Source: Granulimonas faecalis | GTDB lineage: Bacteria > Actinomycetota > Coriobacteriia > Coriobacteriales > Atopobiaceae | Reading direction: 5' to 3' | Assembly (NCBI RefSeq): GCF_022834715.1 | Contig: NZ_BQKC01000001.1 | Coordinates: 1,276,501 to 1,340,500 of the forward strand | DNA length: 64,000 nt | Part shown: positions 1 to 64,000 of the stretch, one piece after another | Layout of the letters: every line of letters starts with the position of its first letter | Position numbering within the stretch: position 1 is the first letter of the stretch | Position numbers and translations under genes: made by a program | Notes under the pieces: model-generated | The model's database searches: none | Told to the model about the DNA's origin: nothing | Seen by the model: the letters and a program-made list of their open reading frames with translations, nothing else

Positions 1-174
1 GAGGTGCTCGGGCTTGGAGATGACCAGGATGTCGCGGATGCCGGCCTCGAGGAGCACGGACAGCGAGTAGTAGATCAGGGGCTTGTCGTAGACCGGAAGG
101 AGCTGCTTGGACGTGGCGCGGGTGATGGGATACATGCGCTTCCCATGGCCGCCTGCGAGGACGATTCCCTTCAT
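1..174 (-). CDS. rmlA: glucose-1-phosphate thymidylyltransferase, N-terminal 58 residues (cut by window edge)
   Basis: RmlA joins glucose-1-phosphate and dTTP to give dTDP-glucose, the first step of dTDP-rhamnose synthesis in the cytoplasm. The visible part starts [18 protein letters not shown], the nucleotide-binding GG-x-G-x-R loop, and continues with [15 protein letters not shown], the family signature for substrate binding. The ATG at 174-172 follows a GGGAGG ribosome-binding site 9-10 nt upstream. The rest of the gene lies left of position 1. It is 122 nt downstream of the folD fusion and appears to have its own promoter, so it probably starts a separate sugar-nucleotide operon. The identification is secure, although only about one fifth of a usual 290-residue protein is seen. 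Confidence 0.93.
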
Positions 175-249
175 GGGGTGTGTACCTCCCTCTCCTGGGA
201 TGGTTTGTACCGGGGCCTGCACCCCCGGGGACGTGCACAGTCCTTTGGA

Positions 250-255
250 AGTATA
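250..255 (-). promoter_or_regulatory. candidate -10 element for rmlA
   Basis: The minus strand reads TATACT here, five of six matches to the sigma-70 -10 consensus, about 75 nt upstream of the rmlA start. No good -35 hexamer is visible 16-18 nt further upstream. The same TATACT occurs upstream of asp23 and efp, which supports it weakly. Confidence 0.4.
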
Positions 256-296
256 GACGCTCCAAGGTGCCCCGGGACCGGGTTCCGAGCCGTATG

Positions 297-1922
297 TCAG
301 ACGGACGCCTCGCCCGTGCGGTCGAACCCGTCGAGGTAGGCCGCCACGCTCCGGGTCATCTCGCGGGAGAAGGCCGAGTCGTGCTTGCGGGCGCAGAAGG
401 CGCGCACCCACTCGTCGAACCCCTTGGCGCCCACGCGGTCCGCCACGAGGGAGCGGAGCCTGTCGCCCTCGAGGGTGCGGTAGCGGTCCCCCATGACCTT
501 GGCCGCGAGCGGGGCCCTCCCCGGCTTGGGGCGTGCGGCCTGCCCGGCCGTCGGGAAGCCGAGCACGAGCATGGCCGCCGGGAAGACGTGGGGCGGCAGG
601 CCCAGGAGCTCGGAGACCTCCTCCTTGCGCTCCATGACGTCGCCGATGTAGCAGGAGCCGAGCCCGAGGGCGTGCGCCGCCACGACGGCGTTCTGGGCGC
701 AGATGACGGCGTCCGAGACGGCGAGCATGAGGTCGCCCACCCCTGGCGCACGGAACCCCTCGACGCCGGCCTCGGCGTAGAGGGCGGGCCAGATGCGGCA
801 GTCGGCCAGGAACACGAGCACCCAGGGGGCCCGGGCGATGAACGGCTGGTCGTCGCAGAGCACGGCGAGGCGCGCCCTCGCCTCCGGGTCGTCCACCTGG
901 ACGATGGAGTAGAGCTGCTGGTTCCCCGCCGTGGGCGCCTGGCAGGCGGCCTCGAGCACGGCCTCGCGGAGCTCGGGGCCCACCGGGTCGTCGATGAAGG
1001 CGCGCACCGACCTGCGGTCGAAGAGCTGCGAGACCACCGGGTCGTCGCGGTACGGGGAGGCGGGGCGGCCCCGCGCGGCGGCGCGCTCGGCGGCCGTCAC
1101 CGTGTGCTCGGCCAGCACGGCCGTGGTGACCGACCCCACGCCGCCCGGCACCGGGGTGGCGGCGCCGGCCCTGGCCGAGACGGGCCCCCAGTCGACGTCG
1201 CCCGCCATGGAGCCGTCCTCGTCCTCGCTCGTGCCCACGTCCACGACCCAGGCCCCGCGGGCCACCATGTCCGCCGTGATGGAGCGGGGGCGCCCCTGGC
1301 AGGTGACCACGAGGTCGGCGGTGCGGCAGGCGGCCGCGAGGTCGGCGGTGCGGGAGTGGCACACGGTCACCGTGGCGTCGCGGGCCAGCAGCAGCTGGGA
1401 CACGGGGCGGCCCACCGTGGACGAGCGCCCCACCACCGTGGCCGCGGCGCCGCGGCACTCGAAGCCGTAGTGGTCGAGGAGGCGCATCACCGCGGCCGCC
1501 GTGCAGGGGGCGAAGGCCGCCGGGTCGCCCGCGGCGAGGCCGGCGACGCTCGCCGGGGCCACGCCGTCGACGTCCTTGGCGGGCGCCACGAGCGCGGCGA
1601 CGGCCGCCTCCTCGATGTGGGGGGGCAGCGGCCGCAGCACGAGGATGCCGTGGACGGCGGGGTCGGCCGATAGGTCCGCCACAAGGCGCTCGAGCGCCCC
1701 CTGGGTCACGTCGGCGTCCAGCTCCACGACGTCGGCCTCGCACCCGCAGCCCTCGAGGCGCCGGGCCGCGGCCGCGCGGTACCAGCGGCTGCCGGGGTCG
1801 TCGCCCGCGGAGACGATGGCAAGCCGCGGGGTGACGCCGCGGTCGGCGAGGGCCGCGGCCCTCGCGAGGCAGGCGTCTCGGATGGAGGCGGCCACGGGTG
1901 CGCCCTCGAGCTCTCGGTTCAT
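297..1922 (-). CDS. folD: FolD-like methylene-THF dehydrogenase fused to a nitroreductase domain
   Basis: This 541-residue protein has two domains. Residues 1-280 are FolD-like, with KDVDG (116-120), the Rossmann motif [12 protein letters not shown] (163-174) and PVPGGVG (257-263). Residues 295-541 are a flavin nitroreductase, with RRSVRAF (303-309) followed by an APTAGNQQ segment typical of FMN binding. FolD normally oxidises methylene-THF and hydrolyses methenyl-THF. Here the catalytic lysine of the Y-x3-K motif is Ala52 (after Tyr48), and the glutamine of ILVQLPLP is leucine (ILVLRPLP, 93-100). Cyclohydrolase activity is therefore probably lost. The next gene upstream, fchA, encodes a dedicated cyclohydrolase and overlaps this start by 4 nt. 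The reading frame runs unbroken through the junction with no internal start needed. Whether the nitroreductase domain takes electrons from the dehydrogenase is unknown. Confidence 0.9.
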
Positions 1923-2545
1923 CGGAGGTCCTCCTCGGCTCGGCGGATGGCGGAGGCGGCGAGGCGCTCGCCCTCGCCGCGGGCGGCGTCGGCCCGGGCC
2001 ACGAGCCCGTCCGCGAGAGCGCGGTCGGCCATCCAGCGGGTGTTGGCGAGCACGGTGGCCACCGAGCCGTCCACGGCCGCGCGCAGGAGGGCGGCGGCCA
2101 CGGTGACGTCGGAGGCGGCCATGGACGTGCCGGTGCGGGCCACCTCGTCGCAGAGGGAGAGGCACGCGACGGCGAGGTCCATGATGGCGAAGGGGGCGGC
2201 CGCGGCGCCGAGGAGGGCCGCGGCGAGCTCCTCGGAGCGGGCCGCGCACTCGGTGTCCGTGCCACGGGGCAGCCTGAGGGCCCGGGCCACGCGCCCATAG
2301 GCCTCCGCGTCCTCGTCGGCGAGGGCGAGGAAGCGTCTGCGGTCGGCCTCGAGGGCGGCCTCCAGCTCGGCCATGCGCCCCGCCACCCCGGCGTAGCGCG
2401 GATTGGCGCAGGTGAGAGCGACGACCATCTGGAGCTGGGCGGCCCCCACGGCGCCGGCCAAGGCGCTCGAGGCCCCGCCGCCGGGGGCCGGCGTGGGCGC
2501 CCCGAGGTCCTCCAGATAGGTCTCTACGGGCTGACTCCAGCTCAT
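1919..2545 (-). CDS. fchA: methenyltetrahydrofolate cyclohydrolase, cyclodeaminase-like family
   Basis: The 208-residue product belongs to the formiminotransferase-cyclodeaminase C-terminal family. The [18 protein letters not shown] segment near residues 18-36 is the family hallmark, followed by the usual all-helical body. Stand-alone members of this size are FchA-type methenyl-THF cyclohydrolases or formimino-THF cyclodeaminases. The coupling to a FolD that lacks cyclohydrolase residues (ATGA overlap at 1919-1922) favours the cyclohydrolase role in one-carbon metabolism. No glutamate formiminotransferase or histidine-degradation gene is nearby, which argues against cyclodeaminase. The ATG at 2545-2543 was chosen because the family N-terminus ([17 protein letters not shown]) begins there. 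Confidence 0.82.
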
Positions 2546-2629
2546 GGGCCCCACTCCTCTCCGCAGACGGTCGGCAGCCCAAGACGATACCCGTTCGCGG
2601 GCCCCGGGGCCACAGGCCCATGGGAGGGC

Positions 2630-2658
2630 GGCCCGCGACGGGGTGGGCGTCGTGGGCC
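2630..2658 (-). terminator. hairpin after the small gene at 2689-2964
   Basis: The arms 2630-2640 and 2648-2658 pair over 11 positions with one mismatch around a 7-nt loop. The hairpin lies just past the stop of the 91-residue ORF and before fchA. No clear T-tract follows on the minus strand, so termination is only inferred. Confidence 0.4.
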
Positions 2659-2688
2659 GCGCGGAAGGAGGGGTCGTCGGTCTGGAGG

Positions 2689-2964
2689 TCAGCGGATGCG
2701 GCCGTACACGCGGATGGCGTCCACCACGTCCTCGTAGCTCATGCCCATGGGAAACGAGACCCTGCGGATGCCGCCGCGCTCCCCCGCCGCGACGCGGTCG
2801 TCGAAGGTCGCGAAGCTCACGCCGCGGTTGGTGGATCGGGTCAGCGGGTCGTCGCACACGCGGTAGCTGTCGTCGAAGAAACCCGTGGTGCGCATGGCGC
2901 GGCAGATGACGGTGGCCGTCTCGTCGTTGACGGCGTAGTTGTCGTTGAGGGGTGTCCATGCCAT
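2689..2964 (-). CDS. small protein of unknown function, 91 residues
   Basis: I do not recognise this family. The reading frame encodes a soluble, charged protein beginning MAWTPLNDNYAVNDETATV and ending YEDVVDAIRVYGRIR, with no signal peptide or membrane segment. It is supported as a real gene by a GGGAGG ribosome-binding site 6 nt before the ATG at 2964, a non-repetitive amino-acid composition unlike the Arg/Pro-rich shadow frames nearby, and a hairpin after its stop. It stands between divIVA and fchA, with gaps of 191 and 143 nt, so it is probably transcribed on its own. No function can be assigned. Confidence 0.6.
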   Translation of the reverse strand: MAWTPLNDNYAVNDETATVICRAMRTTGFFDDSYRVCDDPLTRSTNRGVSFATFDDRVAAGERGGIRRVSFPMGMSYEDVVDAIRVYGRIR

Positions 2965-3097
2965 GGCGGCCTCCCTGGGATCGTGGGCTGCCGGATCCTG
3001 CGTCCGGTGGTGCCCCCATTCTTCAGGAGAAGACCTTCTGGTTTATGGACGTAATCTGAATTGTCTGCGAACGGCCGGGAGGGGTCCGCGAATGAAG

Positions 3098-3130
3098 GGA
3101 CGGCCGGCCCCAGCACGGGGCCGGCCGTCC
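3098..3130 (-). terminator. strong hairpin ending the divIVA operon
   Basis: The arms 3098-3111 and 3117-3130 are perfectly complementary over 14 bp with a 5-nt loop (all G/C except two A-T pairs). The hairpin starts 25 nt past the divIVA stop and marks the end of the long division transcript. A T-rich tail is weak (CCCTTCATT), so the mechanism is inferred from position and stability. Confidence 0.7.
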
Positions 3131-3155
3131 ACGGAACCGTCGGGTCGCAGCGGGG

Positions 3156-3803
3156 CTAGTCGAGGTCGTCGAGCGCGCCGTCGGAGGCGGGGACGTAGAC
3201 CGTGGCGCTGGCGTCGACGGTCTCGGTCACCTTGGGCATGTCGTAGCGGGGCGCGGAGCCCGAGGGGGAGGACAGGATCTGGTCGGGGAACACCGACTCG
3301 GCGTCGTCCATGAAGTGCTGGAGGAGCTGCTTGTACTGGGTGCGGAAGTCCTCGCGGGACGCCTTGAGGCGGTCTATCTCGTCGAGCTCGTTCTGCTTCT
3401 CGGCAAGGGCCTGGCGGATGACCTCGCGGGCCTTCTGGTCGGCGTCGTTCTTGATCTTGTCGGCGCTGTCGCGGGCGTCGGCCACCATGCGGTCGGCCGT
3501 CTGCTGGGCGGCGATGAGGGCCTGGGAGATCTGGCGCTCGGAGGCGATGGTGACGTTGGAGGCCTGGACCGACACGATCTCGGAGGAGGAGCCCTGCGCC
3601 TCGAGCTGGGCGACCTGGGCGCGCGCGGCGTCGAGGGCCTGCTCGGAAGCCGTGAGGCGGCTCTTGAGGTCCATGATCTTCTGGAGCATGGCGTCGACCT
3701 CGCCGGCGAGCTCCTCGAGGAAGGCGTCGACCTCCTCGGTGTCGTAACCCTGCTTGGACGCGCTGAACGTGAGCTGCTCGATGTCCGCTGGTGTGATCGC
3801 CAT
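3156..3803 (-). CDS. divIVA: DivIVA/Wag31-type polar growth and septum organiser
   Basis: DivIVA proteins coat negatively curved membrane at poles and septa and recruit wall-synthesis and chromosome-positioning factors. The 215-residue product opens with MAITPADIEQLTFSASKQGYD, the conserved membrane-binding lipid-tip segment. EEVDAFLEELAGEVDAML then starts the coiled coil, and a second long coiled coil spans roughly residues 90-170. The last ~40 residues are a variable acidic tail. The ATG at 3803 follows GAAGGGA. It is the last gene of the ftsZ-pgeF-pst-yggS-sepF-proC-yggT run, a usual Gram-positive place for divIVA. A 12-bp palindrome lies about 30 nt upstream of the start. Confidence 0.93.
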   Translation of the reverse strand: MAITPADIEQLTFSASKQGYDTEEVDAFLEELAGEVDAMLQKIMDLKSRLTASEQALDAARAQVAQLEAQGSSSEIVSVQASNVTIASERQISQALIAAQQTADRMVADARDSADKIKNDADQKAREVIRQALAEKQNELDEIDRLKASREDFRTQYKQLLQHFMDDAESVFPDQILSSPSGSAPRYDMPKVTETVDASATVYVPASDGALDDLD

Positions 3804-3832
3804 TCTCGGTCCCTTCACTAAAGGATGGCCTG

Positions 3833-3844
3833 GTGCAATTGCAC
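3833..3844. promoter_or_regulatory. perfect 12-bp palindrome upstream of divIVA
   Basis: GTGCAATTGCAC reads the same on both strands and sits 30 nt upstream of the divIVA start, beside a weak -10-like TAAACT on the minus strand at about 3851-3856. It could be an operator, or chance. Nothing else supports it. Confidence 0.25.
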
Positions 3845-3919
3845 GAACAGGGAAAAGTTTAGCGCACGGAGGCGCCGTGCCGCGCCCACCACGAGAAATG
3901 CAGGTGGCCGGCCGCGGCG

Positions 3920-4189
3920 CTACAGCATGAGGATGAGCCTCACGACGATGGGCTGCAGAATGGAGAGGGCCAGGATGGCCACCACCGGCGAGAAGTCGAT
4001 GCCGCCGAACGAGGGGATGACGCGCCGGAACACGCCGAGGTAGGGCATGACGAGGCGGGAGAGCACCTGGGAGAGGTCGTCGACGAAGCCGCCGGGGGTG
4101 CGGGGAATCCAGCTGAGGATGCACCAGGCGAGGATGATGAACTCGTAGATCTCGAACAGGGTGCTCACCGCGCGGGCGAGTGGAAGCAT
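3920..4189 (-). CDS. yggT: YggT-family membrane protein
   Basis: The 89-residue protein has two hydrophobic segments (about residues 8-28 and 65-88) around a conserved IPRTPGGFVDDLSQVLSRLVMPYL loop, the YggT signature. YggT proteins sit in the cytoplasmic membrane, and their exact role (division, osmotic balance) is unsettled. I chose the ATG at 4189 because GGAAAGG lies 7 nt upstream and family members start here with MLPLARAV. An earlier start at 4216 would overlap proC. The position between proC and divIVA matches Gram-positive sepF-yggT-divIVA clusters. Confidence 0.88.
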   Translation of the reverse strand: MLPLARAVSTLFEIYEFIILAWCILSWIPRTPGGFVDDLSQVLSRLVMPYLGVFRRVIPSFGGIDFSPVVAILALSILQPIVVRLILML

Positions 4190-4193
4190 GGGC

Positions 4194-5012
4194 TCAGCCT
4201 TTCCGGGATAGGGCACGGGTGCGTTCGAGGGCCGCGTCCACGGCGCCGTAGCAGCCCTCCACGAGGGCCGGCTCGAGCACGCGGAGGGCCGCCGCGGTGG
4301 TGCCTCCGGGGGAGGTCACCTTCTCCATGTAGGCGCGGGGGTGCTCGCCGGAGTCCGAGAGCATCTCGCTCACGCCCCCCATGGTGGCGCAGGCGAGGTC
4401 GCGGGCCGCCGCGGCGGGAAGGCCCGCGTCCACGCCGGCACGGGTGAGGGCGTCGACCATGAGGGCGAAGTACGCCGGCGCGCAGCCGATGACGGCACCC
4501 TCGGCGTCGAGTTGGTCCTCACGCATGACGGCGACGGAGCCCAGGGCGCCGAAGAGCTCGCACACGAGCGCGACGTCGTCGTCGGTGGCCCAGAGGCCCC
4601 GGGCCACGGCGGAGGCGCCGCGGCGGACGGCCACGGGAAGGTTGGGCATGACGCGGACGACGCGGGCTCCCTCCCCCAGCTGCTCCTCGATGGAGCCCAG
4701 GGGCGTGCCGGCGGCGATGGAGACAGCGAGGGAGCCGGCCACGGCGGGCCCCACCTCCTCGAGGAGCGAGGAGAGGACCTGCGGCTTCACGGCCACGACC
4801 ACCACGTCGGGCGACGCGGCGAGGGCGCGGGCCGCATCCCTGGCGGTGGACACGGCGCAATCGGAGGCGAGGGCCTCGAGCTTGGCGTCGTTGTGGTCGC
4901 ACACCGTCACGTGGGAGGCGGGGCAGGTGCCCGACGCCACGAGCCCGCGGGCGATGGCGCCGCCCATGGCTCCCCCGCCGACGATGCAGACGGCGGCCTC
5001 CGAGGCGCGCAC
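4194..5012 (-). CDS. proC: pyrroline-5-carboxylate reductase
   Basis: ProC reduces pyrroline-5-carboxylate to proline with NAD(P)H. The 272-residue product has the N-terminal dinucleotide loop VCIVGGGAMGGAIARGL (about residues 8-24), the internal VVAVKPQ segment, the MPNLP motif and the C-terminal signature MEKVTSPGGTTAAAL that forms the pyrroline site. The start is a GTG at 5012, one nucleotide beyond the sepF stop, and its ribosome-binding site GGCGGTAGG lies inside the sepF 3' end, so translation is probably coupled. A proC gene between sepF and yggT is known in other Gram-positive genomes. Confidence 0.95.
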   Translation of the reverse strand: MRASEAAVCIVGGGAMGGAIARGLVASGTCPASHVTVCDHNDAKLEALASDCAVSTARDAARALAASPDVVVVAVKPQVLSSLLEEVGPAVAGSLAVSIAAGTPLGSIEEQLGEGARVVRVMPNLPVAVRRGASAVARGLWATDDDVALVCELFGALGSVAVMREDQLDAEGAVIGCAPAYFALMVDALTRAGVDAGLPAAAARDLACATMGGVSEMLSDSGEHPRAYMEKVTSPGGTTAAALRVLEPALVEGCYGAVDAALERTRALSRKG

Positions 5013-5013
5013 G

Positions 5014-5679
5014 CTACCTACCGCCGATCACGCGGTCGGCGGCGAGCTTCTCCAGGTCGGCCGAGGAGAGCTCGATGCCGTTGGGCAGGACGACGAACAC
5101 GCGGTCGTCGATCTCCTCCACGGCGCCGTCGACGCCGCAGGAGAGGCCGAAGCAGAAGTCGAGGATGCGCTTGGCGATCTCGATCTGGGTGTTCCTGAAC
5201 GAGATGACCACGGGTTGGTTGGTGCGCACGCGGCGGATGACGAGCTGCACGTCGTCGTAGCTCGTGGGCTTGAGCACGTAGGGCGGGAGTTTGCCGGAGC
5301 TCACGCGGGGGACGGGTGTGAGGCCCACGTCGCCCGGCGTGGGGGTGTGGGAGTTGCCGAGCACGCTCGTGGCCGAGGGCGCGTAGTCGCCCGCGGTGCG
5401 GTGGGTGCTGCCGGCGCCCCAGCGCTCGTCGCCCATGCGCTGCGAGGTGCTGAACCCGCCGGCGGACGGCGAGGAGACGCCCTCCTCCACGGGACGCCCG
5501 CTCCTCGTGTAGACCGAGACCGACTCGGCCTCGGGCCGGGACGTGTTGCCGAGGACGCCGCTGGTCTGGTGCTCGTCGCCCCACTGGTCGTCGTAGTCGT
5601 CGTAGCCGCGGTCGTAGTCGTCGTAGCCCTGGCCCGACTCGCCCATGAGGCGGTCGCGGATGTTGTCGAGGAAGCTCAC
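5014..5679 (-). CDS. sepF: cell-division protein SepF
   Basis: SepF binds FtsZ and the membrane and replaces FtsA as the Z-ring anchor in many Gram-positive lineages; no ftsA is present in this cluster. The 221-residue product starts MSFLDNIRDRLM, the amphipathic membrane-binding helix. A disordered acidic and Ser/Gly-rich linker follows (residues 15-125, including repeated YDDYD), then the folded FtsZ-binding domain from VLKPTSYDDVQLVI to the C-terminus, with the conserved RILDFCFGLSCGVDG helix. The GTG start at 5679 has a full AAGGAGG site. It follows yggS by 23 nt. Confidence 0.95.
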   Translation of the reverse strand: MSFLDNIRDRLMGESGQGYDDYDRGYDDYDDQWGDEHQTSGVLGNTSRPEAESVSVYTRSGRPVEEGVSSPSAGGFSTSQRMGDERWGAGSTHRTAGDYAPSATSVLGNSHTPTPGDVGLTPVPRVSSGKLPPYVLKPTSYDDVQLVIRRVRTNQPVVISFRNTQIEIAKRILDFCFGLSCGVDGAVEEIDDRVFVVLPNGIELSSADLEKLAADRVIGGR

Positions 5680-5702
5680 GGCAGACCCTCCTTGGTCTCG
5701 TT

Positions 5703-6461
5703 TTAGTCGCGTTTGGTCGCCGGGTCGCCGGCGGCGGGGGTGTAGTCGTGGTCGAAGACGACGCGGCCGAGGCGCACGAGGGTCGAGCCCTCCTCCACCG
5801 CGATCTCGAAGTCGTCGCTCATGCCGCAGGAGAGCACCGGCAGCACGAGGCCCGTCTCGGTCTCCAGACTATCACGAAGCTCCCGGAGTCCCCTGAACGT
5901 CTCGCGGTCCTCGACCGGCTCGTGGGCGGGCGCCATGGTCATGAGGCCCTCGGGTTGGATGCCGGGGAGGTCGGCGATGTGCTCGGCCCATTGGGCCAGC
6001 TCGGCGGGGGCGAAGCCGCCCTTGGTCTCCTCGCCGGACACGTTGACCTCGAGAAGGACCCGGGCCACGATGCCGCGCTCGGCGGCACGGCGGCTCACGG
6101 CCTCGGCCAGGTGCGCCGAGGAGACCGACTGGATGACCGTGGCGCGGCCGAGCACCGCGTTGACCTTGTTCTTCTGGAGGTTGCCGATCATGTCGAAGCG
6201 GGGCACGTCGACGCCCGCGGCCTCGAGGGCGGCGAGCTTGCGCACGAGCTCTTGGGGACGGTTCTCCGCGAAGCAGGTGTAGCCGGCGGCCATGGCCGAG
6301 ACGACCTCCTCCGGCCCCACCGTCTTGGAGACGGCGAAGACCCGGACTTCAGAGGCGTCGCGCCCCACGCGCTCGCAGGCAGCGGCAATGCGCGCCTCAA
6401 TCTCGGCGCGGCGCCGGGCGAGGAACGCGCGGTAGGCCCCCTGGTCCTCCACCGGGCTCAT
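5703..6461 (-). CDS. yggS: pyridoxal-phosphate homeostasis protein (YggS family)
   Basis: YggS proteins bind PLP without known catalysis and keep B6 and amino-acid pools balanced. The 252-residue product has VRVFAVSKTVG (40-49) with the PLP lysine at K46, FAENRPQEL where FGENYVQE is usual, HFIGxLQxNK-like IGNLQKNK, the SGEETKGGF segment and LSCGMSDDFEIAVEEGSTLVRLG near the end. Length and motifs match the family. Its start overlaps the phoU stop by 4 nt, so the phosphate genes and this division-cluster gene are translationally linked. In most genomes yggS directly follows pgeF and precedes sepF; here four phosphate genes come in between. Confidence 0.94.
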   Translation of the reverse strand: MSPVEDQGAYRAFLARRRAEIEARIAAACERVGRDASEVRVFAVSKTVGPEEVVSAMAAGYTCFAENRPQELVRKLAALEAAGVDVPRFDMIGNLQKNKVNAVLGRATVIQSVSSAHLAEAVSRRAAERGIVARVLLEVNVSGEETKGGFAPAELAQWAEHIADLPGIQPEGLMTMAPAHEPVEDRETFRGLRELRDSLETETGLVLPVLSCGMSDDFEIAVEEGSTLVRLGRVVFDHDYTPAAGDPATKRD

Positions 6462-7417
6462 CGGGGATCGCCCCCCTTCTGGGCGCCCTTCGCACCGTCC
6501 TTGGGCGCCTCCTTCTGGGCACCGGCCTTCTGGGCCTTCTTGGCGGCCTTCTCGGCCTTGGCCTGGGCGGCGGCGCGGGCGGCCATCTCGAGGGCCTGGC
6601 TCATGTTCCCGGAGATGATCTCGTCGTCCACGATGGGGTCGGAGTCGGCGCCCACCTCGATCTCGGGGATCTGGTTGGCCAGGCGCTCGATCTTCTCGGC
6701 GCCGAGGGAGAAGGACGCGTTCTGGCCCACGTAGAGGTCCTCGATCTCCTCCTCGTCCATGTCGGCGAGGGCGGTGAGGGCCTCGTGGTTGCCCGTGAGC
6801 AGGAACACCAGGCGCTCCCCCACCTCGACGGAGTTGTCGGAGATGCGCTCGAGCATGCGGGCGGCCATGATCACGCGGCTGGCCGCGTCGATGTCGTCGT
6901 CGGGCCCGAGGCGCGAGAACGAGCTGTAGAAGCTCTTGTAGAGGTCGTCCACTGGGCGGTCGAGCTCGGGGAGCTCGGCGGCCTCGGCGATGTCGTTGTC
7001 GACGATGGCTTGGACCGTGGCGCCGAGCACGCGGTAGACGAGGTGCGCCTCGCTGGCGAGCAGGTCGAGGAGCTGGCCGGGCACGTCGTGGCCGGCACAG
7101 CGCTTGGTGGTCTTGGCGATGTTGCGCACGTGGTTGCTCATGCGGGCGAGGTTGAAGTTGCAGTAGATGACGAACTGCAGGAGGCGCAGGTCGCTGGCCA
7201 CGGGGTTCTGCAGCACGATCAGGTTGTAGGCGCGGTCCTCAAGCTCGTTGCAGCGCAGGTCGATGGCGCGCGTGGCCTTCTTGACGGCCCGGGCCTTGGC
7301 CTTGTCGCCCTGGACCAGGGAGTCCACGGCGTCGTGGAGCTGGAGGTCGGTCTCCGCGTAGATGGACACGAGCTCCTGGCGCAGGCGCGCCAGCTGGCGG
7401 TCGAATTGCTCCCTCAT
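6458..7417 (-). CDS. phoU: PhoU-type phosphate signalling protein with basic C-terminal tail
   Basis: PhoU links the PstSCAB transporter to PhoR-type phosphate sensing and limits uptake. The 319-residue protein shows two three-helix PhoU repeats (about 1-110 and 115-225), each with a D/E-x3-D-rich metal-binding face, for example MSNHVRNIAKT and ERISDNSVEVGE. It is longer than the usual 215-240 residues. The extra ~90 residues end in a Lys/Ala-rich tail (AEKAAKKAQKAGAQ) that looks disordered and could bind nucleic acid or a partner. It follows pstB by 37 nt and overlaps yggS by 4 nt. No phoR/phoP pair is in the window. Confidence 0.92.
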   Translation of the reverse strand: MREQFDRQLARLRQELVSIYAETDLQLHDAVDSLVQGDKAKARAVKKATRAIDLRCNELEDRAYNLIVLQNPVASDLRLLQFVIYCNFNLARMSNHVRNIAKTTKRCAGHDVPGQLLDLLASEAHLVYRVLGATVQAIVDNDIAEAAELPELDRPVDDLYKSFYSSFSRLGPDDDIDAASRVIMAARMLERISDNSVEVGERLVFLLTGNHEALTALADMDEEEIEDLYVGQNASFSLGAEKIERLANQIPEIEVGADSDPIVDDEIISGNMSQALEMAARAAAQAKAEKAAKKAQKAGAQKEAPKDGAKGAQKGGDPR

Positions 7418-7454
7418 GGGGCTCCTTTCTCTCGGTGCGTGCGGGGCTGGCCGA

Positions 7455-8258
7455 TCAGCCGAACCGGCCGGTGATGTAGTCCTCGGTGCGCTGGTCCTTG
7501 GGCGAGGAGAAGATCTCGCTCGTGACGCCGTACTCGATGAGGGTGGCGGGCTCTCCGGCGTGCTCCTGGAGGAAGAACGCCATGTAGTCGGAGATGCGCG
7601 CGGCCTGCTGCATGTTGTGGGTGACGATGATGATGGTCATCTCGGGCGCCAGCTCGTACATGAGGTCCTCGACCTTCTGCACGGAGGTGGGGTCGATGGC
7701 GCTGCAGGGCTCGTCCATGAGCAGGACGTCCGGCTGGACGGCGAGCACGCGGGCGATGCAGAGGCGCTGCTGCTGGCCGCCGGAGAGGGCCAGGCCGTTC
7801 TTGTCGAGCTGGTTGGACACCTCTTTCCAGAGGTTGGCGCGCTTGAGCGACTCCTCCACGATGCCGTCGAGGTCGTCCTTGGACGTGACGCCCTGGAGGC
7901 GCGGCCCGAAGGCCACGTTCTCATAGATCGACTTGGGGAACGGGTTGGGCTGCTGGAAGATCATGCCCACGCGGCGCCTGAGGTCCACGGGGTCCACCCC
8001 GGCGGCGTAGATGTCGCTGCCGTCGAGCTCCATGGTGCCGGCCGTGCGCGTGCCCTCGATGAGGTCGTTCATACGGTTGATGCAGCGCAGGAACGTGGAC
8101 TTGCCGCAACCCGACGGGCCGATGAAGCTCGTGATCTTGTTCTGGGCGATGTCCATGGTGACGCCGGTGAGGGCGTGGAAGTCCCCGTACCAGAAGTCGA
8201 AGTCGGCCACATGGATGCCGGTCTTTTCGTTGCGGGGAGCGTTGCGGTACTCGGTCAT
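7455..8258 (-). CDS. pstB: phosphate ABC transporter ATP-binding protein PstB
   Basis: PstB powers high-affinity phosphate import at the inner face of the membrane. The 267-residue protein has Walker [10 protein letters not shown] (47-55), the signature LSGGQQQR, Walker [13 protein letters not shown] and the switch histidine in [10 protein letters not shown]. Cx[12 protein letters not shown] and the CSAID D-loop are typical of PstB among ABC ATPases. The ATG at 8258 lies 4 nt after the pstCA stop, with GGAGG inside the end of pstCA. It belongs to the pstS-pstCA-pstB-phoU block. Confidence 0.97.
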
Positions 8259-8262
8259 GGGA

Positions 8263-10230
8263 TCACTTGCCTCCGGCTTTCTTGGCGCTCTTGCGGGAGA
8301 GGTGGCGGGCGAAGAGGTTGAACGCGAGGATGAGCAGCATGAGCAGCAGGGCCGTGCCGTAGGCGGCCTGCATGTTGATGCCGTCGTTGGCGAGCAGGTA
8401 CAGGTGGATGGTCATGGGACGGCCGGAGTCGAGCGGCGTCACGGGTAGGTTGATAGCCTGGCCCATGGTGTACATGACCACGGCGGTCTCGCCCACGGCG
8501 CGGCCGATGGCGAGCACGATGCCGGTGGCGATGCGTGGGAAGGCGCTCGGGAGCACGACACGGCTCACGACCTGCCACTTGGTGGCACCGAGGCCGTAGG
8601 CACCCCAGCGGATGTAGCGGGGCACCGCACGAATGGCCTCCTCGGTGGTGCGCATGACTATGGGCAGCATCATCAGGGCCAGGGCCAGGGCGGCCGAGAG
8701 CATGGACAGGCCGAACCCGAAGGCTTCCACGAACAGGGCGAAGCCGAACAGGCCCATGACGATGGAGGGGACCGACGACAGGGTGTCGCTCGCGTAGCGG
8801 ATGAAGTTCACGAGGCGGCCCTGCTTGGCGTACTCGGCCAGGTACACGGCTGCGAGCACGGCGATGGGCGTGCAGACGAGCATGGCCAGGGCCGTCACGT
8901 AGAGCGACGAGACGATCGTGGGGAAGATGCCGCCCTCGGCGTTGACGCCCTCGGGCCAGCCGAACACGAAGTCCAGGCTCATCGCCGGCAGGCCGTTGAC
9001 CGCCACGAACAGGATGATGAGCACGAGCACCGCCGTGGTGACGGCGCCGGCGGTGCGGAAGACGCCGAGCATGGCGCTGTTGGTGGCCGACTTGGACACC
9101 TTGGGCGACGCACCGGACGACAGGAGCCGCTTGATGCGGGCGCGGGAACCCTCCTGGGCCGCCACGTCGGCGGCGAGACCGGCGGGAGGGGCGGCGACGT
9201 CCTCGGCGAGCTCCCACTGGGTGGCGCGGGTCCCGTCCTCCCTCTCGCGGCGCTCCTCGGCGAGCTTCTCGGTGTCCACCTTGGCCTCGCGGGGACGGCT
9301 CACCAGACGCACGAGTCCCACGAGCCCCGCGGAGATGACGAAGAGCACCACACCCATACCGAACAGCGCGGAGCGGTGCAGGCCGCTGGAGTAGCCCATG
9401 TCGAGGGCGATCTGGCTCGTGAGGGTGGAGATGGGGCTCGAGACGCTCTCGGGCACCACGGGGGCGTTGCCCACGACCATGAGGACGGCCATGGTCTCGC
9501 CGATGGCGCGGCCCATGCCGAGCACCACGGCGTTGACGATGCCGAGCTTGGCCGCGGGGAGGACCACCTTGTAGATGGTCTGCCACTTGGTGGCGCCCAT
9601 GGAGTAGCTGGCCTCGCGCACGCCCATGGGGATGGAGCGCAGGGCGTCCATGGTGAGCGTCGTGATGGTGGGCACGATCATGATGGCGAGCACGAGCCAC
9701 GCTGTGAGGGCACCGAAGCCCAGGCCGCCCGTGGCGTCGGCGACGAGGGGCCGCAGGATGACGAGGCCGAAGAAGCCGTAGATGACCGAGGGGACGCCGG
9801 CCAGGAGGTCGACGGCCGTCGACACGATGCCCGAGAGGCGCTTGTTGGCGATCTCGGTGAGGTAGACGGCGCAGCCGATGGCGAGGGGCACGCCGATGAC
9901 CAAGGCGCCGGCCGTCACGATGACGGAGCCGGCGAGCAGGGCCATGATGCCGTACTCCCCCTCAGAGGGCGCCCAGGTGAGCCCGAAGAAGCTCAGGATG
10001 CCGATGTCGGAGAGGACGGGCATCGCCTTCCACAGCGTGAAGACGAAGATGAGCAGCACGGCCAGGACGGCCACGCAGGCGCACACGAGGAAGAGGCCCT
10101 CGAGGGCACGCTCCTTGATCATGGTGGAGCGGCTAACGAGCTTGAGGTTGGAGCTGTGCGCCGGCGCCGTGTTGGGGTCGATGTCATCCAGGCGCGGGGG
10201 CTTGAGCAGGGGCTCTTCCTTCTTGCTCAC
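8263..10230 (-). CDS. pstCA: PstC and PstA phosphate permeases fused in one polypeptide
   Basis: The 655-residue protein carries both permease subunits that normally form a heterodimer. Residues ~1-330 are PstC-like: a cytoplasmic N-terminus, then six membrane segments and the coupling-helix motif [23 protein letters not shown] hydrophilic linker of about 75 residues follows ([19 protein letters not shown]). Residues ~400-655 are PstA-like, with [21 protein letters not shown]. Each half has its own EAA-type loop (G-A-T-K-W-Q). The frame is open throughout, with no stop between the halves. The GTG start at 10230 overlaps the pstS stop by 4 nt (GTGA). The fusion fixes 1:1 stoichiometry, and a sequencing frameshift cannot explain the long in-frame linker. 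Confidence 0.92.
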
Positions 10231-11075
10231 GAGGCGTCGCCTCCCTCCGACTCGGAGGCCGGGATGTAGCCGGCGTCTCGGATGGTCTGGGCCATGTCGG
10301 GCGACAGGACCTCGTCGATGTAGGCCTTCGCCTCGCCGGAGGGCTCGCCCTTGGTGAAGAGGTAGAGGCTGCGCGAGACGGGGTACACGCCGCTGGCGAC
10401 GTTGGCCTCGGTGGGCTCGACGCCGTCGATGGAGAGCGCCTTGACCTTGGAGGTGGTGAAGGCGGAGTCCACGAAGCCGATGGAGATGTAGCCGATGGCG
10501 CCCGGGGTGCGGCTCACGACGTCGCGAACCTGGCCCGTGCCGGGGAGCACGGCCGCCGAGGCGTCGAAGCGCGCGCCGTCCATGACGATGGACTTGAAGG
10601 CCTCGCGGGTGCCGGAGGCCTCGTCGCGGTTGACCACGAGGATGGGGAGGTCGGGGCCGCCGAGCTCGGACCAGTTGGTGACGTCGCCGGCGTACACGGC
10701 GCGGAGCTGGCCGACGGTCAGGTTGCCCACCGGGTTGCCGGCGTTGACGATGACGGCGATGCCGTCGCGGGCGATGACGGTGGTGACGAGCTCGCCGGTG
10801 GCTTCCTCGGCGGCCGTGAGGCCGCGGCTCGAGGTGGCGATGTCGGCCGTGCCGTTCATGACGGCCTCGATGCCCGCGGAGGACCCCAGCCCGCTCACGA
10901 GGACGCGGTCGCCCGTGAGCTCCTGGAAGCGCTCCGCCGCCATCTCGGCGATGGGCATGACCGTGGTGGAGCCGGCGACGGTCACGGTGTCGCCGGTCGC
11001 CCCGGACGAGGGGGCGCAGCCGGCGAGGGCGACGACGCAGGCCGCGAGGCACGCCAGCGCGCCGAAGCGCCTCAC
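10227..11075 (-). CDS. pstS: phosphate-binding lipoprotein PstS
   Basis: PstS captures phosphate outside the membrane and delivers it to PstCA. The 282-residue protein starts MRRFGALACLAACVVALAGC, a lipoprotein signal with lipobox LAGC (cysteine about residue 20). VTVAGSTTVMPI then supplies the first phosphate-binding loop, with SGLGSSAGIEAVMNGTADIATSSRGLT and NRDEASGTREAF completing the site. I chose the GTG at 11075 because it gives a clean signal peptide and forms a GTGA overlap with the pgeF stop. A longer frame would add an arginine-rich stretch inside pgeF. Translational coupling to a division-cluster gene is unusual for pstS. Confidence 0.95.
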   Translation of the reverse strand: MRRFGALACLAACVVALAGCAPSSGATGDTVTVAGSTTVMPIAEMAAERFQELTGDRVLVSGLGSSAGIEAVMNGTADIATSSRGLTAAEEATGELVTTVIARDGIAVIVNAGNPVGNLTVGQLRAVYAGDVTNWSELGGPDLPILVVNRDEASGTREAFKSIVMDGARFDASAAVLPGTGQVRDVVSRTPGAIGYISIGFVDSAFTTSKVKALSIDGVEPTEANVASGVYPVSRSLYLFTKGEPSGEAKAYIDEVLSPDMAQTIRDAGYIPASESEGGDAS

Positions 11076-11875
11076 GGGGCGAGCCAGGCCACCGCGCCGT
11101 GCCGCCCGCACATGCCCCCCTCGGCGCGGTACGAGAAGAAGCGGTCCGTGGAGGCGGGCGTCGATATCTCTGGGTTCACGATGTTGCACGGGTCCATCCC
11201 TGCACTCACGAGCGTGTTCACGATGGCCGCGGCCAGCGAGAGGTGGCTGGCGTCGACCCCGACAATGCTACCAAACTCGGTTTCGAACCGATTAAGCAGC
11301 TCGGTCGACACCTCATAGTCACATCCCGCGATATGGGGGCCGAGGTAGGCCCGCACCGAGGACGGGGGCACCGGGGAGCCCTCGCACAGCGCCCCGAGCG
11401 CCTTGGCGGCTATGCGTGCGTATGTACCCTTCCAGCCCGAGTGGACGACGGCAAAGCCGTCGGGGGCCACGAGCACCACGGGGACGCAGTCGGCGTAGCA
11501 CAGGAGCACCGGCACCCCGGGGACGAGGCACACCACGGCGTCGGCCCCCTCGGCGGCCTCGGAGCGGGCCGCGGCCACGGCCGCGGGGTCGGCGGAGCGG
11601 ACGGTCACCACGCGGTCGCCGTGCACCTGGTTGGGGACCACGAGGGACCCGGCGATGTCGCCGGCCCCCAGGGCCGCCAGGGCGCGGGCGCGGTTCTCGG
11701 CCACGGCGGCGGGGTCGTCGCCCACGTGGTCGCCGAGGTTGAGGGATTCGAAAGGGGGCAGGGAGACACCGCCCGTGCGCTCCGTGAACGCGAACGTGAC
11801 CCTGCTCGGGCGACCGAAGTCGCCGAGCAGGGTCACGCCGTCGACGGTCCTCTCCACCAAGGAGGGGGCGCCCAT
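11072..11875 (-). CDS. pgeF: peptidoglycan-editing purine nucleosidase-type protein PgeF (laccase-domain, YfiH)
   Basis: The 267-residue product is a multicopper-polyphenol-oxidase-fold protein. VPNQVHGDRV, LLCYADCVPV and VHSGWKGT carry the conserved His-Cys-His zinc triad. Family members act on purine nucleosides or remove L-Ser wrongly placed in muropeptides. The start ATG shares one base with the ftsZ stop (TGATG at 11875), and its stop overlaps pstS by 4 nt. Location directly after ftsZ is widely conserved in Gram-positive bacteria. Confidence 0.93.
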   Translation of the reverse strand: MGAPSLVERTVDGVTLLGDFGRPSRVTFAFTERTGGVSLPPFESLNLGDHVGDDPAAVAENRARALAALGAGDIAGSLVVPNQVHGDRVVTVRSADPAAVAAARSEAAEGADAVVCLVPGVPVLLCYADCVPVVLVAPDGFAVVHSGWKGTYARIAAKALGALCEGSPVPPSSVRAYLGPHIAGCDYEVSTELLNRFETEFGSIVGVDASHLSLAAAIVNTLVSAGMDPCNIVNPEISTPASTDRFFSYRAEGGMCGRHGAVAWLAP

Positions 11876-12975
11876 CAGCCGCGGGCGCGCTTGAGGAAGT
11901 CGGGGATGTCGAACTCGCGGTCCCCGAAGTTGTTGGAGGCGGGCTTAGGGGCCGGGGCCGCGGCGCGCTTGGGCGCGGAGGCGCCGAAGCCGCCCATGTT
12001 GAGCTGGGGCTGCACGTTGCCGTCGTTGAAGCCGGTGGCGATGACGGTCACACGCACCTGGTCGCCGAGGCTCTCGTCGACCACGGTGCCGAAGATGATG
12101 TTGGCGTCGGCGTCCACGTTCTGGGCGATGACCTCGGCGGCGTCGTTGATCTCCTGGATGCCGAGGTCCTTGTTGCCGGAGATGGAGAGCAGGACGCGGG
12201 TGGCGCCGTCCACGGAGCTCTCGAGCAGGCGGCTGGAGATGGCCTCCTGGGCGGCGTCGGCGGCGCGGGAGTCGCCGGAGGCGAGGCCGATGCCCATCAT
12301 GGCCGTACCGGCGCCGCGCATGATGGTGCAGACGTCGGCGAAGTCGAGGTTGATGAGGCCGGGGACCGTGATGAGGTCCGTGATGCCCTGGGTGCCCTGG
12401 CACAGCACGTCGTCGGCCATGCGGAAGGCCTCGAGCATGGTGGTCTTCTTCTCGGCGAGGTCGAGCAGGCGGTCGTTGGGGATGACGATGAGGGTGTCGA
12501 CGTTCTCGGCGAGGGCGTCCACGCCGTCCACGGCCTGCTGGCCGCGCTTGCGGCCCTCGAAGGTGAACGGGCGGGTGACGACGGCCACGGTGAGGGCCTT
12601 GATGTCGTTCTTGGCGATGTCGGCCACGACGGGGGCGGCGCCGGTGCCGGTGCCGCCGCCCTCGCCCGCGGTGATGAAGACCATGTCCGCGCCGGCGAGG
12701 GCGGCCTTGATCTCGTCGCGGGAGTCCTCGGCGGCCTGCATGCCCACCTCGGGGTTGGCGCCGGCGCCAAGGCCCTTGGTGAGGTCGGTGCCGATGTGCA
12801 CCTTGATGTCGGCGTCGGAGAGGGCGAGGGCCTGGGCGTCGGTGTTCACGGCGACGAACTCGACGCCGCGGATGCCCTCCTCGATCATGCGGTTGACGGC
12901 GTTGGTGCCGCCGCCGCCCACGCCCACGACCTTGATGACGGCGAGGTAGTTGTTGGGGGTCTCGGTGTCCTTCAT
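11875..12975 (-). CDS. ftsZ: cell-division GTPase FtsZ
   Basis: FtsZ polymerises into the Z-ring at midcell. The 366-residue protein has the N-terminal [13 protein letters not shown] loop, the tubulin signature [17 protein letters not shown] (102-118), the T7 synergy loop NLDFADV and a short linker of about 35 residues. The C-terminal peptide DIPDFLKR binds SepF or other anchors. Glu105 before GGGTGTG is the actinobacterial form; most other bacteria have Met. The ATG at 12975 follows GAGGAGGAACC, a strong site. It is preceded by a 242-nt gap after ftsQ that may carry its own promoter, and followed without a gap by pgeF. Confidence 0.98.
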
Positions 12976-13061
12976 GGTTCCTCCTCGGGATGCTCCCGGC
13001 CTTCCTGTGTGGTGCGCAGGTCCTTCTTCTTCGAGGCGGACGCCTGCTCGCCCTCCCCCGC

Positions 13062-13077
13062 TGAACCCTAAGGTTCA
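13062..13077. promoter_or_regulatory. inverted repeat in the ftsZ leader
   Basis: TGAACC at 13062-13067 and GGTTCA at 13072-13077 are perfect inverted arms around CTAA. The element lies 87 nt upstream of the ftsZ start and 30 nt downstream of a candidate promoter, where a repressor could block transcription. Support is positional only. Confidence 0.3.
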
Positions 13078-13106
13078 AGTTAAGCTCTACGAATCAGCTA
13101 AAGCGA

Positions 13107-13139
13107 CTTATATTGCCATAAATGCGAGTGACCCGTCAA
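13107..13139 (-). promoter_or_regulatory. possible ftsZ promoter
   Basis: The ftsQ-ftsZ gap is clearly more AT-rich than the genes around it. On the minus strand it contains TTGACG (13139-13134) and TATAAG (13112-13107). The 21-nt spacing is too long for a standard promoter, so at most one hexamer is used as written. Confidence 0.3.
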
Positions 13140-13217
13140 CCGGTCTGTCAGTCCTATGAACGTCCCAGCTAGAGCCTTTACCGGCGGCTTTCAAAAGCAT
13201 AACCCTCTACCTCACCC

Positions 13218-14339
13218 TCAACCATCCTGTGTGGGCAGTGAGCCGTCGGCGGACTGGTCGCCGTCCCCCGTCCTGGTACCGTCACCGGAGCCCTGGGAGC
13301 TGTCCCCCTGGGCCTGCGGGTCGCCCCCTCCCCCGTCGGCTGCCGGCGCCTGCACACCGCTGCCCTGGGCCACGGAGTTGCTCGAGACCCTACGGAAGCT
13401 CGGCTTGGCGGGGTTGCGAACGTTGATGTAGGTGAGCTGGTTGGGGTGCTGGGCCATGAGCTCGTTGACGACGGCCTCCTTCGACGAGATCTGGGAGGGG
13501 TCGCCGAGGCTCACCTCGATGCCGCTCTCGAGCACGCACGAGATGGCCTCCTCGCTCGAGGCCGAGTAGGACACCACCTGGTCGGCGAGGCCCTTGGTGA
13601 AGCCCTTCTGGTAGTCGATGACGCCGAGGATGGGGGCGTCCGTGGTCTTGGCACCGGCCTTGGGCGACACGGTGCCCGGCACGTCGCGGATGAGCAGGCA
13701 GCCCTCCTGGCGCGCGAGGGCGAGGGCTTGGTCGGCCAGGCTGTCGGAGCCGCCGGCAAGCTTGGCGGGCTCCACCCAGGTGCCGTCTGACGACAGGTAC
13801 CACGCGACGTTGCCGGAGCTCACGACCACGATGGCGAGGATGTCGCGCTCCGTCACGGTAATGCGGAGGCGGTCGGGGTACTCCCGCCGCACGCTCACAT
13901 CGGCGACCCACGGGTTCTTGGCCAAGCGCTCGGCGATGGCCCCGGTGTCGACGTTGAGGAGCGTGGCGCCGTCGGGCACGGCGGCCAGCTTGATGATGTT
14001 CTCGGCCGTGAGGTGGTCGGACGGCTCGGCCTCGATGGAGGTGGCCGTGAAGACGGGGGTCAGGCTCGCCGCGAAGAGAGCGCCCACCACGAGGCCGACG
14101 GCGACGAGGGCCGCGACGGCCCACTTGAGGGCGGCCGGCCAGGGGCGGCGCTTGTGGTCGGTGAGGCCGAGGCCCGCGACCGAGAGGCGGCCGACGGACT
14201 TGGTCTCGCGCGCGCTGCCCGCCGCCGCGAGGCGCCGGGTGGGACGGGGCGCGGGCGCCTGGCGCCGCCCCCTCGCGGGCCGGTCCGTGCGCCTACGACT
14301 GGAAGCCGAGGAATTTGACCTGCGGTTTGAGCCTGACAC
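13218..14339 (-). CDS. ftsQ: FtsQ/DivIB-type division protein
   Basis: FtsQ bridges early and late divisome proteins through an external POTRA domain. The 373-residue protein has a long basic cytoplasmic N-terminus (about 70 residues rich in Arg/Ser) and one membrane segment (about 72-94). The POTRA domain begins TATSIEAEPSDHLTAENI and includes NPWVADVSVRREYPDRLRITVTER, and a C-terminal region ends in a ~45-residue Gly/Asp/Gln-rich tail. The GTG at 14339 is the only plausible start and lies 47 nt inside the murB 3' end, a larger overlap than other junctions here. The order murB-ftsQ-ftsZ without ftsA is actinobacterial. Confidence 0.88.
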   Translation of the reverse strand: MSGSNRRSNSSASSRRRTDRPARGRRQAPAPRPTRRLAAAGSARETKSVGRLSVAGLGLTDHKRRPWPAALKWAVAALVAVGLVVGALFAASLTPVFTATSIEAEPSDHLTAENIIKLAAVPDGATLLNVDTGAIAERLAKNPWVADVSVRREYPDRLRITVTERDILAIVVVSSGNVAWYLSSDGTWVEPAKLAGGSDSLADQALALARQEGCLLIRDVPGTVSPKAGAKTTDAPILGVIDYQKGFTKGLADQVVSYSASSEEAISCVLESGIEVSLGDPSQISSKEAVVNELMAQHPNQLTYINVRNPAKPSFRRVSSNSVAQGSGVQAPAADGGGGDPQAQGDSSQGSGDGTRTGDGDQSADGSLPTQDG

Positions 14340-15210
14340 CCTTCGCCTCCTCCACGGTCTCCTGCATGCGGTGCATGAGCGCGAGCACGTCCACGGCGCG
14401 CGCCTGACGGTCGTTGACGATGTAGCCGGGGTCGAGCCGGCTCACCAGCGCGCCCCCCGACCGCGCGCCCCGGAGCCCCGCGTCGGCGAGGAGCCGGGAG
14501 GCCGAGAGGTCCGGCGGGTCCATGAAGACCTCGCCGGTGGAGGGGACGCCCATGGGGACCCTCCCCTTGCGGACGGCCAGCCGACGGTCCATGGCGCGGG
14601 CCACCTGGGGCTTGGTGGACGGGGCGAGGGAGAGCTCCACTTCGAGGACGGTCTCGTCGGCGGGGATGGAGGTCCGCCGGTAGCCCCAGTCGATGTCGGG
14701 CCCCTCGTGGCGGACGAGCCCCTCCCCCGGCTTGGCGCAGACGACGGCCCTCACGGCGGCGCCGATCCAGTGGTGGCGGCTGCCGGCATCCATGACGACG
14801 GCGCCCCCCACGGTCCCAGGTATGCCCGCGAGGTCCTCGAGGCCCGAGAGGCCGCTCTGATAGGCGGCGTTGACCACCTTGGCGAGCTGCACGCCGGCGC
14901 CCGCCGACACCGTCCCCCGCTCGACGTCCACCACGATGCGGGAGAACTCGCGGCCTAGGCTCACGATGCAGCCCTCGTACCCGTCGTCGGAGACGAGCAC
15001 GTTGGACCCCTTGCCGAGGACGGCCGTGGGCACGCCCTCCCGCCGGAGGGTGTCGAGGACCCGCGCCAACGCCGGGTAGCTGTGGGCGCAGCACGAGAGG
15101 GCGGCCGGGCCGCCCACGCGCAGCGACGTGCGCCGGGAGAGCGGCTCGTCCCGGCGCACGTCGGCGTCGTAGGCGCCGGACAGCGACATGAATGCATTGA
15201 ACAGGCTCAT
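14293..15210 (-). CDS. murB: UDP-N-acetylenolpyruvoylglucosamine reductase (MurB) with altered active site
   Basis: MurB reduces enolpyruvyl-UDP-GlcNAc to UDP-MurNAc using FAD and NADPH. The 305-residue protein has the FAD-binding segments RTSLRVGGPA (27-36), GKGSNVLVSDDGYEG (66-80) and GIPGTVGGAV (129-138), plus the substrate arginine in GYRRTS (176-181). The usual catalytic block G-S-V-F-(R/K)-N-P reads GEVFMDP (226-232), so Glu227 replaces the proton-donating serine. The C-terminal L-E-x-E-V segment, source of the catalytic glutamate, reads LKPQV (294-298). Fold and context make MurB certain, but activity is uncertain. It lies between murC and ftsQ and overlaps ftsQ by 47 nt. Confidence 0.9.
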   Translation of the reverse strand: MSLFNAFMSLSGAYDADVRRDEPLSRRTSLRVGGPAALSCCAHSYPALARVLDTLRREGVPTAVLGKGSNVLVSDDGYEGCIVSLGREFSRIVVDVERGTVSAGAGVQLAKVVNAAYQSGLSGLEDLAGIPGTVGGAVVMDAGSRHHWIGAAVRAVVCAKPGEGLVRHEGPDIDWGYRRTSIPADETVLEVELSLAPSTKPQVARAMDRRLAVRKGRVPMGVPSTGEVFMDPPDLSASRLLADAGLRGARSGGALVSRLDPGYIVNDRQARAVDVLALMHRMQETVEEAKGVRLKPQVKFLGFQS

Positions 15211-15259
15211 TGGTCTCCCGGGGGTGCGGTGGCGGCGCGTTTGAGGGGGAGGGGCGCCC

Positions 15260-16663
15260 TTAGGACTCGCGCTCCTTCATGAGCTCGATGAACTCGCGGC
15301 CCACCATGGTCACGTCGCCGGCACCCATGGTGATGAGGAGGTCGCCGGGGCGGACCTCCTCGGCGATGGCGGCGGCGATGGCGGCGCGGCCGGGGACGTA
15401 GCGGACGTCGCCCACCGAGCCGGCGGCCTCCACGGCCGACGCCACGGTCTTGCCGGAGACGCCGGGCACCGGCATCTCGCCGGCTGGGAAGACGTCCATG
15501 ACGAGCAGGGCGTCGGCGTCGTCAAAGGCATGGGCGAACTGCGGGGCAAGGGCCTGGGTGCGGCTGTAGCGGTGGGGCTGGAAGGCCACCACCACGCGGT
15601 CGAAGTCGAGGCCGGAGGCCGCGGCGAGGGTGGCGGCCACCTCGGTGGGATGGTGGCCGTAGTCGTCCACCACGGTGACGCCGGCGACGTCGCCCACGTG
15701 GGTGAAGCGGCGCCGCACGCCGCCGAACTCGGAGAGGGCCCGGGCGGCCTCGGCGATGTCGAGGCCCAGCACCCAGGCGACGGTGAGGGCCGCCGTGGCG
15801 TTGAGCTGGTTGTGGGAGCCGGGGTTGCCCTTGATGGTCACGTGGGCGAGCTGGCCGTCGGGGAAGCCCACCTCCATGGAGCTTGAGATGGAGCGGGTGG
15901 CGGCGTCCGGGGTGCAGACGACGTCGTTCTGGCCGCCGAAGCCGTAGGAGACCACGCGGGGGCCGGCGGCGCGGGCGAGCTCCACCACGTGGGGGTTCTC
16001 GCCGCAGCAGATGACGGTGCCGTCCTCGCCGGCCGAGGCCATGAACTGGGAGAAGGCCTCCTCGATGGCCTCGAGGCTGCCGTAATGGTCCAGGTGGTCG
16101 GCCTCGATGTTGGTGACCACTACGATGTCGGGGTCGAGCAGCAGGAACGACGCGTCCGACTCGTCGGCCTCGGCCACGTAGAGGTCGCCGGAGCCGTTGC
16201 GGCCGTTGGTGTCGAAGTCCTCCACGATGCCGCCGATGAGAAACGACGGGTCGAGGCCCATGTTGGCCAGCATCGTGGCCGTCATGGACGACGTCGTGGT
16301 CTTGCCGTGGGTGCCGGCGACGGCCACGGTACGGCGGCCGCGGGACAGCGCCGAGAGCATCTTGGCGCGGGGCCACACGGGGATGCCGAGCTCCTTGGCG
16401 CGCACCACCTCGGGGTTGGTCTCGGGCACGGCCGTGGAGGTCACCACGACGTCGGGGCGGTGCTCGTCGACCGTCTCGGCCCGGTGGCCGATGGCGACCT
16501 CGATGCCGGCGTCGCGCAGGTCGCGCACGTAGCGGGACTCCTTGAGGTCGGAGCCGGTGACCGCGCAGCCGCGCTCGTGGAGGACGAGGGCGATGCCGCT
16601 CATGCCCGCGCCGCCGATGCCGATGAAGTGGGCGCGCTCGAAGCCAAGCCCGTTGTCTGTCAT
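15260..16663 (-). CDS. murC: UDP-N-acetylmuramate--L-alanine ligase
   Basis: MurC adds L-alanine to UDP-MurNAc, the first step of stem-peptide synthesis. The 467-residue product has the N-terminal HFIGIGGAGMSGIALVL loop, the ATP site VAVAGTHGKTTTSSM (about 113-127), the Mg-binding EADESDASFL and the ligase signature DDYGHHPTEVAATL. The ATG at 16663 follows GAGAGGGG. It is separated from murG by 77 nt and from murB by 49 nt, all in the same direction. Confidence 0.97.
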   Translation of the reverse strand: MTDNGLGFERAHFIGIGGAGMSGIALVLHERGCAVTGSDLKESRYVRDLRDAGIEVAIGHRAETVDEHRPDVVVTSTAVPETNPEVVRAKELGIPVWPRAKMLSALSRGRRTVAVAGTHGKTTTSSMTATMLANMGLDPSFLIGGIVEDFDTNGRNGSGDLYVAEADESDASFLLLDPDIVVVTNIEADHLDHYGSLEAIEEAFSQFMASAGEDGTVICCGENPHVVELARAAGPRVVSYGFGGQNDVVCTPDAATRSISSSMEVGFPDGQLAHVTIKGNPGSHNQLNATAALTVAWVLGLDIAEAARALSEFGGVRRRFTHVGDVAGVTVVDDYGHHPTEVAATLAAASGLDFDRVVVAFQPHRYSRTQALAPQFAHAFDDADALLVMDVFPAGEMPVPGVSGKTVASAVEAAGSVGDVRYVPGRAAIAAAIAEEVRPGDLLITMGAGDVTMVGREFIELMKERES

Positions 16664-16740
16664 GGATGCCCCTCTCGAGCGCCCCGGGCGGGGCGCGACA
16701 GCCGTGTCCGTATCGGTAAAGACTGTAGCCCCTGAGCCGG

Positions 16741-17871
16741 CTAGCGGCCCTGTTTCCCCAGTTTCTCCGTTTGGTCCGCCAGGCGCGCCGCGGCCTGGTC
16801 CTGGGCGAGGCCGCGGGCGGCCGCCCGCATGGCGTCCAGGCGCGCGCGGTCGTCGAGGAGGCCCGTGAGCAACCCCTGGAAGGAGGGGTCGGAGAGCTCG
16901 TCGTCGCGGACGAGGACCGCCGCCTTCGCCCCCACGAGGAACTGCGCGTTGGTGGTCTGGTGATCGGCCGTGGCATGCGGGTAGGGCACGAGCACCGAGG
17001 GCACCGCGAGGGCCGCGATCTCGGCTATGGAGCTGGCGCCGGCGCGCGAGACCACAAGGTCGGCGGCGGCGAGCATGTCGCCCATGTCCGCGATGTAGGG
17101 CACCACGTGCCAGCGGGCCGCCTCCCCGTCGGTGAGGCGGAGCCCCTCGACCGTGGCCTCGTAGCCGTCGCGGCCGCAGGAGTGGACCACATGGAGGTCG
17201 GGACGCGACAGGAGCTCGTCCTTGAGGGCCACCATGGCGTCGTTGACGGACGCCGCGCCGAGGGAGCCGCCGAAGACGAGGAGGACCCGGGCGTCGTCGG
17301 GGATGCCGAGGGAGGCGCGGCCGCGGGCGCCGTCGCCCTCGATGACGGAGCGGCGGACGGGGTTGCCCACCACCACGACGTTGGTGCCGGCCCCGGCGTG
17401 GCCGGAGAGCGTCCTCACGGCCTGGGGCAGCGCCACGGCCACCGTGGCCGCCTTGGGGGCGAGCATCTTGTTGGCGAGGCCCGGCACCGAGTTCTGCTCG
17501 TGGAGGATGACCGGCACCCCATGCGCGGCGCACCAGGACAGCAGGGGGACCTCCACGTAGGCGCCGAAGCCCACGGCGACGTCGGGGGCGCCGGTGCGGG
17601 CGAAGTGTACCGCGACGTCGCGCTCCGCCATCTTGGTACGCACGAGGGCCGAGACGGCCGTCCAGGGCCGCGAGCGGTCGAAGCCCCGCACCTCGATGGG
17701 CACGAAGTCGAAGCCCGCCTCGGGCACGAGGGTCCCCTCGAGCTTGGCCGTCTGGCCGAAGAACGTGACGCGGTGGCCCCGGTCGCGGAGCTCCTCGGCC
17801 AAGGCAAGGGCCGGGTTGATGTGGCCGGCGGTGCCGCCGGCGGCGATGACCACGTTCAGCGAATCACCCAC
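16741..17871 (-). CDS. murG: undecaprenyldiphospho-muramoylpentapeptide GlcNAc transferase
   Basis: MurG converts lipid I to lipid II on the cytoplasmic membrane face. The 376-residue GT28 protein shows GGTAGHINPALALAEEL (12-28), where the first loop is usually GGTGGH. HEQNSVPGLANKML, FGGSLGAASVNDAM and the C-terminal donor-binding VVSRAGASSIAEIAAL and PHATADHQTTNA follow. The GTG start at 17871 follows the ftsW stop by 3 nt. It sits between ftsW and murC as in other actinobacteria. Confidence 0.96.
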   Translation of the reverse strand: MGDSLNVVIAAGGTAGHINPALALAEELRDRGHRVTFFGQTAKLEGTLVPEAGFDFVPIEVRGFDRSRPWTAVSALVRTKMAERDVAVHFARTGAPDVAVGFGAYVEVPLLSWCAAHGVPVILHEQNSVPGLANKMLAPKAATVAVALPQAVRTLSGHAGAGTNVVVVGNPVRRSVIEGDGARGRASLGIPDDARVLLVFGGSLGAASVNDAMVALKDELLSRPDLHVVHSCGRDGYEATVEGLRLTDGEAARWHVVPYIADMGDMLAAADLVVSRAGASSIAEIAALAVPSVLVPYPHATADHQTTNAQFLVGAKAAVLVRDDELSDPSFQGLLTGLLDDRARLDAMRAAARGLAQDQAAARLADQTEKLGKQGR

Positions 17872-17874
17872 GGG

Positions 17875-19467
17875 CTATCTCCTTCCGGTGTTCCTTGACG
17901 AGGGGCCGCGACGCTCGCGCACCTCCGGCCCCCGCTCGGGCCTGAGGCGCTCGGTGGCGCTCCGCCCCAGCTCGATCCGCTCGCGCCCGCTGGAGTCGCG
18001 GGTGCGTCGCGCCTCCGGGTGGGACCCGTCCCTTCCGGACCCCTCGCGGCCGCCGCCGCGGTCGCCCGACCGGCCCCCGGCCCCCGGGTCTCCCCGCCGG
18101 GCGTCGCCGCGGGAGCCGGAGTCGTGCACGAGGCGCAGCGACCGCGCCGTGGGGGCGCCGGCCGTGGAGCCCTCGACCGTCGGCACGGGTGCCGGGGCGC
18201 CGTCGCGCACGACCCCGAGGCTCCGACGCCGCCGGTCGTGGACCGTCTCGGGTAGACGGCTGTGCACCGACACCGAGAGGATCGTCCCCACGACGAGCAG
18301 CGACGCCATCATCGACGTGCCGCCGTAGGACAGGAACGGCACGGCCTTGCCCGAGAGCGGGAAGGCGCCGATGACGCCGGAAAGGTTGAGCAGGAACGTG
18401 AAGACGATGAGCATGCTCGACCCCGCCGCCAGGAGGCTGCCGAAAAAGTCGGGGGCGTTCCGCGCGATGCGAAAGCCCGACCACAGGATCAGGGCGAAGA
18501 GCGCGATGACCAGGACCATGCCCACGAGGCCGCACTCCTCGCCGATGACGGCGAGGATGAAGTCGTTGTGGGCCTCGGGCAGGTACGAGTACTTCATGGC
18601 TCCCATGCCGATGCCCGTGCCGAAGAGGCCCCCCGAGCCGAAGGCGCGGAAGCTCTGGATCACCTGGTAGCCGGCCCCCGTGGGGTCGGAGTCGGGGTTG
18701 AGGAAGATGAGGAAACGGCTGCGTGAGTAGTCGTCCTTGAGGGACAGGGCGAGGTAGGCGGCCACGGCGACGGCCGCGCAGACGAGAAGGGGCCTCCTCG
18801 GCAGCCCCGCCATGAGGCAGAGGCAGAAGATGACTGCCCCGAGCACGAGCGTCGTGCCCTTGTCGGGCTGGAACAGGACGAGCGCCACGGGCAGGCCGAC
18901 CTTCCAGGCCGCCTCCCCGAGGAAGGCGACAGGCGTGGCGGGGCGGTGCCCCACCACGTAGTCGGCGATGACCGCGGCGGCCGTCACGACCACCACGATC
19001 TTGGCGAACTCCGACGGCTGGAAGGAGAGCGGGCCCAGGGAGATCCAGCGCGTGGCGCCGTGGGAGTCGGTGCCGCGCAGGTGCACGACCACCATGAGCA
19101 ACACGGCGAGGACCCAGAGGCACGGCAGACACCGGCGCCCCCACGTGTGGTAGTCGACCTTGGCGCACACGACGCAGGCCACGAGGCCGAGGATGGTGCC
19201 GATGAGCTGCTTCACGAGGTACGAGGAGGGGCTCTCGCCGTTGATGATGCCCTTGACGGACGAGGCGGAGTACACCATGACGAGGCCGAACACCACCAGG
19301 GCCGTCGTGGCGAGGATGAGCGTGAGACGCGGCTCCATAATGCGCGCGGGGACCTTGGCGGCCACCGACGAGAGCCAGTCGGACGCGCCGCGGGCGCCGC
19401 CGGCGGCCTTGGGGGCGTCTTTGGCGGGGGCCTTGGCGGCGCCCCTGTCGCTGCGGGCCCGGCTCAC
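17875..19467 (-). CDS. ftsW: SEDS-family septal peptidoglycan polymerase FtsW
   Basis: FtsW polymerises glycan strands from lipid II together with FtsI at the septum. The 530-residue protein has a ~40-residue Lys/Ala-rich N-terminus and ten hydrophobic segments between residues ~45 and 400. Conserved motifs are GATRWISLGPLSFQPSEFAK, NDFILAVIGEECGLVG, and PFLSYGGTSMMASL in the last membrane helices. The C-terminal ~120 residues are a basic, Arg/Gly/Asp-rich disordered tail, much longer than usual. GTG at 19467 overlaps the murD stop by 4 nt. Distinguished from RodA by its place in the division cluster. Confidence 0.95.
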   Translation of the reverse strand: MSRARSDRGAAKAPAKDAPKAAGGARGASDWLSSVAAKVPARIMEPRLTLILATTALVVFGLVMVYSASSVKGIINGESPSSYLVKQLIGTILGLVACVVCAKVDYHTWGRRCLPCLWVLAVLLMVVVHLRGTDSHGATRWISLGPLSFQPSEFAKIVVVVTAAAVIADYVVGHRPATPVAFLGEAAWKVGLPVALVLFQPDKGTTLVLGAVIFCLCLMAGLPRRPLLVCAAVAVAAYLALSLKDDYSRSRFLIFLNPDSDPTGAGYQVIQSFRAFGSGGLFGTGIGMGAMKYSYLPEAHNDFILAVIGEECGLVGMVLVIALFALILWSGFRIARNAPDFFGSLLAAGSSMLIVFTFLLNLSGVIGAFPLSGKAVPFLSYGGTSMMASLLVVGTILSVSVHSRLPETVHDRRRRSLGVVRDGAPAPVPTVEGSTAGAPTARSLRLVHDSGSRGDARRGDPGAGGRSGDRGGGREGSGRDGSHPEARRTRDSSGRERIELGRSATERLRPERGPEVRERRGPSSRNTGRR

Positions 19468-20885
19468 CGGCGGCCCCCCTCCGGCACGAGGGCTCGGACG
19501 AGGTCCTTGAAGGCGCGGCCGCGCTCCTCGTAGCCGGAGAACTCGTCGAAGGAGGAGCACGCCGGCGACAGCAGCACGACGTCGCCCGGCCGGACGAGGG
19601 CGCGGGCGGCCTCGAGGGCCTCGGCCATGTGGGGTGCGTAGGTCACGGGGACGCCGGCCTCCTCGAGGGCGCCGCCCATGCGGGCCCGGGCCTCGCCGTA
19701 GGCGACGACGGCACGGCAGGCGCCGCCCATGGCGCGGCAGAAGTCGGCGAGGTCGCCGCCCTTGTCGTGGCCTCCCACGAGGCACACCACGGTGCCTGGG
19801 GCGAAGGCGCCCACGGCCGTGACGGCGGCGTCGGTGTTGGTGGCCTTGGAGTCGTTGACGTAGCGCACGCCGTCCACGGTGCGGACGGGCTCGATGCGGT
19901 GCTCCAGGGGGCCGAAGGCGACGAGCCCGGCGGTCACGGCGTCGTCGGGCGCCCCGGCGAACAGCGCGCAGGCGCTCGCCACGAGGGCGTTGGCGGCGTT
20001 GTGGGGCCCCTCGAGCGCCATGGCGGAGAAGTCCGCGAGGCGGTGGGTGCCGTCGGGCAGGTCCACGGTGAGGGTGTCCCCGTCGAGGTAGGCGCGGCAC
20101 GGGGCGTCGGGCACGCCCTCCACGGAAACGCGGCAGACCGTGAGGCCGCGGGCCTCGAGGCCGTCGGCCACCCGCGCGCACACCGGGTCGTCCACGACGA
20201 GCACGGCGAGGTCGGAGGGGTCGAGGTTGGCGAAGACGCGCTCCTTGGCCGCGACGTAGCCGTCGAACGTGCGGTGCCACTCCAGGTGGTCGGGCGTCAC
20301 GTTGAGCAGGCAGGCGACCCGGGGGTGGAGACGCTCGGTGGTGGCCAGCTGGAAGCTCGAGAGCTCGGTCACGTACCACCGGCCCGCCGGGCGCCCCGCG
20401 TCGAGGGCGTCGGCGAGGTTGGTGCCGATGTTTCCCACGGACACGGCGTCGATGCCGGCGCCCGTCAGGAGCGCGGTCGCGAGCGACGTCGTGGTGGTCT
20501 TGCCGTTGGTGCCGGTGATGGCGATCCAGCGCTCGGGGCTCTCGCGCCACACGAGCTCGGGCTCGCCGACGACGGCGCCCGAGGCGGCACGGCCCGCGGC
20601 GAACAGATCGGAGAACTCGGAGATGCCGGGACTCGCGACGCAGAGGTCGTAGGAGCCCTCCACGGAGTCTTCCCCCACGGTCACGGCGGCGCCGGCGGCG
20701 CGGAGCGCCCGGGCGGCGGGGCCGTCGGAGCTCTTGGCGCCGCCGACCACGGTCACCGAGCCCACACGGGCCGCGGTCGCGGGGTCGTCGGCCAGGTGCA
20801 GGAGGTAGCGGGCCACGGCCTGGCCGGTGTGGCCCAGGCCCAGGACCAGCACGTCCCCCAGCGCGTCGGGACGGACGTTGTCCAT
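19464..20885 (-). CDS. murD: UDP-N-acetylmuramoyl-L-alanine--D-glutamate ligase
   Basis: MurD adds D-glutamate to UDP-MurNAc-L-Ala. The 473-residue product has VLVLGLGHTGQAVARYLL at the N-terminus, the ATP site WIAITGTNGKTTTTSLATALL, NVTPDHLEWH in the central domain and YVNDSKATNTDAAVTAV in the C-terminal ligase domain. SPACSSFDEFSGYEERG near the end is the MurD-specific signature. It lies 13 nt after mraY and overlaps ftsW by 4 nt. Confidence 0.97.
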   Translation of the reverse strand: MDNVRPDALGDVLVLGLGHTGQAVARYLLHLADDPATAARVGSVTVVGGAKSSDGPAARALRAAGAAVTVGEDSVEGSYDLCVASPGISEFSDLFAAGRAASGAVVGEPELVWRESPERWIAITGTNGKTTTTSLATALLTGAGIDAVSVGNIGTNLADALDAGRPAGRWYVTELSSFQLATTERLHPRVACLLNVTPDHLEWHRTFDGYVAAKERVFANLDPSDLAVLVVDDPVCARVADGLEARGLTVCRVSVEGVPDAPCRAYLDGDTLTVDLPDGTHRLADFSAMALEGPHNAANALVASACALFAGAPDDAVTAGLVAFGPLEHRIEPVRTVDGVRYVNDSKATNTDAAVTAVGAFAPGTVVCLVGGHDKGGDLADFCRAMGGACRAVVAYGEARARMGGALEEAGVPVTYAPHMAEALEAARALVRPGDVVLLSPACSSFDEFSGYEERGRAFKDLVRALVPEGGRR

Positions 20886-20898
20886 GGGAGGTGCCTCC

Positions 20899-21918
20899 TT
20901 ATCCGAGTTGGAAGTAGAGCGCGAATCCGAGGGCGGCGAAGGCGGCCGAGACGATCCAGAAGCGGATGACCACCTTGGTCTCGCTCCAACCCTTCTTCTC
21001 GAAGTGGTGGTGCAGGGGTGCCATGAGGAAGACGCGCTTGCCGGTCTTCTTGAAGCTGACCACCTGAATCATGACCGAGAGGGCCTCGACGATGAAGAGG
21101 CCGCCCATGATGAGCGAGGTGACCTCGGTCTTGGTGAGGACCGCCAAGGCCGCGAAGGCGGCGCCGAGGGCGAGCGACCCGGTGTCCCCCATGAAGACCT
21201 GGGCCGGGTGGCAGTTGTACCAAAGGAAGCCCACGCAGGCACCGGCCACGCAGGCGGCGAAGACGGCGAGGGAGAGCTCGTTGTAGCGGAAGCACACCAT
21301 GGCCATGAAGACCATGACCACGAGCACCGTGCCCGCGGCAAGGCCGTCGAGGCCGTCGGTGAGGTTGACGGCGTTGGAGAGGCCCGCGAAGAGCAGGAAC
21401 ACGAAGACCATGTAGACCCAGGGCACGGACACGCCGCCGACGGAGAAGGCCAGCACGCCGAGGTCGACGGAGAAGCCGCCCGGGAAGGTGACCGTGGGGG
21501 TGATGCCGGCCCAGTTGACGGCCAGGAGGCAGAAGACCACGGAGACCAGGGTGAGCCCCGCCATCTTCTGGGCCGGGGTGAGGCCGAGGGAGCGGCCGTG
21601 GGAGACCGACTCGATGTCGTCGGCCAGGCCGAGCAGGGCCGTGGCGTAGGTGGCACCGACGGCGAGGATGAGGTCGGGGCTCCACAGGCCGAAGAACACG
21701 AGCGTGACGAGGATGGCGACCAGGATCACGACGCCGCCCATGGTGGGCGTGCCCTGCTTGACGAGGTGGGTCTGGGGGCCGTCGGCACGCACCTGCTGGC
21801 CGATGCCGTCGCGTTTCATGAAGCGGATGAAGGGCGGCATGAGCAGGATGGCGACGACGACGGCCATGCCGAAGGCGAGGAAGATCGTGTAGGTGGGGTA
21901 GGCGGGGACGGCGAGCAT
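20899..21918 (-). CDS. mraY: phospho-N-acetylmuramoyl-pentapeptide transferase
   Basis: MraY moves phospho-MurNAc-pentapeptide onto undecaprenyl phosphate to form lipid I. The 339-residue membrane protein has ten hydrophobic segments. It carries the PTMGG motif, the catalytic LLGLADD pair, NAVNLTDGLDGLAAG, and GDTGSLALG with MAPLHHHFEKKGW in the cytoplasmic loops. The ATG at 21918 shares one base with the murF stop (TGATG), so translation is coupled. Confidence 0.97.
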   Translation of the reverse strand: MLAVPAYPTYTIFLAFGMAVVVAILLMPPFIRFMKRDGIGQQVRADGPQTHLVKQGTPTMGGVVILVAILVTLVFFGLWSPDLILAVGATYATALLGLADDIESVSHGRSLGLTPAQKMAGLTLVSVVFCLLAVNWAGITPTVTFPGGFSVDLGVLAFSVGGVSVPWVYMVFVFLLFAGLSNAVNLTDGLDGLAAGTVLVVMVFMAMVCFRYNELSLAVFAACVAGACVGFLWYNCHPAQVFMGDTGSLALGAAFAALAVLTKTEVTSLIMGGLFIVEALSVMIQVVSFKKTGKRVFLMAPLHHHFEKKGWSETKVVIRFWIVSAAFAALGFALYFQLG

Positions 21919-23360
21919 CAGGCACGCACCTCTTCCACGAACGCGTCGAGCCCCACGGAGCGGGACGCCTTGGCCAGGACGAGGTCGCCCTCGCCGAGGA
22001 CGGGGCCGAGGACGCGCGCTGCGTCGGCAGCGGTGGGCACGCGGACGAGGCGGTCGTCCGACAGCCCCATGACGAGGGCGGCGTCGGCCATGGCGTCGGC
22101 CATCTCCCCGCCCACGACGCACACGATGTCGAGGGGCTTGGCGGCCAGGTAGGCGCCCATGAGCCCGTGGAGGCGGGGTGCCTCGTCACCGAGCTCGCCC
22201 ACCTCCCCCACCACGGCCACGCGGCGCCCGTCGCAGTCCATCTCGCAAAGCAGGTCGAGGGCCGCGGCCATGGAGGACGGGCTAGCGTTGTAGGAGTCGT
22301 CGATGACGCGGAAGCCGCGGGCGGCGGCCACGACCTCGGCGCGCATGTGTGTGGGCTCCATGGCCTCGAGGGCCGCCACCACGTCGCCGAGCCCCATGCC
22401 CAGGCGCAGGCAGAGGTCCACGGCCAAAAGGAAGTCGGGCACGGTCTGGCGCCCGCTGAGGCGCAGGTGGACCTCGGAGGACCCCTGGGGCGTCACCACG
22501 GTGAAGCGGGGGCAGCCGTCGCCGTCGAGCTCCACGCCCTCGGCGCGCACGGCGGAGTCCCGGCCGCCCACGACGTCGGTGGCCACGCCCTCCTCCTCGC
22601 AGATACCGCCGATAAGGGCGGTGAAGTCGTCGGAGGCCGTGAGGGCCATGGCGGGGGCGGGGGCGGGGGACGAGGCCAGCCCGCGGTCGGCCGCCAGCCA
22701 GGGCACCATCTCGGCCTTGGCACGGGCGATGTTCCCGCGGCTGCCGAGGATGCCGATGTGGCTCGTGCCGATGTTGGTCACGCAGCCCACGTGGGGGCGG
22801 GCGCAGCGGGCGATGGCGTCGATCTCGCCCACGTGGTTCATGCCCATCTCGCACACGAAGACCTCGGTGTCGTCCGGGGCGGAGAGCACGGTGAGGGGCA
22901 CGCCGATGACGCTGTTGAGGTTGCCCCTGTTGGAGTGCACGCGCCATGCGGCGGCCAGGGCGCAGGCGAGCATGTCCTTGGTGGTGGTCTTGCCCACGGA
23001 ACCCGTGACGCCCACGACGCACCAGCCCTGCTCGAGGCGCCAGGACTCGGCGAGGCGGAGCAGGAAGCCCTCGGCGTCGTCGCCGTCGGCCCTGAGGAGG
23101 CAGGCGCCGTGCGCCTCGGCGAGGGCGGCCTCCGCGGCCGTGGCCTCGCGGGTCATGACCACGCAGGCCGCCCCGGCCTCGAGGGCCGCGGCGGCATAGG
23201 CGTTGCCGTCGCGGGACTCGCCGTGGAAGCAGACGAAGCAGCCGCCCTCCCCCACGGACCGCGAGTCGACCGTGAAGTCCCCGACCTCGACGGACGCGTC
23301 GCCCGCCACCACGGTGGCGCCGCCGCGTCGGGCGGTCTCTGATACCGATGCTCTGTACAT
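21918..23360 (-). CDS. murF: UDP-N-acetylmuramoyl-tripeptide--D-alanyl-D-alanine ligase
   Basis: MurF adds D-Ala-D-Ala to complete the pentapeptide precursor. The 480-residue product has the N-terminal VDSRSVGEGGCFVCFHGE segment, ATP site VVGVTGSVGKTTTKDML, CEMGMNHVGEI, TNIGTSHIGILGS and the C-terminal DDSYNASPSSMAAALDLL signature, all MurF-type. murE, which normally lies between ftsI and murF, is missing here: murF follows ftsI directly, 52 nt away. murE must therefore be elsewhere in the genome. Confidence 0.97.
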   Translation of the reverse strand: MYRASVSETARRGGATVVAGDASVEVGDFTVDSRSVGEGGCFVCFHGESRDGNAYAAAALEAGAACVVMTREATAAEAALAEAHGACLLRADGDDAEGFLLRLAESWRLEQGWCVVGVTGSVGKTTTKDMLACALAAAWRVHSNRGNLNSVIGVPLTVLSAPDDTEVFVCEMGMNHVGEIDAIARCARPHVGCVTNIGTSHIGILGSRGNIARAKAEMVPWLAADRGLASSPAPAPAMALTASDDFTALIGGICEEEGVATDVVGGRDSAVRAEGVELDGDGCPRFTVVTPQGSSEVHLRLSGRQTVPDFLLAVDLCLRLGMGLGDVVAALEAMEPTHMRAEVVAAARGFRVIDDSYNASPSSMAAALDLLCEMDCDGRRVAVVGEVGELGDEAPRLHGLMGAYLAAKPLDIVCVVGGEMADAMADAALVMGLSDDRLVRVPTAADAARVLGPVLGEGDLVLAKASRSVGLDAFVEEVRA

Positions 23361-23412
23361 GTCACTCCCCTAGAGGCGCGGTGCGCCCGATCGTGAAAGC
23401 CGAAAGCGCTCG

Positions 23413-25167
23413 TCAGGCGGTGGGGTCCACACCCATGTCCAAGAGCGACTCACCCATGATAGCCGAGAAGACCGGGGCCGCAGAATCCGAGGCCAGCTGC
23501 GACACACCGTTGAACGCAACGTACACGAGCACGTCGGCGTCGGACGCGGGGGCGAACCCCACCAAGGAGGCGAGGTAGCTGTCCTTCTTGTAACCGCCCT
23601 CCTCGGAGGCCTGCTCGCCCGTGCCGGTCTTGGCCGCGATGTCGTAGCCCTCGACGGCGGCCTTGGTGGCGGTGCCCTCCTGGACCACCGTGCGCATGAC
23701 GTCGACGACCTGGTCTGCGGTCTCCTCGGAGCAGGCCCGCTCCCCCTCCGGCCACTGCACCTCCTCGGTGCCCTTGTAGATGAGAAAGTGGGGCGTCGTG
23801 AGGACGCCCTTGTTGGCCACGGCCGACACGGCCCGCACCATCTGGATGCCCGGGATCGCCACGCCCTGGCCGAAGGACATGGCGCCGAGGGAGGCGGAGG
23901 TGTAGGAGTCGAGGGGTGTCACGAGGCCCGCCACCTCGCCGGGGTAGTCGATGCCCGTGGTCTGGCCGATGCCGAACCTGGCGATGCCCTCCGAGAAGGC
24001 CTGGGCCCCCTCGGCGGTGCCCATGAGGACGGCGCCGACGTTGGAGGAGCGCCGCATGATCTCGCGCGGCGTCATGGCCATGGTCTCCTTGCGGTCGTCG
24101 TCGTCGCCGACGTAGTCGTCGCCCACCTGCACCTTCCCGGGGACCGTAAAGCTCGTGTCGAGGTTGAAGGAGTGGTTCTCCAGGCCCACGGCCAGCGTCA
24201 GCACCTTCATGACGGAGCCGGGCTCGTAGGAGTCGGTCAAGCTCCTGACGGTGAGCTGCTCGGGCGTCACCTCGGCGGTGTCCTCGGGGTCGAGGAACGG
24301 CGTGGAGCACATGGCGAGGATCTGGCCGTTCTTGGGATCCACCACCGTGGCGAACCCGGTCTCGGCGGAGTAGGTGCCCACACCCTCCTCGACCTTCTTC
24401 TCGGCTATCTCCTGGATGTCGATGTCGAGGGAGATGACGATGTCGGTGCCGTCCTGCGCGGGCTCCTCCATGTAGGCGCCGCCGGCGATGGGGGTACCGC
24501 CGACGCCGGTCTCGAGGACGCGCTCGCCGTTCTTGCCCGAGAGGATGTCGTTGTACTGGAGCTCGAGGCCCGTGAGGCCCTCGCCGTCGGTGCCCACGAG
24601 GCCCAGCACCTGACCGGCCACGGCGCCATAGGGGTACACGCGCTTCATGTCGGGCAGCTGGTAGAGGCCGGTGAGCTCGGCCTTGGCCAGGGCGGAGCGG
24701 ATCTTGTCGGCCACCGAGGTGTCGACCTTGCGCCTGATGTAGACGAACGTGGTGTCCTGGGTGAGGTACGAGAGGTAGTCCTGGGCCGTGCCGCCGAGGT
24801 TGTCGGCGAGCACCTTGGCCACGGCCTGGGGGTCGGTGACCTCCTTGGGGTTGGCATAGAGGGTGCGACACTCCACGGAGGTGGCCAGCACGTTGCCGTT
24901 GCGGTCGTAGATGGTGCCGCGCTTGGCCTGGAGGGTCATGACGTTGGTGCGCTGGGTGCGGGCGTCCTCCGCGATGCGGGGGCCGTCGACCACCTGGAGC
25001 CACACGAGGCGGGCGACGAGCGCGACGCCCACGACCCCCATGGCCAGAAGCAGGTAGCCCATGGACGAGAAGAGGCCCTTCTGGGCCTGGCTCCGCTCGC
25101 CGTCGTAGGAAGAGCCCCCGCGGCTGCGGGGGCTCCTGGGGCGCTTGGGTTGTTGGTTCCGTGACAC
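23413..25167 (-). CDS. ftsI: septal class B penicillin-binding protein FtsI/PBP
   Basis: This transpeptidase cross-links septal peptidoglycan with FtsW. The 584-residue protein has a ~32-residue basic cytoplasmic tail and one membrane anchor (33-59). The pedestal domain begins AKRGTIYDRNGNVLATS, and the transpeptidase domain carries active-site PGSVMK (Ser318, Lys321), SSN (374-376) and KTGTG (513-517). The classical PGSTFK is changed to PGSVMK but keeps the S-x-x-K geometry. It follows ftsL by 42 nt. No C-terminal PASTA repeats are present. Confidence 0.95.
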   Translation of the reverse strand: MSRNQQPKRPRSPRSRGGSSYDGERSQAQKGLFSSMGYLLLAMGVVGVALVARLVWLQVVDGPRIAEDARTQRTNVMTLQAKRGTIYDRNGNVLATSVECRTLYANPKEVTDPQAVAKVLADNLGGTAQDYLSYLTQDTTFVYIRRKVDTSVADKIRSALAKAELTGLYQLPDMKRVYPYGAVAGQVLGLVGTDGEGLTGLELQYNDILSGKNGERVLETGVGGTPIAGGAYMEEPAQDGTDIVISLDIDIQEIAEKKVEEGVGTYSAETGFATVVDPKNGQILAMCSTPFLDPEDTAEVTPEQLTVRSLTDSYEPGSVMKVLTLAVGLENHSFNLDTSFTVPGKVQVGDDYVGDDDDRKETMAMTPREIMRRSSNVGAVLMGTAEGAQAFSEGIARFGIGQTTGIDYPGEVAGLVTPLDSYTSASLGAMSFGQGVAIPGIQMVRAVSAVANKGVLTTPHFLIYKGTEEVQWPEGERACSEETADQVVDVMRTVVQEGTATKAAVEGYDIAAKTGTGEQASEEGGYKKDSYLASLVGFAPASDADVLVYVAFNGVSQLASDSAAPVFSAIMGESLLDMGVDPTA

Positions 25168-25209
25168 GGGCCCTCCTCGGGGGCGGCCCCGGCAGGTCGC
25201 TGGCGTGCC

Positions 25210-25614
25210 CTAGGAGACGCTCACGGTGAGCGACTCGCCGGCACCCGCGTAGACCATGCCGAGGTTCTCGGTGGCGATGGTGGTGATTCGCGAGTTGTTG
25301 GAGAGCACCGCGGCCTCGATGCGGAGCTCCTTGGCGGTGTCCTCGGCGGCGCTGACCTGGCCGGCGAGCCCGGAGTTGGCCTCGAGGGTCTGGACGGTGG
25401 CCGCCGTGACGGCGACGCGGGCGACGCCCAGGACGAGAAAGACCGCCACGCACGCGAGCGCGAGTCTGAAGGCCGCCAGGCGCTCCGGGGCCACGCCGCG
25501 TCGGACGGCGGAGTCGAGCCCCGCGCCCTCGACGACGTCGAAGGAGCGGCGCGCGCCCTGCCGCGCGGAGTCGCGACTGTCGAGGCGCTCGGCCTCAGAT
25601 CCCCGGTAGTTCAT
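25210..25614 (-). CDS. ftsL: FtsL-like septum protein
   Basis: The 134-residue protein has a ~48-residue charged cytoplasmic N-terminus and one membrane segment (about 50-72). A short external coiled coil follows (QTLEANSGLAGQVSAAEDTAKELRIEAAVLSNNSRI) and then ENLGMVYAGAGESLTVS. This FtsL/DivIC layout, together with its place between rsmH and ftsI, identifies it; sequence conservation in the family is always low. The 169-nt spacer before it is unusual (see the repeat at 25631-25714). Confidence 0.85.
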   Translation of the reverse strand: MNYRGSEAERLDSRDSARQGARRSFDVVEGAGLDSAVRRGVAPERLAAFRLALACVAVFLVLGVARVAVTAATVQTLEANSGLAGQVSAAEDTAKELRIEAAVLSNNSRITTIATENLGMVYAGAGESLTVSVS

Positions 25615-25630
25615 GGTGCCCCCAATGAAA

Positions 25631-25714
25631 GTGTGGTGCGGTGGAGTGTGGTGTGGTGCGTTGGTGGTGCGTTTGAGGTGCGTTGTGGTGTGGTAGTGGT
25701 GCGTCGGTGGTGCC
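25631..25714 (-). repeat. degenerate GGTGCG/GGTGTG repeat; C/A-rich, G-poor on the transcribed side
   Basis: The plus strand is almost pure G and T with about six copies of a degenerate GGTGCGTT unit. In the transcript from the rsmH-ftsL operon this reads C/A-rich (CACCAC, CGCACC) and is almost unable to fold. C-rich, G-poor, unstructured RNA is what Rho loading (rut) sites look like. It lies entirely between the rsmH stop and ftsL start. Confidence 0.6.
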
Positions 25715-25719
25715 CGCGT

Positions 25720-25751
25720 CTTTATCCGAGGGCCTTGCGGCCCAGATAAAG
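25720..25751 (-). other. stem-loop between rsmH and ftsL
   Basis: CTTTATC (25720-25726) pairs with GATAAAG (25745-25751), and GGGCC pairs with GGCCC inside it. There is no T-tract, so it is not a classical terminator. It precedes the C/A-rich stretch in the transcript and may act with it as an intra-operon control point. Confidence 0.5.
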
Positions 25752-25783
25752 CTGATTGGGGTGGGCCCGGTGCCGCGTGTGCG

Positions 25784-26731
25784 TCACAGCTTGACCGCGA
25801 CGCGCATCTTGGCGCTCCGTGCCCGGGGGTTCGCCTGTACCTCCCCGTCGGCGGCCGTTATGGGCCGACGGGTCTCGACTCGGAGTACCGGCACGTTCCC
25901 GCACACGCAGACCGGGAGGTCGGGTGGGCAGGTGCAGCCCTGCGAGGCCTCGGTGAACACATGCTTCACCAGCCGGTCCTCTAGGGAGTGGTAGCTGATG
26001 ACGCAGATGCGCCCGCCGGGGTTGGCCCAGCGGATGGCAGCCTCGAGGCCGCTCCGCAGCACCTCGAGCTCGCGGTTGACCTCGATGCGCAGGGCCTGGA
26101 AGGCCTTGCGCGCCGGGTGCTTGCCACGGCGGTCCCTGGCCGGGTAGGCCGAGGACACGGCGTCGGCGAGCTCCAAGGTCGTCTCGATGGGCGCCTTGGC
26201 CCGCCGGCGGGCCACCTCCTTGGCGATGGCGGCCGCGTGGCGCTCGTCTCCGTAGACGCGTAGGATCCGGGCGAGGTCGGCTTCGGAGTAGGTGTTGATG
26301 ACCTCTGCTGCGGTTGTGGGGTTGTTCCCCGGGTCCATGCGCATGTCGAGCGGGGCGTCCTCGTGGAACGAGAAGCCGCGTTCGGCGCGGTCGAGCTGCG
26401 GGCTCGAGACCCCGATGTCGAACAGGAAGCAGTCCACCCCGGGGACCTCGGCCTCGAGCAGGAGCTCGTCGAGCTGGCCGAAGTTTCCCTTGAGGAACAG
26501 GTGGTCCGCCCCGGGCGCCTCACGCTCCATGCGCCCGGAAGCCGCGGCGAGGGCCGCGTCGTCCTGGTCGATCCCCAGGGAGAGGCCGTCGGGGGCAACC
26601 TTGGCGGCGAGGGCCACGGTGTGGCCTGCCCCGCCGAGGGTGCAGTCGCAGACGGTCTCGCCCGGTTTGGGGTCGAGGTGCTCGACGACCTCGTCGAGCA
26701 GTACGGGTACGTGCCGGTATTCTTCTGTCAA
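25784..26731 (-). CDS. rsmH: 16S rRNA (cytosine1402-N4)-methyltransferase
   Basis: RsmH methylates C1402 in the ribosomal decoding centre using S-adenosylmethionine. The 315-residue product starts MTEEYRHVPVLLDEVVEHL and has the SAM loop DCTLGGAGHT, FDIGVSSPQLDRAERGFSF, DMRMD and the C-terminal ISYHSLEDRLVKHVF. I chose the TTG at 26731 because AGGTGG lies 6-7 nt upstream and it sits 8 nt past the mraZ stop. A longer frame would run back into mraZ. It is the second gene of the division cluster. Confidence 0.95.
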   Translation of the reverse strand: MTEEYRHVPVLLDEVVEHLDPKPGETVCDCTLGGAGHTVALAAKVAPDGLSLGIDQDDAALAAASGRMEREAPGADHLFLKGNFGQLDELLLEAEVPGVDCFLFDIGVSSPQLDRAERGFSFHEDAPLDMRMDPGNNPTTAAEVINTYSEADLARILRVYGDERHAAAIAKEVARRRAKAPIETTLELADAVSSAYPARDRRGKHPARKAFQALRIEVNRELEVLRSGLEAAIRWANPGGRICVISYHSLEDRLVKHVFTEASQGCTCPPDLPVCVCGNVPVLRVETRRPITAADGEVQANPRARSAKMRVAVKL

Positions 26732-26739
26732 TGGTCCAC

Positions 26740-27174
26740 CTACATCCCGCCGAACATGAGCGCCTCGAGGTCGTCGTCGAAGGCCTCCTGGGCCCTCTCC
26801 CACTCCTCGACGTTCCAGAGCTCGAAGTGGTCGTCGTTGCCCACGACCATGACCTCGCCAGCGAGGCCGAGCTTGGCCCGCACGTCCTCAGGTACCTTGC
26901 CGAGCGCGATGCGCCCCGCGGAGTCGATGTCCACCGTCACCGTCCTGGAGTTCAGGAGCTGGCGGAGACGGACGTCGTCCCTGGACCGTTGGTTGAAGCC
27001 GTCTGGGAAGAACCCGTCGACCCACGCCCGGTGCCCGTCGGGGGTGAACCCGTACAGTGCGTCGTTGAGGGGGACGAGGCAGACCTTCTCGGCGAACTCC
27101 CGACGCATGTCGGCGGGAAGCGTGAGGCGCACCTTGGAGTCAAGGCTATGCTTCCTGCTGCCCGTCAGATACAT
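26740..27174 (-). CDS. mraZ: MraZ transcription regulator of the division cluster
   Basis: MraZ is a ring-forming DNA-binding protein that controls its own division operon through TGGG-type direct repeats. The 144-residue product has two AbrB-like MraZ halves. The first runs from TGSRKHSLDSKVRLTLPADMR, the second from SRTVTVDIDSAGRIALGKVPEDV, and each carries the DSKGR-type motif (here DSKVR and DSAGR). The ATG at 27174 lies about 50 nt downstream of a good promoter that overlaps TGGG boxes, as expected for autoregulation. Confidence 0.95.
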   Translation of the reverse strand: MYLTGSRKHSLDSKVRLTLPADMRREFAEKVCLVPLNDALYGFTPDGHRAWVDGFFPDGFNQRSRDDVRLRQLLNSRTVTVDIDSAGRIALGKVPEDVRAKLGLAGEVMVVGNDDHFELWNVEEWERAQEAFDDDLEALMFGGM

Positions 27175-27231
27175 CTGGAGTCCCCCGCGAAACCGAGTCT
27201 GCCCCGGCTCCCTCGCCGTTGCATGGCACTG

Positions 27232-27296
27232 ATTCTAGGGTGGCGCCCACCTTTTAGCAACACTTCGACCCACTTTGTCCCCCCAGAACCCACCCA
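27232..27296 (-). promoter_or_regulatory. mraZ promoter with overlapping TGGG operator boxes
   Basis: On the minus strand TTGCTA (27260-27255) and TAGAAT (27237-27232) are separated by exactly 17 nt. TGGG boxes occur on the same strand at 27245-27249 (in the spacer), 27268-27272, 27281-27285 and 27288-27296 (two overlapping copies), just upstream of the -35. MraZ proteins bind TGGGN direct repeats in front of their own gene, so this is the likely autoregulatory site. The box spacing is irregular. Confidence 0.65.
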
Positions 27297-27464
27297 CAAC
27301 ATCTGGCCCCGAACCGTGACTTTGATATACCTCATGTTGATTCAGAACGGCTGTTCGAGCAGGTCAGGCCCCTTGGTGGCCTTCAGTCGAAAACCTGTTC
27401 GGTAGGGCGCAAAAACCTAGCTAAGAAATACGGGGACGTTCTTTTTTTATTTCATATATGAATT

Positions 27465-27493
27465 ATTATCAGAGATAGGTTTATGGGTTGCAA
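27465..27493 (-). promoter_or_regulatory. candidate upstream promoter for the mraZ operon
   Basis: On the minus strand TTGCAA (27493-27488) and GATAAT (27470-27465) are 17 nt apart, with four and five of six consensus matches, within the most AT-rich part of the region. Transcription from here would give mraZ a leader of about 280 nt. Confidence 0.5.
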
Positions 27494-27787
27494 TTCTCAT
27501 AGTATCCCTGCGGAAGTTTTTTGTTTCCCATTGGTTACATAAGCTGAACTGTTGCTGATGACCGTGGGACGGCGGTTCTCCACCTCCCGGAGTTTGCGGG
27601 AGGGCGCCCCTCACTTGCTGGTGTTATCAGAATCGGCATCTATGCGATTGCGAATCGAGTCGCGGGGAGCGGTCCTTGGGCTAAACGGCCCATCCCCCTG
27701 AAAAAGCGTTGCCTCTTTGTGACGCGCCTCCACATTTGACCCCGGAGGGTGTCCAGTGGGAGCCGATGTGGCCCCATGGTGGAGCGA

Positions 27788-27816
27788 GGTGGGACAGGCG
27801 GTGGGAGAAGGTGGGA
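27788..27816 (+). promoter_or_regulatory. GGTGGGA triple direct repeat
   Basis: GGTGGGA starts at 27788, 27800 and 27810, giving TGGGA-N7-TGGGA-N5-TGGGA. Another TGGGA occurs near 27757. This resembles the TGGGA-N5-TGGGA-N5-TGGGA site described for actinobacterial MraZ, but it is on the strand opposite to mraZ and 610 nt from it. Confidence 0.4.
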
Positions 27817-27842
27817 CGGCAACGGGAGCCTTCGCCACGCGG

Positions 27843-27947
27843 GTCCGGGGTCTTGCATCACGAGAACTCCGGCCCGGCCCGCGGCGCGCATCTGACGATG
27901 CGCGCCGCGGGCCGGGAGGTCGTCCCCTTTGATGCAAGACCCCGGAC
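27843..27947. repeat. 105-nt nested inverted repeat (double hairpin)
   Basis: Outer arms 27843-27860 and 27930-27947 are an 18-bp perfect inverted repeat (GTCCGGGGTCTTGCATCA). Inner arms 27873-27891 and 27898-27916 are a 19-bp perfect inverted repeat of almost pure G/C with a 6-nt loop. Asymmetric 12- and 13-nt internal loops separate them. Neither strand has a T-tract after it. It lies about 100 nt downstream of xerD. It could be a structured RNA, a terminator of unusual form, or a small non-autonomous mobile element. Confidence 0.75.
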
Positions 27948-28050
27948 GGCTGGGCCCCGACAACCGGGGATGGCTTAGGGGCGCATATCGGGGGCTGGGT
28001 GACAGATGGGCCAGGCACCGCCGTCAGGGCAGACCGGGGCGATGCCGGCG

Positions 28051-28974
28051 TCAGCGCTCGTGAGCCCGGGGGTGCGCCCCCAGGTAGACGCCGCGCAGGT
28101 GGGTCTGGTCCAGGTGGGTGTAGAGCTGGGTGGTGGCCACGTCGGCGTGACCCAGGATCTCCTGCACTGCCCGGAGGTCGGCGCCCCCCTGGAGCATGTG
28201 GGTGGCGAAGCTGTGGCGCAGGGTGTGGGGGTGCAGCCCCTCGATACCCGCATAGCGCCCCCAGCGCTCGCAGAGCCCGTGGACGGCCTGACGCGTGAGG
28301 CGGCCTCCCCGCCGGTTGAGGAAGACCGCCCCCTGAGAGGCGGCCTTGCGCCCGGCGGCGGACGCCGTGGAGGCCAACAGGGGCCGTGATCGGTCGAGGT
28401 AGACCGCGAGGGTGTCGGCGGCGGTGCCCACCAGCGGGACGAGGCGCTCCTTCGACCCCTTGCCCACGACGCGCACGAGCCCGTCGGCGAGGGAGACGCG
28501 CAGGAGGTCCAGGCCGCAGAGCTCGGAGACACGCAGGCCGCAGCCGTAGAGCACCTCGAGGATGGCGCGGTCGCGCAGGCCGGCGGCGTCGTCGGGGAAC
28601 GGCTGGTCCAGGAGGGAGAAGACCTGCTCCACCGAGAGCACGTCGGGCAGGTGCTCGCCCTGCTTGGGGGCACGCACCTCGGCCGCCGGGTAGGCCTCCT
28701 CCACGCGGTCGGCCACGAGGAAGCGGTGGAACGACCTCACGGCCGAGGTGGCGCGCTTGACCGACGACTCGGCCCTCCCCTGCTCAAAGAGCCGCGAGAC
28801 GTGCCCCTCCACGTCGGCGCGGGTGACGCCGGAGGTGTCGGTCACGCCGTGCTCGGCGAGGTCGTCGACGTAGCGCCGGAGGTCGCGCCCGTAGGCGGCC
28901 ACCGTGTTGGACGAGGCGCCCCTCTCGGCCACGAGGTAGTCGAGAAAGGCGCCCACGGCGACGTCCATGTCCAC
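28051..28974 (-). CDS. xerD: tyrosine site-specific recombinase XerD
   Basis: XerD with XerC resolves chromosome dimers at dif during division. The 307-residue product has the SAM-like N-terminal core-binding domain (1-105) and the catalytic domain with Arg148 (GLRVSEL), Lys172 (GKGSKER), His250-x-x-Arg253 (HTLRHSFATH), His276 (LGH) and Tyr285 (TQLYTH). All six catalytic residues are present. The start is GTG at 28974 or ATG at 28968, 3-9 nt past the pyrG stop, so it is probably co-transcribed with pyrG. XerD rather than XerC is inferred from the LSVEQVFSLLD and GRTPLYTH-like end; a phage integrase is unlikely given the context. Confidence 0.9.
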   Translation of the reverse strand: MDMDVAVGAFLDYLVAERGASSNTVAAYGRDLRRYVDDLAEHGVTDTSGVTRADVEGHVSRLFEQGRAESSVKRATSAVRSFHRFLVADRVEEAYPAAEVRAPKQGEHLPDVLSVEQVFSLLDQPFPDDAAGLRDRAILEVLYGCGLRVSELCGLDLLRVSLADGLVRVVGKGSKERLVPLVGTAADTLAVYLDRSRPLLASTASAAGRKAASQGAVFLNRRGGRLTRQAVHGLCERWGRYAGIEGLHPHTLRHSFATHMLQGGADLRAVQEILGHADVATTQLYTHLDQTHLRGVYLGAHPRAHER

Positions 28975-28977
28975 AGG

Positions 28978-30639
28978 TCAGTACCCGAGGTCCGCCGGGG
29001 GCTCCACCCCGTGGCGGTCGCAGCCGTCGTGGTAGGCCACCGCGGCGCGCACGAACTCGCGGAACAGCGGCTGCGGGTGTGTGGGGCGGCTCTTGAACTC
29101 GGGGTGGAACTGCGCGGCCACGAACCACGGGTGCACGTCCTCGGGGAGCTCCACCATCTCGACGAGACGCTCGTCGGGCGAGACGCCGGAGATGGTGAGG
29201 CCGGCCTGGCGGAGCTCGTCGCGGTAGGCGTTGTTCACCTCGTAGCGGTGGCGGTGGCGCTCGTAGACGAGGTCCTCGCCGTAGGCCTCGTGGGCCAGGG
29301 TGCCGGGGGCCACCTTGCAGGGGTAGGCGCCCAGGCGCATGGTGCCGCCCATGTCGGTGACGTCCTCCTGGTCGGGCATGAGGTCGATGACCGGGTACTC
29401 GCAGTCGGGCACGAACTCGGTGGAGCTGGCGTCGGGCATGGCGGCGACATGGCGGGCGAACTCGCAGACGGCCACCTGCATGCCGAGACAGATTCCGAGG
29501 AAGGGCACCTCGCGGGTGCGGGCGCGCTCGGCGGCCAGGATCTTGCCCTCGAGGCCGCGCACACCGAAGCCGCCGGGCACGAGGATGCCGTCGGCGGACC
29601 CCAGGACCTCCTCGACGTCGTCGGCCGTGAGGTTCTCGCCGTCAACCAGCTGGACCTCCACGTGGCGGCCGAAGTAGACGCCGGAGTGGTGCAGGGCCTC
29701 GATGATGGAGAGGTAGGCGTCGGGCAGCTGGGTGTACTTGCCCACGACGGCGACGCGCACGGTGTCGGACTGGGCGTCGGCCGCGTGCATGGCGCGGGTG
29801 AATGCCGTCCAGTCCCCGATCTTGAGCTCGCGGGGCTCGAGGCCCAGGCGCTCGCAGACCTCCACGTCGAACCCCTGCTCGGCGAGGTGCATGGGGACGT
29901 CGTAGATGGACGGGCAGTCGGAGTTCTCGAAGACATGGTCGGCCGGGACGTCGCAGAAGTTGGCGATCTTGGCGCGGATGGCCTCGTCGACCTCGTGGTC
30001 GCTGCGGCAGACGATGAAGTCGGGCTGGATGCCCAGGGAGCGGAGCTCCTTGACCGAGTGCTGGGTGGGTTTGGTCTTCACCTCGTGGGCGGCGCTGATG
30101 TAGGGCACGAGGCTCACGTGGATGAAGCAGACGTCGGCCGGGCCCTTCTCGTTGCGGAACTGGCGCATGGCCTCCACGAAGGGCTGGCCCTCGATGTCGC
30201 CGATGGTGCCTCCAAGCTCGGTGATCACGACGTCGGCGTCGGTGTGCTCCTCGATCATGCGGAACTTGTCGCGGATGGCGTTGGTTACATGGGGCACCAC
30301 CTGCACCGTGCCGCCGAGGAAGTCGCCCGCGCGCTCGCGGGCGATGAGCGACTGGTAGATGAGGCCGGTGGTGAAGTTGGAGGTGCGGGTGAGGTTCTCG
30401 TCGATGAAGCGCTCGTAGTGGCCGAGGTCGAGGTCGGTCTCCTTGCCGTCCTGGGTGACGAAGACCTCGCCGTGCTGGAACGGGCTCATGGTGCCGGGGT
30501 CGACATTCAGGTACGGGTCGGCCTTCTGCATCATGACCTTGTAGCCGCGGGACTTCAGCAGTCGTCCGAGGGAGGCGGCGGTGATGCCCTTGCCCAATGA
30601 GGAGACGACGCCGCCGGTGACGAAGACGTGCTTGGTCAT
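28978..30639 (-). CDS. pyrG: CTP synthase
   Basis: PyrG converts UTP to CTP with ATP and glutamine. The 553-residue product has the synthetase domain, [25 protein letters not shown] at the start and [24 protein letters not shown] (the usual leucine in QKLDPY is alanine). The class-I glutaminase domain follows, with the nucleophile in FLGICLGMQ and the HPE motif in [12 protein letters not shown]. The ATG at 30639 follows AGGTAGAACC. It is divergent from the DUF1846 gene, with a 177-nt shared upstream region. Confidence 0.98.
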
Positions 30640-30816
30640 ATGGTTCTACCTGCACTTTCACTGAAAATGAACGGGTCCCTACGGAACCTCATTCTAATAC
30701 GGGCGCCCCGGTCCCCCGAAGGGCGTCCCCGAGTTCATGGGATGGTAATGAGCCCAGCGCACAAGCCGGTCCTGGCCCATAATCGCACCTGTGCAAACAC
30801 GAGAGAAGGGGGCCCC

Positions 30817-32298
30817 ATGGAGACGGGCTTTGACAACGACGCCTACGTGAGGCTCCAGGCGGAGCGGATCCGCGATCGCATCGGGCAGTTCGGCGGCAGG
30901 CTGTACCTGGAGTTCGGCGGCAAGCTCATCGACGACTACCACGCCTCGCGCGTGCTGCCCGGCTTCGAGCCCGACGCCAAGCTCCAGATGCTCACGACGC
31001 TCCGCGACCAGCTCGAGGTGGTCATCGCCATCAACGCCCAGGACATCGAGAAGTCCAAGGTGCGCGGCGACCTCGGCATCACCTACGACGAGGACGCCCT
31101 GCGCCTGGCCGACTTCTTCCGCTCCCAGCAGGTCCCCGTGGCCGGCGTCGTCCTCACGCGCTATGCCGGGCAACCCGCCGCCGACGCCTTCCGCCGGCGC
31201 CTGGCCACCCTCGGCATCCCCTGCGCCCTGCACCTCACCATCGAGGGCTACCCCCACGACATCGACCGCATCGTCTCCGACGAGGGCTTCGGCAAGAACG
31301 AGTACCTGCCGTGCTCCAAGCCCCTCGTGGTGGTCACGGCCCCGGGTCCCGGCTCCGGCAAGCTCGCCACGTGCCTCTCCCAGCTCTACCACGAGCACCG
31401 CCGGGGCGTCTCGGCCGGCTACGCCAAGTACGAGACGTTCCCCGTGTGGGACCTGCCCCTCACCCACCCGGTGAACGTGGCCTACGAGGCGGCCACGGCC
31501 GACCTCGGCGACTCCAACATCATCGACCCGTTCCACCTGGAGGCCTACGGGAAGACCTGCACCAACTACAACCGCGACGTCGAGGTGTTCCCCGTGGTCC
31601 GCGCCCTCATGGAGCGTATCGCCGGCGAGAGCCCCTACATGAGCCCCACCGACATGGGCGTCAACATGGTGGGCTCGGCCATCACCGACGACGGGGCGTG
31701 CCGCGAGGCCTCGTGCCGCGAGATCGTGCGCCGCTACTTCCAAGCCGCCTGCCACGTCAAGCGCACCGGCGACGGCCAGGACGCCCAGGCCCGCCTGGAG
31801 CTCCTCATGAAGCAGGCCGGCGTGGACGCCGACCTGCTGCCGGCGAGGAGCGCCGCCCTCCTCAAGGCCGAGACCACCGGGGCGCCCGCGGGGGCCCTCG
31901 AGCTCCCGGACGGAACCGTGGTCACGGGCCGCACCTCCGACCTCCTCGGTGCCGCGAGCTCCACGCTCCTCAACGCCTGCAAGGCCGTGACCGGGGTGGA
32001 CCCCGACACCCCGGTGATCGCCGAGGACGCCCTCGAGCCCATCTGCCGCCTCAAGACCCGCTTCCTCCACGGACACAACCCGCGCCTGCACTCCGACGAG
32101 ACGCTCATCGCCCTCTCGCAGTCGTCGGCCACCGACGAGGTGGCAGCCGCCGTGCTCGAGGGCCTCGCCAGCCTCAAGGGCTGCGACGCGTTCTTCTCGG
32201 TCATCCTCTCGGAGGCCGACGAGAGCGTCTACCGGAAGCTCGGCATCAACGTGTGCTGCGAGCCCCGCTACGAGGGGCTGGGCTACTACCACCGCTAA
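30817..32298 (+). CDS. DUF1846-family protein of unknown role
   Basis: The 493-residue product matches the DUF1846 family by its opening (RLQAERIRDRIGQFGGRLYLEFGGKLIDDYHASRVLPGF), the GPGSGKLATCLSQLYHEHRRG segment resembling a P-loop, and the middle block PYMSPTDMGVNMVGSAI. Family members are cytosolic, roughly 500 residues long and structurally characterised but without an agreed function; a nucleotide-dependent role is often guessed. The ATG at 30817 follows GAGAAGGGGG. It is one of three plus-strand genes and ends at a very long hairpin. Confidence 0.88.
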   Translation: METGFDNDAYVRLQAERIRDRIGQFGGRLYLEFGGKLIDDYHASRVLPGFEPDAKLQMLTTLRDQLEVVIAINAQDIEKSKVRGDLGITYDEDALRLADFFRSQQVPVAGVVLTRYAGQPAADAFRRRLATLGIPCALHLTIEGYPHDIDRIVSDEGFGKNEYLPCSKPLVVVTAPGPGSGKLATCLSQLYHEHRRGVSAGYAKYETFPVWDLPLTHPVNVAYEAATADLGDSNIIDPFHLEAYGKTCTNYNRDVEVFPVVRALMERIAGESPYMSPTDMGVNMVGSAITDDGACREASCREIVRRYFQAACHVKRTGDGQDAQARLELLMKQAGVDADLLPARSAALLKAETTGAPAGALELPDGTVVTGRTSDLLGAASSTLLNACKAVTGVDPDTPVIAEDALEPICRLKTRFLHGHNPRLHSDETLIALSQSSATDEVAAAVLEGLASLKGCDAFFSVILSEADESVYRKLGINVCCEPRYEGLGYYHR

Positions 32299-32333
32299 CG
32301 GCAGGGATCGCCTCGCGGCACGCGGGCGTCCGC

Positions 32334-32394
32334 TGCGCCTGAAAGCGATTGAGGGTACGTGCGAGGCACGTACCCTCAATCGCTTTCAGGCGCA
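32334..32394. terminator. 29-bp perfect hairpin between convergent genes
   Basis: Arms 32334-32362 and 32366-32394 are perfectly complementary over 29 bp with a 3-nt GAG loop. The hairpin lies between the DUF1846 stop (32298, plus) and the stop of the membrane protein gene (32410, minus), so it could end both transcripts. No strong T-tract flanks it. The length is far beyond a normal intrinsic terminator. Confidence 0.75.
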
Positions 32395-32409
32395 TGGGCA
32401 AACGCAAGA

Positions 32410-32919
32410 TCAGGCCAAAGGCTCGGCAATCGGGGCTTTGCGCCCCCATCCCATGGCCGCTAGGATGCCCACCAAGGCGCAGAGGCTCGGGAACGGCGCC
32501 ACCATGGGGGCACGGTACCCCATCCCGAACACCACCGTCGCCCACAGCTCCGCCGAGGCGAGGCCAGTATGGGAGAGGCTCCAGAGGACGAGGGCGCCGT
32601 AGGCGGCCACCATCGCCGCCACCGCGAGCCGCACACCCCGGCGGGCCCCACGGGACAGGGGGACCGAGTCGTCGCCGCGGACGAACCGCGCGACGAAGAA
32701 CCCCTGGACGGCGACCAGCAACGGGGAGACGACCGCCGCCGCGACGACCGCCGGACCGTATGCCAGCGCCAGGTCGCCGAAAGAGGCCGAGGCCACCCCC
32801 TCGGTGCCGAGGATGAAGAAGAACCCACGAAGCGTCGGTTCCGCAAGCGGGAGCGAGAGGAGCCAGGCCCCGGCCACGACGAGGGCTGAGGCGACACGAA
32901 TCCTTGCAGAGCCCACCAT
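32410..32919 (-). CDS. integral membrane protein of unknown function
   Basis: The 169-residue product has four predicted membrane helices (about 8-26, 45-72, 95-117 and 138-158) joined by short loops, with positive residues (RGARRGVR) in the middle cytoplasmic loop. I recognise no family. The ATG at 32919 lies 28 nt beyond the end of the broken secreted-protein gene, and GC content returns to the genome norm at this gene. It may be a native gene at the edge of an acquired island. Function cannot be assigned. Confidence 0.65.
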   Translation of the reverse strand: MVGSARIRVASALVVAGAWLLSLPLAEPTLRGFFFILGTEGVASASFGDLALAYGPAVVAAAVVSPLLVAVQGFFVARFVRGDDSVPLSRGARRGVRLAVAAMVAAYGALVLWSLSHTGLASAELWATVVFGMGYRAPMVAPFPSLCALVGILAAMGWGRKAPIAEPLA

Positions 32920-32947
32920 GGCGCGACCTTCTCTCTACGAAGCCACT

Positions 32948-33355
32948 TTACCTAACCGAATAAATACACTTCCAAGTTGTTACCCAACCGATTGCACCAT
33001 TTCCATTTATTTTGAAAGTACTTGATCCATCAAGTTTAGAGGATTTAAACTCCGGCTCGCCGACCCTCTCGACACCAACAAAATTATAAGTGTTCCTAAA
33101 TGAAATCACCTTGTATGTGTCACCAAACCTATAACGGTTATATGGGACTCATCCTATAATCCCGTCAAATGTACAATATGTATCAACAACCTCTTCAGCT
33201 GCTGACCGGCCTTGGATGATAGAGGTGGAACCTGATGCTCCCCCAGCCCCAGTCTGAGCAAGAGCAGATTCGCCTAGGACAAAAAGGGAAGTACACGGAA
33301 CCAAAGCAACAACTAAACCGAAATGTCCATTCTTGACGACAGAATCACTCACCAT
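32948..33355 (-). pseudogene. small secreted-protein gene interrupted by an in-frame TGA
   Basis: The frame opens at ATG 33355 (or TTG 33364) with a signal peptide (NGHFGLVVALVPCTSLFVLGESALA, cut before Gln). It continues to ...AAEEVVDTYCTFDGIIG and meets TGA at 33151-33149. The same frame then stays open for 66 more codons, reading VPYNRYRFGDTYKVISFRNT... to ...WVTTWKCIYSVR, and ends with TAA at 32950-32948. The downstream part has normal protein composition in AT-rich DNA. Restored length would be about 135 residues, close to the 129-residue neighbour with which it shares the (V/L)-x-DTY pattern. It may be a decayed paralogue or may use read-through. Its start overlaps the neighbour's stop region. 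Confidence 0.6.
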
Positions 33356-33357
33356 AA

Positions 33358-33747
33358 TCACCAAACCCTATATTGGCACTTCAAGTCGTAGCAGTCGCCT
33401 CCATGAGAGGGGTCAACTGGGCAAGGGTAACCACTCATGGAACCGATAATCAAATCTTTGTTAAGTCTCGTGTAGCTATGGCCGAAATATAACCTCTTGT
33501 AAGTTTGATTAAACTCTCTGCGATTATGAGCAGGGTTTACGTAGCAATAGAAGGACATATACGTATCCAGAACCCCGTCCAAGAGAACAGAACGACTTTC
33601 TGGTGAAACTGAACTCGTAGCCTCTGCTGCAATACCCCTATTCAGATCATCTGGTAGGCTCGGCACCGCATTCGCATACGTGGGCAAACTAGACAATAGA
33701 AGCAAAAGGAGGAGACTAGGTATTATTTTATTTCTTTGTTTGAACAT
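33358..33747 (-). CDS. small secreted protein of unknown function
   Basis: The 129-residue product has a textbook signal peptide: basic MFKQRNK, a hydrophobic run of leucines (10-18) and an ANA-V cleavage site near residue 27. The mature part is about 100 residues with four cysteines (FYCYV, YPCPV, GDCYD, LKCQY), many Tyr/Arg/Asn and no membrane anchor, so it is probably released or wall-associated and disulphide-bonded. I recognise no family. The gene is AT-rich, unlike its surroundings, with AAA/ATA/TTA codons rare elsewhere in the window, so acquisition by transfer is likely. Its ribosome-binding site lies in a hairpin. A bacteriocin, toxin or surface-factor role is only a guess. Confidence 0.7.
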   Translation of the reverse strand: MFKQRNKIIPSLLLLLLLSSLPTYANAVPSLPDDLNRGIAAEATSSVSPESRSVLLDGVLDTYMSFYCYVNPAHNRREFNQTYKRLYFGHSYTRLNKDLIIGSMSGYPCPVDPSHGGDCYDLKCQYRVW

Positions 33748-33750
33748 ACT

Positions 33751-33772
33751 ACCTCCAGCTTCTGCTGGAGGT
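33751..33772 (-). promoter_or_regulatory. hairpin that hides the ribosome-binding site of the secreted-protein gene
   Basis: ACCTCCAGC (33772-33764 in transcript order) pairs perfectly with GCTGGAGGT (33759-33751) around a 4-nt AGAA loop. The GGAGGT in the second arm is the ribosome-binding site, 3 nt before the ATG at 33747. Closed, this 9-bp stem should block translation. Confidence 0.7.
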
Positions 33773-33835
33773 AAAAACAGCTAATTACTTTGCATTAATA
33801 TACCTTTTCTGGTCTCAGCCCATTTCGAGAAATCA

Positions 33836-33863
33836 AATATAGTATTTCCGATATAATTGGCAA
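33836..33863 (-). promoter_or_regulatory. promoter of the secreted-protein gene
   Basis: On the minus strand TTGCCA (33863-33858) and TATATT (33841-33836) are 16 nt apart in AT-rich DNA, about 90 nt upstream of the ATG at 33747. Match quality is good (four to five of six each). The transcript would include the ribosome-binding-site hairpin. Confidence 0.55.
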
Positions 33864-33931
33864 ATTGCTGTTATATCTACTAATTGATTGGTGCGCTTGT
33901 TTCCACCGCTGAGGATGCCCGAATGGCACGA

Positions 33932-33974
33932 AGCGACGAGCGGCGCGCGACCCGATACCGGGCGGCGCGTCGCT
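33932..33974 (-). terminator. imperfect GC-rich hairpin after recN
   Basis: AGCGACG (33932-33938) pairs with CGTCGCT (33968-33974), and CCCG pairs with CGGG around ATAC at the tip. The middle of the stem is imperfect. It begins 25 nt past the recN stop and borders the AT-rich island. No T-tract is visible. Confidence 0.4.
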
Positions 33975-33998
33975 CCTGTCTTATTCAGGGGCCCTCCC

Positions 33999-35627
33999 CT
34001 AGCCTCGGTCGGCCAGGAGCTCCCGGGCGTGGGCGAGGCTCGCCTCGGACTCGTCGCCCGCCAGCATGCGGGCGATCTCGGCCACGCGCTCCTCGCCGTC
34101 CACCTCCTCGATGCGGGTCTCGGGCACACCGTCGGCACCCTCCACCTTGCGCACCACGAAGTGGGCGTCGCCGGCCACGGCCACCTGGGGGAGGTGCGTC
34201 ACGCAGACCACCTGGTGGCTCCCCGCGAGGTCCGAGAGCACCTGGGCCAGGGCCACGGCCGTGGTGCCGCCCACGCCGGCGTCCACCTCGTCGAACACGA
34301 GGGTCTCCACCTCGTCGGCGTCGCCGAGCACCACCTTGCAGGCCAGGGTCACGCGGCTCACCTCGCCGCCAGAGGCCACTTTGCGCAGCGGCCGGGGCGC
34401 CATGGCCTCGCCGGGCCGGTACATGAGCTCCACGGAGCTGGGGCCGGCGGCGGTCCACTCGTCGCGGGCCAGCGGGGTCACGGCCACCTCGAGCGAGGCA
34501 CCGCCCATCATGAGGCGCCCCATCTGCGCCGTCACGGCCTCGGACAGCCCGGCGGCGGCCTCGGCCCGCAGGCGGTCCACCTCGGCGGCCCGCTCGGCGA
34601 GCTCCCGCTCTGCGGCGTCGACGGCCGCCCGGACCGCGGCCTCGGCCTCGCCGGTGCCCTCGGCGGCCTCCACGACCTCGGCCGCGGCGGCGCGGCGGGC
34701 GAGGACGTCGGCCATGGTGGGGCCGAAGGTGCGCATGAGGCCCTGGAGCTCGGCCTGGCGCGATTGCATGGACGCGAGCTCGGCCGGGTCGAGGTCCTGG
34801 GCGTCGCGGTAGGCGCGCAGCGACGCGGCCACGTCCTCGGCCTCGATGAGGGCTGACTCCAGCGAGGCGGCGAACCCCTCGAGGGCCGGGTCGGCCGAGG
34901 ATGCCTGGCGCAGGTCCCGCACGGCCTCGGACAGGCGGTCGGCCACGCCGTCGTCGGCGGTCACGGCCCGGTAGGCGTCGTTCGCGGCGCGCATGAGCAT
35001 CTCGGCGTTCTCGGCCTTGGGCAGACGCTCGGCCAACTCCTCGAGCTCGCGCTCGCCGGGCCCCACGGCGTCGATGCGGTCGAGCTCGTAGCGGGCCTGG
35101 TCCAGGCGGTCGGCGGCGGTGCGCCCGAGCTCGAGCACGCGGTCGAGCTCCCGGGCGGCGGCGCGGGCGGCGGCCAGGGCCTCCCGGTAGGACCCCTTCG
35201 CGGCGTCCATGGGCGCGCCCACCCAGGCGTCGAGGAGCTCGGCGTGGTGGGCGGCCGAGAGGAGCCGCTGGTGCTCGTGCTGGCCGCAGAGGTCCACGGT
35301 GGCGCCCAGGGTCTCCGCCAGCTCCCTCACCGAGGAGATTGAGCCGTCCACGGTCACCCGGCTGCGGCCGCGGCCGTCCACCCTGCGCCTGACCACGTGA
35401 CCGTCCTCGTCGTCGCCCGCGAAGTAGCGGCCCTCCACCGTGAGACCCTTGGCGCCCTCGCGCACCATGTCGGCGTTGGACCGCTCGCCCACGAGGAGCT
35501 TCACGGCCGAGAGCAGGGCGGTCTTTCCCGAGCCGCTCTCGCCGGTGATGACGGTGAGGCCGTCGGAGAAGGTGATGGACGCGTCGCGGATGAGCGCGAC
35601 GTCGGTGGCGTGTATGGCGTCGATCAT
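33999..35627 (-). CDS. recN: DNA repair protein RecN
   Basis: RecN is an SMC-like ATPase that gathers broken DNA ends for recombination. The 542-residue product has Walker A VITGESGSGKTALLSAVKLL (about 26-45), the QHEHQRLLS segment, long coiled-coil arms between residues ~150 and 360, the ABC signature VASGGEVSRVTLA and Walker B TLVFDEVDAGVGG, then VTHLPQVA. Its start overlaps the nadK stop by 4 nt. The recN-nadK-tlyA order is common in actinobacteria and Firmicutes. Confidence 0.96.
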   Translation of the reverse strand: MIDAIHATDVALIRDASITFSDGLTVITGESGSGKTALLSAVKLLVGERSNADMVREGAKGLTVEGRYFAGDDEDGHVVRRRVDGRGRSRVTVDGSISSVRELAETLGATVDLCGQHEHQRLLSAAHHAELLDAWVGAPMDAAKGSYREALAAARAAARELDRVLELGRTAADRLDQARYELDRIDAVGPGERELEELAERLPKAENAEMLMRAANDAYRAVTADDGVADRLSEAVRDLRQASSADPALEGFAASLESALIEAEDVAASLRAYRDAQDLDPAELASMQSRQAELQGLMRTFGPTMADVLARRAAAAEVVEAAEGTGEAEAAVRAAVDAAERELAERAAEVDRLRAEAAAGLSEAVTAQMGRLMMGGASLEVAVTPLARDEWTAAGPSSVELMYRPGEAMAPRPLRKVASGGEVSRVTLACKVVLGDADEVETLVFDEVDAGVGGTTAVALAQVLSDLAGSHQVVCVTHLPQVAVAGDAHFVVRKVEGADGVPETRIEEVDGEERVAEIARMLAGDESEASLAHARELLADRG

Positions 35628-36493
35628 GATCTGGTGCCTCCGTAGAAGACGCGGGAGACGCTCCGGTAGAAACCGTGGGTGTCGTCGTCGAGCAGGACGA
35701 TGTCGCCGGGGCCGCGGCTCACGCGCACGACCATGGGCACGAGGCCCTCGGGGCCCTCCATGAGGCGCCCGTCGCAGAAGACGCAGCGCTCCACGGGGCG
35801 CTCCGGCGTCATGGACAGCTCCACGACGTCCGACGGCGAGGTGAGGAACGCGCGCGCCAGGATGGTGTGCGGCGCCACGGGCACGTTGACCATGCCGTTG
35901 AACTCGGGGGTCACGATGGGGCCGCCCGCGGAGAGCGCGTAGCCGGTGGAGCCGGTGGCCGTGGCCACCACGAAGCCGTCGGCCCTGAGGCGGTCGATGG
36001 GGCTGCCCGACACCGAGACGTCGAACTCCACGAGGTTGCCCATGGCGCCACGCGAGAGGGCCATCTCATTGAGGCAGAAGACCCCCCGGCGCCACTCCTC
36101 CACGGGCGCGCGCCCCTCGGCGTCGCCGAAGCCGACGTCCACCGAGAGCGTGGCGCGTCTCGACACATGGAGCTCGCCGGCGAGGGCCGCCGCCACCGAG
36201 GCGACGACGTGGTCGGAGCCGGCGCCGGTGAGAAACCCCAGATGGCCGTAGGACAAACCCAGGATGGGGACGCCGGAGTACATGACGATCCCGGCGGCGC
36301 GGAGCAGCGTGCCGTCGCCGCCCAGGGACACCACGAGGTCGGCGCCCTCGGCCGTGACCGCCCCGAGGGGGGCGCGCTCGCCGTCGCGCACCCAGCGGAC
36401 GCCCACGCCCTGCCCCTCGAGGTAGCGGGCAAGCATCCGGGCGCCCTCGACGGCCTGGGCGCGCGAGTAGTTGGGGACGAGCAGGACCTCCAT
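35624..36493 (-). CDS. nadK: NAD kinase
   Basis: NadK phosphorylates NAD to NADP. The 289-residue product has the GGDGTLLRAA motif (58-67), LGHLGFLTG-type GHLGFLTGAG, the NEMALSRG segment and the second signature ATATGSTGYALSAGGPIV that binds NAD. Length matches the family. It lies 14 nt after tlyA and overlaps recN by 4 nt. Confidence 0.96.
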   Translation of the reverse strand: MEVLLVPNYSRAQAVEGARMLARYLEGQGVGVRWVRDGERAPLGAVTAEGADLVVSLGGDGTLLRAAGIVMYSGVPILGLSYGHLGFLTGAGSDHVVASVAAALAGELHVSRRATLSVDVGFGDAEGRAPVEEWRRGVFCLNEMALSRGAMGNLVEFDVSVSGSPIDRLRADGFVVATATGSTGYALSAGGPIVTPEFNGMVNVPVAPHTILARAFLTSPSDVVELSMTPERPVERCVFCDGRLMEGPEGLVPMVVRVSRGPGDIVLLDDDTHGFYRSVSRVFYGGTRS

Positions 36494-36507
36494 GGCGGCG
36501 CCTCCTG

Positions 36508-37284
36508 TCAGACGTCTCTAAGGGTGCAGACAAGCGGACGGGGCGTGGCACCCTCGCGGGCGACGAGGAGGTGCTCCTGGTTGCCCTTGGCCCCCTTGAT
36601 GGGGCTCGGGACCCAGCCCTGGACGGCGAGGCCGCACCCGTCGAGGGCGTCGGCCACACGCTCGACGGCGGCGAGGCGGACGGCGGGGTCGCGGACGACG
36701 CCCCCCTCCCCCACGTCCGCAGGGTCGGCCTCGAACTGCGGCTTCACGAGGACGATGAAGGTGCCCCTTTCCTTCAGGAGGGCGCGCACGGCGCCCACGA
36801 CCGAGGTCACCGAGGTGAACGACACGTCGCACACGGCCAGGTCCACGGGGTCCGGGGCGTCGTCGCGCCCGGGGAGGTCGCAGATGTTCGTGCGCTCGTG
36901 GAGCCTCACCCGGGGGTCGCCCCGGAGGCTCCAAGCGAACTGCGCATAGCCCACGTCCACGGCGTCCACCGATGCGGCGCCACGCTCCAGGAGGAGGTCG
37001 GTGAAGCCGCCCGTGGAGCAACCCACGTCGAGGCAGGAGAGTCCCGCGGGGTCCACCGAGAAGGCGTCGAGGGCCGCGGCGAGCTTCTCGGCGCCGCGGC
37101 TCACATGGGGGCGCTGCGCGCGCACGTGGAGCTCGCACCCCGGCACCACCTGGTCGCCGGGCGCGGAGTAGCGGAACCCGGCGCCGGACACGTCTCCGGC
37201 GAGGACCGCCCGCATGGCCTCGTCACGGGAGGAGAAGAGGCCCTGAGCCACCAGCTCGTCGTCGAGCCGACGCCGCCTGGGCAC
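36508..37284 (-). CDS. tlyA: TlyA-family 2'-O-ribose rRNA methyltransferase / haemolysin-like protein
   Basis: TlyA methylates cytidines in 16S and 23S rRNA. The 258-residue product has an N-terminal S4 RNA-binding domain (RLDDELVAQGLFSSRDEAMRAVLAGDV) and an FtsJ-like SAM domain with SRGAEKL (the catalytic lysine region), LDVGCSTGGFTDLLLERGA and LVKPQFEA. The GTG start at 37284 is 2 nt past the xseB stop. The name 'haemolysin' is historical; the methyltransferase role is better supported by the K-D-K-E-type motifs. Confidence 0.92.
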   Translation of the reverse strand: MPRRRRLDDELVAQGLFSSRDEAMRAVLAGDVSGAGFRYSAPGDQVVPGCELHVRAQRPHVSRGAEKLAAALDAFSVDPAGLSCLDVGCSTGGFTDLLLERGAASVDAVDVGYAQFAWSLRGDPRVRLHERTNICDLPGRDDAPDPVDLAVCDVSFTSVTSVVGAVRALLKERGTFIVLVKPQFEADPADVGEGGVVRDPAVRLAAVERVADALDGCGLAVQGWVPSPIKGAKGNQEHLLVAREGATPRPLVCTLRDV

Positions 37285-37286
37285 GC

Positions 37287-37700
37287 CTAACCCTCCTTCG
37301 GCCCGTCGGCCCAGGCCCCGTCGTCGGCGTCGTCCACGGCGCGCCCCATGGCCGCCTGGGCCTCGTCCGCGCCCTCGGGGTGCCCCGGCACGGCCATGGC
37401 GGGACCTTCGGACGCGCGCCCGTCGAGGAGCTCCGCGGCGACCTGGCCGCCGGCCCCCTCCTGAGCCCTCACGAGGTCCTCGGCGGCGAGGCCCTCGGCC
37501 ATCCGCTCCTTCTCGGCGGGCGAGAAGTCCGTGCGGTCCACGAGCTCCACGGCCTTGGAGCCGAGGGCGATGGCCTCGTCGAAGAGGTCGAGGGAGCGCT
37601 CGAGGGAGGTGTCCTTGGCGCGCACGTCGCTCACGATCTGGTCGAGGCGGTCGGTGACCTCATCGAAGCCGCGGTGGGCGCGCTCCGAGCGGGCGCCCAC
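37287..37700 (-). CDS. xseB: exodeoxyribonuclease VII small subunit with C-terminal extension
   Basis: XseB partners XseA in the nuclease that trims single-stranded DNA. Residues 10-60 (GFDEVTDRLDQIVSDVRAKDTSLERSLDLFDEAIALG) match the small two-helix XseB fold. The protein is 137 residues long against a usual 70-85; the extra C-terminal half is acidic and Ala/Gly-rich with no recognisable domain. xseA is not next to it, which is unusual. The GTG start at 37700 follows the nusB stop by one nucleotide. Confidence 0.85.
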   Translation of the reverse strand: MGARSERAHRGFDEVTDRLDQIVSDVRAKDTSLERSLDLFDEAIALGSKAVELVDRTDFSPAEKERMAEGLAAEDLVRAQEGAGGQVAAELLDGRASEGPAMAVPGHPEGADEAQAAMGRAVDDADDGAWADGPKEG

Positions 37701-37701
37701 G

Positions 37702-38292
37702 TCAGGCCCCCGCCACGTCGGCGTCTACGGCCTCCGCCGCGGCGTCGTCGGCGGCCGCGGCGTCGTCGGCCTCGGCCTGGAGCTCCTGGTCGGCGCCGGC
37801 CTCGGCCGCCTGGGCCGCGAGGGCCTCGGCCTCCTGGGCGGCGCGCTGCTCGCGGGCGCGGGCCACGAGGTCCACGCCGGAACCCATGTCGCGCTGGAGG
37901 CGCCCGAGGACGCCGTTCACGAACGAGAAGGAGTCGTCTCCGCCGAAGACCTTGGAGAGACGCACGGCCTCGTCGATGGCCACGGCGTCGCCCACGGCCT
38001 CCTCGTAGAGGAGCTCGTAGAGGGCGATGCGGAGGATGTTGCGGTCCACCGAGGCCATGCGCCCGACGGACCAGTTGCGGGCCACGGTGCCGAGGACGAG
38101 GTCGAGGTCGCCGCGGCGGTCGTACACGGCCAGGGCGAGGTCGCGGCCGTAGTCGTCGATAGGCCCGTCGGTGACCACGTACTCGTCGGCGAGGATGCGG
38201 TCGACGGGGCGGCCGGTGGCCTCCGCCTGGAAGAGGACCTGGAGGGCCTGGGCGCGGGCGAGGAGGCGGCCGGAGAGATGGGACTTGGACAA
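37702..38292 (-). CDS. nusB: transcription antitermination factor NusB with acidic tail
   Basis: NusB with NusE binds boxA RNA in rRNA leaders. The 196-residue product has RLLARAQALQVLFQAEATG at the start, the VDRNILRIALYELLY helix and DEAVRLSKVFGGDDSFSFVNGVLGRL, all family signatures. About 50 extra C-terminal residues are almost only Ala, Glu, Asp and Gln. The start is TTG at 38292, supported by AAGGAG 6 nt upstream that overlaps the asp23 stop. The order efp-(asp23)-nusB is conserved in Gram-positive genomes. Confidence 0.93.
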   Translation of the reverse strand: MSKSHLSGRLLARAQALQVLFQAEATGRPVDRILADEYVVTDGPIDDYGRDLALAVYDRRGDLDLVLGTVARNWSVGRMASVDRNILRIALYELLYEEAVGDAVAIDEAVRLSKVFGGDDSFSFVNGVLGRLQRDMGSGVDLVARAREQRAAQEAEALAAQAAEAGADQELQAEADDAAAADDAAAEAVDADVAGA

Positions 38293-38295
38293 CGC

Positions 38296-38655
38296 TTACT
38301 CCTTGGGGAAGACGAGCTCGTCGATGCGGATGTTCACGGCGCCCACGGGCACGCCGATCTGGGTGGTGACGGCGTTGGCGACGGCCTCGCGCACGCCCTG
38401 GGCCACCTCGGGGAAGGTGTAGCCGAAGAAGACGGCGATGGGCAGCGTCACGTCGAGCTTGCCGTCGGTGACCTCGCACTCCACCGTGTCCTCGGCCACG
38501 GTGGGCTTGGAGGTGAACATGGTGATGAGGCTCGTGGCGACGTTGTGCCCGTTGACGTAGGCCACGCCGTCGACCTTCTCGGCGGCGATGGTGACGATGG
38601 TTGCGATGACGTTGGTGGAGATGGCAAAGCCATCGATGGAGAGCTCGTTGGCCAT
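38296..38655 (-). CDS. Asp23/Gls24-family envelope stress protein
   Basis: The 119-residue product matches Asp23/Gls24 proteins: ISTNVIATIVTIAAEKVDGV near the start, then VTDGKLDVTLPIAVFFGYTFPEVAQGVREAVANAVTTQIG, a repeated alpha-beta unit. Members associate with the cytoplasmic membrane and are often alkaline-stress induced; their activity is unknown. In many Gram-positive genomes a copy sits between efp and nusB, as here. A TATACT element lies about 56-61 nt upstream of the ATG at 38655. Confidence 0.9.
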   Translation of the reverse strand: MANELSIDGFAISTNVIATIVTIAAEKVDGVAYVNGHNVATSLITMFTSKPTVAEDTVECEVTDGKLDVTLPIAVFFGYTFPEVAQGVREAVANAVTTQIGVPVGAVNIRIDELVFPKE

Positions 38656-38710
38656 GTTCCTGGTCCTTTCCTGCGCTCGTGCGCCCGCAAACTGGGGTCT
38701 GCCGCGTCAA

Positions 38711-38716
38711 GTATAG
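38711..38716 (-). promoter_or_regulatory. candidate -10 element for asp23-nusB
   Basis: The minus strand reads GCGTCTATACTTGACG around this hexamer, 56 nt before the asp23 ATG. A matching -35 is not obvious. The local sequence closely resembles the rmlA and efp upstream elements. Confidence 0.45.
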
Positions 38717-38791
38717 ACGCAGGGCGCCTGATTCCCGATAAATGCCCAATCCGCGGCCCCTGAGCCGCCGGACGGGCCCGGCCACAAAGAA

Positions 38792-38824
38792 GGCGCGGCC
38801 CGGGCTTGTGCCGCGGGCCGCGCC
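38792..38824 (-). terminator. intrinsic terminator of efp
   Basis: Arms 38792-38802 and 38814-38824 form an 11-bp perfect G/C stem, followed on the minus strand by TTCTTTGTG. It begins 18 nt past the efp stop. This is the most classical terminator in the window. Confidence 0.8.
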
Positions 38825-38841
38825 TGGCAGGGCCTTGGGTG

Positions 38842-39405
38842 CTAGACGCGGGAGACGAACTTGCCGTCGCGGGTGTCGACCTTGATCCTCTCGCCCACGT
38901 TGAGGTACATGGGCACCTGGATCTGGGCACCGGTCTCGATGACGGCGGGCTTGGTGCCGCCCTGGACGGTGTCGCCCTTGAAGCCGGGGTCGGTCTCGGT
39001 GATCTCGCACTCGATGAACATGGGCGGGGTCACGCCGAGGAGCTCGTCGTCCGCGTACAGGAGCTGGCAGACGTCGTTCTCGAGGAGCCACTTGGCGTTG
39101 TCGCCGATGTAGTCGGCGGACAGCGGCAGCTGCTCGTAGGTCTCGTTGTCCATGAAGTAGTAGTCCTGGCCGTCGTTGTAGAGGTACTGATACTCCTTGG
39201 TGACGAGCTGGACGTTCTCGAACTTGGAGCCGGCGTTGCAGGTCTGGTCGATCACGCGGCCGCTCTTGAGGTCGCGGATCTTGTAGCGGACGAAGGCGCC
39301 CCCCTTGCCGGGCTTGACGTGCTGGAACTCGACGATGGTGTAGATCTTGTCCTTGATCCGGAGGCCCATGCCGTTCTTGAAATCTGCGGTGCTGATGGTT
39401 GCCAC
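38842..39405 (-). CDS. efp: translation elongation factor P
   Basis: EF-P rescues ribosomes stalled at polyproline. The 187-residue product has the three barrel domains of the family. VKPGKGGAF carries the modified-lysine position K34, and the C-terminal block is IQVPMYLNVGERIKVDTRDGKFVSRV. I chose the GTG at 39405 because it gives the canonical start (M)ATISTADFKNGM and family length; an upstream start at 39450 adds an unconserved 15 residues. No EF-P-modifying enzyme gene is nearby. Confidence 0.96.
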   Translation of the reverse strand: MATISTADFKNGMGLRIKDKIYTIVEFQHVKPGKGGAFVRYKIRDLKSGRVIDQTCNAGSKFENVQLVTKEYQYLYNDGQDYYFMDNETYEQLPLSADYIGDNAKWLLENDVCQLLYADDELLGVTPPMFIECEITETDPGFKGDTVQGGTKPAVIETGAQIQVPMYLNVGERIKVDTRDGKFVSRV

Positions 39406-39462
39406 TGGTGACTCGCTTTCTAACACAGAGCTCTCGGCGGTTCTCGCCACGTACGGGGGTCA

Positions 39463-39468
39463 AGTATA
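39463..39468 (-). promoter_or_regulatory. candidate -10 element for efp
   Basis: CCTATACTTGACC on the minus strand contains TATACT 58-63 nt upstream of the efp GTG. The -35 region is unclear. It shows efp can be transcribed apart from the PTS genes. Confidence 0.45.
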
Positions 39469-39514
39469 GGCCCTGGCTGTGTCGCGGCGGTGCAGAAGGA
39501 GGGACGAACCTCCC

Positions 39515-39973
39515 CTACTCCTCCCCCCTGCCGCGGGAGAAGAGCCTGCCCACGCGGCGCCTGACGGCGTCGCCCACCTCCCCGGTGGCGTGGGTGGCCT
39601 GCACGAGCCGCTCGCGGCCCACGTGCCCGGCCAGGCACCGGACGAGGTTCTTGCCGTCCGACACCACGAACTCCAGCGGCGAGCAGTCGGGGGTGGAGAC
39701 GGTGATGGCGCGGACATAGTTGTTGGCTACGATGTCCACCTTGACCTCCTCCACGCTCGGCCAGGGGATCTGGATGAAGCCGACGCCGGAGTCGGCCCTG
39801 AACTCGAGACCCACGTCGCCCAGGATGAGCCTGCCGGTCTTGGGGAACACGGCCGAGGCGAAGCTGTTGGCGTTCACGACGAGGTCCACCCGGCGGTTGA
39901 GCTCGCCGGGGTCCTCCTTGGTCCGGACGCCGTCCTCCTCGATGGCCGAGATGTCGTCCTTCTTGCCGAACAC
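39515..39973 (-). CDS. manO: DUF956-family protein of mannose PTS operons (ManO)
   Basis: The 152-residue product matches DUF956: NRRVDLVVNANSFASAVFPKTGRLILGDVGLEFRAD, then GFIQIPWPSVEEVKVDI and a basic C-terminus (VGRLFSRGRG). DUF956 genes almost always accompany mannose-class PTS genes, where they are thought to modulate the permease. This fits the position directly after manZ. A strong hairpin lies between the two genes, so manO expression is probably lower or independent. Confidence 0.82.
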   Translation of the reverse strand: MFGKKDDISAIEEDGVRTKEDPGELNRRVDLVVNANSFASAVFPKTGRLILGDVGLEFRADSGVGFIQIPWPSVEEVKVDIVANNYVRAITVSTPDCSPLEFVVSDGKNLVRCLAGHVGRERLVQATHATGEVGDAVRRRVGRLFSRGRGEE

Positions 39974-40051
39974 GGTCCCACCTCCCTGGATGTCTGGAAC
40001 GAGTGCAATCCTAACCCATGGTCCCGGGTCGGGCCCGGCGCGCTACAGGGA

Positions 40052-40079
40052 AGGGCGGGGTCCCGGAAGACCCCGCCCT
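40052..40079 (-). terminator. terminator after manZ
   Basis: AGGGCGGGGTC (40052-40062) and GACCCCGCCCT (40069-40079) pair perfectly over 11 bp with a 6-nt loop, followed on the minus strand by TTCCCTG. It starts 27 nt past the manZ stop. Confidence 0.7.
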
Positions 40080-40106
40080 CGATGCGAGCGATCTCTGTGC
40101 AGGCTC

Positions 40107-41126
40107 TTAGAAGATGCCCACGAGGGCGCCGAGGATGCCCACGGCGAAGAGGCCGAAGATGATCGCGATGGGGTTGACCTTCTTCTTGAGGAGCCACATG
40201 CAGAGGAAGGTCAGGCAGAGCGGCAGGAGACCGGGCAGGAGCTGGTCGAGGACGCTCTGGAGGGTGGTGGTGCTCATGAGGCGCCACACGCCGGGGTCGG
40301 ACTGGGAGGCGGCGGCGGCGTTCTCCACGATGCTGTAGCCCTGGGAGGCGATGCCCTGGAAGCTGTTGAGGCCGTTGGCCATGACGTCCGGGGTGACGGT
40401 GCCGCCGTTGGCAACGCCGTTGAGGGCGGCGACGAGCTCGTCCACGGCCGGGAAGGCGTTGGTGGTGGAGCCCATGTCGGCGGTGGAGAAGACCACGGAG
40501 GACATGTCGATGGAGGTCCAGCGCGGGATCAGCACGCCCATGATGAACATGCCGAGCACGGAGGCGCCGGTGGTGACGCGCTGCAGCAGGCCGCCGGAGA
40601 GGTCCTTGGTGATGGAGGCGCCGGCCTTGTAGCCGAACTCCTGGGTGTACCAGAGGAAGGCCATGCGGATGACGTTCCACAGCACGAAGAACAGGATGGG
40701 GCCGAGGATGTTGCCGGTGAGGGCCAGCGACGCGGCGAAGGCGCCGATGACCGGGCGCAGGGTGCCCCAGAAGATGGGGTCGCCGACGCCGGCGAGCGGG
40801 CCCATCATGCCGATCTTGACGCCCTGGATGGCGGCGTCGTCGACAGGGGCGCCGTTGGCGCGGTTCTCCTCGAGGGAGAGCTCCACGCCCCAGACGGGGG
40901 CGGCCACGTAGGGGTGGGTGTTGAAGAACTCGAGGTGGCGCTTCAGGAACGCCTTCTGCTCCTCGGGGTCCTTGTAGAGCTTCTTCATGGCCGGAATCAT
41001 CGCGTAGCACCAGCCGACGTTCTGCATGCGCTCGTAGTTCCAGTTGGCCTGAAGCAGCCAGGTCCTCATCCAGACCGCGCGGCGGTCCTTGAGGTCAAGG
41101 GTAATCTCGTTCTTGGTCTCAGCCAT
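40107..41126 (-). CDS. manZ: mannose-class PTS membrane component IID
   Basis: IID works with IIC to pass hexose across the membrane while IIAB phosphorylates it. The 339-residue protein has the family opening (LLQANWNYERMQNVGWCYAMIPAMKKLYKD), HLEFFNTHPYVAAPVWGVELSLEEN, KIGMMGPLAGVGDPIFWGTLRP and C-terminal membrane helices ending LLKKKVNPIAIIFGLFAVGILGALVGIF. I chose the ATG at 41126 because GGGAGG lies 10 nt upstream; a TTG at 41135 would sit too close to that site. Confidence 0.96.
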   Translation of the reverse strand: MAETKNEITLDLKDRRAVWMRTWLLQANWNYERMQNVGWCYAMIPAMKKLYKDPEEQKAFLKRHLEFFNTHPYVAAPVWGVELSLEENRANGAPVDDAAIQGVKIGMMGPLAGVGDPIFWGTLRPVIGAFAASLALTGNILGPILFFVLWNVIRMAFLWYTQEFGYKAGASITKDLSGGLLQRVTTGASVLGMFIMGVLIPRWTSIDMSSVVFSTADMGSTTNAFPAVDELVAALNGVANGGTVTPDVMANGLNSFQGIASQGYSIVENAAAASQSDPGVWRLMSTTTLQSVLDQLLPGLLPLCLTFLCMWLLKKKVNPIAIIFGLFAVGILGALVGIF

Positions 41127-41147
41127 TGGTTTCAATCCTCCCTCGTC

Positions 41148-41960
41148 TTACTCGTAGTCGTTCAGGATGTCGTCGAGCGGGTCGGAGCCGCCGCCGGCGG
41201 TGGCCGCAGCCGCGCCACCGTTGCCGCCGCCGTTGAACTCGGGTGAGAGGTCGAGGTAGACGAAGGCGAGGGCCACACCGATGATGCCCATGGCGATCAG
41301 GCCGAGCTCGGACACGGAGGCGAGGGCAAAGCCGAGGAAGAAGAACGGCCAGACCTTGGCGGTGGCCATCATGTTCATGACCATGGCGTAACCGACGACG
41401 ACGATGAAGCCGCCGGCGGTGGACAGGCCGGTGGTGATCCACTCGGGGATAGCGGCCAGGGCGGCCTGAACGGCCTCGGCGGGGATGGCCATGATGATCA
41501 TGGCCGGGATGGCGATGCGGAGGCCCTGGCAGGCCACGGAGAGCCAGAGGTAGGCCTCGACGCCCCCGACGTTGCCGCGAGCGGCGGCGGCGTCGGCGCC
41601 GTGGGCGAAGCCCACGGTGATGGTACGGACGAAGATGGTGAGCACGGTGCCGGCGACGGCCATGGGGATGGCGACGGCGACGGCCTCCTGCACGCCCATG
41701 CCCTTGAGGCACACGAAGATGCCCGAGGAGACGCCGGCGAGGGCCGCGTCGGGGGCGACGGCGGCGCCGATGTTCATCCAGCCAAGGGCAATGAGCTGGA
41801 GGGTGCCGGCGAGCATGATGCCCTCGACGGGGTGGCCGGTGACCAGGCCGATCAGAGTGCAGGAAATGATGGGCTGGTGCAGCTCGAACTGGTCGAGCAC
41901 CGACTCCATGCCCGCCAGGAAGGCGATCACGAAGATGAGTACGGCGGAAAGGATGTCCAT
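41148..41960 (-). CDS. manY: mannose-class PTS membrane component IIC
   Basis: The 270-residue protein is the IIC channel subunit. It carries LIGLVTGHPVEGIMLAGTLQLIALGWMNIGAAVAPDAALA, the signature of the sorbose/mannose IIC family, and eight hydrophobic segments. It ends in a Gly/Ala-rich tail (GGGNGGAAAATAGGG) and an acidic DPLDDILNDYE. The gap to manX is 37 nt and to manZ 21 nt, so the three are one operon. Confidence 0.96.
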   Translation of the reverse strand: MDILSAVLIFVIAFLAGMESVLDQFELHQPIISCTLIGLVTGHPVEGIMLAGTLQLIALGWMNIGAAVAPDAALAGVSSGIFVCLKGMGVQEAVAVAIPMAVAGTVLTIFVRTITVGFAHGADAAAARGNVGGVEAYLWLSVACQGLRIAIPAMIIMAIPAEAVQAALAAIPEWITTGLSTAGGFIVVVGYAMVMNMMATAKVWPFFFLGFALASVSELGLIAMGIIGVALAFVYLDLSPEFNGGGNGGAAAATAGGGSDPLDDILNDYE

Positions 41961-41997
41961 GAATCCTCCTTTTGCATCCTTCTAGAGAGCCGAGTGG

Positions 41998-42984
41998 CTA
42001 CGGCATCATGTTGTTCTTCTGGATGAGGGCGAAGAGGTCCTCGCCGCCGTCAGAAGGAACCTTCTTGGTGTCGAACGTGGTGCCGTTGTCGCGGAGCGCG
42101 ACGAAGGCCTGGACGTCCTGCTCGCTGACCGCGATGGCCTGCGAGATCATGGTCTTGCCGGCGGAGTGCGCCAGGGAGCCGACGTTGATGTGCTTGATGG
42201 GCACGCCGGCCTCCTCGACCGCGAGGGTGTCCTCGGGGTTCTCGAAGAGGACCAGGGCCTTGACGTCGCCGAAGCGCGGGTCGTTGTAGCACTTGACGAA
42301 CTGCGCGATGGTGGTGACGTTGGCCTTGACTCCCGGAGGGGCGGCCTCGACGATGAGCGACTTGCGCAGGTCGTCGTGGGCCACGGCGTCGGAGACGACG
42401 ATGATGCGGTTGCAGCCCACCGAGCGGGCCCAGTTGGTGGCCACCTGGCCGTGGAGCAGGCGCGAGTCGATGCGGGTGTGCACGAGCTTCATCTGGCCGT
42501 CGCCCACCACGGTGCCCTCGGGCAGCGCGGCGGAGCCGGCGGAGGAAGCGGCCGCGGCAGCGCCCCCCTTGGGCTTGGGCTGCAGCGACTCCGGCTTCAC
42601 GCGGACGCCGCGGCGGCCCTCGACGAACACCTTGGTCGCGATCTCGTGGGCGGTGCCCAGGGAGAAGCGGCCGGTGTAGGCCTCGATGAGCATGGGCAGG
42701 TTGAGCCCGGTGACGATGGCCCACTGGTCGTGGCCGTCGGCGAACGCGCTGCACTGGTTGAAGGGGGTGCCGCCCCACAGGTCGACCAGGAAGAGGACCT
42801 CCTCCTGGGCGTCCTTGTCGAAGCCGCTGACAGCCTCCTCCAGCTTCTTCCTGAAGTCGTCGGGGCCTTCGCTGGGCATCAGGGTGACCGCGGCCACGTT
42901 CTCCTGGTCGCCGAAGACCATGGAGCCGGACTGCTGGATGCCGGTGGCGAATTTGCCGTGACTTGCCAGGACAATACCTACCAT
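41998..42984 (-). CDS. manX: mannose-class PTS cytosolic component IIAB
   Basis: IIAB carries phosphate from HPr to the incoming sugar. The 328-residue protein has the IIA domain at the start, VGIVLASHGKF with phospho-His9, and LVDLWGGTPFNQ. A linker rich in Ala/Ser/Lys (about 128-160) leads to the IIB domain, HTRIDSRLLHGQVATNW with phospho-His178. The ATG at 42984 is preferred over GTG at 42987 because AGGAGG lies 7 nt before it. As first gene after a ~460-nt upstream region, it probably carries the operon's regulation. Confidence 0.96.
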   Translation of the reverse strand: MVGIVLASHGKFATGIQQSGSMVFGDQENVAAVTLMPSEGPDDFRKKLEEAVSGFDKDAQEEVLFLVDLWGGTPFNQCSAFADGHDQWAIVTGLNLPMLIEAYTGRFSLGTAHEIATKVFVEGRRGVRVKPESLQPKPKGGAAAAASSAGSAALPEGTVVGDGQMKLVHTRIDSRLLHGQVATNWARSVGCNRIIVVSDAVAHDDLRKSLIVEAAPPGVKANVTTIAQFVKCYNDPRFGDVKALVLFENPEDTLAVEEAGVPIKHINVGSLAHSAGKTMISQAIAVSEQDVQAFVALRDNGTTFDTKKVPSDGGEDLFALIQKNNMMP

Positions 42985-42987
42985 CAC

Positions 42988-43445
42988 ATAACCTCCTAAA
43001 ATTATCCTTGTCGTTTACATGTACAAAAACCTTCATGAACTATAGCCCAGGCACCCCGACGGGGTGGCGAGGAGGCGGATTTTTTCCGTGATAGGTTTTT
43101 GCGGCGCATTTTCGTTGGTTTAACGCACAAATGAAGATATAATGGTCATTTTTTACATATTAAGGTTCTGCTCAAATAGTCGAAAGATGACCATAAATCA
43201 GTGTTCATCTGCACCGACGTGGCGCCAGACCGTCGGATATGCTTTCGATATATTATCCGGTCCGTTGGTATTTCAGTGTACCCAACTTTCCGTTTGCGTT
43301 GACCTTTTTCCTTTCTCCATGGGCCCCGCGGTAGCGCTGGGCGGCCCTCCCCGGCACCGGCAGAAGGGGACGCCCCACGGGCGCCGACGGGCTGCCCATG
43401 GGGCGTTTAACCATGTCCATAGAATATGGATCCGACGGGCCGAAC
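42988..43445 (-). promoter_or_regulatory. upstream region of the mannose PTS operon
   Basis: This non-coding gap is partly AT-rich (43085-43300). It contains the inverted pair ATGGTCAT (43142-43149) and ATGACCAT (43187-43194), a short hairpin CACCCCG-A-CGGGGTG (43052-43066) in the likely leader, and several -10-like hexamers (TATATC near 43138) without convincing -35 partners. The inverted pair is a plausible operator. Firmicute-type sigma-54 control cannot be confirmed: I see no GG-N10-GC element. Confidence 0.4.
43370..43406 (-). terminator. hairpin after pepP
   Basis: ACGCCCCA-C-GGGC (43370-43382) pairs with GCCC-A-TGGGGCGT (43394-43406), with one internal mismatch and an 11-nt loop. It begins 39 nt past the pepP stop. 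The following minus-strand sequence is C/T-rich but without a T-run. Confidence 0.55.
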
Positions 43446-44564
43446 CTAGCCCCTGGCGGACTCCAGCTCGTGGCCGAGGCGGGTGAAGGGCTCGTAGCCG
43501 TCGGCGGTCACCACGCCGGTGTCCTCGATGCGTACGCCGAACTCGCCAGGGATGTAGATGCCCGGCTCGATGGTCACGACGGACCCCTCGGGGACGGGCT
43601 CCTCCCACCGGAGGCTGAAGTTGGGGTCCTCGTGGATCTCGACCCCCACCCCGTGGCCAAGGCCGTGGCCGAAGTACTCGCCGTAGCCGGCCTCCTCGAT
43701 GACGCGCTGGGCGATGCGGTGGATGTCGGCGCCGACGACGCCGGCCCTGACGGCCGCGGCGGCCTCCTCGTGGGCCCGGCGCACGACGTCGTAGACCTCG
43801 CGCTGTTTCTCAGAGGGCTCCCCCACCACGAGGGTGCGGGTCATGTCGGCGTGGTAATCGTGGTAGAGGGCGCCGAAGTCCATGGTGACGAAGTCGCCCT
43901 CCCGCACGCGGTAGTCGCCGGGCTGGGCGTGGGGGTTGGCCCCCTGGGGGCCGGCGGCGACGATGGAGTCGAACGAGACGGCCTCGGCGCCGTGCTCGAA
44001 CATGGAGCGCTCGAGCTCCGCGCGGATCTCAAGCTCGCTCATGCCGGGGCGCACGTAGGAGCGGATGTGCTCCCAAGCCGCGTCGGTGATCTCCTGGGCG
44101 CGGCGGAGCAGGGCGAGCTCCTCGTCGTCCTTGACCATGCGCAGGCGCGAGATGGCGCCGTGGAGCCGGGGCATGAGACAGGCCCACGACTCGGCGTCGA
44201 GGCCGCGGGCGAGGTCGTCCACAAACCCCACGGCGACGGTGTCCTCCACCGCGGCCACGCAGGCCCGGGCGGAGGCGAGGGCGCGGGCGGCCCAGGCGGC
44301 GTGGGGCGTCCTCCCCATGTCGACCTCCCAGGGGCCGTCGGGCCCGAGGCGCTCCATGAAGGTGTTGTAGTAGCGCGAGTCGGTGTGGAGCAGCAGCGTG
44401 TCGGCCGTCACCACCGCGGTGTGGGCCACCTCGTCGTCGAAGGTGCGCTCGGCTCCGGTAAGCCACCTAAGGTCGGCGTTGTTGCGCAGGACCACGGCGT
44501 CGTAGCCCCGCTCCCCCATGAGGGCGCGCAGGCGCGCGACCCCTCCTTGCTGTGCCTCGGACAT
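43446..44564 (-). CDS. pepP: M24-family Xaa-Pro aminopeptidase/dipeptidase
   Basis: The enzyme removes residues next to proline from peptides in the cytosol. The 372-residue product has an N-terminal creatinase-like domain (ending about residue 135) and the pita-bread catalytic domain. Metal ligands are visible in TMDFGALYHDYHADMTRT (two Asp), FGHGLGHGVGVEIHE (His), VTIEPGIYIP (Glu) and GVRIEDTGVV (Glu). The ATG at 44564 follows GGGGAG. In many actinobacteria this gene is immediately upstream of efp; here the mannose PTS lies between. PepP versus PepQ cannot be decided from sequence alone. Confidence 0.92.
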   Translation of the reverse strand: MSEAQQGGVARLRALMGERGYDAVVLRNNADLRWLTGAERTFDDEVAHTAVVTADTLLLHTDSRYYNTFMERLGPDGPWEVDMGRTPHAAWAARALASARACVAAVEDTVAVGFVDDLARGLDAESWACLMPRLHGAISRLRMVKDDEELALLRRAQEITDAAWEHIRSYVRPGMSELEIRAELERSMFEHGAEAVSFDSIVAAGPQGANPHAQPGDYRVREGDFVTMDFGALYHDYHADMTRTLVVGEPSEKQREVYDVVRRAHEEAAAAVRAGVVGADIHRIAQRVIEEAGYGEYFGHGLGHGVGVEIHEDPNFSLRWEEPVPEGSVVTIEPGIYIPGEFGVRIEDTGVVTADGYEPFTRLGHELESARG

Positions 44565-44605
44565 GCGGCACTCCCCTTTCTCTCCTGCCCGTCCCCGGGC
44601 GCGGT

Positions 44606-45781
44606 TCACAGGATCGACCTCGCCGCGCACCACGCGTCGAGGTGCTCGGCGAGCACGGCGTCGTCCACGGCGGCCATGCGCACGCGCCCCACGGCGTGGG
44701 GCAGCACCACCATGGCGCGGTTGGTTCGGGCGAGCTCCTCCTCGCGGAAGGCGCGACCGAGCGCCGCCGGGTCGAGGGCGCAGGGCACCTCGGGCACCGA
44801 CAGGCGGTCGAGCAGGGCGTCCTGGGCGAAGACGAGGTCGACGTCGCCCTCCACGGCACCCACGGCGAGCCGTGCCGCGAAACGCAGGCCCTCGCCGAGC
44901 CGGAGGCCCCAGCCCACCCCGGGCAGGAAGCGCCCGAGGGCCCGGGCGAAGGTCTCGCCGTAGGAGAGCGACCGGCGCACGGCCACGGACGTGGACGCGT
45001 TGACGCGACCCACGCCGCGGGCGGCCTCGAGGGCCTGCCCGGCCATGGCCGCCGCGTCGCCGGCGGCCATGGCCTCCGAGCGCATCACGAGGGTGTTGAA
45101 GGCGTCGCGGGACTCGCACACGGCGGCCGCCACCATGGCGGCGCGGCCGGCGACGTTGCCCGGCGTGAGGGCGGCGATGCCCAGGGTCCCGGGCTCGGCG
45201 TAGCACATGGCCATGCGGCAGCGCGCCGAGACCATGGCCCCCTCGCCGCCCGAGGAGAGCGGCAGCGGCAGGGCAGGGCAGAGCACGAGCGCGTCGAGGG
45301 ACAGGGGCACGCAGGCCAGCGGGGTCCCGCCGCACCAGGTGCTCGCGGCGAACGACGCCAACGACAGCGTGGCCCTGCCCCCGACGGCCACGAGGGCGTC
45401 GGAGGAGGTGACGCCGGATGAGCCGAGCGCCTCCCAGAGGCCGGGCAGGCGCGACGCATCCGCGGCGTCGGCGGCCGGCACGTCCGGCAGGCGCCGCACG
45501 AGGAACCCGGCGTCGGTCACGAGGCGGCGGAGCGACTCCACGAGGCCCGGGTCCGCCCCCTCCTCCACAAGGAGGGCGGCGGTGCCGGTGCGGCCGCAGC
45601 AGACCCGCAGGTCGCGGCCGAACCTGTCGAGCACGCCGTCGCCCACCCGCACGTCGCACGAGGCGCCGTTGGCGGACACCGTCTGGCGCAGCGGGGCCAC
45701 GGCCCCCGCACCGGCGTCCGGGGAGGCCGGCGAGACCCCCTCGACGGCCCCGGCCGTGTCGTTCACGGTCTCCTCGCTCAC
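44606..45781 (-). CDS. AroB-like protein lacking the dehydroquinate-synthase metal site
   Basis: The 391-residue product has the fold and place of 3-dehydroquinate synthase, but its catalytic motifs are gone. The NAD loop GGG-x-x-GD-x-AGF reads GGRATLSLASF (134-144). The segment that should be SSVGGKTGVN reads CPALPLPLSSG. The metal histidine in GHTFGHA reads SYGETFARA (274-282), the HGE motif reads RLGEG, and the glutamate of AEV(I/V)K is absent. It is therefore probably not a working AroB. The GTG at 45781 overlaps the aroK stop by 4 nt, and aroK itself is intact. An alternative is a new activity or a structural partner of AroK. Confidence 0.75.
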   Translation of the reverse strand: MSEETVNDTAGAVEGVSPASPDAGAGAVAPLRQTVSANGASCDVRVGDGVLDRFGRDLRVCCGRTGTAALLVEEGADPGLVESLRRLVTDAGFLVRRLPDVPAADAADASRLPGLWEALGSSGVTSSDALVAVGGRATLSLASFAASTWCGGTPLACVPLSLDALVLCPALPLPLSSGGEGAMVSARCRMAMCYAEPGTLGIAALTPGNVAGRAAMVAAAVCESRDAFNTLVMRSEAMAAGDAAAMAGQALEAARGVGRVNASTSVAVRRSLSYGETFARALGRFLPGVGWGLRLGEGLRFAARLAVGAVEGDVDLVFAQDALLDRLSVPEVPCALDPAALGRAFREEELARTNRAMVVLPHAVGRVRMAAVDDAVLAEHLDAWCAARSIL

Positions 45782-46320
45782 AGCAGCCCCTCCTCCCAGA
45801 GCAGGGCGCCGCACTCACAGGCGACCTCCTCGAACGTCTTGCCGGTAATGATCACGCGATAGTCGCACACGCTCTCGTAGAGCGGGCGCCTGAGCTCGTA
45901 CACGTTGGCGGCGTGGGCGAGGTCGACGAGGTCGGGCCTGCGCCGCATGGACCGCATCTGGGCGAGGGAGTCCTCGAACGTGCCGTCGAGGAAGACCACG
46001 TGGCCGAGCTCCCCCATGAGCCTCCGGTTGCGCCCGCTTTCCACGGTGCCGCCCCCACAGGAGACAAGGAGCGACTTCTCGGCCTTGAGCGACTCGAGCA
46101 CCCCGGCCTCCGCGTCGCGGAACGCCGCCTCGCCCCTCGAGTGCCAGAGCACGGGCAGCGAGCCGTGGAGCCGGCGCTCGACGAGGCGGTCGGTGTCCAC
46201 GTAGCGCCGGTGGAACATGTGGCCGAGGTTGCGGGCCACCGTGGACTTGCCGGCGCCGGAGAAGCCCACGAAGAGCACGTGGTCGCAGTCGTCGTGCACG
46301 ACCATGCCGTCATGTTCCAT
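45778..46320 (-). CDS. aroK: shikimate kinase
   Basis: AroK phosphorylates shikimate at O3. The 180-residue product has Walker A VGFSGAGKSTVARNLG, the shikimate-binding DTD (where Asp34 lies in E. coli), GEAAFRDAE with its arginine, SCGGGTVES and the lid MRRRPDL with RRPLYES. All key residues are present, unlike the adjacent AroB-like protein. The ATG at 46320 follows GGAGGGGGAGCCCC. Context aroK-aroB-pepP is the standard actinobacterial order, but aroC, aroE and aroQ are missing here. Confidence 0.92.
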   Translation of the reverse strand: MEHDGMVVHDDCDHVLFVGFSGAGKSTVARNLGHMFHRRYVDTDRLVERRLHGSLPVLWHSRGEAAFRDAEAGVLESLKAEKSLLVSCGGGTVESGRNRRLMGELGHVVFLDGTFEDSLAQMRSMRRRPDLVDLAHAANVYELRRPLYESVCDYRVIITGKTFEEVACECGALLWEEGLL

Positions 46321-46350
46321 GGGGCTCCCCCTCCCCCCGTCTCGCCGGTT

Positions 46351-46839
46351 TCACCTGAACGATAGTATCACCGGTCCGAAGGCGCAGAGGAATGCGGCGA
46401 CGACGCCCGCGAGGCACGCCCACGGGCCCACGGCGAACGTGGCCCGCCCGCGCAGGGCGGCAACGGCCGCGCCGAGGCAGAGCCCGGCGGCCATGGCGGC
46501 CACGGCCGGCCCCCAGCCGAGGAGCGCGGCCCAGCAGCCGAGGAGCTTGACGTCGCCCATGCCGACCGCACCCCGGCCGAGGCGCCGGGCGCAGAGCTCG
46601 GCCGCAGCGGCGGCGGCCGTCACGGCGACGGCACCCACGAGCAGGGGGCCGGGGGCAGGAAGGTTGCCGGCGAGGGCGGCGAGCCACGGGAGCCCCGGGG
46701 AGAGCGGCAGGGAGAGGGCCCGGGCCATCTGGAAGGCCAGGGCGACGGCCGCCATGGCGGCCAGGAGGGCGTTGGGCAGCCTCCGCTCGCGGGCGTCCGC
46801 GACGGAGGCCCAGGCGGCCAGGGCGAGGAAGGCTGCCAC
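46351..46839 (-). CDS. A24-family prepilin peptidase (short form)
   Basis: The enzyme is a membrane aspartyl protease that trims type IV-pilin-like leader peptides. The 162-residue product has about six hydrophobic segments. The two catalytic aspartates lie in VADARERRLPN and in GMGDVKLLG, and there is no N-terminal methylase domain. The actinobacterial alaS-ruvX-mltG cluster carries such a gene at this place. The GTG at 46839 is chosen because upstream codons fall in the YqeG gene; no strong ribosome-binding site is visible. No pilin or secretion genes are in the window. Confidence 0.8.
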   Translation of the reverse strand: MAAFLALAAWASVADARERRLPNALLAAMAAVALAFQMARALSLPLSPGLPWLAALAGNLPAPGPLLVGAVAVTAAAAAAELCARRLGRGAVGMGDVKLLGCWAALLGWGPAVAAMAAGLCLGAAVAALRGRATFAVGPWACLAGVVAAFLCAFGPVILSFR

Positions 46840-46846
46840 GGCCGCG

Positions 46847-47365
46847 TCAGGGGCGGTAGGCGGGGTCGCCCGAGGCGGCCCGCTCGAACAGGCGGAAGAC
46901 GCGGGTGTACCAGAGCTCCTCGGTGGACTGCGGGTCAACGAGGATGGGGCGCACGCCGGCCAGGTTGGCGGCCATGACGTCGGTGAACACCTGGTCGCCC
47001 ACGAGCACCGTCTGCTCCACGGGCACGCCCATGGTCCCGCACGCGGCCCAGAGGGCGAAGGGCGCCGGCTTCATGGCGTGGTCCACCTTGGGCACACCCA
47101 GCTCGGCGGCGCTCGCGGCCACCCGAGTGCCGTGGAAGTTGTTGGAGACGAGGCAGAGGGCGAGGCCGGCCGCGCGGGCGCGGTCGAACCATGCCGCCAC
47201 CTCGGCGGGCGGGTGCTCTGCGTCGCCGGGGACGCAGGTGTTGTCGCGGTCGAGCAGCACGAGCCGCACGCCCTCGTCCACGAGGCGCCCCACGGGGATG
47301 TCGGGGACCGCGTGGTAGCGGGCCCACGGGCGGGTCAGGGGCGTGCCCCCGCGCTCGGCGCTCAT
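46847..47365 (-). CDS. YqeG-type HAD phosphatase
   Basis: The 172-residue product is a subfamily-IIIA HAD hydrolase. It has VLLDRDNTCV (nucleophile Asp and acid-base Asp; usual LLDLDNT), LCLVSNN (motif II), KPAPFALW (motif III lysine) and TVLVGDQVFTDVMAAN (motif IV). The substrate is unknown. The ATG at 47365 overlaps the mltG stop by 4 nt. In other actinobacteria aroE often occupies this place, so this gene may have replaced it. Confidence 0.87.
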   Translation of the reverse strand: MSAERGGTPLTRPWARYHAVPDIPVGRLVDEGVRLVLLDRDNTCVPGDAEHPPAEVAAWFDRARAAGLALCLVSNNFHGTRVAASAAELGVPKVDHAMKPAPFALWAACGTMGVPVEQTVLVGDQVFTDVMAANLAGVRPILVDPQSTEELWYTRVFRLFERAASGDPAYRP

Positions 47366-48729
47366 GGCGCCTGGTCCTGCCTGGCCTGCTCGATGGCGGC
47401 CATGTGCTCGTCGTAGGTGCGCGAGAACGTGTGGTTGGAGTAGGTGCCGTTCTCGATGATGAGGAAGTACAGGTAGTCGGTGGACTGCGGGTTCAGCGCC
47501 GCCTGGACGCACTCGATGGAGGGCGTGCAGATGGGCGTGGGGGGCAGACCCTTGTTGAGGTAGGTGTTGTACGGCGACTCCTTCTTGAGGTCGTCGGCCG
47601 TCACCTCGCCGCCGGTCACATAGCCCATGGTGGCGTCGGACTGCAGCGGCATGCCGTCGCGCATGCGGTTGTAGAAGACGGACGAGACGAGCGGGCGGTC
47701 CTGCTCTGTCACGGCCTCGCGCTCGATGACGGAGGCGAGGATGAGCACGTCGTAGTCGTCGAAGTCCACGCCGTAGGCGCCCTTGAGGGCGGCCTCACCG
47801 GACTGCCAGTCCAGAGACGCGGTGGCCGTGACGTAACGGTCGAGCATGGCGCGGATCACGGCGTCGGCCGAGACCTCCTTGCCGGAGAAGTCGTAGGTGG
47901 AGGCCCAGAGGAAGCCCTCGAGGGAGTCGTCGGCGGCCTCGGAGAGGAACGGGTAGTCGGAGGAGTAGTTGGAGGCCTTCGCCTGGGCCACGAAGTCGTC
48001 GGCCGGGATGCCGAGGGCGTCCTGCACGTAGGCGGCCGTCTTGGCCACGGTGAGGCCCTCCGGCACGGTGACGCGGTTGGACGTGGTGTTGGGGCCCTCC
48101 ACGAGCTGCTCCACGATCTGGGTGACCGGGATGCCCGCAGCGAAGCGGTAGGTACCGGGCTTGAGCGACTGCCCCGCCCCCTGGGCCATGACGGCCTTGG
48201 TAAACGTGGCGGAGTCCTTGACGAGGCCGGCGTCCACGAGCGACTGCGCGATGGCGTCGGTGCCGGCGCCCTCGGCCACCTGGATCTCCACCTCGCCGGA
48301 CGCGGGCTCCTGGGAGGGGGCGTCGGACGGGGACGCGGCGCAGCGTGAGACCACGAGACAGGCGACCACGACGGCGGCGACCGCCGCGACGGCGGCCACG
48401 ACCAGGGGGAGGCGCGAGGGGGCGGCGGGGCCGCCGGACCCGGGGTGGCGCACGGCGCCGCGACTGCGGGTCTGGGCCTGGGTGCGCTCGGAGACCCGGC
48501 GCGTGGTGGCGCCGGAGGCCACGCGCTGGGCGGTGGCACGGGAGGCCCCGCGACGCGGGGGGGCGGCGCGGTCCGGGGCCTGGGCGCGCTGAGAGGCGGC
48601 ATGACGGGCCAGCGGGGCGCACGGGGCCTCCGCGGCACGACGTCCCTGCTGACGGCTGTGACGGGGCGTGCGGTCGGGACGTCCCTGCCCCGCGCCGGCG
48701 CCGCCGCGGGGGTTCCTGGGGTCTGCCAT
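47362..48729 (-). CDS. mltG: endolytic murein transglycosylase MltG
   Basis: MltG cuts nascent glycan strands at the membrane to end their growth. The 455-residue product has a long basic disordered cytoplasmic N-terminus (1-105) and one membrane segment (about 108-130). A LysM-like subdomain (VEIQVAEGAGTDAIAQSLVDAGLV) follows, then the YceG catalytic domain with LEGFLWASTYDF, the catalytic glutamate in LASVIEREAVTEQDRPLVSSVFYNRM, and GLPPTPIC. It sits 6 nt after ruvX and overlaps yqeG by 4 nt. Confidence 0.95.
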   Translation of the reverse strand: MADPRNPRGGAGAGQGRPDRTPRHSRQQGRRAAEAPCAPLARHAASQRAQAPDRAAPPRRGASRATAQRVASGATTRRVSERTQAQTRSRGAVRHPGSGGPAAPSRLPLVVAAVAAVAAVVVACLVVSRCAASPSDAPSQEPASGEVEIQVAEGAGTDAIAQSLVDAGLVKDSATFTKAVMAQGAGQSLKPGTYRFAAGIPVTQIVEQLVEGPNTTSNRVTVPEGLTVAKTAAYVQDALGIPADDFVAQAKASNYSSDYPFLSEAADDSLEGFLWASTYDFSGKEVSADAVIRAMLDRYVTATASLDWQSGEAALKGAYGVDFDDYDVLILASVIEREAVTEQDRPLVSSVFYNRMRDGMPLQSDATMGYVTGGEVTADDLKKESPYNTYLNKGLPPTPICTPSIECVQAALNPQSTDYLYFLIIENGTYSNHTFSRTYDEHMAAIEQARQDQAP

Positions 48730-48735
48730 GGGTTC

Positions 48736-49155
48736 CTAACTCTCGTGGGGTCGGGCGTCGAGGAACGCCTGGAGGAAGAGCGACGCCGCGACCATGTCTA
48801 CCTTGCCCCGCATGGAGCGCTCGTCCATGCCCTGGGCCCTCAGGATACGTTTAGCCTCGGTGCTGGAGAGACGCTCGTCCGCGAATTCCAGAGGAAGACC
48901 GCAGGCACGGGCGATGTCGCGCGCCTGCGCCATGACCCGCTCGGCCTGGGGGCCGTCGTCACCGGCCATGGTCCTGGGCCTGCCGCACACGAGGACGTCG
49001 GGCTCGTGGTCCTCCAGGACGCGACGGAACGTCCGGGCGCCCGAGAGCACCTCGTCAGCGGGGAGCACGCACACCGGGAAGGCGACGGCGCCCGAGACAT
49101 CGGACGCCGCCACACCGATGCGGCGCTCCCCTATGTCCAGGGCAAGGTACCGCAC
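48736..49155 (-). CDS. ruvX: RuvX/YqgF Holliday-junction resolvase-like nuclease
   Basis: RuvX proteins process the 5' end of pre-16S rRNA and may resolve Holliday junctions. The 139-residue RNase-H-fold protein has LALDIGERRIGVAASD (first Asp), LVCGRPRTMAGDDG, FADERLSSTEA (Glu) and GKVDMVAASLFLQAFLD (last Asp). The GTG at 49155 is 3 nt past the alaS stop. The alaS-ruvX-mltG order is standard. Confidence 0.95.
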   Translation of the reverse strand: MRYLALDIGERRIGVAASDVSGAVAFPVCVLPADEVLSGARTFRRVLEDHEPDVLVCGRPRTMAGDDGPQAERVMAQARDIARACGLPLEFADERLSSTEAKRILRAQGMDERSMRGKVDMVAASLFLQAFLDARPHES

Positions 49156-49158
49156 CGG

Positions 49159-51825
49159 CTACTTCCCCTGGCCCAGACGCTCGCGCACGGCGTCGAGGGC
49201 GTCGGCGATGACCGCGGGGCCGGGCAGCCCGCCCTGGGCCATGGCGGGCTTGCCGCCGCCGCGGCCGCCGAAGGCACCGGTGACCGCCTTCACGACGGCG
49301 CCGGCGTCGAAGCCGGCCTCGACGGCCTCCTTGGTGCCGGCGGCCAGAAGCGACGTCTTGCCCTCGTCGGACTGGGAGACGAGGAAGCACGCCACGGGGC
49401 CCTTGGCCTGCTCGCGCAGGGTATCCCAGACGCCGCGGAGGTCGCGCGCGTCGCGGCCGTCCAGGCGCGTCACCACGGCCTTGTAGCCGTCGCACTGGAT
49501 TGCGCCGGCCAGGGCGTCCACGGCGGCGTTGGCGCCGGCGCCGGAGAGCGCGCGCTTGAGCTTGGCCTTGAGGTCGCGCTCGCGGGCCAGCATGTCGTCC
49601 ACGGCGCCGGCCACGGAGGCGGGGCGGCTCTTGAGGGAGGCGGCCGCGGCGTCGAGGGCGTCGAGGCGGCCGTTGAGGAAGTCCAGGGCGCCGAGCGAGG
49701 TCACGGCCTCGATGCGACGGGCGGCGCTGCCCACGGAGCCCTCGGACACGATCTTGAAGATGCCGAGCTCGGCGGTGTTGGAGGCGTGGAGGCCGCCGCA
49801 GAGCTCCGCGGAGAAGGGCTCGGGGCCCTCGCCGGCACGCACCACGCGCACCTCGTCGCCGTACTTCTCGCCGAAGAGCGCCACGGCGCCGGAGGCCTTG
49901 GCGTCCTCGATGGACATGAGCTCGGTGGTCACCGGCAGGGCGAGGAAGATCTGCTCGTTGACGAGCTCCTCGATGCTATGGACCTGCGCCTGGGTCAGGG
50001 CCTCGAAGTGGGTGAAGTCGAACCTCAGGCGGTCGGGGGCCACGAGGGAGCCGGCCTGGTGCACGTGGTCGCCCAGGACACGCTTGAGCGCGGCGTCCAG
50101 CAGGTGGGTGGCCGTGTGGTTGCGGCGGATGAGCTCGCGGCGGCGCTCGTCGACCTCGGCGGTCACGATGTCGCCCACGCGCACGAAGCCGCCCTTGACG
50201 CGGCCCACGTGGGCCGTGAGGCCGTCGTGGGAGACGGTGTCGTCCACATCCATGCGGAACTCGATGCCGGAGAGCTCGCCGGTGTCGCCCACCTCGCCGC
50301 CCATCTCGGCGTAGAACGGGGTGCGGTCGAGCACGACCTCCACGTCGTCGCCGGTCTCGGCGCGCATGACGCTCTCGCCGTCGCGCACGATGGACAGCAC
50401 GGTGCAGCCTCGGAGCTCGCCCCCCTCGTAGCCGTGGAACTCCGTGGCGTCCACGGAGTCGGACAGGGCCGTCCAGACGTCCACCTGGCTCCATGCGTCG
50501 GAGTCGGTGGCGCCGGCGGCGCGGGCGCGGGAGCGCTGGGCCTCCATGTCGGCGTCGAAGGCCCCCTGGTCGATGTCGTGGCCGGCGCCGAGGGCGATCT
50601 CGCGGGTGAGGTCCACGGGGAAGCCGTAGGTGTCGTGCAGGGTGAAGGCCACGTGGCCGGAGAGGGTCTCCCCCTCCGCGAGCCTCTCGAGCTCCCCCTC
50701 AAGGTAGAGGCGGCCGGTCTCGATGACGGAGGAGAAGCGGGCCTCCTCGGCGCGGACGGTCCCCTCGATGAGGGCGGCGTTCTCCACGAGCTCGGGGTAG
50801 GTGTCACCCATGAGGCGCGTCACCTCGGCCACGTAGTCGCAGAGGAAGGCGTCCTCGATGCCCAGCAGGCGACCGTGGAAGACGGCGCGGCGGAGCAGGC
50901 GGCGCAGCACGTAGCCGCGGCCCTCGTTGGAGGGCAGAATGCCGTCGCCGATCATGAACGTGACGGCACGGGAGTGGTCGGCGATGATGCGCAGCGAGAC
51001 GTCCTTGGAGAACTCCTGCCCGTAGGTGGCGCCGGAGAGGCGCTCGCCGAGCTCGATGAGGCTCCAGAGGATGTCGCCGTCGTAGTTGGACGACTTGTGC
51101 TGCATGATGGCGGCCATGCGCTCGAGGCCCATGCCGGTGTCGACGTTCTGGTGCGGGAGGTCTGCCAGCGTGCCGTCCTCCTGGCGGTCGTACTGGGTGA
51201 ACACGAGGTTCCAGAACTCGAGGAAGCGGTCGCAGTCGCAGCCCGGGGCGCAGTCGGGGCTGCCGCAGCCGTGCTCCTCGCCCTGGTCGAAGTAGATCTC
51301 GGAGCAGGGGCCGCAGGGGCCGGTGGGGCCGGCGGCCCAGAAGTTGTCATCCTCGCCCAAGCGCGAGATGTGGCCCGGGTCCACGCCCAGGGACTCCCAG
51401 ATGGCCGCGCAGTCGTCGTCGTCGGTGAAGACGGTGAAGTAAAGGCGGTCGAGCGGGAGGTGCAGGTGGTTGACGATGAAGTCGAACGCCCACTCGCAGG
51501 CCTGGCGCTTGGAGTAACCGCCGAAGGCGAAGTTGCCAAGCATCTCGAAGAACGAGAGGTGACGCCCGTCGAGGCCGATGGCGTCGATGTCGTTGGTGCG
51601 CAGGCACTTCTGGCACGAGGTGGCGCCGATGGCGTCCTTGAGGGTCTTGGTGCCCAGGTAGTACTGCTTGAACTGGTTCATGCCGGCGTTGGCGAGGAGC
51701 AGCGACGGGTCGTCGGGGACCAGCGAGGAGGACGGGAACCGCTTGCAGCCGTGGGCCTCGAAGAAGTCGAGGAACGAGGAGCGGATCTCTGCGGTGGTCA
51801 TGGTCGGGTAGTCAAGTTCAGCCAC
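49159..51825 (-). CDS. alaS: alanyl-tRNA synthetase
   Basis: AlaRS charges tRNA-Ala and edits mischarged Ser and Gly. The 888-residue product has the class II aminoacylation domain (FPSSSLVPDDPSLLLANAGMNQFK, GPTGPCGPCSEIYFD), the tRNA-recognition domain, the editing domain with HTATHLLDAAL and the zinc-cysteine ELCGGLHASNT, and the C-terminal GGRGGGKPAMAQGG domain. I chose the GTG at 51825 because GGAG lies 7 nt upstream; an ATG at 51801 is possible and removes eight residues. It starts 41 nt after the AI-2E transporter gene. Confidence 0.97.
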   Translation of the reverse strand: MAELDYPTMTTAEIRSSFLDFFEAHGCKRFPSSSLVPDDPSLLLANAGMNQFKQYYLGTKTLKDAIGATSCQKCLRTNDIDAIGLDGRHLSFFEMLGNFAFGGYSKRQACEWAFDFIVNHLHLPLDRLYFTVFTDDDDCAAIWESLGVDPGHISRLGEDDNFWAAGPTGPCGPCSEIYFDQGEEHGCGSPDCAPGCDCDRFLEFWNLVFTQYDRQEDGTLADLPHQNVDTGMGLERMAAIMQHKSSNYDGDILWSLIELGERLSGATYGQEFSKDVSLRIIADHSRAVTFMIGDGILPSNEGRGYVLRRLLRRAVFHGRLLGIEDAFLCDYVAEVTRLMGDTYPELVENAALIEGTVRAEEARFSSVIETGRLYLEGELERLAEGETLSGHVAFTLHDTYGFPVDLTREIALGAGHDIDQGAFDADMEAQRSRARAAGATDSDAWSQVDVWTALSDSVDATEFHGYEGGELRGCTVLSIVRDGESVMRAETGDDVEVVLDRTPFYAEMGGEVGDTGELSGIEFRMDVDDTVSHDGLTAHVGRVKGGFVRVGDIVTAEVDERRRELIRRNHTATHLLDAALKRVLGDHVHQAGSLVAPDRLRFDFTHFEALTQAQVHSIEELVNEQIFLALPVTTELMSIEDAKASGAVALFGEKYGDEVRVVRAGEGPEPFSAELCGGLHASNTAELGIFKIVSEGSVGSAARRIEAVTSLGALDFLNGRLDALDAAAASLKSRPASVAGAVDDMLARERDLKAKLKRALSGAGANAAVDALAGAIQCDGYKAVVTRLDGRDARDLRGVWDTLREQAKGPVACFLVSQSDEGKTSLLAAGTKEAVEAGFDAGAVVKAVTGAFGGRGGGKPAMAQGGLPGPAVIADALDAVRERLGQGK

Positions 51826-51866
51826 GGGGCTTCTCCTTTGCAGGCTGGTCGCATACAGGGGGCATT

Positions 51867-53273
51867 CTACCGCTTGTCCCGGTCCCGGTCGTCGTCTTGG
51901 GCGTCGCCGCCGCGCTGCCCCGACGCGCGGTCGTGGCCGCGCTCGAGGATGGAGGCGGCCTCCGCGGCGTGGCGCCGGATGACCTCGGTGACGTCGGGCC
52001 TGGGCGCAGGGTCGGCCTCGGCCGTGACGTCGGTCTCCGGCGGCTCGGGCACGAGGCGGCTCGTGGCGAAGAAGTGGTCGTCGTCGAGGGCGTCGCAGGA
52101 GGGCGCCGGGCTGCCGTCGGCGTGGCGGTAGGGCGTGCCCTGAAAGAGCGCGCCGTCGCGGGACACGAGTTGGCGGCCCGTGCGGGTCTCGAAGTAGTAG
52201 ATGAACACGCCCTTGATGGCGGCGCTCACCGGGATGGAGATGGCCATGCCCACGGCGCCGCCGAGGCTCGAGCCCACCACGATGGCGAGGAGCGACAGGG
52301 CGGGGTGCACCTGGACGGCGGAGCGCATGACGACGGGGCTCACGACGTTGTCGGTGACGTTCTCGGCCACCATGGCCACCACGAGGGTCCAGAAGGCGCA
52401 CACCGGGCTCACGAACAGGGCCGTCACCGTGGCGATGGCCGCGCTGATCCAGGGGCCCACGACGGGCACGAAGTGGAGCAGCCCCGTGAGGATGCCCATG
52501 AGCGGGGCGTAGGGCTGGCCCACGACCGTGAAGCCGAGGAACGCCAGCGAGCCGCCCACGATGGACGTGATGACGATGCCGCGCATGTAGCCGCCCATGG
52601 AGCGGCTGGCGACAGCCAGGAGCAGCGTGAGGTCGTCGCGGTGGGCGGGGCCGGCGATGACGGCGAACTCCCGCACGATCCTGGGGTAGTCGCGCGCGAG
52701 CCAGTAGGCCATGACGAGGCCCAGGAAGAACATGAAGAACACGTTGACGATGTTCATGAGGTTGGGCAGCAGGCCGCTGGAGAGCTGGCTCGCGAGGTCG
52801 GTGGCGAACCTGGACCCCATGGTGGACAGGGCGTCCACCACGCCGGTCATGTTCTGCTGGAGGTCCGCGGTGTCCGCGTTGCCGTAGCGCTCGAAGAGCG
52901 AGCGCAGCCAGTCCTGGGTCTCGCGGAGGTAGCCGGGGATGCGCTCGAGGAGCGACGTGAGCTGCTCGGTGAACGCGGGACCCAGCACCGCCACCACAGC
53001 GGCGGCCACGCCGAGCACGCACACGAGGGCCATGATGGCTCCGAGGGCGCGCCCCACGCCGTGGTTCTCGAGCCAGTTGACGAGCGGGCTGCAGATGAAG
53101 CCCACGATGATGCCCACGGCGAGGAACTCGATGGCGGGGGCCAGGAAGCCCAGGGCCCAGACCACGAAGATGAAGACGAGGACGAACCCCACGACCGTCC
53201 ACACGCGCACCATGCGCAGGCGGTCGGACGCGGGGACCCCCGTCGGCTGCTGTACTGACGGTTGGCCGGCCAT
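51867..53273 (-). CDS. AI-2E-family transporter
   Basis: The 468-residue protein has the family's eight hydrophobic segments between residues ~22 and 350. A large external or cytoplasmic loop in the middle carries ERIPGYLRETQDWLRSLFERYG, and GGYMRGIVITSIVGGSLAF and HFVPVVGPWISA blocks follow. Family members export small molecules or exchange ions; most do not handle AI-2, so the substrate is unknown. About 110 C-terminal residues are acidic and charged with no recognisable domain. It follows the sigma-factor gene by one nucleotide, so it may belong to the stress regulon. Confidence 0.88.
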   Translation of the reverse strand: MAGQPSVQQPTGVPASDRLRMVRVWTVVGFVLVFIFVVWALGFLAPAIEFLAVGIIVGFICSPLVNWLENHGVGRALGAIMALVCVLGVAAAVVAVLGPAFTEQLTSLLERIPGYLRETQDWLRSLFERYGNADTADLQQNMTGVVDALSTMGSRFATDLASQLSSGLLPNLMNIVNVFFMFFLGLVMAYWLARDYPRIVREFAVIAGPAHRDDLTLLLAVASRSMGGYMRGIVITSIVGGSLAFLGFTVVGQPYAPLMGILTGLLHFVPVVGPWISAAIATVTALFVSPVCAFWTLVVAMVAENVTDNVVSPVVMRSAVQVHPALSLLAIVVGSSLGGAVGMAISIPVSAAIKGVFIYYFETRTGRQLVSRDGALFQGTPYRHADGSPAPSCDALDDDHFFATSRLVPEPPETDVTAEADPAPRPDVTEVIRRHAAEAASILERGHDRASGQRGGDAQDDDRDRDKR

Positions 53274-53274
53274 G

Positions 53275-54111
53275 CTACCCCATCAGCCCCTCGGGGTCGA
53301 TGCGGTCCTGGACCTTCTTGAGGGTGCGGCGCAGGAAGCGCGAGACCTGTACCTGGCTCACGCCGAGGCGCTTGGCGATCTCCACCTGGGTGAGGCCGTC
53401 CTGGAAGCGCATCTTGAGGACCTCCTGCTCGCGCGGCGAGAAGGAGCCGATGGTGTCCTCGATGACCATGCGGTCGTCGGAGGCAAGAAGGTCCTGGTCC
53501 TCGGTGGCGTAGTGGTCGATGACCGAGGGGGCGTCCTGGTCGCCGGAGCCGCCGCCCTCGAGGGGCACGGAGCTGTAGGCGCTCGAGGACTCCATGGCCT
53601 CGAGGACCTCGTCGACGGTGACGCCGAGGGAGGCCGCGATCTCGTCCACGGAGGGCGAGCGCTGGAGGTCCTTCGTGAGCTCGTCGGTGGCCTGGTTGAC
53701 CTTGGCCGAGAGCTCCTGCAGGCGTCTGGGCACGCGCACGGACCAGCCCTTGTCGCGGAAGTGACGCTTGATCTCGCCCATGATGGTGGGCGTGGCGTAG
53801 GTGGTGAACTCCAAGCCGCGCTCCGGCTCGAAACGGTCGATGGCCTTGATGAGGCCTATCGTGCCCACCTGGATGAGGTCGTCGAGAGACTCGCCGCGGT
53901 TCTTGAACTTGGAGGCGAGGAAGCGCACGAGGTTGAGGTGGCTCACGATGAGCTGCTCGCGGGCGTCCTCGTCGCCCTCGTCCTTGTACAGGGCGAAGAG
54001 CTCCCGCGTGCGCTCCTTGTCCCACGCCAGCTTGCCTCTGCCGGCACCGGCGGACATGCGGCGGGCGTGGATGCCGGAGGTCCGGGAGACCTGGGGCCTG
54101 GACTCGCTCAC
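53275..54111 (-). CDS. SigB/SigF-group alternative RNA polymerase sigma factor
   Basis: The 278-residue protein is a group 3 sigma-70 factor. Region 2 (about 50-118) carries REQLIVSHLNLVRFLASKF and GTIGLIKAIDRFEPERGLEFTTYATPTIMGEIKRHFRDK. Region 3 spans residues 119-180, and region 4 has the helix-turn-helix LTQVEIAKRLGVSQVQVSRFLRR. This is the general-stress/sporulation SigB/SigF type. The GTG at 54111 overlaps the stop of the RsbW-like gene by 4 nt, the usual arrangement of an anti-sigma factor and its sigma. No RsbV-type antagonist gene is present. Confidence 0.93.
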   Translation of the reverse strand: MSESRPQVSRTSGIHARRMSAGAGRGKLAWDKERTRELFALYKDEGDEDAREQLIVSHLNLVRFLASKFKNRGESLDDLIQVGTIGLIKAIDRFEPERGLEFTTYATPTIMGEIKRHFRDKGWSVRVPRRLQELSAKVNQATDELTKDLQRSPSVDEIAASLGVTVDEVLEAMESSSAYSSVPLEGGGSGDQDAPSVIDHYATEDQDLLASDDRMVIEDTIGSFSPREQEVLKMRFQDGLTQVEIAKRLGVSQVQVSRFLRRTLKKVQDRIDPEGLMG

Positions 54112-54485
54112 TCGGCCCCTCCCATCTTCTTGAGGACCGTGAGGCGCGTGTGGCCGTCGTCGATGGAGTACTCGTCGGTGACCGATCCGAGGATGAGCTG
54201 GGCGTAGTCGAACGAGCCCTCCTCGTAGGCGTCCTCCACGTCGCGGCAGGGGCCCAGGGAGAAGCTCATCCGGATCTGGGCCTCGTCGATGGCGAAGAGG
54301 ATGTCGCAGAAGTCCTGCTCGGTGGCGCAGGCGTAGACGAAGCCCTCCTCGGCGGCCATGCGCACGTCCTCGACGTCGTCGATGGACAGGCCGCAGACCA
54401 CGGCCAGGTTGGCTGCCAGCATACGCACCGAGCGGGCGAACTCCGCCGATGCGGGGGTCTTGAGCTCGACGATCTTGCTATCCAT
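54108..54485 (-). CDS. RsbW-like anti-sigma factor with degenerate ATP site
   Basis: The 125-residue product matches the length and outline of RsbW/SpoIIAB: AEFARSVRMLAANLAVVCGLSIDDVEDVRMAAEEGF, and a final strand RLTVLKKMG. Position before and overlapping a SigB-type sigma gene supports anti-sigma function. However, the N-box that should read SEA-x-x-NA(V/I) is EEGFVYA (46-52), so the Mg-ATP asparagine is missing. No G1 or G2 glycine loops are visible where RsbW has EGGLGL (here EEGSFDY). It probably binds sigma without being a kinase. Confidence 0.72.
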   Translation of the reverse strand: MDSKIVELKTPASAEFARSVRMLAANLAVVCGLSIDDVEDVRMAAEEGFVYACATEQDFCDILFAIDEAQIRMSFSLGPCRDVEDAYEEGSFDYAQLILGSVTDEYSIDDGHTRLTVLKKMGGAE

Positions 54486-54495
54486 GGGGCCTCTC

Positions 54496-55035
54496 CTACT
54501 CGTTGTCGCTGTCGGTGGGGGCGCTGGCGGGATAGGTGAAGTACCCGCTGTCGTCGGAGACGGTCTCTACCTCGGGAGCCGCGGCGTCGATGGCCGCGGC
54601 CTCGGCCTCGGGCAGCGGCTGGGCCCCCTGCTCGCCGCCCTTGCCGGTGATCTTGTTGACGGCCCTGCCCGCGACGGCGGCGGCCTTGTCGACGACGCCG
54701 CTCACGGCGGTGGTGGCGTCGGAGGCGGCCCCGGTGACGGTCCCCACGTCGGACAGGATGGTGTTCACCTGAAGGAGGTCGAGGGAGAGGGCGTCCACCG
54801 TGGTCTCCACCTTGCCGAGGAGGGGCTTGACCTCCTGGATGGCGGGGTTGAGGTCGGCGACGGCCTTGTCGACGTTCTTGATGGTGCCCTGGAGCCCGTC
54901 GACCGTGCCGTCGACCTTGTCCACGAGGCCGTCGACCTTGCCGCGGACCTTGCGCAGGGTGAGGGCGATCTCGACGCCCACCCACACGAAGGCGGCGATG
55001 AGCACGACGAGCGCGACGATAATCCAGATGTTCAT
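54496..55035 (-). CDS. DUF948-family membrane-anchored protein
   Basis: The 179-residue product has one N-terminal membrane helix (IIVALVVLIAAFVWVGVEIAL). A repeated helical region with heptad-like KVDGLVDKVDGTVDGLQGTIKNVDKAVADL and LLGKVETTVDALSLDLLQVNTIL segments follows, typical of DUF948 proteins, and then a Pro/Ala/Glu-rich tail. Function is unknown; relatives occur beside stress or general-wall genes in Gram-positive bacteria. The ATG at 55035 has GAAAGGGAACGCC upstream. It is 10 nt from the anti-sigma gene, so it is the first gene of the stress-sigma operon. Confidence 0.8.
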   Translation of the reverse strand: MNIWIIVALVVLIAAFVWVGVEIALTLRKVRGKVDGLVDKVDGTVDGLQGTIKNVDKAVADLNPAIQEVKPLLGKVETTVDALSLDLLQVNTILSDVGTVTGAASDATTAVSGVVDKAAAVAGRAVNKITGKGGEQGAQPLPEAEAAAIDAAAPEVETVSDDSGYFTYPASAPTDSDNE

Positions 55036-55097
55036 GGCGTTCCCTTTCTCAGGGCGCCGGCCTCGGCCGGGGCCCGTTCGCTCCGATGGTTTGCATT

Positions 55098-56450
55098 CTA
55101 CCCATCTGAGGGCGCAGGCCCACCGCCGCGGTCGCGGGCCACGGCCTCGCGGCGCCAGGCCTCCCACCCCCGCTCCGACGGGTGCCAGAACGCACCCGCG
55201 GAGAGGCCCTCGGGCAGGTAGCGCTGGGGGACCCAGCCGGCCGGGAAGGCGTGGGGGTAGAGGTAGGGCCCGTAGGAGTCGGACCCGGGGCGGTGGCGGT
55301 CGCGCAGGTGGTTGGGCACCTCGCGGCGCGGGCCGCGACGCACCTCGGAGAGCGCGGCGTCTATGCCGGCCTCGCAGGCGTTGGACTTGGGAGCGAGGGC
55401 GAGGTAGGTGGCCGCCTGGGCCAGGTTGATGCGGCACTCCGGGTAGCCGATGACCTCCGCGGCCTTGAAGGCGGCCTCGGCCACGAGGACGGCCTGGGGG
55501 TCGGCGTTGCCCACGTCCTCGGACGCGCAGATGAGGATGCGGCGGGCGATGAAGCGCGGGTCCTCTCCCCCGTCGATCATGCGGGCGAGCCAGTAGAGGG
55601 CGGCGTCGGGGTCGGAGCCCCGCATGGACTTGATGAAGGCCGAGACCACATCGTAGTGCATGTCGCCGCCCTTGTCGTAGGGCAGGCCGCGGCGGGGGTT
55701 GGCCTCCTCGACCTCGGCGACCGTGATGGCGTAGGGGCCCTCCTCCGGGACGGACGCCGGCACCGTGCCGTCGGGGCTCGCGAGCTGGGACGCCAGCTCC
55801 AGCGTGGTGAGCGCGGCCCGGCCGTCGCCGCCGGCGAGCGACACCACGGCGGCGCGGGCCTCGTCGTCGAGGGCGAAGCAGCCACGGAGGCCCCGGTCGC
55901 TGGCCAGGGCGCGGTCCACGAGCTCCCCCACGGCGCCGTCGTCCAGGGCCGTGAGCTCCACCACGCGGCTGCGGGACAGCAGGGCCGAGTTGACCTCGAA
56001 GTAGGGGTTCTCGGTGGTCGCGCCCACAAGCACCACCACGCGGTCCTCCACGGCGTGGAGCAGGGCGTCCTGCTGGCTACGGTTGAACCGGTGGATCTCG
56101 TCCACGAACAGGATCGTGCGCCGGCCGTCGGAGAGCAGGCGGTGCTCGGCGGCGTCCACCTCGCGGCGGAGGTCCTTGACGGTGCCGGTGATGGCCGACA
56201 CCTCCACGAACTCCGCCCGGGTGACGTTGGCCACGATGCGGGCCAGGGTGGTCTTGCCCGTGCCGGCGGGGCCGTAGAGGATCACGGAGGAGAGCACGTC
56301 GTGCTCGATGGCGCGGCGCAGCCACGAGCCGGGGCCCACCGCCTGGGGCTGGCCGACGAACTCCTCGAGGGTGTGGGGTCGCATGCGGGCGGCGAGAGGT
56401 GCGAACCGCGCCTTGGCCTCGCGCTCCCGCTGGGAGAATAGAGTGTCCAT
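55098..56450 (-). CDS. rarA: RarA/MgsA AAA ATPase of replication-fork maintenance
   Basis: RarA acts at stalled forks with SSB. The 450-residue product has an AAA module with LEEFVGQPQAVG, Walker A LYGPAGTGKTTLA, Walker B TILFVDEIHRFNRSQQDALL, sensor 1 GATTENPYFEVN, the arginine-finger region and the RarA tetramerisation domain beginning YDKGGDMHYDVVSAFIKSMRGSDPDAALYWLARM. I chose the ATG at 56450, where family members begin. It is divergent from the amidotransferase gene at 56524, with a 73-nt shared upstream region. Confidence 0.95.
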   Translation of the reverse strand: MDTLFSQREREAKARFAPLAARMRPHTLEEFVGQPQAVGPGSWLRRAIEHDVLSSVILYGPAGTGKTTLARIVANVTRAEFVEVSAITGTVKDLRREVDAAEHRLLSDGRRTILFVDEIHRFNRSQQDALLHAVEDRVVVLVGATTENPYFEVNSALLSRSRVVELTALDDGAVGELVDRALASDRGLRGCFALDDEARAAVVSLAGGDGRAALTTLELASQLASPDGTVPASVPEEGPYAITVAEVEEANPRRGLPYDKGGDMHYDVVSAFIKSMRGSDPDAALYWLARMIDGGEDPRFIARRILICASEDVGNADPQAVLVAEAAFKAAEVIGYPECRINLAQAATYLALAPKSNACEAGIDAALSEVRRGPRREVPNHLRDRHRPGSDSYGPYLYPHAFPAGWVPQRYLPEGLSAGAFWHPSERGWEAWRREAVARDRGGGPAPSDG

Positions 56451-56523
56451 GGCAGGTATTGTAAGGTCTTGGAAACTAATGTTCGCCATACTGGCCCAAA
56501 CCCACGAACTCGACGGAGGGACC

Positions 56524-57291
56524 ATGGACTACACGGCGGGGACCTGCCGCCGCCCCCTCATCGGCATCTGCGGCAGGCCCGACGAGACGGGCGAGTACCT
56601 CATCATCTTCAAGGACTACGCGGACCGCGTCTACGAGGCCGGCGGCCTCCCCGCGGGCCTGCCCGCCCACGAGGGCGCCGACGCCTGCGCCGACGAGGTG
56701 GCCGAGCGCTTCGACGGCATCGTGTTCACCGGCGGCTGCGACATCGACGGCGCGAGCTTCGGCGGGCGCGCCTACGACGACTCCACCCACCACCCCCTCG
56801 GCGAGACCATGCCCGTGCGCGACGCCTTCGAGGGCGCCCTCGTGCACGCCTGCTGGGACCGGGACGTGCCGTGCCTGGGCGTCTGCCGAGGCCTCCAGGT
56901 CATGAACGTGGCCATGGGCGGGAGGCTCGTGCGCGACGTGAGCGAGCAGGCCTGGTCCATGGCCGCGCACATCGGCAGTCACCTGCAGCCCGAGCCCTTC
57001 GACACGCCGAGCCACGACGTGCTGGTGGAGCCCAACAGCGAGCTCGCCCGCATCCTCGGCCGCCTGGAGACCCGGGTGAACTCCATCCACCACCTGGCCA
57101 TCTCGGAGGTGCCCCAGGGCGGCCACGTGGTGGCGCGCGCCCTCGACGGCACGCCCGAGGCCATCGACTTCACGGACCGCACGTTCTTCATGGGCGTGCA
57201 GTGGCACCCCGAGATCATGGGCACGCAGCCCGAGCTCTTCTCGGCCTTCGTGGCCGCGGCCGACGCCCGGCGGAGGGCCCTGGGCCGCTGA
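56524..57291 (+). CDS. class I glutamine amidotransferase, gamma-glutamyl hydrolase-like (peptidase C26)
   Basis: Family members such as PuuD cleave gamma-glutamyl bonds, for example in gamma-glutamyl-GABA or folate polyglutamates. The 255-residue product has RPLIGICGRPDE at the start, FTGGCDID, the nucleophile Cys121 in PCLGVCRGLQVMN and the His229/Glu231 pair in GVQWHPEIM. The ATG at 56524 follows GGAGGG. The substrate is not evident, and no polyamine-catabolism genes are adjacent. It ends at a very strong hairpin shared with the convergent OPT gene. Confidence 0.9.
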   Translation: MDYTAGTCRRPLIGICGRPDETGEYLIIFKDYADRVYEAGGLPAGLPAHEGADACADEVAERFDGIVFTGGCDIDGASFGGRAYDDSTHHPLGETMPVRDAFEGALVHACWDRDVPCLGVCRGLQVMNVAMGGRLVRDVSEQAWSMAAHIGSHLQPEPFDTPSHDVLVEPNSELARILGRLETRVNSIHHLAISEVPQGGHVVARALDGTPEAIDFTDRTFFMGVQWHPEIMGTQPELFSAFVAAADARRRALGR

Positions 57292-57330
57292 GGGTCCGGC
57301 CCGGGTACAGCACGCGGGCGCAGACGGACA

Positions 57331-57371
57331 GGGCGCCCGGGACCGCCGTCTGAGACGGGTCCCGGGCGCCC
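57331..57371. terminator. bidirectional terminator hairpin
   Basis: GGGCGCCCGGGACC (57331-57344) pairs perfectly with 57358-57371, and CGTCT/AGACG extend the stem inside (57347-57351 with 57353-57357). It lies between the convergent amidotransferase (stop 57291) and OPT (stop 57406) genes. There are no T-tracts, but stability is extreme. Confidence 0.7.
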
Positions 57372-57405
57372 TCCGCGCCCCAGCCGTGCGTGTCCCGGCC
57401 GGCCG

Positions 57406-59097
57406 TCAGCCCGCGAGCATGAGGGCCACGGCCACGAAGGCCGTCACCACGCCCACGAGCGACTCGCCGCCGAGAAGGCCCGACGCCGCCGCCTGCCAGC
57501 GCGCCTCCCGGGCCGCCTTAGCCTCGGGGTCGTCATCCCTGTGGCGGTGCTCCACGACGATGCGCACGAGGGCGCCGAGGCCCGCCGACGCGCTCATGTG
57601 GAACGGCAGGTACACGCCCAGGCCGAGCGTCATGACCGGCAGCTTGAGCAGGGCCATGACGAAGCCGGCCGCCAAGGCGCCGAAGAACACGCCCACGTGG
57701 GGGATGCCGCCCGCCATGGTCGCCACGACGGAGGCCTGGGCGGCCACGAAGGTGTCGGCGCCGGTGGCCTCGGGGCCGAAGGCCTCGGGCCCGTAGGCGC
57801 CGGCCAGAGCCATGAGCATGAGCGAGGCGACCACGGCGCCCACGAGGCCGCCCACCGCCATGCCGGCGAACTGGTCGCGCGGGTCGGTGTCCAGGGCGTC
57901 GCCGGCCTTGAGGTCGTTCATGACGTCGCCCACGATGCCGCAGGCCACGGCCACCACGGCCGCGCCGAGGAACAGCGTCTCCATGGAGAGGCCCGCGAAG
58001 GCGATGCGCACGAGCAGCAGCACGAGCACGCCGAAGATCTCCATGGGGTTGATGCCCATGGTTCCCGTGAGCCACGCGGAGAGGTACACCGAGAACCACG
58101 CGCCGAGGATGACGACGACCGACGGCAGCGGCCCGAGGCCGAGGCCCACGCAGGCGACGACGGCCACCACGGCCATGGCGAGCGCCACGGCGGAGCGGGG
58201 CACGGAGAGGCGGCGGCGCTCCTCGGCGGCGTCGGGGCGCGGCGCGGCGCCGGCGCCACCCGCGAGGCGCGCCTTGACGACGGGCACGAGCCCCGAGACC
58301 ACGGCCCCGCCGCCCACGCCGAGCATGAGACCGAGGCCGAGGCTCGTCTGGATGGACGGCGCGTCCGCGGCGGCGATGACGCCGAGGGCGGGAAGGGCCC
58401 AGGCCACCACGACGGTGCCCAGGACGGCGCCGGCGAACCACACGAGGGCGGGCACGACGCCCACCACGAAGCCCATGGCCGCCATCATCGGCGAGTTGTA
58501 CACGCCCAGGGTGACGCCGGGGATGACGCCGCCGAAGCCCAGGACCGAGGGCAGGGCACCAAGGTTGTCGCGGACGAAGGCGTAGAGGGCGGCGAGGCCC
58601 ATGGACCCGAAGAGCACCGGGGCGTCCTTGCCCTGGGAGCCGTCGCAGGCCCTGAGGGTGTCCGCCGCCGAGAGACCCACGGGGTAGGCCAGACGCCGCT
58701 CCCGGATGAAGTAGGGCTGGAGCACCGCCGAGGCCACGAGGCCGAGGGCCGTGCCCGACAGGGCGCAGAGCAGCACCTGGGGGAACGTCACCTGGTACTG
58801 GGGGCCCAGCATCCAGAGACCGGGCAGCGTGAAGGCGAGGCCGCCGGCCACCATGGCGCCGGCACTCATGGCCGCGTGGCACACGTTGGCCTCGTGGAGG
58901 TCCCGGCTGCCGAGGGCCCTCAGGGTCACCACCGAGGCCAGGGCCGCGAAGACGATGGGCCAGGGCAGGGCCCCCATCTTGAGGGCGATGAACATGGAGC
59001 TCGCCGTGAGCACGGCGCTGCCCACCGACCCGATGACGAGGGCGCGCGGCGTGAGGGCGCGGCCGGCCCGCGGGGACTGGCTGGTCTCAGGGTGCAT
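57406..59097 (-). CDS. OPT-family oligopeptide/metal-chelate transporter
   Basis: The 563-residue membrane protein has about 14 hydrophobic segments. OPT-type blocks include FIALKMGALPWPIVFAAL, RERRLAYPVGLSAADTLRA, GFGGVIPGVTLGVYNSPMMAAMGF and PVMTLGLGVYLPFHMSASAGLGALVRIV. OPT proteins take up small peptides or siderophore-like metal complexes by proton symport. The ATG at 59097 follows GGGGAG. The gene is probably monocistronic: 124 nt separate it from dgt. The substrate is unknown; a peptide-using fermenter would fit. Confidence 0.88.
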   Translation of the reverse strand: MHPETSQSPRAGRALTPRALVIGSVGSAVLTASSMFIALKMGALPWPIVFAALASVVTLRALGSRDLHEANVCHAAMSAGAMVAGGLAFTLPGLWMLGPQYQVTFPQVLLCALSGTALGLVASAVLQPYFIRERRLAYPVGLSAADTLRACDGSQGKDAPVLFGSMGLAALYAFVRDNLGALPSVLGFGGVIPGVTLGVYNSPMMAAMGFVVGVVPALVWFAGAVLGTVVVAWALPALGVIAAADAPSIQTSLGLGLMLGVGGGAVVSGLVPVVKARLAGGAGAAPRPDAAEERRRLSVPRSAVALAMAVVAVVACVGLGLGPLPSVVVILGAWFSVYLSAWLTGTMGINPMEIFGVLVLLLVRIAFAGLSMETLFLGAAVVAVACGIVGDVMNDLKAGDALDTDPRDQFAGMAVGGLVGAVVASLMLMALAGAYGPEAFGPEATGADTFVAAQASVVATMAGGIPHVGVFFGALAAGFVMALLKLPVMTLGLGVYLPFHMSASAGLGALVRIVVEHRHRDDDPEAKAAREARWQAAASGLLGGESLVGVVTAFVAVALMLAG

Positions 59098-59221
59098 TGG
59101 TCTCCCCTAACGTGAGGATGTTCGCGGTTGTTCGGGCAATGGTAGCTGAAAATCAGGCACAGGCGCGGGGCACGGACTGATGTGCACTGGGGTGGGCGCG
59201 GGCGCTGGGGCGCCGCAGGCC

Positions 59222-60478
59222 TCAGGCCAGGGCATCGAAATAGTTGTGCTGGGGGAAGACCTTGGCGGCGGTGGGGTCCAGGCGCTCGGCGAGGGCCATG
59301 AAGTAGTCGTCGGTCATCGAGGCGATGTAGTCGGCCGCCGTCTGCACCGGGTCGGCCTCCCAGTCGTAGGTGCGGTCGTAGTGGGCCAGGTCGGCCTCCA
59401 GGGGCGCCACATGGTGGGCGAAGACCGGCGCCTCGGCCCGACCGGCCCGGAGGTCGTCGAGGGCGGCGTCGAACACGAGCTCGAACAGCCCCTCCACGGC
59501 GTGGCTTGTGGCCCCGTTTATCTCGGTGGAGTGGTAGATGCGCTCGAAGTTCTCCCGCTTGGCGCGCTTGAGCTCGGCGAACCCCTCGTCGCTCATCACT
59601 ATGGCGTCCTGGCCCAGGCTCGACTCCACGATGTCCGAGATGAAGGCGTCGAGGGCCCAGCTGTTGTAGGCGCCGCCGAGGCCGTCGGCGAAGGAGCCCT
59701 CCCCCACGTGACCGGCGCGGATGGCGTCCTGACGGTCCTTGCCCACGTAGGCCACGATGTCGGCCACGCGCACGACGCAGCCCTCGAGCGTCATAGGCCT
59801 GAGGTGCCCCACGGCTCCCTCGCCCTCCGTGGCGCAGGCGGCCACGGCTGCGTCGAACCCCTCGAAGGAGGAGAGGCCCGAGACGGTGAAGCGCTGGAGC
59901 TCGCACTCGCCGTTGTGGCAGAGGATGCCGTCCAGGGTCTGGAGGCAGAGGTTGCGCCCGTAGAGGGTGTCGAGCACGCGCACGGAGTGCACGTTGTGGA
60001 AGAACCGCCGCCCGTCGCGACGGCGCAGGATGGCGTCCAGGAAGCGCTCGCCGGCGTGGCCGAACGGCGTGTGGCCGATGTCGTGGCCGAGGGCCACGGC
60101 CTCGATGAGGTCGCAGTTGAGGCCGAGGGCCCGGCCGATGTCGCGGGCCACGCGGCTCACGAGCTGCACGTGGAGGCCGCGGCGCGAGAGGTCCTCGTCG
60201 GCGAGGAAGCTGAACACCTGGGTCTTGCCGGCGAGGCGGTTGTAGGCCGGCAGGTGCATGACCTTCTCGACGTCGCGCATGAAGGCGGGGCGGAGGGCCG
60301 TGGCCACGTCCCGGGGCTCGTCCGCACGGCGGAGCGCAGCGGAGTCGGGCGTGGCCCAGGGGCTGCAGGCACCCCGGGCGGCGTTCTCGGCCACCTGGGC
60401 CCGCGCCTCGGGGGAGAGCCCCCGGGCGAGGCCGGGCGCCAGGGGGTTGAGGGCGCCCTGCCGGCTGCCGGGCCTCAC
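59222..60478 (-). CDS. dgt: deoxyguanosinetriphosphate triphosphohydrolase-like HD protein
   Basis: The 418-residue product belongs to the dNTPase HD family, which splits dNTPs into nucleosides and triphosphate. The metal site is visible in EAVALGHDIGHTPFGHAGERFL, with QVFSFLADEDLSRRGLHVQLVSRVAR upstream. VVRVADIVAYVGKDRQDAIRAG provides the last aspartate. The GTG at 60478 overlaps the stop of the esterase-ligase gene by 4 nt, so the two are co-translated. Whether their functions are related is unclear. Confidence 0.92.
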   Translation of the reverse strand: MRPGSRQGALNPLAPGLARGLSPEARAQVAENAARGACSPWATPDSAALRRADEPRDVATALRPAFMRDVEKVMHLPAYNRLAGKTQVFSFLADEDLSRRGLHVQLVSRVARDIGRALGLNCDLIEAVALGHDIGHTPFGHAGERFLDAILRRRDGRRFFHNVHSVRVLDTLYGRNLCLQTLDGILCHNGECELQRFTVSGLSSFEGFDAAVAACATEGEGAVGHLRPMTLEGCVVRVADIVAYVGKDRQDAIRAGHVGEGSFADGLGGAYNSWALDAFISDIVESSLGQDAIVMSDEGFAELKRAKRENFERIYHSTEINGATSHAVEGLFELVFDAALDDLRAGRAEAPVFAHHVAPLEADLAHYDRTYDWEADPVQTAADYIASMTDDYFMALAERLDPTAAKVFPQHNYFDALA

Positions 60479-63189
60479 GGCCGGCCCCCGCGGTCCACGA
60501 AGCAGCCCATGTTGAGGCGGCTCGTCCACTCGCCGATGGTGGCGCCCACGCCGCAGCGGGTGAAGACGCCCGAGAAGCGTCCGCCGAAGAGGTAGAGGCC
60601 CTCCATACAGGAGGCATCCACGACGCCCGAGAGCTGGGTGACGTCCTCCGGCGCGCAGCCGCCCACGACCACGGGGCACACGTACTGCGGCGCGTAGGCC
60701 TGCACGACGGCGCCGGTCTCGCGGCCCCGCCCGAGGACCTCGAGCCAGCGCCCGTCGTCCACGTCGCGGCCGGCCACGACGGAGTCGGCGTTGTAGCCGT
60801 CGGCGGGCTTGACGATCCAGGCCTCCCGGTCGAGGTAGGGGGCGAGGTCGTCTCCCGGGGCGAGCACCTTGGTGAACGGCACGTGGGCCCGCACGAACTC
60901 GAGCTCCCCGGCGTCCAGCACCGAGGCCGCCTGCGGGCCGTGGAAGAAGGCGAACACGTTCTTGGTGGCGCAGGGCCAGGTGGAGAAGCCGCCCACCACG
61001 CAGGCCAGGTTCTCCTCGGCGGCGAGGACCAGGGCGTCGGCCCCTTCGCAGGGCTTCCCCATCATCTCCGAGACCACCACGCGACGCCACACGCAGTCTA
61101 TGGGGCCGCGGCCGTCCATGAGGCGCCACCGGCCGCCCACCTCGTCGACGGAGAGGTCGCGGATGTCGGTGATGCGGGCGTCCACGCCCATGGCGGCGAA
61201 GCGGGCCACGAAGTCCTCAGCCTCGTCGCGGGAGAGCGACTCCAGGTAGTCGACGACGGCGAGGCTGGGCCGCCCCGCCGGGAAGGGCCCGGTCCCGGCC
61301 AGGTCCCAGGCGCCGTAGCAGTCCAGGACCTCACGGGCGCAGGCGTCCACCACCGAGTAGGGGTCGAGGCCGGGGCGCTCCCCCTCGAGCGCGGCGAACG
61401 TGGGGCTCAGAGCCACGGCGCGGGAGACCTCGTCGGTGGCCGTCATGCCCGCCGAGCCGTCGCAGTTGAGCTCGCAGAACCAGTACTCCCCGGTGTCCTC
61501 GTTCAGGAACACGTCCACGCGGGCCACGGGGACCGGGCAGGGGAAGTGGTCCTCGATGAGGCAGAGGCGCTCGACGTCGGCGGGCAGCCCGAAGGCGGCG
61601 CGCACCGCCGGGTCGGAACGGTAGGCCCGGAGCGTCTTGGCCATGATGCGGTACATGGTCTCGGCGGCGTCGGCGAGCAGGCGCTCGCCCTCGACGGTGA
61701 ACAGCTTGGGCGTGAAGGCCCAGCTGAGCGGGGCCCCGTGGTAGAGGGCGTGCGTCCCGGCGAGGTAGGCCTGCCCCGCGGCGCGGCCCTCGGCGTCGAG
61801 GCCGGGCAGCGACCCGCAGAGGGCGTTGAAGCGGTCCTCCAGGGCGCGCCCGAGGGCGGGTGCGGCGGCGTCGGGCGCCGGTGCGGGCGCGGCGTCGGCG
61901 CGGGCCGGGGCGCCCTCCCCCACCGACGCCGGGGCCAGCGGCTCCAGGTGGCAGGGCACGGCCGGCGCCAGGGCGGCGAGGTCGATGGGCTCGGTGTCCT
62001 CCGGCGGCAGGTCGCAGGGCTCGGCGCCCTCCCGGGCGGCGATGGCCTCCCGGGCGGCGCGGCGGGCCTTCTTGGCCGCCATGGTGTCGATGGGCGGCTC
62101 GCCGGCCATGACGCGGCCGATGCGCAGGGCCATGAGCCGGGCGCCGCGGGCCGAGGGGTGGTCGGCGTCAGCGAAGTAGCGGGCGCGGTCCTCAAGGAGC
62201 TCGAGGCCGTCCACGAGGGTCACCTCAGGGTGGCGGGCGCAGGCGTCGGCGATGAGTCCTGGGACCGTGCCGTAGGCGGCGCCGCGGGCCGTGGGGTAGG
62301 CGTCCTCGTCGTGAGGCGTCGGCGTGGCGCAGAAGAGGCGGGCCTCGGGCCAGAGGGAGCATACGGTGTCGATGTAGGCGGCGACCTCGCGGGCCACGAC
62401 GGTGCCGGACCACCCCTCGAAGCGGTAGTTGGGGCCGAGGGCCACCCACACCGTGTCCGGGGCCTCGAGGGCCCCGAGTCCCATGAGGGCCGTGGGCTGG
62501 AACACGAGACCGCCCACGCCCTGGTTCACGAGGTCGAGGCCCTTGTCGGCCGCCACGAGCGCCGGCCAGGTGCCGGCCGGGTCGCCGGCGAGGAACCCCT
62601 GGGAGATGGAGTCGCCCAGCACGAGGAGGGTGGGCCGGGGCGGCACCGGGTCCACGTACGTGCCGTCGCAGAGCACCATGCCCACGGTGCAGCCCCTCAG
62701 GGCCGGCAGGTAGATGCGCACGTGGCGGCGCGGGTCGAACCCCGGCAGCGTGGGGTCCCCGTCCTCGCCGGCGAGGTCCACCACGAGCTCCACGGGGCCC
62801 TCCGGGGGCATGCACGGCGCCACGGGCCGGCCGTCGACCGTGGCCGAGACGCCGTCGAACGGGTCGTCCGCAGGGCCTCCGACGGCGAGCTCCACCTGGG
62901 CCACGGTGGTGCGGGGCTCGGGGTCCACGTCTATCTGGAGGGCGCACTCGGAGGCGTCGGTCTCGAACTCGACCACGATCCCGGAGGTGGTGCGCGCCTG
63001 GGCCCGGTAGAGCGACGGGTGCCACGCGGCGCAGCTCCCCAGGGCCCTGAGCTGGGAGGGGAAGAACCGCAGCGGACGCACCCAGCCGGACGCGCCGCGC
63101 TCGAGCGACACGGCCCCGTGGAGCAGCCCCTCGGCGGGGACCTCCACGGGCCAGCTCCTCCCCAGCCTGTGCCAGCGGCATCTGCCCAT
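60475..63189 (-). CDS. SGNH esterase fused to a circularly permuted ATP-grasp ligase
   Basis: This 904-residue protein appears to join two enzymes. Residues ~1-180 form a beta-rich N-terminal domain like those preceding GDSL_3/CE2 esterases. Residues ~185-365 are an SGNH hydrolase with LLVLGDSISQGF (Ser194), GPN (252-254) and DADH (341-344). A Pro/Ala-rich linker (about 385-450) leads to an ATP-grasp-like half. There the metal-binding ELNCD (573-577) comes before the ATP-lysine motif WIVKPADGYN (791-800), the reverse of the standard order and the mark of circularly permuted ATP-grasp enzymes. It ends FGGRFSGVFTRCG...EWTSRLNMGC. The start ATG at 63189 has GAGGGGG 7 nt upstream; an ATG at 63219 is possible. 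Substrates are unknown; a deacylase and amide ligase acting on one peptide-like or wall-linked molecule is a reasonable guess. Confidence 0.8.
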   Translation of the reverse strand: MGRCRWHRLGRSWPVEVPAEGLLHGAVSLERGASGWVRPLRFFPSQLRALGSCAAWHPSLYRAQARTTSGIVVEFETDASECALQIDVDPEPRTTVAQVELAVGGPADDPFDGVSATVDGRPVAPCMPPEGPVELVVDLAGEDGDPTLPGFDPRRHVRIYLPALRGCTVGMVLCDGTYVDPVPPRPTLLVLGDSISQGFLAGDPAGTWPALVAADKGLDLVNQGVGGLVFQPTALMGLGALEAPDTVWVALGPNYRFEGWSGTVVAREVAAYIDTVCSLWPEARLFCATPTPHDEDAYPTARGAAYGTVPGLIADACARHPEVTLVDGLELLEDRARYFADADHPSARGARLMALRIGRVMAGEPPIDTMAAKKARRAAREAIAAREGAEPCDLPPEDTEPIDLAALAPAVPCHLEPLAPASVGEGAPARADAAPAPAPDAAAPALGRALEDRFNALCGSLPGLDAEGRAAGQAYLAGTHALYHGAPLSWAFTPKLFTVEGERLLADAAETMYRIMAKTLRAYRSDPAVRAAFGLPADVERLCLIEDHFPCPVPVARVDVFLNEDTGEYWFCELNCDGSAGMTATDEVSRAVALSPTFAALEGERPGLDPYSVVDACAREVLDCYGAWDLAGTGPFPAGRPSLAVVDYLESLSRDEAEDFVARFAAMGVDARITDIRDLSVDEVGGRWRLMDGRGPIDCVWRRVVVSEMMGKPCEGADALVLAAEENLACVVGGFSTWPCATKNVFAFFHGPQAASVLDAGELEFVRAHVPFTKVLAPGDDLAPYLDREAWIVKPADGYNADSVVAGRDVDDGRWLEVLGRGRETGAVVQAYAPQYVCPVVVGGCAPEDVTQLSGVVDASCMEGLYLFGGRFSGVFTRCGVGATIGEWTSRLNMGCFVDRGGRP

Positions 63190-63330
63190 TCGGGTCCCCC
63201 TCTCGCGGTCGGCGCTCATCGGACACCGGCCATTGTCTCACAAGGCACCCAGGGCCCCTCACCCTCGCCCGATGGGTAAGAGCACCCCGGGGCGCCGTGC
63301 CCCGGACAGGATGCGTGGGAAGGGAGCCCC

Positions 63331-64000
63331 GTGACCGTCATCGCGCGCGCACTCATCGTGCTTGTGACCCTCTACGCCTGCGGGCGCATCATGTACCAGG
63401 GCGACGACCCCAAGGTGCGCTGGCGCATCTTCCACGTGGTGCTGGAGTTCTGCGTCGTCATGGTGGGCAACGCCCTGGTGATGGCCGCGCTCCTGGTGGG
63501 GGCCGCCGCGCTGCTCCGGGTCCCCGGGCCCACCGCCGCGCTCATGGGCCTCCTGGTGACCGACGACGGCCGGTTCTCGGCGGGGACGCTCATGACCGCC
63601 ATCTTCCTCCTGGTGTTTGCCACCGCCATCGTGCAGTACGAGGTGCGGCGCCTCCTGCGTGGCCGCTTCGGCTGGGTGTCCATGGGCGGCGACGAGTACC
63701 AGATCTTCGAGTACATCATCCAATGGCTGACCATCTTCTGCGTGGTCTACCAGTGCTTCTTCGAGGGGTTTGCCAGCGTGGCGCGCCTCGGGCACCCGGA
63801 GGGCCTCGGCCAGTTCTTCTCCATCGCCCTCACGCCGGCCAACATCAACCTCGTGCTGCAGCCGTTGCTCATCTCCAGCTGGGTGACCGTGGTGTTGGAA
63901 CGGTTCGCCCGCCGGAACGCCCCCAAGCGCGGGTCCGCCCGCATCAAGGGCCGCTCCCCACAAAAAAGGCGCCCCGGGCCGCATCGCGGCAGCAGGGGGC
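63331..64000 (+). CDS. multi-pass membrane protein of unknown function (cut by window edge)
   Basis: A plus-strand frame opens at GTG 63331 after GGGAAGGGAGCCCC and runs to the end of the window without a stop, giving at least 223 residues. It has about five hydrophobic segments (near 3-22, 35-64, 85-105, 130-150 and 170-195) and a basic C-terminal stretch (RRNAPKRGSARIKGRSPQKRR). I recognise no family. Near 63958-64000 an A-tract followed by GC-rich DNA looks like the first half of a terminator, so the stop is probably just beyond position 64000. It is divergent from the esterase-ligase gene, with 141 nt between them. Confidence 0.7.
   Translation, partial: MTVIARALIVLVTLYACGRIMYQGDDPKVRWRIFHVVLEFCVVMVGNALVMAALLVGAAALLRVPGPTAALMGLLVTDDGRFSAGTLMTAIFLLVFATAIVQYEVRRLLRGRFGWVSMGGDEYQIFEYIIQWLTIFCVVYQCFFEGFASVARLGHPEGLGQFFSIALTPANINLVLQPLLISSWVTVVLERFARRNAPKRGSARIKGRSPQKRRPGPHRGSRG

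Follow-up and report, generated by a model that had tools for sequence, protein, structure and literature searches.

A predicted catalytically dead MurB homologue in the dcw cluster of Granulimonas faecalis

The MurB homologue encoded in the dcw cluster of the window (the whole 64,000-nucleotide stretch of Granulimonas faecalis DNA analysed here) is probably a pseudoenzyme that has been kept for a non-catalytic role; by descent and fold it is a MurB, and by activity it is predicted not to be one. Its gene (14293..15210, reverse strand; 305 aa) has an ATG start and a TAG stop, and a Shine-Dalgarno-like GGGAG (15215..15219, reverse strand) lies just 5' of the ATG. The gene stands between murC (15260..16663, reverse strand; 467 aa), its upstream neighbour, and an ftsQ-like gene (13218..14339, reverse strand), its downstream neighbour; the cluster also contains ftsZ (11875..12975, reverse strand), homologues of which adjoin ftsQ in relatives. 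The GTG start of ftsQ (14337-14339) lies 47 bases inside the end of murB (overlap 14293-14339). This overlap is common to the window genome (G000), G002, G060, G104 and G241, and is absent from G170, G220 and several other relatives.

Fold and active site of the window protein

The window protein has the MurB domain architecture in Pfam (MurB_C, 72 bits; FAD_binding_4, 63.2 bits). Against NCBIfam it scores 162.9 bits with TIGR00179 (murB), above the curated cut-off of 144.5, and 238.9 bits with NF010480 (PRK13905, murB), below the curated cut-off of 259; because the first of these cut-offs is passed, automatic annotation may label the protein an active MurB. AlphaFold2, for which the input was the window protein and database loci, returned a confident MurB fold (pLDDT 95.0, pTM 0.89), and the model matches solved MurBs across its own full length (4pyt, Z 38.2, rmsd 1.8 over 300 residues; 1hsk, Z 36.2). 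The FAD-binding glycine motifs (GxGSN and GIPGxxGGA) are present, with G66, G68, G129, P131, G135, G136 and A137 in place, as are R178 of the YR motif and R214, and we infer that the protein binds FAD.

In an alignment to solved MurBs, Glu227 (GAG, 14530..14532, reverse strand) falls on the catalytic serine and Gln297 (CAG, 14320..14322, reverse strand) on the catalytic C-terminal glutamate. Neither serine, nor the cysteine of type IIb enzymes, nor the glutamate is therefore present; since ftsQ starts inside murB, codon 297 also belongs to the ftsQ frame. A preliminary description of this DNA had read these replacements correctly, as GEVFMDP at residues 226-232 and as LKPQV instead of LE-x-EV (residues 293-298 are RLKPQV), and was likewise right that the FAD motifs are intact. 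It had named two findings that would overturn its reading, a true catalytic serine elsewhere in the protein and glutamate as an ordinary variant at this position, and neither was found. The alignment to solved MurBs places no other serine of the protein where it could substitute, including within the loop VPSTGEVFMDP, and the serine two residues ahead of Gly226 is also present in active copies (PSCGSVF). Among 70 reference MurBs from outside the class, the serine column holds serine in 65 and cysteine in five, and the C-terminal glutamate occurs in all 70, so that the replacements in the window protein are not normal variation. The commonest serine codon at this position among copies from the family is TCG, from which GAG is two base changes away; a single sequencing error as the source of the GAG codon was rejected because two changes are needed and because the loss is common to related genomes.

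Three further near-universal positions are changed, namely Q218V in the QP motif (14557..14559, reverse strand), H260D in the S-x-x-H-x-x-F-x-x-N motif (14431..14433, reverse strand) and F263Y. In the MurB of P. aeruginosa, the equivalent serine and glutamate interact with the nicotinamide and the enolpyruvyl group (PMC3689657), and both half-reactions should therefore suffer in the window protein. We consider it very probable that MurB activity has been lost.

Loss and constraint among relatives

We searched 296 genomes of the class Coriobacteriia and 140 of the family Atopobiaceae, and extracted 121 dcw-type MurBs. Alignment at the serine position, a check proposed in the preliminary description, gave serine in 110 of these copies, sampled across the class, and neither serine nor cysteine in the other 11, all from Atopobiaceae; the copy of G309 was left out of the changed set as an alignment error, probably caused by a frameshift. 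These 11 copies, which are predicted to be inactive and are called dead copies below, are all full-length intact open reading frames. Residue 227 is glutamate in G000, G104 and G241, glycine in G002 and G060, alanine in G170, G202, G220, G236 and G355, and proline in G340. Glutamine at residue 297 is common to G000, G002, G060 and G104, while G170 has alanine and G202 aspartate; G241 retains Glu297, which suggests that the serine was probably lost before the glutamate.

In a tree of 50 dcw copies, built with ten active-site columns masked, the window copy forms one clade with those of G002, G060, G104 and G241 (support 99/94), and five further independent losses, to alanine or proline, lie outside it. 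The serine losses require six state changes, a number that the well-supported branches force to six and for which the 5-95% bootstrap range is 6-6. The hypothesis that all dead copies descend from one loss was rejected, as the one-clade constraint gave p-AU = 0.0005. This indicates that the catalytic serine was lost independently at least six times among dcw MurBs of the Atopobiaceae. For the change to glutamate, we infer a path from serine through alanine, which consists of single base steps from TCG. Some dead copies are on long branches.

The drift extends beyond the two catalytic residues. We defined 40 positions that are at least 95% conserved in the 70 reference MurBs together with 45 copies of MurB2, the second MurB described below, with dcw copies excluded from the definition. 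At these positions the dead copies carry five to eight changes, compared with zero to three in the 110 active dcw copies, and the changes in active copies of Atopobiaceae are nearly all at N141, I241, L240 or I130. Those in the dead copies affect H260 (10 of 11), F263 (seven), E297 and M140 (six each), and Q218, Y177 and S257 (four each); the FAD glycine motifs are retained, as are R178 and R214. A rank test gave P = 5e-9 (with the serine excluded), although this significance is overstated because related copies are treated as independent; it is safer to argue from the six separate origins.

Purifying selection after the loss of catalysis was found in two close pairs that share a loss, G002/G060 (52 synonymous and 10 nonsynonymous changes; dN/dS 0.055, with 0.11 for MurB2 of the same pair) and G220/G236 (dN/dS 0.17); in five active dcw pairs dN/dS is 0.04-0.16. 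The window copy itself was compared over distant pairs only, where synonymous sites are near saturation, and its dN/dS of 0.33-0.45 exceeds that of MurB2 (0.25, G000/G002 pair). It thus appears to be constrained, more loosely than MurB2.

The dcw proteins of this family also share an N-terminal segment, SLFNAFMSLSGA in the window protein (residues 2-13; 15172..15207, reverse strand), in which residues 3-10 are predicted to form a helix. Atopobiaceae dcw MurBs start S-x-FNAYxxLSG and those of the Collinsella family start similarly, G-L-FNAVMxLSG; the motif is not shared by MurB2, the reference MurBs or other families. It is kept in nine of the 11 dead copies and lost in G355 and G340. Identity over this segment is the same between dead and active copies as among active copies (0.56 in both), whereas it falls from 0.69 among active copies to 0.48 between dead and active copies in the serine loop, and from 0.71 to 0.56 over residues 256-275. 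A kept helix beside a drifting active-site loop would fit a protein retained for contacts and not for chemistry.

The second MurB

Apart from the window murB, a single MurB_C match occurs in the window genome (2.23 Mb in two contigs). It lies at C1:592660-592956 (reverse strand), 0.7 Mb from the window murB and outside the dcw cluster. It belongs to MurB2, the C-terminal half of a 621-aa fusion protein (G000:C1:592645-594507, reverse strand; L095:8643-10508) of which the N-terminal half is a GFO/IDH/MocA oxidoreductase. The MurB2 half carries SAGSTFKRP and LEPEV, and hence both catalytic residues. Each of the 11 genomes that carry a dead dcw copy also has an intact MurB2. In each of the 16 family genomes examined that have a single MurB, murC is followed by ftsQ without a murB match between them, and the remaining MurB, where fetched, is of the MurB2 kind; as these relatives have lost the dcw copy and live with MurB2, it is judged able to supply UDP-MurNAc alone. 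Among sampled genomes with a dcw MurB only, 17 of 17 keep the serine, arginine and glutamate. The preliminary description had suggested that another murB in the genome might do the work while the window copy has a different role. The first half of this suggestion is supported, given an intact MurB2 and relatives that live on it alone; the second is favoured indirectly, by purifying selection and the conserved N-terminal helix.

Among the 140 family genomes, the GFO-MurB fusion was confined to those with a dead dcw copy (G000, G002, G060 and G104) or with none (genus g6, that is G092, G285 and G302, and partly G098 and G303); it occurs only where the fusion is the sole intact MurB. Long frames at MurB2 in G062 and G241 were rejected as fusions, being chance GC-rich frames with no similarity to the oxidoreductase. 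Two other unusual forms of MurB2 were seen: in G136, a relative within the order, it is in one frame with an upstream domain that by eye resembles a radical-SAM-linked protein (L181:1492-3192, reverse strand), and in G168 it has a long Ala/Gly/Glu-rich insertion in the FAD-binding half, with catalytic motifs intact (L182:1-1809, forward strand).

Competing explanations and known MurBs

We propose that the lineage came to hold two MurBs, the ancestral dcw copy and a paralogue, MurB2, located elsewhere, and that MurB2 would have sufficed for UDP-MurNAc. In the window lineage, the dcw copy lost its serine (to glutamate, probably via alanine) and, probably afterwards, its partner glutamate became glutamine; MurB2 is fused behind the oxidoreductase domain. 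The dcw protein has retained its fold, its FAD glycine motifs and the lineage-specific N-terminal helix, under purifying selection where this is measurable, and most likely now acts without catalysis. Loss of the essential catalytic residues is what would be expected of a pseudoenzyme, and a selected non-catalytic role for the dead copy seems likely to us. Its type would most likely be docking, scaffolding or service as a regulatory subunit, near MurC and FtsQ or of MurB2. In Caulobacter, MurB is reported to localise like MurG, MurC, MurE, MurF and MraY (White and co-workers, cited in PMC6420597, which also discusses Mur complexes), and a non-catalytic role is plausible for this reason. As a counterpoint, several genera of Atopobiaceae have deleted the gene, and the role is hence dispensable over evolutionary time. 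More tentatively, and with somewhat less than an even chance of being right, dcw MurBs of the Atopobiaceae, perhaps also of the Collinsella family, may do more than catalyse and, in a second role without chemistry, link precursor synthesis with division, partly via the N-terminal helix. If so, the repeated loss of their chemistry once MurB2 was able to take over would be a natural separation-of-function experiment.

The gene could instead be a functionless, dying remnant that is heading for deletion, as has happened in other genera. Repeated active-site loss and complete deletion inside one family, the long branches of some dead copies and the looser constraint over distant pairs of the window clade agree with this reading, but we regard it as unlikely, as every dead copy has a full-length open frame, the close pair G002/G060 with its common dead site has a dN/dS as low as that of active copies, and the helix and FAD motifs are conserved in a confidently predicted fold. 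Slightly less likely again, the protein might have become a flavoenzyme that acts on a new substrate, with FAD retained and the enolpyruvyl pocket reshaped; the intact FAD motifs and fold and the altered substrate-side residues would suit it, but the replacements at residue 227 (Glu, Gly, Ala and Pro) vary among independent lineages and inside the window clade, which looks like relaxation and not like one new pocket.

The preliminary description had also raised the idea that Glu227 serves as the acid in place of the serine, in which case the window protein would still function as a MurB, though its active site has changed. Glutamate is able to donate protons, Glu227 is common to three genera (G000, G104 and G241), and the serine column can change, as the cysteine of type IIb enzymes, and of five of the 70 reference copies, demonstrates. 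We nevertheless find the idea improbable. The partner Glu297 has become glutamine and Q218, H260 and F263 are altered; G002 and G060, to which the window genome is closest, combine Gly227 with the same Gln297 and otherwise similar losses; the five other independent losses went to alanine or proline; the genome has a complete second MurB; and, as the serine and glutamate both touch the nicotinamide in the solved complex, both half-reactions should be impaired. Least probable of all is that murB is kept only for the ftsQ start in its 3' end and for translational coupling. The overlap shared by five genomes speaks for this, and coupling could contribute to keeping the gene, but it leaves unexplained the constraint across the whole protein (305 codons in G002/G060), two dead copies (G170 and G220) have no overlap, and relatives have removed murB.

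MurB is an essential cell-wall enzyme, and antibiotic development has made it a target. In this genome annotation would label two genes as MurB, of which one is very probably no reductase, and inhibitor or essentiality work on these bacteria should be directed at the fused paralogue. At least six independent inactivations inside one family, beside outright deletions, offer a natural experiment on whether Mur enzymes have structural roles in the division machinery. Our search, mainly of literature available without subscription, found neither a MurB pseudoenzyme nor a pair of MurBs described for Coriobacteriia; the window protein would be a natural MurB pseudoenzyme, and Atopobiaceae would have produced such proteins independently at least six times.

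Compared with known type II MurBs (4pyt; S. aureus 1hsk; L. monocytogenes 3tx1), the window protein is alike in its full-length fold (Z 36-38), FAD glycine motifs and YR-motif arginine; it differs in having Glu for Ser, Gln for Glu and VP for QP, in the changes at His260 and Phe263, and in its extra conserved N-terminal helix. The E. coli MurB mutant S229A (1uxy), the subject of a kinetic paper by Benson et al. (1997) that PMC3689657 cites, lacks the same serine, but its change is single and engineered, whereas the loss in the window protein is natural and accompanied by several others. The type IIb MurB of Thermus caldophilus (2gqt/2gqu; 38% identity with the window protein in a structural alignment) also has a natural change at the serine position; however, its residue is a cysteine, reported as the proton donor (PMC3689657), and not a glutamate, and in the window protein the partner glutamate is lost as well. 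MurB2 of the same genome shares the MurB domain, with 37% identity over the aligned part; unlike the window protein, it has an intact active site, is fused to an oxidoreductase and lies outside the dcw cluster.

Follow-up and report, generated by a model that had tools for sequence, protein, structure and literature searches.

What role is left for a shikimate kinase gene and an adjoining aroB gene when the rest of their aro locus has gone and the AroB product has lost its catalytic residues? This question was raised by a locus of Granulimonas faecalis, which we analysed within a 64,000-nt stretch of DNA (the window). A first-pass annotation had described the pair, here called aroK′ and aroB′, and had suggested that the organism lost de novo aromatic synthesis and kept both proteins for something else, or that a second aroB exists elsewhere. 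The coordinates and the 4-nt overlap of the two genes proved correct (Table 1), and aroE, aroC and aroQ are all missing from the locus, as had been claimed. On the minus strand aroK′ is followed by aroB′ and an M24 peptidase gene; upstream lie an A24 peptidase gene and four genes that we take, by their sequences, to be yqeG, mltG, ruvX and alaS, and that were used as tblastn queries. Further downstream, beyond pepQ, positions 41998-42987 (minus strand) hold a frame that by eye resembles a mannose-type PTS EIIA-EIIB fusion and that is also found in several relatives.

Table 1. Features of the aroK′-aroB′ locus, in positions of the window
Feature	Coordinates	Strand	Support
aroB′, putative pseudo-dehydroquinate synthase, 391 aa, GTG start at 45781	44606..45781	-	DHQS-fold model
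aroK′, 180 aa, member of the shikimate kinase family with an RPD lid	45778..46320	-	PF01202, 102.8 bits
Overlap of aroK′ stop and aroB′ start, GTGA, 4 nt	45778..45781	-	
AroK′ lid motif R128-P129-D130, codons (RPL in typical shikimate kinases)	45931..45939	-	
AroB′ degenerate NAD loop GGRATLS, residues 134-140, codons	45362..45382	-	
AroB′ variable N-terminal tail, residues 1-30, codons	45692..45781	-	
pepQ-like M24 peptidase, downstream of aroB′, inherited neighbour (start picked by eye)	43446..44564	-	PF00557, 246.9 bits
Context gene resembling A24 prepilin peptidases, on the upstream side of aroK′	46351..46938	-	PF01478, 37.5 bits

When searching the whole genome (2.23 Mb in two contigs, 96.28% complete), we found a complete aro cluster at C1:1210369-1219583, outside the window and ~100 kb from aroK′-aroB′. 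Its order is aroF (DAHP synthase)-tyrA-aroB-aroA-aroC-pheA-aroE/aroK-aroQ. In the profile search of this genome the second aroB reached 145.5 bits to PF01761, aroC 390.4 bits and the second shikimate kinase 109.5 bits, and the AroA assignment is backed by PF00275. AroE and the shikimate kinase of the cluster are fused in one frame of 456 aa (L003:12071-13441). The suggested second aroB was thus found within a complete cluster, and a loss of aromatic synthesis in G. faecalis has to be rejected. The complete pathway is one of the two findings that the first-pass annotation had named as jointly refuting its reading. Because the complete cluster is present elsewhere, aroK′-aroB′ is not needed for the pathway.

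The history of the locus was followed in related genomes, sorted into Atopobiaceae-type (f1), Coriobacteriaceae-type (f3) and Eggerthellaceae-type (f2, a name we inferred) groups; genera of f1 and f3 include Olsenella, Atopobium, Thermophilibacter, Collinsella and Enorma. The Eggerthellaceae-type genomes have mltG-yqeG-aroE-aroC-aroK-aroB-aroQ-pepQ at the same locus, with an intact AroB (six sampled loci; no aroE match in L042), and in two loci of group f4 aroC-aroK-aroB-aroQ adjoins pepQ. In the Atopobiaceae and Coriobacteriaceae types the locus is reduced to aroB′ before pepQ in 12/12 sampled loci, with aroK′ in 11/12 (window excluded). The 16 AroB′ rows of our tree formed a single clade (100/99), which a relic from group f6, L205, joined as one side of the branch (98/94). 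The 16 rows of new-cluster AroB formed a separate clade (100/100), which rules out that AroB′ is a recent duplicate of the real aroB. Likewise, the 13 AroK′ rows formed a single clade (97/100) and grouped with the kinases of the ancestral locus (99/98). By these sequence comparisons, AroB′ descends from the old, vertically inherited aro locus that is still intact in the sampled Eggerthellaceae-type genomes.

The relic of group f6 (L205:7337-8335, genome G256) lies at the old locus with no adjoining aroK. Its AroB keeps GGG, the loop Asp, GGK and one metal His, and has lost the metal Glu to Ala and the other metal His to Gln; G256 likewise has a second aro cluster. Judged by these residues, it is an apparent intermediate towards AroB′. 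The arrangement of the pair is also old. An in-frame start yielding the 4-nt overlap was present in 61/61 distinct genomes with both genes (the start nearest to the 4-nt offset was chosen and duplicates of a genome were removed). Since the overlap is found at some ancestral loci as well, it was inherited; the adjacency of aroK′ and aroB′ is inherited too and holds no functional information.

We then compared AroB′ with active enzymes. Aligned with the real AroB of the same genome, GGRATLS replaces the NAD loop GGGVTGD, the GGK loop is gone, and the three columns of the DHQS metal ligands read A, E and W vs E, H and H. With 31.2 bits, AroB′ fell far short of the cut-off of the TIGR01357 (aroB) profile, which is 305. 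PF01761 gave 23.7 bits for the protein (cut-off 24.2) and 24.9, just above the cut-off, in the six-frame genome search. The losses reported by the first-pass annotation were therefore confirmed in the window, and the same pattern recurs in 51/51 aligned AroB′, which is more than chance. This alignment comprised the window and 50 of 71 frames; repeat copies from one genome, close relatives and the over-extended frames L021 and L029 were omitted. Neither an intact GGG nor the metal Glu was found in any of the 51 sequences, the two metal His were present in 1/51 and 0/51, and the Lys of the GGK-type (SVGGK-type) loop was present in 3/51, with the Gly pair lost. All 20 checked sites are intact in 8/8 ancestral-locus AroB and 16/16 new-cluster AroB. 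Of these sites just two are generally retained in AroB′, the first Gly of the loop and the R264-type Arg (49/51). The K250-type Lys has become Arg in 45/51 and is Val in the window; the roles of both residue types are those of the A. nidulans enzyme. At the same time AroB′ has gained residues that are fixed or almost so, among others R32, Q33, S140, W149, C150, P172, R355 and R368, of which W149 and R368 occur in 51/51.

An AF2 model of AroB′ built from the 51 sequences reached a pLDDT of 93.8 and a pTM of 0.91, and predicts the two-domain DHQS fold. The best-ranked solved structures were DHQS (5eks_B, Z 38.3, rmsd 2.7 over 350 residues, 17% identity). Beyond DHQS, the Foldseek and VIA searches matched sugar-phosphate cyclases, glycerol dehydrogenases and iron-type alcohol dehydrogenases, which are kin by fold only. 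Residues 1-16 had a pLDDT <50, and the N-terminal tail differs in sequence and length between relatives. AroB′ thus shares the whole predicted fold, the ancestry and the aroK-aroB-pepQ locus with 3-dehydroquinate synthase (AroB, PF01761 + PF24621, TIGR01357), but differs from it in the NAD loop, the GGK loop and the metal ligands.

The kinase had been described as keeping every active-site residue. This holds for the P-loop GxxGAGK, DxD, FR, CGGG and RxPLY, but not for the lid, which reads RPD instead of RPL. The substrate and lid arginines R68, R128 and R144 of the window correspond to the R58, R117 and R136 types, and the D34-type residue is also kept. The RPD lid was found in 61/61 distinct genomes (the window by eye, 60 by script) and in a kinase copy of group f5, whereas 8/8 ancestral-locus kinases have RPL. 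In the RPLL consensus of shikimate kinase lids (PMC2593004), the position of the Asp corresponds to the first Leu. In the M. tuberculosis enzyme Leu119 contributes to the lining of the shikimate pocket, and the lid has a key residue in Arg117 (PMC7144000). Judged from the alignment, the change from RPL to RPD is a change in the shikimate pocket. Because the remaining shikimate-contacting residues look normal, AroK′ may still be a shikimate kinase. It scores below every NCBIfam equivalog cut-off.

Altered members of the shikimate kinase family (AroK, PF01202), with which AroK′ shares the P-loop, DxD, GGG and the substrate arginines and from which it differs by the RPD lid, have precedents. Plant SKL1 and SKL2 are neofunctionalised shikimate kinase duplicates according to the sections of PMC2593004 available to us. 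From the same sections, SKL1 acts outside the pathway and, like AroK′, has kept the ATP site with altered acceptor or lid residues; however, SKL1 lost the lid and proximal arginines, whereas AroK′ keeps the arginines and changes a lid Leu. Unlike for AroK′, no AroB partner of SKL1 or SKL2 is described in those sections (PMC2593004). A second precedent is Desulfovibrio DvMF_0971, formerly 'shikimate kinase' and now a homoserine kinase (PMC5764234). Its genome has a true shikimate kinase besides this further gene of the family, whose product acts on a new alcohol. AroK′ scores below the cut-off for this homoserine kinase type (NF040667, 75.8 bits against 197). Finally, the bifunctional SK/DHQS fusions (PRK14021, PRK13951) consist of the same two folds in the same kinase-DHQS order as aroK′-aroB′; here, in contrast to the PRK14021 fusion, there are two overlapping genes and an apparently dead DHQS (51 and 42.8 bits vs 565). 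No paper on a DHQS pseudo-enzyme or on an AroK′-AroB′ pair was found in the open-licence PMC literature. As the sequences present it, the pairing of a conserved pseudo-DHQS with an altered shikimate kinase is a variant of known families and not a new kind of system.

Both genes are widely kept. AroB′ was present in 78/79 Atopobiaceae-type and 52/52 Coriobacteriaceae-type genomes, and AroK′ in 72/79 and 52/52, respectively (presence was tallied by hand, and the AroB′ of G248 was detected only by the AroB′ alignment profile). The dN/dS ratios, computable by NG86 in 18/20 pairs for each gene, ranged from 0.069 to 0.449 for AroB′ and from 0.024 to 0.217 for AroK′, establishing purifying selection on both. 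AroB′ evolves faster than AroK′ and, in most pairs, than the neighbouring pepQ. Six genomes have AroB′ without AroK′ (G092, G098, G191, G285, G240 and G248); in four of genus g6 and in G240 the real pathway genes are present. Conversely, G225 has AroK′ without AroB′, with pepQ directly after aroK′, and G130 has neither. Since the two were lost independently, an obligate AroK′-AroB′ complex is unlikely.

Taken together, the data support a shikimate kinase and DHQS pair that left chorismate synthesis and took on a new use. With somewhat better than even confidence we regard the pair as a repurposed remnant of the old aro locus, in which a non-catalytic AroB′ accompanies a kinase AroK′ that works outside chorismate synthesis. 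An ancestor of Atopobiaceae and Coriobacteriaceae would have come to hold a second, complete aro cluster, after which aroE, aroC and aroQ would have left the old locus and aroK-aroB would have turned to a new use. AroB′ would then be a folded pseudo-enzyme that no longer binds NAD and metal as DHQS does; given its partly kept basic substrate-domain site, it probably binds some small anion and leaves it unconverted. AroK′ probably works as a P-loop kinase, with an acceptor pocket that the lid Asp would change. Shikimate is probably not its substrate, or not the only one, and it most likely phosphorylates a small alcohol, shikimate-like or other. In this process AroB′, the product of the coupled gene, would most likely bind a ligand or act as a regulator. 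We put forward more tentatively, as having somewhat less than an even chance, that AroK′ and AroB′ form a new module of metabolism or signalling in nearly all Atopobiaceae and Coriobacteriaceae. Its two parts would be a kinase, with a substrate similar to shikimate yet distinct from it, and a pseudo-DHQS sensing its ligand, and the module would be needed even without the pathway.

The pathway is still present in the majority of pair-bearing genomes (aroC in 78/79 Atopobiaceae-type and 50/52 Coriobacteriaceae-type genomes). This, together with the D34-, R58-, R117- and R136-type residues kept in AroK′, would fit a different reading, with AroK′ as an additional genuine shikimate kinase and AroB′ regulating aromatic synthesis. 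AroB′ might do so, for instance, through binding of DAHP or shikimate, or by forming a pair with the real AroB (DHQS is a homodimer). We consider this reading rather unlikely, as the real cluster already includes a kinase, within the AroE fusion, and the RPD lid is invariant in the 61 genomes. It is also at odds with two genomes in which the tested pathway enzymes were not found. The first, G171 (one contig, 99% complete), keeps aroK′-aroB′ including the overlap. It showed no match to any of the enzymes searched for, namely AroC, real AroB, PF00793 DAHP synthase, AroQ-II and AroE; its one shikimate kinase is AroK′ and its single EPSP-family gene was taken as MurA. In the second, G248 (1.0 Mb), the search for the same set of enzymes gave no match, and no shikimate kinase was found. 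G248 keeps an open AroB′ frame, modelled as one folded protein (pLDDT 89.9). This AroB′ is strongly diverged (branch 2.47) and has lost W149 and R368, so that its retention weakly supports a separation from the pathway. A third genome, G243, lacked matches to AroC and real AroB and had one EPSP-family gene; it was not counted as pathway-less, since AroQ, DAHP synthase and a partial AroE match were present and an assembly gap (90 contigs) is likely.

Less probable again, and in our judgement improbable, is that AroB′ is an enzyme with a new catalysis on the old fold, forming a short pathway in which AroK′ makes or uses its phosphorylated substrate. The lineage-fixed W149, C150, R355, R368 and others, the partly retained basic pocket and the co-translation of both genes would agree with such an enzyme, but no conserved set of acids, His or Cys resembling a new active site is evident, and the independent losses of the two genes do not fit a joint pathway. 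That the two genes are relics of the old locus in the course of decay, as the faster evolution of AroB′ than pepQ in most pairs and the losses in G130 (both genes) and in six genomes (AroK′) might suggest, is very improbable, and AroB′ as a decaying pseudogene was rejected, given dN/dS values far below 1, frames that are open in nearly all genomes, the kept 4-nt overlap, the near-universal presence of AroB′ and its confidently predicted fold.

The proposal that the pair was kept for something else, as first raised from the window, is thus well supported by conservation, selection, tree, fold and G171. If the repurposing of the old aro locus is correct, AroB′ would be a DHQS pseudo-enzyme conserved in genera that are common in the gut (Olsenella, Atopobium, Collinsella), and its retention spans two families of mostly gut-living bacteria. 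AroK′ offers a concrete test of a substrate change in a shikimate kinase through one lid residue. Automatic annotation of the two genes as aroK and aroB would lead to wrong metabolic models, worst in pathway-less genomes, where it would create a false partial pathway.

Some further observations concern the aro clusters themselves. In two Coriobacteriaceae-type genomes, G080 and G048, the new cluster (L195, L196) lies only ~10 kb from the relic pair (L043, L044). Nine Eggerthellaceae-type genomes of one genus, g37 (G072, G162, G196, G206, G221, G226, G249, G251 and G260), have two chorismate synthase matches each. The literature search found no mention of a frame in which a PTS EIIB domain (C[ML]TRLR motif) is joined through a variable linker to the type II dehydroquinase AroQ. 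Such a frame is present in 10/10 Atopobiaceae-type clusters examined (L003:13595-14584, that is C1:1218594-1219583, in G. faecalis; L191-L194, L199-L202 and L210) and absent from the two Coriobacteriaceae-type clusters inspected. Pfam confirmed both domains in 6/6 frames tested, and through this frame the shikimate pathway may be coupled to PTS phosphorylation.
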